DNA of 14,323 bases from Desulfocapsa sp. (lineage in GTDB: Bacteria; Desulfobacterota; Desulfobulbia; Desulfobulbales; Desulfocapsaceae), in contig JAOZLI010000035.1 of NCBI GenBank assembly GCA_029934915.1, positions 1 to 14,323 of the forward strand, written 5' to 3'. Shown in pieces: positions 1 to 14,323 of this stretch (its first letter is position 1; every line of letters starts with the position of its first letter). A program made the translations under genes and the position numbers. The notes below the pieces were generated by a model. The model saw only the letters and a list, made by a program, of their open reading frames with translations, made no database searches and was not told the origin of the DNA.

Positions 1-245
1 CGTACCTATGTGTGATGCTTGCTTAAGCTGGGGGGCTTACGGGGGCAGCTAATTGCTTCACCAAAACATGCTTTGCAAACTTTTGCTCTTGCAAAGCTGC
101 GAAAAATGTAAACTTGCCGTTAAAATTCGATAGCACTTGTTTCTGAATTATTAGGCAAAACCATAACTTCCTGTTAATTACATCCTAGCCAACCAACCTC
201 TCCTATTTGTTAAGCAAATAGCTGTCCTAGAAAAACTTCCCCCTC
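1..245. other. non-coding stretch downstream of glnA, nothing recognised except one hairpin
   Basis: No open reading frame with recognisable protein content lies between the window edge and the glnA terminator. The only structure seen is a 9-bp perfect inverted repeat, GCTTTGCAA at 70-78 and TTGCAAAGC at 89-97, with a 10-nt loop. It could be part of a terminator for an unseen neighbouring gene, but no convincing U-tract follows directly on either strand. Confidence 0.4.
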
Positions 246-287
246 CAAAAACAAAAAGCCCTGCCGACAAAAAAGTCAACAGGGCTT
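246..287 (-). terminator. intrinsic terminator of glnA
   Basis: On the minus strand an 8-bp GC-rich stem (AAGCCCTG pairing with CAGGGCTT, 280-287 and 256-263) encloses a loop that can add a GAC/GTC helix. It is followed by a T-rich run (TTTTTGTTTTT, read from about 257 down to 246). This is a classic Rho-independent terminator about 40 nt past the glnA stop, so the nitrogen cluster probably ends here. Confidence 0.9.
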
Positions 288-297
288 AACAAACAGC

Positions 298-317
298 TTC
301 TTCCGCATGCGGAAGAA
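298..317. repeat. 20-bp perfect palindrome just after the glnA stop
   Basis: TTCTTCCGCATGCGGAAGAA is a perfect 20-bp palindrome starting 10 bp beyond the glnA stop codon and immediately before the intrinsic terminator. In RNA it would form a short stable stem in the 3' untranslated region. It may back up termination or protect the message from 3' exonucleases. The palindrome is seen directly; its role is inference. Confidence 0.6.
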
Positions 318-326
318 AGAACTCAA

Positions 327-1655
327 CTAATAAATATCAAGATACTCATCAAGCTCCCAATCGGTAACAGCAGTACGATAACGATCCCACTCATCTTCTT
401 TAGCTTCAATATACTTAGCAAAGATATGAGAACCAAGGGTAGCCTCGGCAATAGGGTTGGCCTTAAGTTCCTCAATAGCCTCTTTCAGACTTCCTGGCAT
501 AACAACAATACCAGCGTCATCCATCTCGGCAGGACTCATCTTGAAGATATCTTTATCAACAGATGCAGGAGGAGCCATCTTGTTCTTCACACCGTCAAGA
601 CCTGAATTGAGCATCATGGCAAGTGCAAGATATGGGTTACAGGCTGGATCCGGGCAGCGAATCTCAGTACGAGTTCCCAGCCCACGAGACGCTGGAATAC
701 GAACAAGCGCAGAGCGGTTAGAGGCTGACCATGCAGCATAAACCGGAGCTTCGTACCCTGGCACAAGACGCTTGTAAGAGTTTACCAGCGGGTTCGTTAC
801 TGCAGCAAAACCGCGGGCATTTTTCAATGAACCTGCGATATACTGATATGCAATCTCAGAAAGCTGAAGAGGCGCGCTCTCGTCAAAGAAAGCATTGGTG
901 CCATCGGCATTAAAAAGAGACTGGTTGGTATGCATACCGGAACCGTTGATACCAAAAATTGGCTTTGGCATAAAGGTTGCGTACAGGCCGTAACGGGCAG
1001 CAACTGACTTAACAACCCATTTGAAAGTAATGGTGTTATCAGCTGCGGTAAGCGCATCGGAATATTTGAAGTTAATCTCATGCTGTCCTTCTGCAACTTC
1101 ATGGTGAGACGCTTCAATCTCAAAACCCATCTCTTCGAGGGTTTCAATAATCTCACGACGACAATCATTACCAGTATCTTCAGGATCAAGGGAGAAGTAT
1201 CCCGCAACATCATTAGTGATGGTAGTAGCACGACCTTCCTCATCCTTTTCGAAAAGGAAGAATTCAGCTTCAGTACCCACGTTCATGGTGTAACCCATCT
1301 CTTTGGCTTCGGCAAGAACACGCTTGAGATTGTTACGTGGGCAACCTTCAAAGGGAGTTCCGTCGGATTTTGCCACATCACAAATAATACGAGCAGCAGC
1401 AACACCATCCTGATTTCTCCAGGGGAGAACGGTGAAGGTGTCATAGTCAGGCTTCAGGTACATATCAGACTCATTGATACGAACAAAACCATCAATGGAG
1501 GAGCCATCAAACATCATCATACCATCAAGTGCCTTTTCTATCTGGCTTTTTGGAATGGCAACGTTTTTCATAAAACCAAAAATATCAACAAACTGGAGGC
1601 GGAAATAATGAATATTTTCCTCCTCGATGGTTCTCATAATTTCGTCCCTGGTCAT
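327..1655 (-). CDS. glnA: glutamine synthetase, type I-alpha (GSI-alpha)
   Basis: Condenses glutamate and ammonia with ATP to give glutamine in the cytoplasm; the family enzyme is a dodecamer. The 442-residue length and sequence fit the Bacillus/archaeal alpha branch rather than the ~470-residue beta branch. Visible features: DGSSIDGF loop (50-57), metal-binding Glu pair in GTEAEFFLF (E129, E131), [10 protein letters not shown] (184-193), GSGMH with H242, the flap Glu in PGYEAP (E302), and TRTEIRCPD (329-337). Arg59 in GFVRINESD matches B. subtilis Arg62, the glutamine feedback residue. At the position of the beta-type adenylylated Tyr there is Phe371 (KDIFKM), so covalent control looks absent. 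An AAGGAG ribosome site 8 nt before the ATG supports the start. It is the last gene of the cluster, with a hairpin leader upstream and a terminator downstream. Confidence 0.97.
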
Positions 1656-1687
1656 CGTACAATCTCCTTACTGAAGTTTAAATATTC

Positions 1688-1722
1688 TCTTTTATCCCAG
1701 GCATCATCCAAGGGATAAAAGA
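1688..1722 (-). promoter_or_regulatory. stem-loop in the glnA leader
   Basis: An 11-bp perfect inverted repeat (TCTTTTATCCC at 1688-1698, GGGATAAAAGA at 1712-1722) encloses a 13-nt loop, 33 nt upstream of the glnA ATG and just before its ribosome site. A second small repeat, CCCG-TTA-CGGG, lies at 1727-1737. A TATAAA box (minus strand, 1740-1745) lies upstream but has no good -35 partner. The hairpin could be an operator, an mRNA structure or part of an attenuator. It is not followed by a U-tract, and I do not recognise it as a known riboswitch, including the glnA glutamine riboswitch. Confidence 0.5.
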
Positions 1723-1903
1723 AGTTCCCGTTACGGGTTTTTATACCTGAAATTTCGTTAAAAAATACAACAAATACTCATTACTTTTTTTTACGTAATA
1801 ATTCAATTAAAAATCTATCCGTTACCCCAACACCACGCTTACAAGAAGCAGGGCATTCAAAAACAAATCATGAAATATACGGTGCTCTAGATGGCTGGGT
1901 TAA

Positions 1904-3055
1904 TCATAATTCAAACTCGTCTGCATCCACGTAACATTCAGCTTTTCTGCCAAGAACAGTAAGAATTTTTCCCGCGACAAATCCAGTACCAGCAGCGATA
2001 AGGATTGTAATCCCAATCCCGGTCAGCTGACTTGTTTTATCAATACCATTTGCAATAAACAGAGCCGCTACACCACCAAGAATACCAGGGATACCATGTA
2101 AATTCATAACCCCGCAGGTATCTATCCCCTTTAGAACACTTTCAACTTTACCCTGCAACACTGCAAAACCAAATGTCGAAATTGCTCCTGCCACCAAACC
2201 GATCACAAAGGAAGATGCAGGAGAGGCGACATCACACGTTGAACCTATTGCTACACCACCCGCCAATGCAGCATTAGCAATATCTGCAGCTGAGATCTTT
2301 CCACGCAGCCCAACAGTGGCAAAATACGTTGCCAGTGTTGCACCGGAAAGAGCCAGAATAACATTTATAGCTGTATGCGGAACAAGCTCTGGCGCCACAA
2401 GGGCTGCGCAAAAACTTGGCCAGAACAGCCAGAGTATCATACTCCCAAGCAGAGAGAACCTATCACTTGTGTCGTCCGACTCAATGGGCTCATCCATCTC
2501 CTTTTTAGTCGTCATTGTCATAATGACTCCAAGCCCGAAAATCGCTCCAAAGGCATGAATGACTATGGAACCACCCGTATCGACAAATGCTCCTGACGCT
2601 ATAAGGCCAAAGCCTTCATCCAAAATAATCCATTCGTTCAGAGCGTAGCAGGGAATGAAAAGAAGGCCAAGTAATATATACTGTCCCATTTTCAGCCTGC
2701 CAAGTGGTGCTCCGGCACAGATTAGAAGACTGGCAGCCGCGAATTCTGCAAGAATCAGGCTGTCAATCTCAGATCCTGAGTGCCCCAAAATCCCAAGGCT
2801 ATCTTTTAAAATGTAAAGAGGAATAGCAACACTCACCAACAAATACGTTGCAGTAACCGCCGAGCGGCCATACTTCTTTACAAAAACCATCAGAAAACCG
2901 AAACCAGCCAGCAGCATAGCCATAATATGGATAGCTCGATTGTACTTCTGTACTTCAATAACATGCTCAAGCTCGGTAGCACCACAGGCAGCAACCGTCG
3001 AGAGCAAAACAAATAATGACAACAATACCGTAAAACAGACTCCTGATTTCTTCAT
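1904..3055 (-). CDS. Rhesus (Rh)-type ammonium/ammonia channel
   Basis: A 383-residue, very hydrophobic membrane protein of the Amt/Mep/Rh superfamily that belongs to the Rh branch rather than the Amt branch. Rh signatures run in order: FLMVFVKKYGRSAV (54-67), EFAAASLLICAGAPLGR (104-120), ALNEWI (138-143), DTGGSIVIHAFGAIFGL (159-175), LLGSMILWLFWPSF (202-215), NAALAGGVAIG (261-271) and DTCGVMNLHGIPGILGG (312-328). The twin pore histidines are H167 and H320; candidate gate phenylalanines are F105 and F215. An N-terminal hydrophobic stretch (residues 8-23) followed by a polar segment looks like a signal peptide or first membrane helix. The C-terminus is short and lacks the PII-binding tail of Amt. 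The start ATG has GAGGAG 12 nt upstream, a long spacing, and no alternative in-frame start was found between. It probably conducts NH3 (perhaps CO2) for the adjacent glutamine synthetase. I am confident of the family but not of the substrate. Confidence 0.9.
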   Translation of the reverse strand: MKKSGVCFTVLLSLFVLLSTVAACGATELEHVIEVQKYNRAIHIMAMLLAGFGFLMVFVKKYGRSAVTATYLLVSVAIPLYILKDSLGILGHSGSEIDSLILAEFAAASLLICAGAPLGRLKMGQYILLGLLFIPCYALNEWIILDEGFGLIASGAFVDTGGSIVIHAFGAIFGLGVIMTMTTKKEMDEPIESDDTSDRFSLLGSMILWLFWPSFCAALVAPELVPHTAINVILALSGATLATYFATVGLRGKISAADIANAALAGGVAIGSTCDVASPASSFVIGLVAGAISTFGFAVLQGKVESVLKGIDTCGVMNLHGIPGILGGVAALFIANGIDKTSQLTGIGITILIAAGTGFVAGKILTVLGRKAECYVDADEFEL

Positions 3056-3515
3056 GGGACAAGCGTTCTCCTCAAGGTTGACAGCTAATAAAACTACTCA
3101 AATCAATTCAAAGCGACTTGATAGTTTTACACACTTCCCTCAAGTTCGCTGACGTCAAGATTCGTAATTCCCAATCTTTTCGACAGCATCCCACCACTCA
3201 ACAACTATGCCAGAAACCTGACATCTCGACAACTAACCGAAATTCAGCGTTTATTTTGATGACAACTCAGCACCAGCGCGCAAATGCATTACATTCCTGT
3301 AAGATTAGCCGGAAAACCTTTCATTTTTGTATCATTTCGACATCCCTAACGATCTGGCACAGCATACTTAGTCAGTCGTACAACAGCAATACAACCTAAG
3401 CGACGAAAAACACGCGTATTCCAGTATACTAGAAACAACCGGCGCAGACAAACACAAAGCACTTAAGTGTTACACTTAATACTGCCTGGAAATATATTTT
3501 TACAAAAATGTAATT
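3056..3515. other. 460-bp non-coding gap between glnD and the Rh gene
   Basis: No plausible gene was found on either strand; the reading frames present are low-complexity and resemble no protein I know. The gap contains a 17-bp palindrome near the glnD end (3463-3479) and a weak sigma-54-like string on the minus strand at 3198-3212 (TGGCAT-N5-TTGAG) that lacks the -12 C. A promoter for the Rh gene is expected here because the gap is far longer than others in the cluster, but none stands out. Confidence 0.5.
3463..3479. repeat. 17-bp palindrome downstream of glnD
   Basis: TTAAGTGT-T-ACACTTAA is a perfect 8-bp inverted repeat around one central base, about 37 bp past the glnD stop. As RNA it would make a weak AU-rich stem with a 3-nt loop. 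Only a modest T-rich stretch follows on the minus strand, so it could be a poor terminator or a protein-binding site. Confidence 0.4.
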
Positions 3516-6077
3516 CTACGCCCCGCTGCCTATCCCATACAAAACACCATCCCGCAACTCTTCAACAAATGATTCATCAACAACCTTGTGCCCCTGCGCA
3601 TCCAGCACATAAAAGACATCTATAAGCTGCTCTACTTCCGTAGCAATATAAGCTCGATGAATCGTCAAGCCGAAATCAGCAAGTGTTTGCGTAATACGAT
3701 ACAGTTGCCCTGGTCTATCTGAGGAGTACAACTCTACTATGGTATACTTCTGTGAGGCTTCATTATCAACAATCACCCTTGCCTCGTCAATACCGGAAGG
3801 ACGTTTTCGCTTACCATAACTGTTCTTAAATTTCCTGTACAGCCTATGCCCTAACCCTAACCTGTGCCCAAGGGCAAGATTCAGATCTTCCTCCACCCCC
3901 TGCCAGTTCATTTCCTCAAATTCGACACCCTCTTCAGCCCGAAGCTCAAGAACATCAACCGCACACCCATTCTTCCAAGTAAAAACCTGGGCATTCAACA
4001 CGGACAGATTATGAAGGCTCAACACACCACAGATTTTGGCAAGCAACCCATGCTGATCCCGACACAGAACAAGGAGCGACCATTGCGAACGCATTTTTCC
4101 TGGAGTAAGCAATGCCTTCTGGCGAAGAATCTCACGATTCTCATGATAGATACGTAAATGCCCCGCCACCGTCTCAGGCGTAAAACTTAAAAGATAATCA
4201 GAAGGAAGCTCACCCACACTCATTCGCACATCCTGCTCTGACACGAGCAGAGAATCAACTTGCTGCCGAAGCCAATCCACGCCCTGATCCACCTGATACT
4301 GCATGTCAGCTGATACCGAAAACTGCAAATATGGAGAAACTTTTAAATACATATCAAACAGAAGCGTTGCCTTCCAATTACTCCAGGCAGATGGCCCGGT
4401 TGCACGGGAATCTGACACCGAAATCAAATAGAGCATGGCCAAACGATCACTATCCTCGATCTTTTCAGCACAATGCCTGATAAACATTTCATCATTCAAA
4501 TCGCGCCGCAATGCATTTTCCGGCAAAAAAAGGTGATAACGAACAACAAACTGCAAACTGCCCCGTTCCATCCCGTCAAAACCAAGCCGCGCTCCGACAT
4601 TTCCGACCAACTCTGCCCCGATCACGGAATGATCCACTCCTGCTCCTTTGCCAATATCATGAAGCAGTGCAGCAAGAAACAGTACACGAGCAGAGGAAAC
4701 ACTCTGAAATATCGACTCTTCGGAGCTTACAACCGAACGCAACTCAGCCACACACTGCAAAAGATGTCGATCCACGGTATAAATATGATACACATCATGC
4801 TGAGCCAGCGACTCAATCTTGCCAAACTCCGGGATGTAAGCAGAAAGTAGTCCTGTTTCCAGCATCACTTCCAAAACCGAGAGAATATCCTTACCAGATT
4901 CCAGTATCTCAAAAAAGGGCTTCGACATCCTGACAGAAGAACGTAGTTTGTCAGTCACCAACCCAAGATTTCCAGCAACAATTTTCCGGCTTCTATGATG
5001 TATGGGCAAGCCACTCCTGGCGGCAACCAGAAAAACCCGCATCAGCAAATATGGCCGGGCCTTCAAATCAGCACTCTGCGCCACGAGATGAACTCGATTA
5101 TTACGTATCGCTATCCCTTTTTCAACAGCACTGGACATCCCAACCGTCCCATCTGCGAGCTCTAACACATCGTCAACGTGCTCGAAAAAGAGATCGGTCG
5201 TCACAGCAATTACTTGCAAGTGGCGATAGAACTCCCGCATAAAATTTTCAACGCCAAGTACACCGTCACGGTTCCGATACCCAAAAGCCTCTGCCATCTC
5301 TTCCTGCAGCTCAAAATAGAGCTGTTCATTCTTACGACCGCTGATGTAATGCAGGCGGTTGCGAACCTTGACCAACATATTCCAGGCTTCAAGAAACGCT
5401 TTCTTTTCCTCTTCGAGCAATATGCCTGCGTTGCTTATAGCTTCAACACTCCGCAAGCCGAAAACAACGATTGCTATCCAGAGCATGGCCTGGATATCAC
5501 GCATTCCACCTTTACTTTCCTTGATATTCGGTTCGAGCAAATACCCATGGCTACCAAAGCGAAGCCTGCGTTCACGCCGAAAAGTCTTCATAACCTGGAC
5601 AAACTCGTCCCTTGCCCCTTCCACAAAATCCGCCTGATACTGCTGACGCAATTCTTCAAAAAGGGTTGACGACCCAACAAGAAACCGCGCATCAAGCATG
5701 GCTACCTGAAAAAAGAAGTCATCCTTCGCATGACTCATACATTCGTCAACGGTACGCACACCATGCCCGACATCAAGCCCGGTATCCCACAGGGGATAAA
5801 GCACACCGTTCACAACTTTTTCCATCTCCTCCTTTGCCTCTTCACGATACAAAACAAGAAGGTCAATATCAGAATAGGGAAAAAGCTCACTACGACCATA
5901 CCCACCCAATGCCACGACAGCAATGGAGTCAGAATCCTCCCGACCTGACGCCACCCGAAATTGCAGGGTGATAAACTCATCGACCAGGCGACTCTGTTCC
6001 GTAAGTAAAGCCTGACCACTCAAGCCCTGCTTCCACAACTCCTCAAGAGCTTCCCTTTGTGCACGTAGTGTTGACAT
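3516..6077 (-). CDS. glnD: bifunctional [protein-PII] uridylyltransferase / uridylyl-removing enzyme
   Basis: Senses glutamine and adds or removes UMP on the T-loop tyrosine of PII. The 853 residues show the full GlnD architecture. The nucleotidyltransferase motif GGYGRSELFPYSDID (58-72) carries D70 and D72. A central helical linker with GGMRDIQ (190-196) follows, then an HD phosphohydrolase domain with ALLHDIGKG (470-478), and two C-terminal ACT domains near 667-712 and 780-827, the latter two expected to bind glutamine. Length is in the usual range for the family. The ATG lies 10 bp after the glnB stop, and its ribosome site (AAGG) overlaps the end of glnB, indicating co-transcription and probable translational coupling with its substrate. 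All catalytic motifs look intact, so both activities are predicted. Confidence 0.97.
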   Translation of the reverse strand: MSTLRAQREALEELWKQGLSGQALLTEQSRLVDEFITLQFRVASGREDSDSIAVVALGGYGRSELFPYSDIDLLVLYREEAKEEMEKVVNGVLYPLWDTGLDVGHGVRTVDECMSHAKDDFFFQVAMLDARFLVGSSTLFEELRQQYQADFVEGARDEFVQVMKTFRRERRLRFGSHGYLLEPNIKESKGGMRDIQAMLWIAIVVFGLRSVEAISNAGILLEEEKKAFLEAWNMLVKVRNRLHYISGRKNEQLYFELQEEMAEAFGYRNRDGVLGVENFMREFYRHLQVIAVTTDLFFEHVDDVLELADGTVGMSSAVEKGIAIRNNRVHLVAQSADLKARPYLLMRVFLVAARSGLPIHHRSRKIVAGNLGLVTDKLRSSVRMSKPFFEILESGKDILSVLEVMLETGLLSAYIPEFGKIESLAQHDVYHIYTVDRHLLQCVAELRSVVSSEESIFQSVSSARVLFLAALLHDIGKGAGVDHSVIGAELVGNVGARLGFDGMERGSLQFVVRYHLFLPENALRRDLNDEMFIRHCAEKIEDSDRLAMLYLISVSDSRATGPSAWSNWKATLLFDMYLKVSPYLQFSVSADMQYQVDQGVDWLRQQVDSLLVSEQDVRMSVGELPSDYLLSFTPETVAGHLRIYHENREILRQKALLTPGKMRSQWSLLVLCRDQHGLLAKICGVLSLHNLSVLNAQVFTWKNGCAVDVLELRAEEGVEFEEMNWQGVEEDLNLALGHRLGLGHRLYRKFKNSYGKRKRPSGIDEARVIVDNEASQKYTIVELYSSDRPGQLYRITQTLADFGLTIHRAYIATEVEQLIDVFYVLDAQGHKVVDESFVEELRDGVLYGIGSGA

Positions 6078-6087
6078 AACGCCTTAT

Positions 6088-6429
<342 letters not shown>

Positions 6430-6459
6430 TCACCTCTTATATTCATTAGCTTCTCATTT

Positions 6460-6481
6460 CTACGGTAATTATTCACCGTAG
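6460..6481. promoter_or_regulatory. inverted repeat upstream of glnB
   Basis: CTACGGT and ACCGTAG form a perfect 7-bp inverted repeat with an 8-nt spacer, 34-55 bp upstream of the glnB ATG. Symmetry and position suit an operator or a leader hairpin. No sigma-54 consensus was found between amt and glnB, so glnB may use its own sigma-70-type promoter near here or read-through from amt. Confidence 0.4.
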
Positions 6482-6540
6482 CAGCTTACCAACAAACTAC
6501 GCTTTACACACCTTATACATACATGTTCTTGATTACCATC

Positions 6541-6670
6541 AAAGCTCAGCTAAACTATATTTGATGTAGGAGCTCGCCCCTGCGAGCGATTGTAGAGTAT
6601 TGTTAAATCAGCAAAATCGCCCGCAGGGGCGGAGCTCCTACAATCAGATTTTACATTTACCTGAGCTTTA
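6541..6670. mobile_element. REP/BIME-like palindrome with long inverted arms (MITE-like)
   Basis: Two head-to-head units, 6565-6590 and 6616-6642, are almost perfect inverted copies: TGTAGGAGCTC-GCCCCTGC followed by GAGCGAT or GGGCGAT, differing by one inserted and one substituted base. Each unit is itself a hairpin (for example GCTCGC-CCCT-GCGAGC), as in REP sequences. The inverted similarity continues outward with AT-richer flanks that share AAAGCTCAG and TAAA on both sides, giving arms of about 50 bp. No target-site duplication is clear. It probably moved as a non-autonomous element served by a REP-associated transposase elsewhere. It sits between the amt stop and glnB, where it may also attenuate or stabilise transcripts. 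Confidence 0.75.
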
Positions 6671-6716
6671 TATTTACGCAACACGAAATATACACCCTCA
6701 ACGAAGGTATTTGAAC

Positions 6717-7940
6717 TTATGAATTGTAGGCAGTCTCAGAATGTTCGGTGGAATCCAGCCCCATAACTTCTGATTCCTCATCCACTCTCAACCCTAAAGT
6801 ACTATCAATAACCTTAAGCAACACCCAGCTGATAACAAGTGTGTACGAACCAACAACAAGTACGCCAAATACCTGCTTCCACAACTGAGCTACATTTCCA
6901 GCAAGAAGCCCATCAACGCCACCAGGATTCACGCTGGTAGATGCAAAAATCCCAAGACAGATGGTGCCAACCGCACCACCCACTCCGTGAATCCCCACGA
7001 CATCGAGCGAATCATCAAGCTTCAGCTTTCCTTTCAGATTTACTGCGCCATAACAAAGCATTCCAGCAAGCAAACCAATGGCAATTGCGGAATTTGGCCC
7101 TACAAACCCAGCCGCCGGGGTGATAGTCGCAAGCCCCGCAATAGCACCGGAAGCAGCACCTAAGGTGGTGGCATTCTTAATAAAGATCCATTCCATAACC
7201 ACCCACATAAACATACCCGCCATTCCGGCAAGATGGGTTGCCACAAAGGCAGTTGCGGCAACTTCGTTAGCCGCCAACGCAGACCCACCATTAAAACCAA
7301 ACCAGCCAAACCAGAGCAATCCAGTACCAATGAGTGTCATAGGCAAGCTATGGGGAATAAAACTTCGCTTCCCATATCCACGCCGGGGACCAACCACCAG
7401 GATTGCAGCAAAAGCCGCTGCACCACAGGTCACATGAACAACCAGACCTCCTGCAAAATCCATAACTCCCATCGCACCAAGCCAGCCACCTTTCCCCCAC
7501 ACCCAGTGACAAACAGGATTATAGACAAGAATTGCCCACAACAAGGCAAAAATTACAAAGGGAACAAACCGTACACGTTCAGCAAAGGCACCCGTGATAA
7601 GAGCCGGGGTAATAATGGCAAACATGCATTGATATATCATAAACACGGTTTGGGGAATGGTGGTCGCATAGTCAGGACTTGGCGCATTCGTCACACCATT
7701 CAAAGCGAACCAGGACAAATCTCCCACAAAGCCGCCAATATCGGGACCAAAGGACATGGAATATCCAAGATAGACCCATTCCAGTGAAATCAGGGCAATC
7801 ATAAAAAAACTTTGCATGATGGTTCCCAGTACATTTTTACTTCGAACCATTCCAGCGTAAAATAGAGCAAGTCCTGGTGTCATCAAAAGCACCAGCCCTG
7901 CCGCCGCCAGAATAAAGGCGGTATCCGCACCATTAATCAT
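6717..7940 (-). CDS. amtB: ammonium channel, Amt/AmtB family
   Basis: A 407-residue inner-membrane channel of about 11 helices that brings ammonium into the cell. Key Amt residues are visible: F107 and F216 (gate), W148 and S220 (periplasmic recruitment site), D161 in DFAGGLVVH, and the twin histidines H169 and H318 (GIHGVGG). GWFGFNGGS (212-220) is the family signature. The C-terminal tail GLRVDEESEVMGLDSTEHSETAY matches the conserved tail that contacts GlnK, so closure by the neighbouring PII protein is expected. The N-terminus enters the first helix directly without a cleaved signal peptide. A strong AGGAGG ribosome site precedes the ATG, and a sigma-54 promoter lies about 110 bp upstream. 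It is the first gene of the nitrogen cluster. Confidence 0.96.
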   Translation of the reverse strand: MINGADTAFILAAAGLVLLMTPGLALFYAGMVRSKNVLGTIMQSFFMIALISLEWVYLGYSMSFGPDIGGFVGDLSWFALNGVTNAPSPDYATTIPQTVFMIYQCMFAIITPALITGAFAERVRFVPFVIFALLWAILVYNPVCHWVWGKGGWLGAMGVMDFAGGLVVHVTCGAAAFAAILVVGPRRGYGKRSFIPHSLPMTLIGTGLLWFGWFGFNGGSALAANEVAATAFVATHLAGMAGMFMWVVMEWIFIKNATTLGAASGAIAGLATITPAAGFVGPNSAIAIGLLAGMLCYGAVNLKGKLKLDDSLDVVGIHGVGGAVGTICLGIFASTSVNPGGVDGLLAGNVAQLWKQVFGVLVVGSYTLVISWVLLKVIDSTLGLRVDEESEVMGLDSTEHSETAYNS

Positions 7941-8259
7941 TTTCTCCTCCTAGAGTGAATATTTCAGTATATTTGAGTCTTGTCCCCATACAGCTCCTCA
8001 ACTGTCTTACATACAGGAACAATTGACGCGACGACTATAGCAACTGACGTGCCAAAAAAACTTCTTCCCATGTTTCCCCTGACAGACCAGACTCTTATGC
8101 AATTACAGCACAGACTTCCCGCAGAAAGAAATCTTACATAAGCGTCACAAACACACTCTTGTTTTACATATTTGTAACATTCCTTGTCGCTATATTTACA
8201 TTTCCCTGTAGCCGTCACACACACTTGCCGGACGAGCGACTTTGGTTTACAGTGTCCCT
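7941..8259. other. divergent intergenic region between amt and the mtnA-like gene
   Basis: This 319-bp gap contains the amt sigma-54 promoter and an inverted repeat, TTACA-TATT-TGTAA at 8164-8177, about 110 bp upstream of the promoter. That is a typical enhancer distance, although the repeat does not match the E. coli NtrC site. A minus-strand frame (7964-8224) runs across the promoter and is not considered a gene. No clear promoter for the plus-strand gene was identified. Confidence 0.5.
8039..8055 (-). promoter_or_regulatory. sigma-54 promoter of amt
   Basis: Minus-strand TTGGCACGTCAGTTGCT matches the -24/-12 consensus (YTGGCACG-N4-TTGCW) at every defined position, with the required 10 nt between the -24 GG (8053-8052) and -12 GC (8041-8040). 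Transcription would start near 8028, giving an untranslated leader of about 88 nt before the amt ATG. Sigma-54 control is well established for nitrogen-limitation genes and implies an enhancer-binding activator such as NtrC acting from upstream. Confidence 0.85.
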
Positions 8260-9360
8260 ATGAAAATACAAAACAAACACTACCGAACCATCTGGCCAGA
8301 TGCTGGCGACAGGACGAAAATCCTCATCATTGACCAGCGACAACTTCCCCACGCATTTATCATTGAGACATTATCCTCCCTTAATGACGCAGTGGTTGCC
8401 ATTCGTGATATGCATGTCAGAGGAGCTGGACTTATTGGAGCCACTGCAGGCTTTGGCATGTATCTGGCTGCCGTCTGCAGAGAGAAAAAGAGTATAGACG
8501 TTGCACTTACAGAAGGCGCAAAGCTACTTGATGCCAGTCGTCCCACCGCAAGAAACCTGAAATGGGCCATTGACCGTGTGTTGCTTGCAGTACAAGCTGG
8601 AAAGGACGATACGGAAAAACTTGAGATATGCTTTCAAACAGCATGTGAGATTGCAGATGAGGATGCTGATTTTTGCCAATCACTTGGTCAACATGGCCTT
8701 GAAATTATAAAAGAACTCAGCAAATCGAAAAAGGGTGGGACCGTCAACATCCTCACCCACTGCAATGCTGGCTGGCTGGCATTTGTGGATTATGGCAGTG
8801 CCACAGCTCCAATCTACGCAGCACGGGACGCCGGAATTAATGTGCATGTATGGGTAGACGAAACACGCCCATGGAATCAAGGTGCAAAGCTCACCGCCTG
8901 GGAACTGCAGCAAGAGAATATCCCCTGCACGCTGATCACCGACAATGCCGGTGGACATCTTATGCAGAACGGGATGGTAGATATGGTAATTGTCGGGACT
9001 GACCGCACCACCCACACGGGAGATGTGGCCAATAAGATTGGCACGTACTTAAAGGCACTTGCCGCAAAGGACAACGACGTTCCTTTTTATGTAGCGCTGC
9101 CCTCCTCTACCTTTGACTGGGAATTGGACAACGGCCATGATATTCCCATCGAGGAACGATCAGGAGATGAAATCACTGGTATCAGTGGCTTGCACAAAAA
9201 CGGCAAGGTGGAAACAGTACAGCTCACCGCACCAGGGACGAAAGCCTTGAATTATAGCTTTGATGTTACCCCGTCACGTCTGGTGACTGGCTTGATTACT
9301 GAACGGGGTGTGGTGGCTGCGGATCGGGAGGCGATTCACCGATTATTTCCAGAAAAATAA
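8260..9360 (+). CDS. mtnA: S-methyl-5-thioribose-1-phosphate isomerase-like protein (eIF-2B/MtnA family)
   Basis: Predicted aldose-ketose isomerase turning 5-methylthioribose-1-phosphate into the ribulose form in methionine salvage. Family motifs, numbered from the ATG at 8260, are: MHVRGAGLIG (51-60), ILTHCNAG with catalytic Cys168, DETRPWNQGAKLTAWEL (200-216), TDNAGGHL, GTDRTTHTGDVANKIGTY with acid Asp248, VALPSSTFD and DVTPSRLVTGLITERGV (336-351). Several motifs deviate from textbook MtnA, which has VRGAPAIG and VGADR. The enzyme may therefore be a paralogue acting on a related sugar phosphate such as 5-deoxyribose-1-phosphate. A TTG six codons upstream (8242) is possible, but the ATG gives the usual family N-terminus; neither has a strong ribosome site. 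It stands alone between unrelated clusters. Confidence 0.8.
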   Translation: MKIQNKHYRTIWPDAGDRTKILIIDQRQLPHAFIIETLSSLNDAVVAIRDMHVRGAGLIGATAGFGMYLAAVCREKKSIDVALTEGAKLLDASRPTARNLKWAIDRVLLAVQAGKDDTEKLEICFQTACEIADEDADFCQSLGQHGLEIIKELSKSKKGGTVNILTHCNAGWLAFVDYGSATAPIYAARDAGINVHVWVDETRPWNQGAKLTAWELQQENIPCTLITDNAGGHLMQNGMVDMVIVGTDRTTHTGDVANKIGTYLKALAAKDNDVPFYVALPSSTFDWELDNGHDIPIEERSGDEITGISGLHKNGKVETVQLTAPGTKALNYSFDVTPSRLVTGLITERGVVAADREAIHRLFPEK

Positions 9361-9365
9361 AAAAC

Positions 9366-9454
9366 AAATATCGAATATCGAACAAGGAATGTCGAATGTC
9401 GAAGGAAAAGAACTGAAAGACAACAACGTAGAAGGTTGTTACACTTCGACATTC
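9366..9454. repeat. short intergenic repeat with inverted arms between convergent genes
   Basis: The sequence opens with tandem TCGAATATCGAA / GTCGAATGTCGAA motifs. GAATGTCGAAG (9394-9404) is repeated inverted as CTTCGACATTC (9444-9454), enclosing an inner perfect hairpin AACAAC (9422-9427) / GTTGTT (9435-9440). From memory, short tracts of this style (translating as NIEQGMSNVEG) recur in intergenic DNA of deltaproteobacteria; I could not verify this. It lies between the stops of mtnA and manC, so the hairpins may also act as a weak two-way terminator. Confidence 0.45.
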
Positions 9455-9463
9455 TCTTTTCAA

Positions 9464-10873
9464 TCACTCACTACGACCATAAACATCCTCCAAACGAACA
9501 ATATCATCTTCGCCCAGATAACTTCCATTCTGCACTTCAATCAGTTCCAGATCAATAACACCTGGATTTTCCAAACGATGAACAACTCCGGCAGGAATAT
9601 AGGTTGACTGATTCTCCCAGAGCAGAAAGACCTCCTCACCATTGGTTATCCGTGCCGTCCCGGCAACCACAACCCAATGCTCGTGACGATGATGGTGCAT
9701 CTGCAAGGAGAGCTTCGAGCCCGGACTAACAGTAATGCGCTTAATCTGATAACGAGGCTGCTCCTCAAGGACGGTATAACTTCCCCAGGGCCGATATACC
9801 GTACGATGTAGTTTGAATTCAGGGCGTTTGTCTTTTTTCAGGCGGGTAACAATCTTCTTCACCTCCTGCGTCCTGGACATGGGAGCCACTAATACTGCGT
9901 CCGATGTCTCAACAACAAGAGTATCCTCAAGACCAACGACAGCTACCAGAGTATCTTCCGCACGAATCAGGCAATTTTTCGTATCTTCCATGATCACGTC
10001 GCCATGACTCACGTTACCATTTTTATCTTTTCTGGAGACTTCCCATAGAGCATACCAGGAGCCAATATCACTCCAGTCAAGATCAGCAGCAACCACTGCC
10101 GCACGATTGGTTTTTTCCATTAAAGCATAGTCAATAGAGTCACTGGGCGAACGCTCCATGTCAGCCTTATCGAGTCTGTAAAAGACACCATCCCGACTAC
10201 CATGAGCAACCGAATCCTTCATAGCAGCGTACATTTCCGGGGCCAGTGCTTCCATTTCTTCCCTGAATGTTTTAATGGTAAAAGCAAACATACCGCTGTT
10301 CCAGAAATAATTCCCCTGCTCAACATAAGACTTGGCAGTAGCTAGATCCGGTTTTTCGCGAAAAGATTTCACAGAGCTTCCTTCACCCTGCTCAATATAT
10401 CCGTAACCCGTTTCAGGGTGCTGCGGCTCGATACCAAAGGTAACAATCTTCCCAGTGGCTGCCAATGCTGCAGCCTTGTTCACAGCTTCCTGAAATGCAT
10501 CTTTTCGCAGAATTAAATGATCTGCCGGCAAAACCAGCAAAACCGTATCTTCGTCCGACTCAAGGGCACAAAACTCCACCGCTCCACAAATTGCAGGAGC
10601 AGTATTTCTGCCAATGGGCTCCAGGAGGATATTACCACTCGCTGGCAAACCAAGCCCATCCACCTGGCTCTTTGTAATAAAACGATGTTCTTCACCCACA
10701 ACCAGCAGAGGAGGAAGAACTTCGTCCAATTGCGACACACGAAGTACCGTTGTCTGCAAAAGAGATGTTTCATCAATAAGTTGCAAGAGCTGTTTGGGAT
10801 ATAATTCACGGGAAAGCGGCCATAATCTGGAGCCAGTTCCACCAGCCAGAATAACAGGTTGAATTTTTTGCAT
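9464..10873 (-). CDS. manC: mannose-1-phosphate guanylyltransferase / mannose-6-phosphate isomerase
   Basis: Bifunctional type II enzyme supplying GDP-mannose for polysaccharide: the N-terminal half joins GTP and mannose-1-phosphate, and the C-terminal cupin interconverts fructose-6-P and mannose-6-P. The 469 residues are the normal full length. Visible motifs: nucleotide loop GGTGSRLWPLSRELYPKQ (11-28), EPIGRNTAPA (85-94), LPADH (115-119), FREKPD (171-176) and FWNSGMF (190-196). The cupin follows with RPWGSY (361-366), QMHHHRHEHW (391-400, metal-binding histidines), IPAGVVHRLEN (426-436) and the ending GEDDIVRLEDVYGR. It starts 15 bp after manB, forming a two-gene unit that yields GDP-mannose from phosphomannose. 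The ribosome site (AAGAGAT) is weak. No defects were seen. Confidence 0.96.
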   Translation of the reverse strand: MQKIQPVILAGGTGSRLWPLSRELYPKQLLQLIDETSLLQTTVLRVSQLDEVLPPLLVVGEEHRFITKSQVDGLGLPASGNILLEPIGRNTAPAICGAVEFCALESDEDTVLLVLPADHLILRKDAFQEAVNKAAALAATGKIVTFGIEPQHPETGYGYIEQGEGSSVKSFREKPDLATAKSYVEQGNYFWNSGMFAFTIKTFREEMEALAPEMYAAMKDSVAHGSRDGVFYRLDKADMERSPSDSIDYALMEKTNRAAVVAADLDWSDIGSWYALWEVSRKDKNGNVSHGDVIMEDTKNCLIRAEDTLVAVVGLEDTLVVETSDAVLVAPMSRTQEVKKIVTRLKKDKRPEFKLHRTVYRPWGSYTVLEEQPRYQIKRITVSPGSKLSLQMHHHRHEHWVVVAGTARITNGEEVFLLWENQSTYIPAGVVHRLENPGVIDLELIEVQNGSYLGEDDIVRLEDVYGRSE

Positions 10874-10888
10874 AGGTGTTATCTCTTT

Positions 10889-12250
10889 TTAAGATTTTAT
10901 AATCGCTAACAGTTCTTCGGTTTTTTCATGCAACAATGCAGGATCCCCACGACTCTCAACATTCAACCGCAGAAGCGGCTCCGTATTTGATTTCCTTACA
11001 TTAAAACGAAATTCAGGAAAAGACACGGAAAGACCATCAGTATAGTCTTTCTCTCCATCTTTAAATTGCTCTTCAATCTTTGCAATCACAGCATCGGGAT
11101 CCTTTACAACATTGTTAATTTCCCCGGACACGGGATAGGCAGCCATTCGCTTGGCGACAAGAGAAGAAAGCGACACCTTCTTGCGGCTCAAAAGAGATGC
11201 CACAAGCAACCAGGGAATCATGCCGGAATCGCAGTAACCAAAACTCTTAAAATAATGGTGAGCCGACATTTCTCCGCCGTAGATGGCATCTTCCTGCCGC
11301 ATGCGCTCTTTAATAAAGGCGTGTCCGGTTTGAGCCAAAACAGGAATACCTCCGGCATCTTTTATCAGCTCCCGTGTGTTCCAGGTCAGGCGCGGATCAT
11401 GAAGAATTTTCGATCCGGGATGTTGTTGTAAAAGCTCAAGCCCCAGCAACCCGACCAGATAGTAACCTTCTATAAAATTACCTTTTTCATCCCAGAAAAA
11501 ACAGCGGTCAAAATCACCATCCCAGGCTATACCCATATCGGCATCATTCTCTTTTACAAGTCTTGCAGTTTCATCGCGCTTTTCGGGTAAAAGCGGATTG
11601 GGAACACCATTGGGAAAGCTACCATCAGGCTCATGATAGGCCTTAATAAAAGTGAATGGAAGTGATTTTTCAAGAAGATCAACGATGGGAGCAGCGCAAC
11701 CGTTGCCATTATTAACCACCAACTTCAAAGGAGCTAACTGCTCTACGTCGACATAGGAAAGAAGGTGCTGGATATAACTTTCCTTACCGGAAACTTTCGT
11801 TACCACCCCTGCTTGCCCTGCAATTCCAGGGAGATCATCCTGCACAATCAACTCTGCCATTTCCCGCAGGCCTGCCTCACCAGTCACCGGCCGCGCCCCT
11901 CTGGTCACGAACTTCATGCCGTTATAGTCCGCAGGATTGTGGCTCGCTGTGATAATAATGCCCCCATCCACACCTTTATCCTCAAGGCTGAATGCAGCAT
12001 GATAAATCTCTTCCGTTCCACAGAGCCCCAAATGCAACACATCCACCCCGGACTCGATTAGTCCTGCAATCAAAGCCTCTGTCAATTCCGGACTGCTCAG
12101 ACGAATATCATGCCCTACTGCAATTTTACGGGGTTGAAAAACTTTGGCAAATGCACGCCCTATTTTATGGGCAAGCGCAGGATTCAACTCATCCGGCACT
12201 CTTCCGCGAATATCATAAGCCTTAAAGCAGGCGGGAATCTCAATGCTCAT
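10889..12250 (-). CDS. manB: phosphomannomutase (phosphohexomutase family)
   Basis: Interconverts mannose-6-phosphate and mannose-1-phosphate through a phosphoserine; some relatives also accept glucose phosphates (AlgC-type). The 453-residue protein has all four active-site loops: TASHNP with phosphoserine S103, the metal loop DGDFDR (244-249), the sugar-binding loop GEMSAHHYF (326-334), and the phosphate-binding loop RKSNTEP (419-425). GEMSAHHYF is the version typical of phosphomannomutase/phosphoglucomutase enzymes. AGGAT lies 6 nt before the ATG. It is first in the manB-manC pair and reads away from the rmlA-rmlD pair. The symbol cpsG is an alternative used in other genomes. Confidence 0.94.
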   Translation of the reverse strand: MSIEIPACFKAYDIRGRVPDELNPALAHKIGRAFAKVFQPRKIAVGHDIRLSSPELTEALIAGLIESGVDVLHLGLCGTEEIYHAAFSLEDKGVDGGIIITASHNPADYNGMKFVTRGARPVTGEAGLREMAELIVQDDLPGIAGQAGVVTKVSGKESYIQHLLSYVDVEQLAPLKLVVNNGNGCAAPIVDLLEKSLPFTFIKAYHEPDGSFPNGVPNPLLPEKRDETARLVKENDADMGIAWDGDFDRCFFWDEKGNFIEGYYLVGLLGLELLQQHPGSKILHDPRLTWNTRELIKDAGGIPVLAQTGHAFIKERMRQEDAIYGGEMSAHHYFKSFGYCDSGMIPWLLVASLLSRKKVSLSSLVAKRMAAYPVSGEINNVVKDPDAVIAKIEEQFKDGEKDYTDGLSVSFPEFRFNVRKSNTEPLLRLNVESRGDPALLHEKTEELLAIIKS

Positions 12251-12335
12251 TCTTTATCCTTTAAAAAGTGAACCTATTCGGGTAGAAACTAAATGAATTA
12301 TTCAACATAACAAACTCGTAAAAACCTAACATCAG

Positions 12336-12461
12336 GATGGCTAAGTAAAAAGCTTCATATTCGAGGAACGTAAATTTACTGGAATGAGGCGTACTTAAGT
12401 ACGCCGCAGTGACAGTAAATTTATAGTGACGAAGAAGATGAAGAGTTTTTACGACGCCATC
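12336..12461. mobile_element. 126-bp imperfect palindrome (MITE-like) between manB and rmlA
   Basis: The centre is a perfect 18-bp palindrome, GGCGTACTTAAGTACGCC (12388-12405). Moving outward, TAAATTTACTG (12371-12381) is matched by CAGTAAATTTA (12413-12423), then CTTCAT pairs with ATGAAG, GTAAAAA with TTTTTAC, and GATGGC at 12336 with GCCATC at 12456-12461. The arms share a common centre, so this is one element of about 63-bp half-length, not chance hairpins. A further CGTAAAAAC copy lies outside the left arm near 12317. It has no coding content and no clear target duplication. It separates two divergent sugar-nucleotide operons and may affect their promoters. Confidence 0.7.
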
Positions 12462-12508
12462 AAAAATAACATATCAACAAACGTAATAGAATTCAACAAA
12501 CGACTCCT

Positions 12509-13399
12509 ATGAAAGGCATTATCCTAGCCGGCGGCTCCGGCACACGACTGTATCCACTTACCCGAACACTTTCCAAGCAATTGATTCCGGTATACGACAA
12601 ACCGATGATCTACTATCCCCTATCCGTTCTTATGTTGGCCGGGATACAGGATATTCTAATAATCTCCACACCAAGGGACTTGCCACAATTTGAAGAACTT
12701 TTGGGAGACGGATCGCAACTAGGCATCTCCATCAGTTATGCTGCACAGCCTAAACCTGAAGGACTGGCACAAGCCTTTATTATTGGTAAAGACTTTATCG
12801 GGGACGACAATGTGGCGCTTATTCTTGGCGACAATATCTTTTTTGGCTCGGGATTTTCCCAAATTCTTGCCAATTGTGCAACATTGAACGAAGGGGGACT
12901 TATTTTTGGATACCCCGTTAAAGACCCTGAACGTTACGGCGTGGTGGAATTCGACGAAAACCACCAAGTTATTGGAATTGCTGAAAAGCCAGACAAGCCA
13001 AAATCAAAGTTTGCAGTTCCAGGCCTCTATTTTTACGATAATAACGTTATTGAGATAGCAGAAAACATAAAACCCTCTCCACGCGGAGAACTTGAAATCA
13101 CTGATATAAATATGGAATACCTGCGCCGCGGAGAACTTCTGGTACAACCTCTCAGCCGCGGTTTTTGCTGGCTCGATACCGGCACTCACGAATCCCTGCA
13201 ACAGGCATCAAGTTATGTGCAGGCAGTGCAGGACAGGCAAGGCTTAAAGATAGCCTGCATCGAAGAAATAGCCTACAGCCTAGGCTACATTGACGCCACG
13301 CAGATGAGAAACCTGGCAAAAGATATGCTCAAGAACCAATACGGCCAATACCTTATGGACATTGTAGCTGAACAAGAGACAGGAAGTGCCTTTCCATGA
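12509..13399 (+). CDS. rmlA: glucose-1-phosphate thymidylyltransferase
   Basis: First step of dTDP-L-rhamnose synthesis: dTTP plus glucose-1-phosphate gives dTDP-glucose. The 296 residues match the family length. Motifs: nucleotide loop [11 protein letters not shown] (8-18), [18 protein letters not shown] (22-39), [10 protein letters not shown] (80-89), LGDNIFFG with metal-binding D108, EKPDKPKS (159-166), GLYFYD (172-177), [10 protein letters not shown] (192-201) and [10 protein letters not shown] (221-230). Start codon and N-terminus fit the family, but no good ribosome site is visible upstream. The stop overlaps the rmlD start as ATGA, so the two are coupled. The synonym rfbA is equally used. 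Confidence 0.96.
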
Positions 13400-14271
13400 A
13401 AATCCTTATTACAGGTGGCAAAGGACAATTGGGTCAGGACGTAACCACGCTTCTTGAGAAAAAGCACACTGTCATTTGCTGCAGTTCTAAGGAACTGGAC
13501 ATTGGCAACAGGTTAATGGTGGAAAAGGCCTTCACCAACCACCGGCCCGAAATCATCATTAATTGTGCAGCCTATACCGCTGTAGACAATTGTGAGACAG
13601 AAAAAGAACTAGCCTGGCGGGTTAATGCTGTTGGCCCAGAAAACCTTGCGCTTTCCTGTGAAGCTACTGGCAGCAGACTGATTCACATTTCCACCGACTA
13701 TGTATTCGATGGCAAAAAACCAGTGGACACAAGCTATACAGAAAGTGATCCGGTCATGCCTCTTTCGGAATACGGCAAGAGTAAGCTGGCCGGTGAAGAT
13801 GCCATTGCCCGCTTTGCGGCAGATTCTCTCATCATACGCACTGCCTGGCTATACGGTTTAAAGGGAAACAACTTCCTCAAGACCATGCTCCGCCTTGCCC
13901 TTGCTGATCCCGAGCGGGAACTCAAGGTAGTGAACGACCAGTACGGATCTCTCACTTGGACGGCGACCCTGGCTGAACAGATCCAGGCAGTTCTCACATC
14001 TGAGATTCATGACATTGTTCATGCGACAGCTGATGGTTCGTCAACATGGTACGAAGGTGCCTGTTATTTCCTCGATTCCATGGGAGTACCTTACAGGCTT
14101 ACCCCTTGCAGCACAGCAGAATACCCGACACCTGCCCACAGACCAGGTAATTCAATCCTTGAAAACAAAAGGCTCAACGATGCTGGAGTGTCTGTTTTCC
14201 GCTCCTGGCAGGAAGATATTGACCGTTTTGTTGCATCCTACAAGGATACACTTCTGCAGGAGTTCAGGTAA
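13396..14271 (+). CDS. rmlD: dTDP-4-dehydrorhamnose reductase
   Basis: Last step of dTDP-L-rhamnose synthesis: NAD(P)H-dependent reduction of dTDP-4-keto-rhamnose. This 291-residue short-chain dehydrogenase/reductase has the Rossmann motif GGKGQLG (7-13), [12 protein letters not shown] (56-67), STDYVFDG (99-106), the catalytic Y126-x3-K130 in YGKSK, RTAWLYG (148-154) and the substrate-side [12 protein letters not shown] near the C-terminus. Its ATG overlaps the rmlA stop by 4 bp. The usual partners rmlB (dehydratase) and rmlC (epimerase) are absent from the window; they may follow beyond the edge or lie elsewhere. The 52 bases after the stop are too short to show a next gene. The synonym is rfbD. 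Confidence 0.95.
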
Positions 14272-14323
14272 ATTACTGGTAAACAATCCCTTTATATTTC
14301 AACCAGCCATCATCATGACTCCC

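Follow-up and report, generated by a model that had tools for sequence, protein, structure and literature searches.

An Rh50-type channel gene in the glnD-glnA gap of a Desulfocapsa nitrogen cluster: sequence comparison points to a single-gene insertion beside a genus-kept dyad

INTRODUCTION

The role of bacterial Rh channels is debated, with ammonia uptake, ammonia release and CO2 passage all under discussion. Prokaryotic RH50 genes were reported in 34 of 3,853 genomes, for which horizontal transfer was argued, and Geobacter M21 is the only deltaproteobacterium in Table 1 of that paper (Matassi 2017, PMC5209957). An Rh gene found beside glnA in a Desulfocapsa sp. genome, in a cluster that also holds a PII gene and a normal amt, raises the question of how it came to lie there and what it may contribute next to an Amt. 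Here we analyze the whole 14,323-nucleotide stretch of contig JAOZLI010000035.1 (assembly GCA_029934915.1) on which this gene lies, referred to below as the window.

RESULTS

The gene encodes an ordinary bacterial Rh50 protein

The Rh open reading frame (383 aa, ATG start) was found exactly as the first-pass annotation had given it, with all four of its quoted motifs (FLMVFVKKYGRSAV, DTGGSIVIHAFGAIFGL, FWPSF, and DTCGVMNLHGIPG), in a cluster with glnA, PII, and a normal amt (Table 1). Against the Pfam family PF00909, Rh scored 164.8 bits and the window's Amt scored 418.4, whereas the NCBIfam amt model, with a cut-off of 343.3, recognized the Amt at 457.4 bits and left Rh below it at 107.9. The best match to Rh among all PDB chains was Nitrosomonas europaea Rh50 (NeRh50), with an E value of 1e-113, and this match and the PF00909 score together show that the assignment is not due to chance. 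The next PDB matches were RhAG (9e-51), RhCG (1e-47), and RhCE (2e-17), with E. coli AmtB at about 2e-9.

To place the protein, we built a tree of 137 rows by a quick method, with SH-aLRT supports rather than bootstrap and with no Mep rows. The 99 Rh rows (78 of 80 Rh loci, the window, 18 database proteins, NeRh50, and RhAG; L075 was left out for its broken frame and L053 for its missing 5' end) were all split from the 38 Amt rows with an SH-aLRT value of 100, so the earlier assignment to the Rh branch rather than to Amt holds. The exact place of RhAG in this tree is unsure because of long branches, its own above all. The best of five AlphaFold2 models, made with 34 sequences, reached a pLDDT of 86.3 and a pTM of 0.86 (the other four had pLDDT values of 82.8, 81.7, 67.0, and 39.8), and a Foldseek search with the Rh model returned NeRh50 at ranks 1 to 3 (TM 0.87, rmsd 1.7 to 1.9), then RhAG and RhCG, and then Amts. 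The window gene is thus an ordinary bacterial Rh50 that adds a member to an established family.

The Rh loci used throughout were collected with peptide patterns derived from the window's own Rh; the best 80 of 123 were kept, and these therefore represent the clade of this protein. When 79 loci and the window (80 Rh rows) were aligned with 36 Amt rows, the twin histidines, H167 and H320, and the Phe gate, F105 and F215, each proved to be present in 80 of 80 Rh rows, as did D159 and W212; the twin-histidine pore that had been proposed is thus supported as far as fold and residues go. The Amt S1 site (W148 and S219) is absent: the AmtB W148 position is I144 in the window's Rh and V, L, I, or M across the Rh rows, compared to W in all 36 Amt rows, and at S219 all 80 Rh rows have a gap where all 36 Amt rows have S. 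This is the pattern described for NeRh50, which of the S1 residues keeps the Phe alone (PMC10433425). Cys216, to which the first-pass annotation drew attention as standing at the Asn of human WPSFN, does align with RhAG N226, AmtB N216, and NeRh50 A195, but it is not peculiar to this protein, since every one of the 80 Rh rows has C in this column (none of the search patterns included this residue), NeRh50 has A, and RhAG and 36 of 36 Amt rows have N.

As had been noticed from the sequence, the Rh C terminus (...LGRKAECYVDADEFEL) lacks the conserved PII-binding Amt tail, GLRV..E..GLD..H.E.AY, a motif visible in the Amts examined. The neighboring Amt has this tail, and PII gating by the Amt-tail mode is thus not expected for Rh. 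At the N terminus of Rh (3055 to 2984), a lipobox-like VAAC occurs at Cys24, with the same letters in P0002, VIAC in P0003, and no such site in most listed relatives. We rejected a lipoprotein reading, as a simple pattern marked just 6 of 120 listed homologues (the window, P0002, P0003, P0028, P0060, and, at a different place, P0099) and so does not mark a feature of the clade.

Table 1. Features of the window discussed in the text
Feature	Position	Strand	Comment
glnA, type I glutamine synthetase	327..1655	-	native; ~90-98% identity to GlnA of 17/19 same-genus genomes
Hairpin in glnA leader (predicted)	1687..1723	-	paired changes across genus
Putative inserted DNA, ~1.67 kb	1815..3489		434 nt upstream of Rh, Rh, and ~89 nt downstream; edges ±~15 nt
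Rh50-type ammonia channel, 383 aa	1904..3055	-	signal-like N-terminal helix and NeRh50-like membrane-helix bundle; H167/H320, F105/F215
Second perfect dyad	3289..3302		inside insert; 234 nt upstream of Rh ATG
Native dyad, TTACA-N4-TGTAA	3500..3513		directly past glnD stop; relatives have dyad upstream of glnA, here Rh intervenes
glnD, PII uridylyltransferase	3516..6077	-	native; 65-76% identity to GlnD of 17/19 same-genus genomes
PII protein (glnB/glnK)	6088..6426	-	T-loop R47 and Y51 kept
amt, ordinary Amt	6717..7940	-	C-terminal tail GLRV...GLD..H.E.AYN present
Sigma-54-type promoter match TGGCACGTCAGTTGCT	8039..8054	-	upstream of amt
Perfect dyad	8164..8177		224 nt upstream of amt ATG

The surrounding cluster is native to the genus

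On the minus strand the cluster reads amt, PII, glnD, Rh, glnA, with family matches for all five products. The identities of GlnA and GlnD to same-genus proteins (Table 1) mark the contig as native to the genus; GlnA was not found in the remaining 2 of the 19 same-genus genomes. Among the best 120 homologues of GlnD, the closest one with a species name is from Desulfocapsa sulfexigens DSM 10523 (69%), and by these comparisons the window's genome groups with this species, in the same genus. The host assembly (3.06 Mb, 606 contigs, 83% complete) contains three PF00909 genes, namely, Rh and two amt genes, one in the window and the other adjoining a PII gene on contig C500. The rest of the window (8242 to 14271) is ordinary, with mtnA (8242 to 9360) followed by manC, a phosphomannomutase gene, rmlA, and rmlD.

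Two further features bear on the control of glutamine synthetase (GS). GlnA has a Phe at the place of the Tyr in adenylylated enzymes, and no GlnE scored above the cut-off in the incomplete (83%) genome, where the sole weak match was the window's glnD product; GlnD thus probably acts on PII only. The glnA leader contains a predicted hairpin of 11 pairs, preceded by CCC..GGG, that is kept in 13 aligned leaders (the window and 12 relatives), with 94.9% of cells able to pair and five pairs changed on both sides; none of 500 shuffles reached its pairing or covariation score. It had no Rfam match, nor did anything else searched, at gathering scores, and it is possibly a cis-regulatory RNA of glnA.

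Rh lies in a native intergenic gap as a single-gene insertion

What the first-pass annotation had missed is that Rh appears as a single-gene insert in the native gap between glnD and glnA, adjacent to a dyad that the genus retains at its nitrogen genes. In the 14 same-genus loci with both genes on the available DNA, this gap measures 185 to 207 bp in 13 and 347 bp in L121, compared to 1860 bp in the window. The two ends of the native gap align with positions 1 to 26 and about 1702 to 1855 of the gap in the window, and because these matches are short or 71 to 95% identical, the insert edges are uncertain by about 15 nt. Rh is the sole long gene of the approximately 1.67-kb insert, and no convincing direct repeats were found at its edges. 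On these alignments, the arrangement is a clean single-gene insertion.

Rh was absent from all 55 relatives searched (19 of the same genus, 15 of the same family, and 21 of the same order), in which the 36 matches to Rh outside its own genome all had at most 36% identity and 52 bits, compared to 808 bits for the window's Rh. At an E value of 1e-50, Rh occurs in 8 of 395 genomes of the phylum, its own included, four of them in one other genus. The earlier description of Rh as sparse in bacteria is therefore apt near the host, but it does not extend further, as related Rh50 genes are spread over many phyla. Two observations on Rh in this part of the tree of life stand apart from the window. A 4.5-kb contig labelled Desulfobulbaceae (GH16), L031, carries an Rh that falls elsewhere in the tree, next to one from Kiritimatiellales, and by its placement would be either a second, separate transfer or a misbinned contig. 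In genome G194 (phylum genus g139), two contigs (L181 and L182) each have a partial Rh match, and amt and PII precede only one of these.

In the tree, the window's Rh groups with two 97%-identical database proteins on other contigs, then with P0005, and, in a wider group, with L004 (Tharpella), L001 (labelled Desulfuromonadales), L002, L003, and L005. This position makes another anaerobe of the Desulfobacterota/Tharpella sphere the most likely source of a horizontal gain. Outside the coding part, comparison of the insert flanks with the 80 Rh loci (L001 to L080) gave nothing beyond short chance matches, so that none of these could be named as donor by its flanking DNA. We also rejected the transfer of rh and glnA as a unit, given that the window's GlnA is about 90 to 98% identical to same-genus proteins versus 74 to 76% to those of the Tharpella-like loci and that the native glnA leader is retained.

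The insertion site adjoins a dyad conserved in position at nitrogen genes

The insert begins about 10 nt past the native dyad TTACA-N4-TGTAA. The window has three perfect copies (Table 1) and, allowing one mismatch, four (the fourth at 11104), compared to 0.33 expected and with as many in 0 of 200 shuffles, a statistic that is after the fact because the motif was first spotted in the window, which leaves the relatives as the independent test. In these, a dyad with at most one mismatch lies near the glnD stop in 12 of 14 same-genus gaps (the misses are L129 and L131) and, for other genera of the family, anywhere in the glnD-glnA gap in 4 of 8 cases. Counting the window's, 18 of 21 genomes have such a dyad within 450 nt upstream of amt (it is missing in G001, G002, and G011), compared to a mean of 0.5 of 22 stretches after letter shuffling; this count excludes a short duplicate stretch of G006 and L207 (perfect site, filtered out), while L219 and L222 had no usable amt start.

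Genome-wide counts gave a different picture. The host genome has 8 perfect dyads versus 1 control match; besides the three in the window, one more is at nitrogen genes, preceding the second PII-amt pair (C500), and the other four, judged by eye and without a family search, are not at nitrogen genes. Across 20 genomes of the genus, however, there were 87 perfect dyads versus 72 matches to the backward control, showing no genome-wide enrichment. The excess in the host genome thus failed as a genus rule, and the argument rests on position: by its placement in relatives, the dyad is a position-conserved, operator-like site at nitrogen genes that is not globally enriched.

At the density of 8 per 3.06 Mb, the chance of a perfect dyad in the 434-nt insert flank is about 0.001, by rough arithmetic uncorrected for AT-rich spacers. 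Dyads with at most one mismatch occur within 500 nt of Rh in 3 of the 80 other Rh loci, with a perfect copy in L007 only. The distance from the native dyad to glnA is now about 1.85 kb rather than about 0.2 kb, and with two dyads upstream of it, Rh sits between glnA and the former upstream site of glnA. In the passages on possible regulators covered by our search, no description of this motif was found. An NtrC-like protein is a candidate regulator, as the core NtrC regulon in Proteobacteria is reported to include glnA, amtB, and glnBK (PMC5343134).

Scored against the sigma-54 consensus, the window's amt promoter matches 12 of 12 positions and other amt promoters of the genus match 10 to 12. 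Sigma-54 control of Rh was rejected, as the best site before Rh scored 9 of 12, which 136 of 600 shuffles matched or passed, and no site better than chance was found before glnA or the second PII-amt pair. Over positions 1 to 8700, sigma-70-like sites (12 versus 12.5 expected) and terminators (11 versus 8.6 expected) were near chance.

Rh recurs beside glutamine synthetase in other lineages

The first-pass annotation had proposed a survey of Rh-glnA adjacency, which we carried out by a simple open reading frame rule on the 80 Rh loci, 69 of which have a downstream and 75 an upstream neighbor on the available DNA (that of L075 being a fragment of its own broken Rh). GS was the commonest family directly downstream of Rh, at 7 of 69 loci, with the other 62 lacking it. 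In four of the seven (L002, L004, L005, and L075), which are close kin of one clade, GlnA is 74 to 76% identical to the window's; in L010 it is 48% identical, and in L006 and L012 the GS is type III, as judged by length and by GSIII_N in two members. PII was among the commonest upstream neighbors (4 of 75), and L012 has the order amt-PII-PII-Rh-GS. On a tree of 68 rows, 7 of them positive, the window included, the presence of GS directly downstream requires at least five changes, some of which are possibly losses. By this survey, the pairing of Rh with GS of types I and III recurs in several phyla.

Two side observations concern these neighbors. In L066, an Ignavibacteriae metagenome-assembled genome (MAG), an Amt gene lies directly downstream of Rh. 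The PII proteins beside Rh in L002, L004, L005, and L075 are about 118 aa long and, being 36 to 40% identical to the window's PII, are probably of a different type.

DISCUSSION

We consider it fairly probable that the acquired Rh forms a nitrogen-controlled route by which ammonia/ammonium reaches GS, alongside an Amt that PII can shut. The channel would be of the N. europaea Rh50 kind, a trimer by analogy, encoded by a gene that was gained horizontally and entered the glnD-glnA gap alone, just past the operator-like dyad. Dyads at amt, glnA, and Rh, with GS as the commonest downstream neighbor, suggest that Rh is expressed together with the nitrogen genes. It may then provide an extra ammonia/ammonium path that PII cannot plug, its gradient kept by GS, whereas the Amt of the same cluster could be closed by PII; such a path would bring most benefit in anoxic sediment rich in ammonium, where PII would close Amt. 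Several results count against this reading. Most downstream neighbors of Rh (62 of 69) are not GS, and a single clade accounts for four of the seven that are. Genome-wide, perfect dyads show no enrichment in the genus (87 versus 72), and the inserted upstream DNA matches none of the Rh loci compared. With no better-than-chance sigma-54 site before Rh, glnA, or the second PII-amt pair, the promoter comparison gives no support for a common mode of control.

A further step, which we put forward only tentatively and think somewhat doubtful, is that the inserted Rh captured the native nitrogen operator and, with the recurrent Rh-GS pairs, represents an undescribed Rh-GS module. If so, an Rh channel that PII cannot plug would supply GS when the PII-gated Amt is closed. 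The occurrence of Rh next to GS of different types in separate lineages, together with the nitrogen-gene dyad here, argues for assimilation, and the place is instructive, as Rh appears inserted beside a nitrogen-gene dyad with the same neighbor that it has in several other lineages.

Alternatively, Rh could serve ammonia release or pH balance, letting excess NH3 out in ammonium-rich sediment, with its proximity to glnA reflecting co-expression only. Ammonia permeases are believed to act in excretion and pH homeostasis (PMC5209957), methylammonium transport by NeRh50 is described as pH-dependent and bidirectional (PMC10794816), and porewater ammonium is reported to reach 16 mM in the vent sediments where Tharpella was described (PMC9213671). 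We nevertheless regard this role as unlikely, because assimilation is indicated by the dyad shared with amt and by the fact that Rh is paired, in several lineages, with GS, PII, and amt. Less likely again is a neutral landing, in which Rh inserted by accident at an intergenic site that tolerates it and its proximity to glnA has no significance. Such an accident would fit the absence of GS directly downstream of Rh in most other bacteria (62 of 69 loci) and the dyad counts across the genus, which differ little from those of the control pattern, but it would leave as coincidences the perfect dyad in the 434-nt flank, when the 3.06-Mb genome has 8 in all, and the recurrent pairing with two GS types.

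That Rh is mainly a CO2 path, Desulfocapsa being an autotroph, seems very improbable. A possible CO2 pocket has been described in NeRh50, but the same source reports no CO2-dependent growth effect of an N. europaea Rh50 knockout (PMC10433425), and here the neighbors are nitrogen genes, with no carbon-fixation gene recognized among ten window proteins scanned. An assembly chimera or wrong bin, with the Rh piece foreign to the genome, might be suspected from an assembly of 606 contigs and 83% completeness in which Rh has no counterpart in any searched relative, but it is scarcely plausible, as it would need two joins inside one 200-bp gap on a contig whose GlnA and GlnD are native, with similar GC3 values in Rh (0.39) and glnA (0.41) and two further proteins 97% identical to the window's Rh on other contigs.

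The window has an amtB-glnK-type pair of the kind subject to PII gating, with T-loop R47 and Y51 in PII and the tail on Amt, and its Rh differs from a PII-gated Amt in having no such C-terminal tail. Like the prokaryotic RH50 genes of Matassi 2017 (PMC5209957), Rh is single copy, patchy in distribution, and apparently of horizontal origin. The main text of that paper names GS once, and not as an RH50 neighbor. Among the listed titles and abstract openings on Rh50 or Rh-type transporters with GS, PII, or operon, on the Desulfocapsa ammonium transporter, and on Rh50 in MAGs, none reported an Rh-GS pair. The Rh50 family is thus known, and the Rh-GS arrangement appears to be unreported within the literature searched.

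Rh50 proteins 79 to 84% identical to the window's are encoded in the loci of Candidatus Tharpella and its kin (the label is that of L004; those of L002, L005, and L075 are different or vague). As in the window, Rh there lies directly upstream of a same-strand type I glnA, with amt and PII upstream. These loci differ in having no glnD match, a PII only 36 to 40% identical, no perfect dyad in the available DNA, and, in L075, a broken Rh. Another close relative is N. europaea Rh50 (PDB 3b9w, 3bhs, and 3b9y), which shares 54 to 55% structural-alignment identity (TM 0.87), the twin histidines, the Phe gate, and the lack of the W148/S219 site with the window's Rh. NeRh50 moves ammonium and methylammonium (PMC10433425, PMC10794816), and both neutral and electrogenic transport have been reported for it (PMC10433425). 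It differs in having Ala in place of Cys216, and the window's gene differs in lying beside glnA; moreover, N. europaea is listed without an AMT (PMC5209957, Table 1), whereas the window's host has two Amts alongside its Rh.
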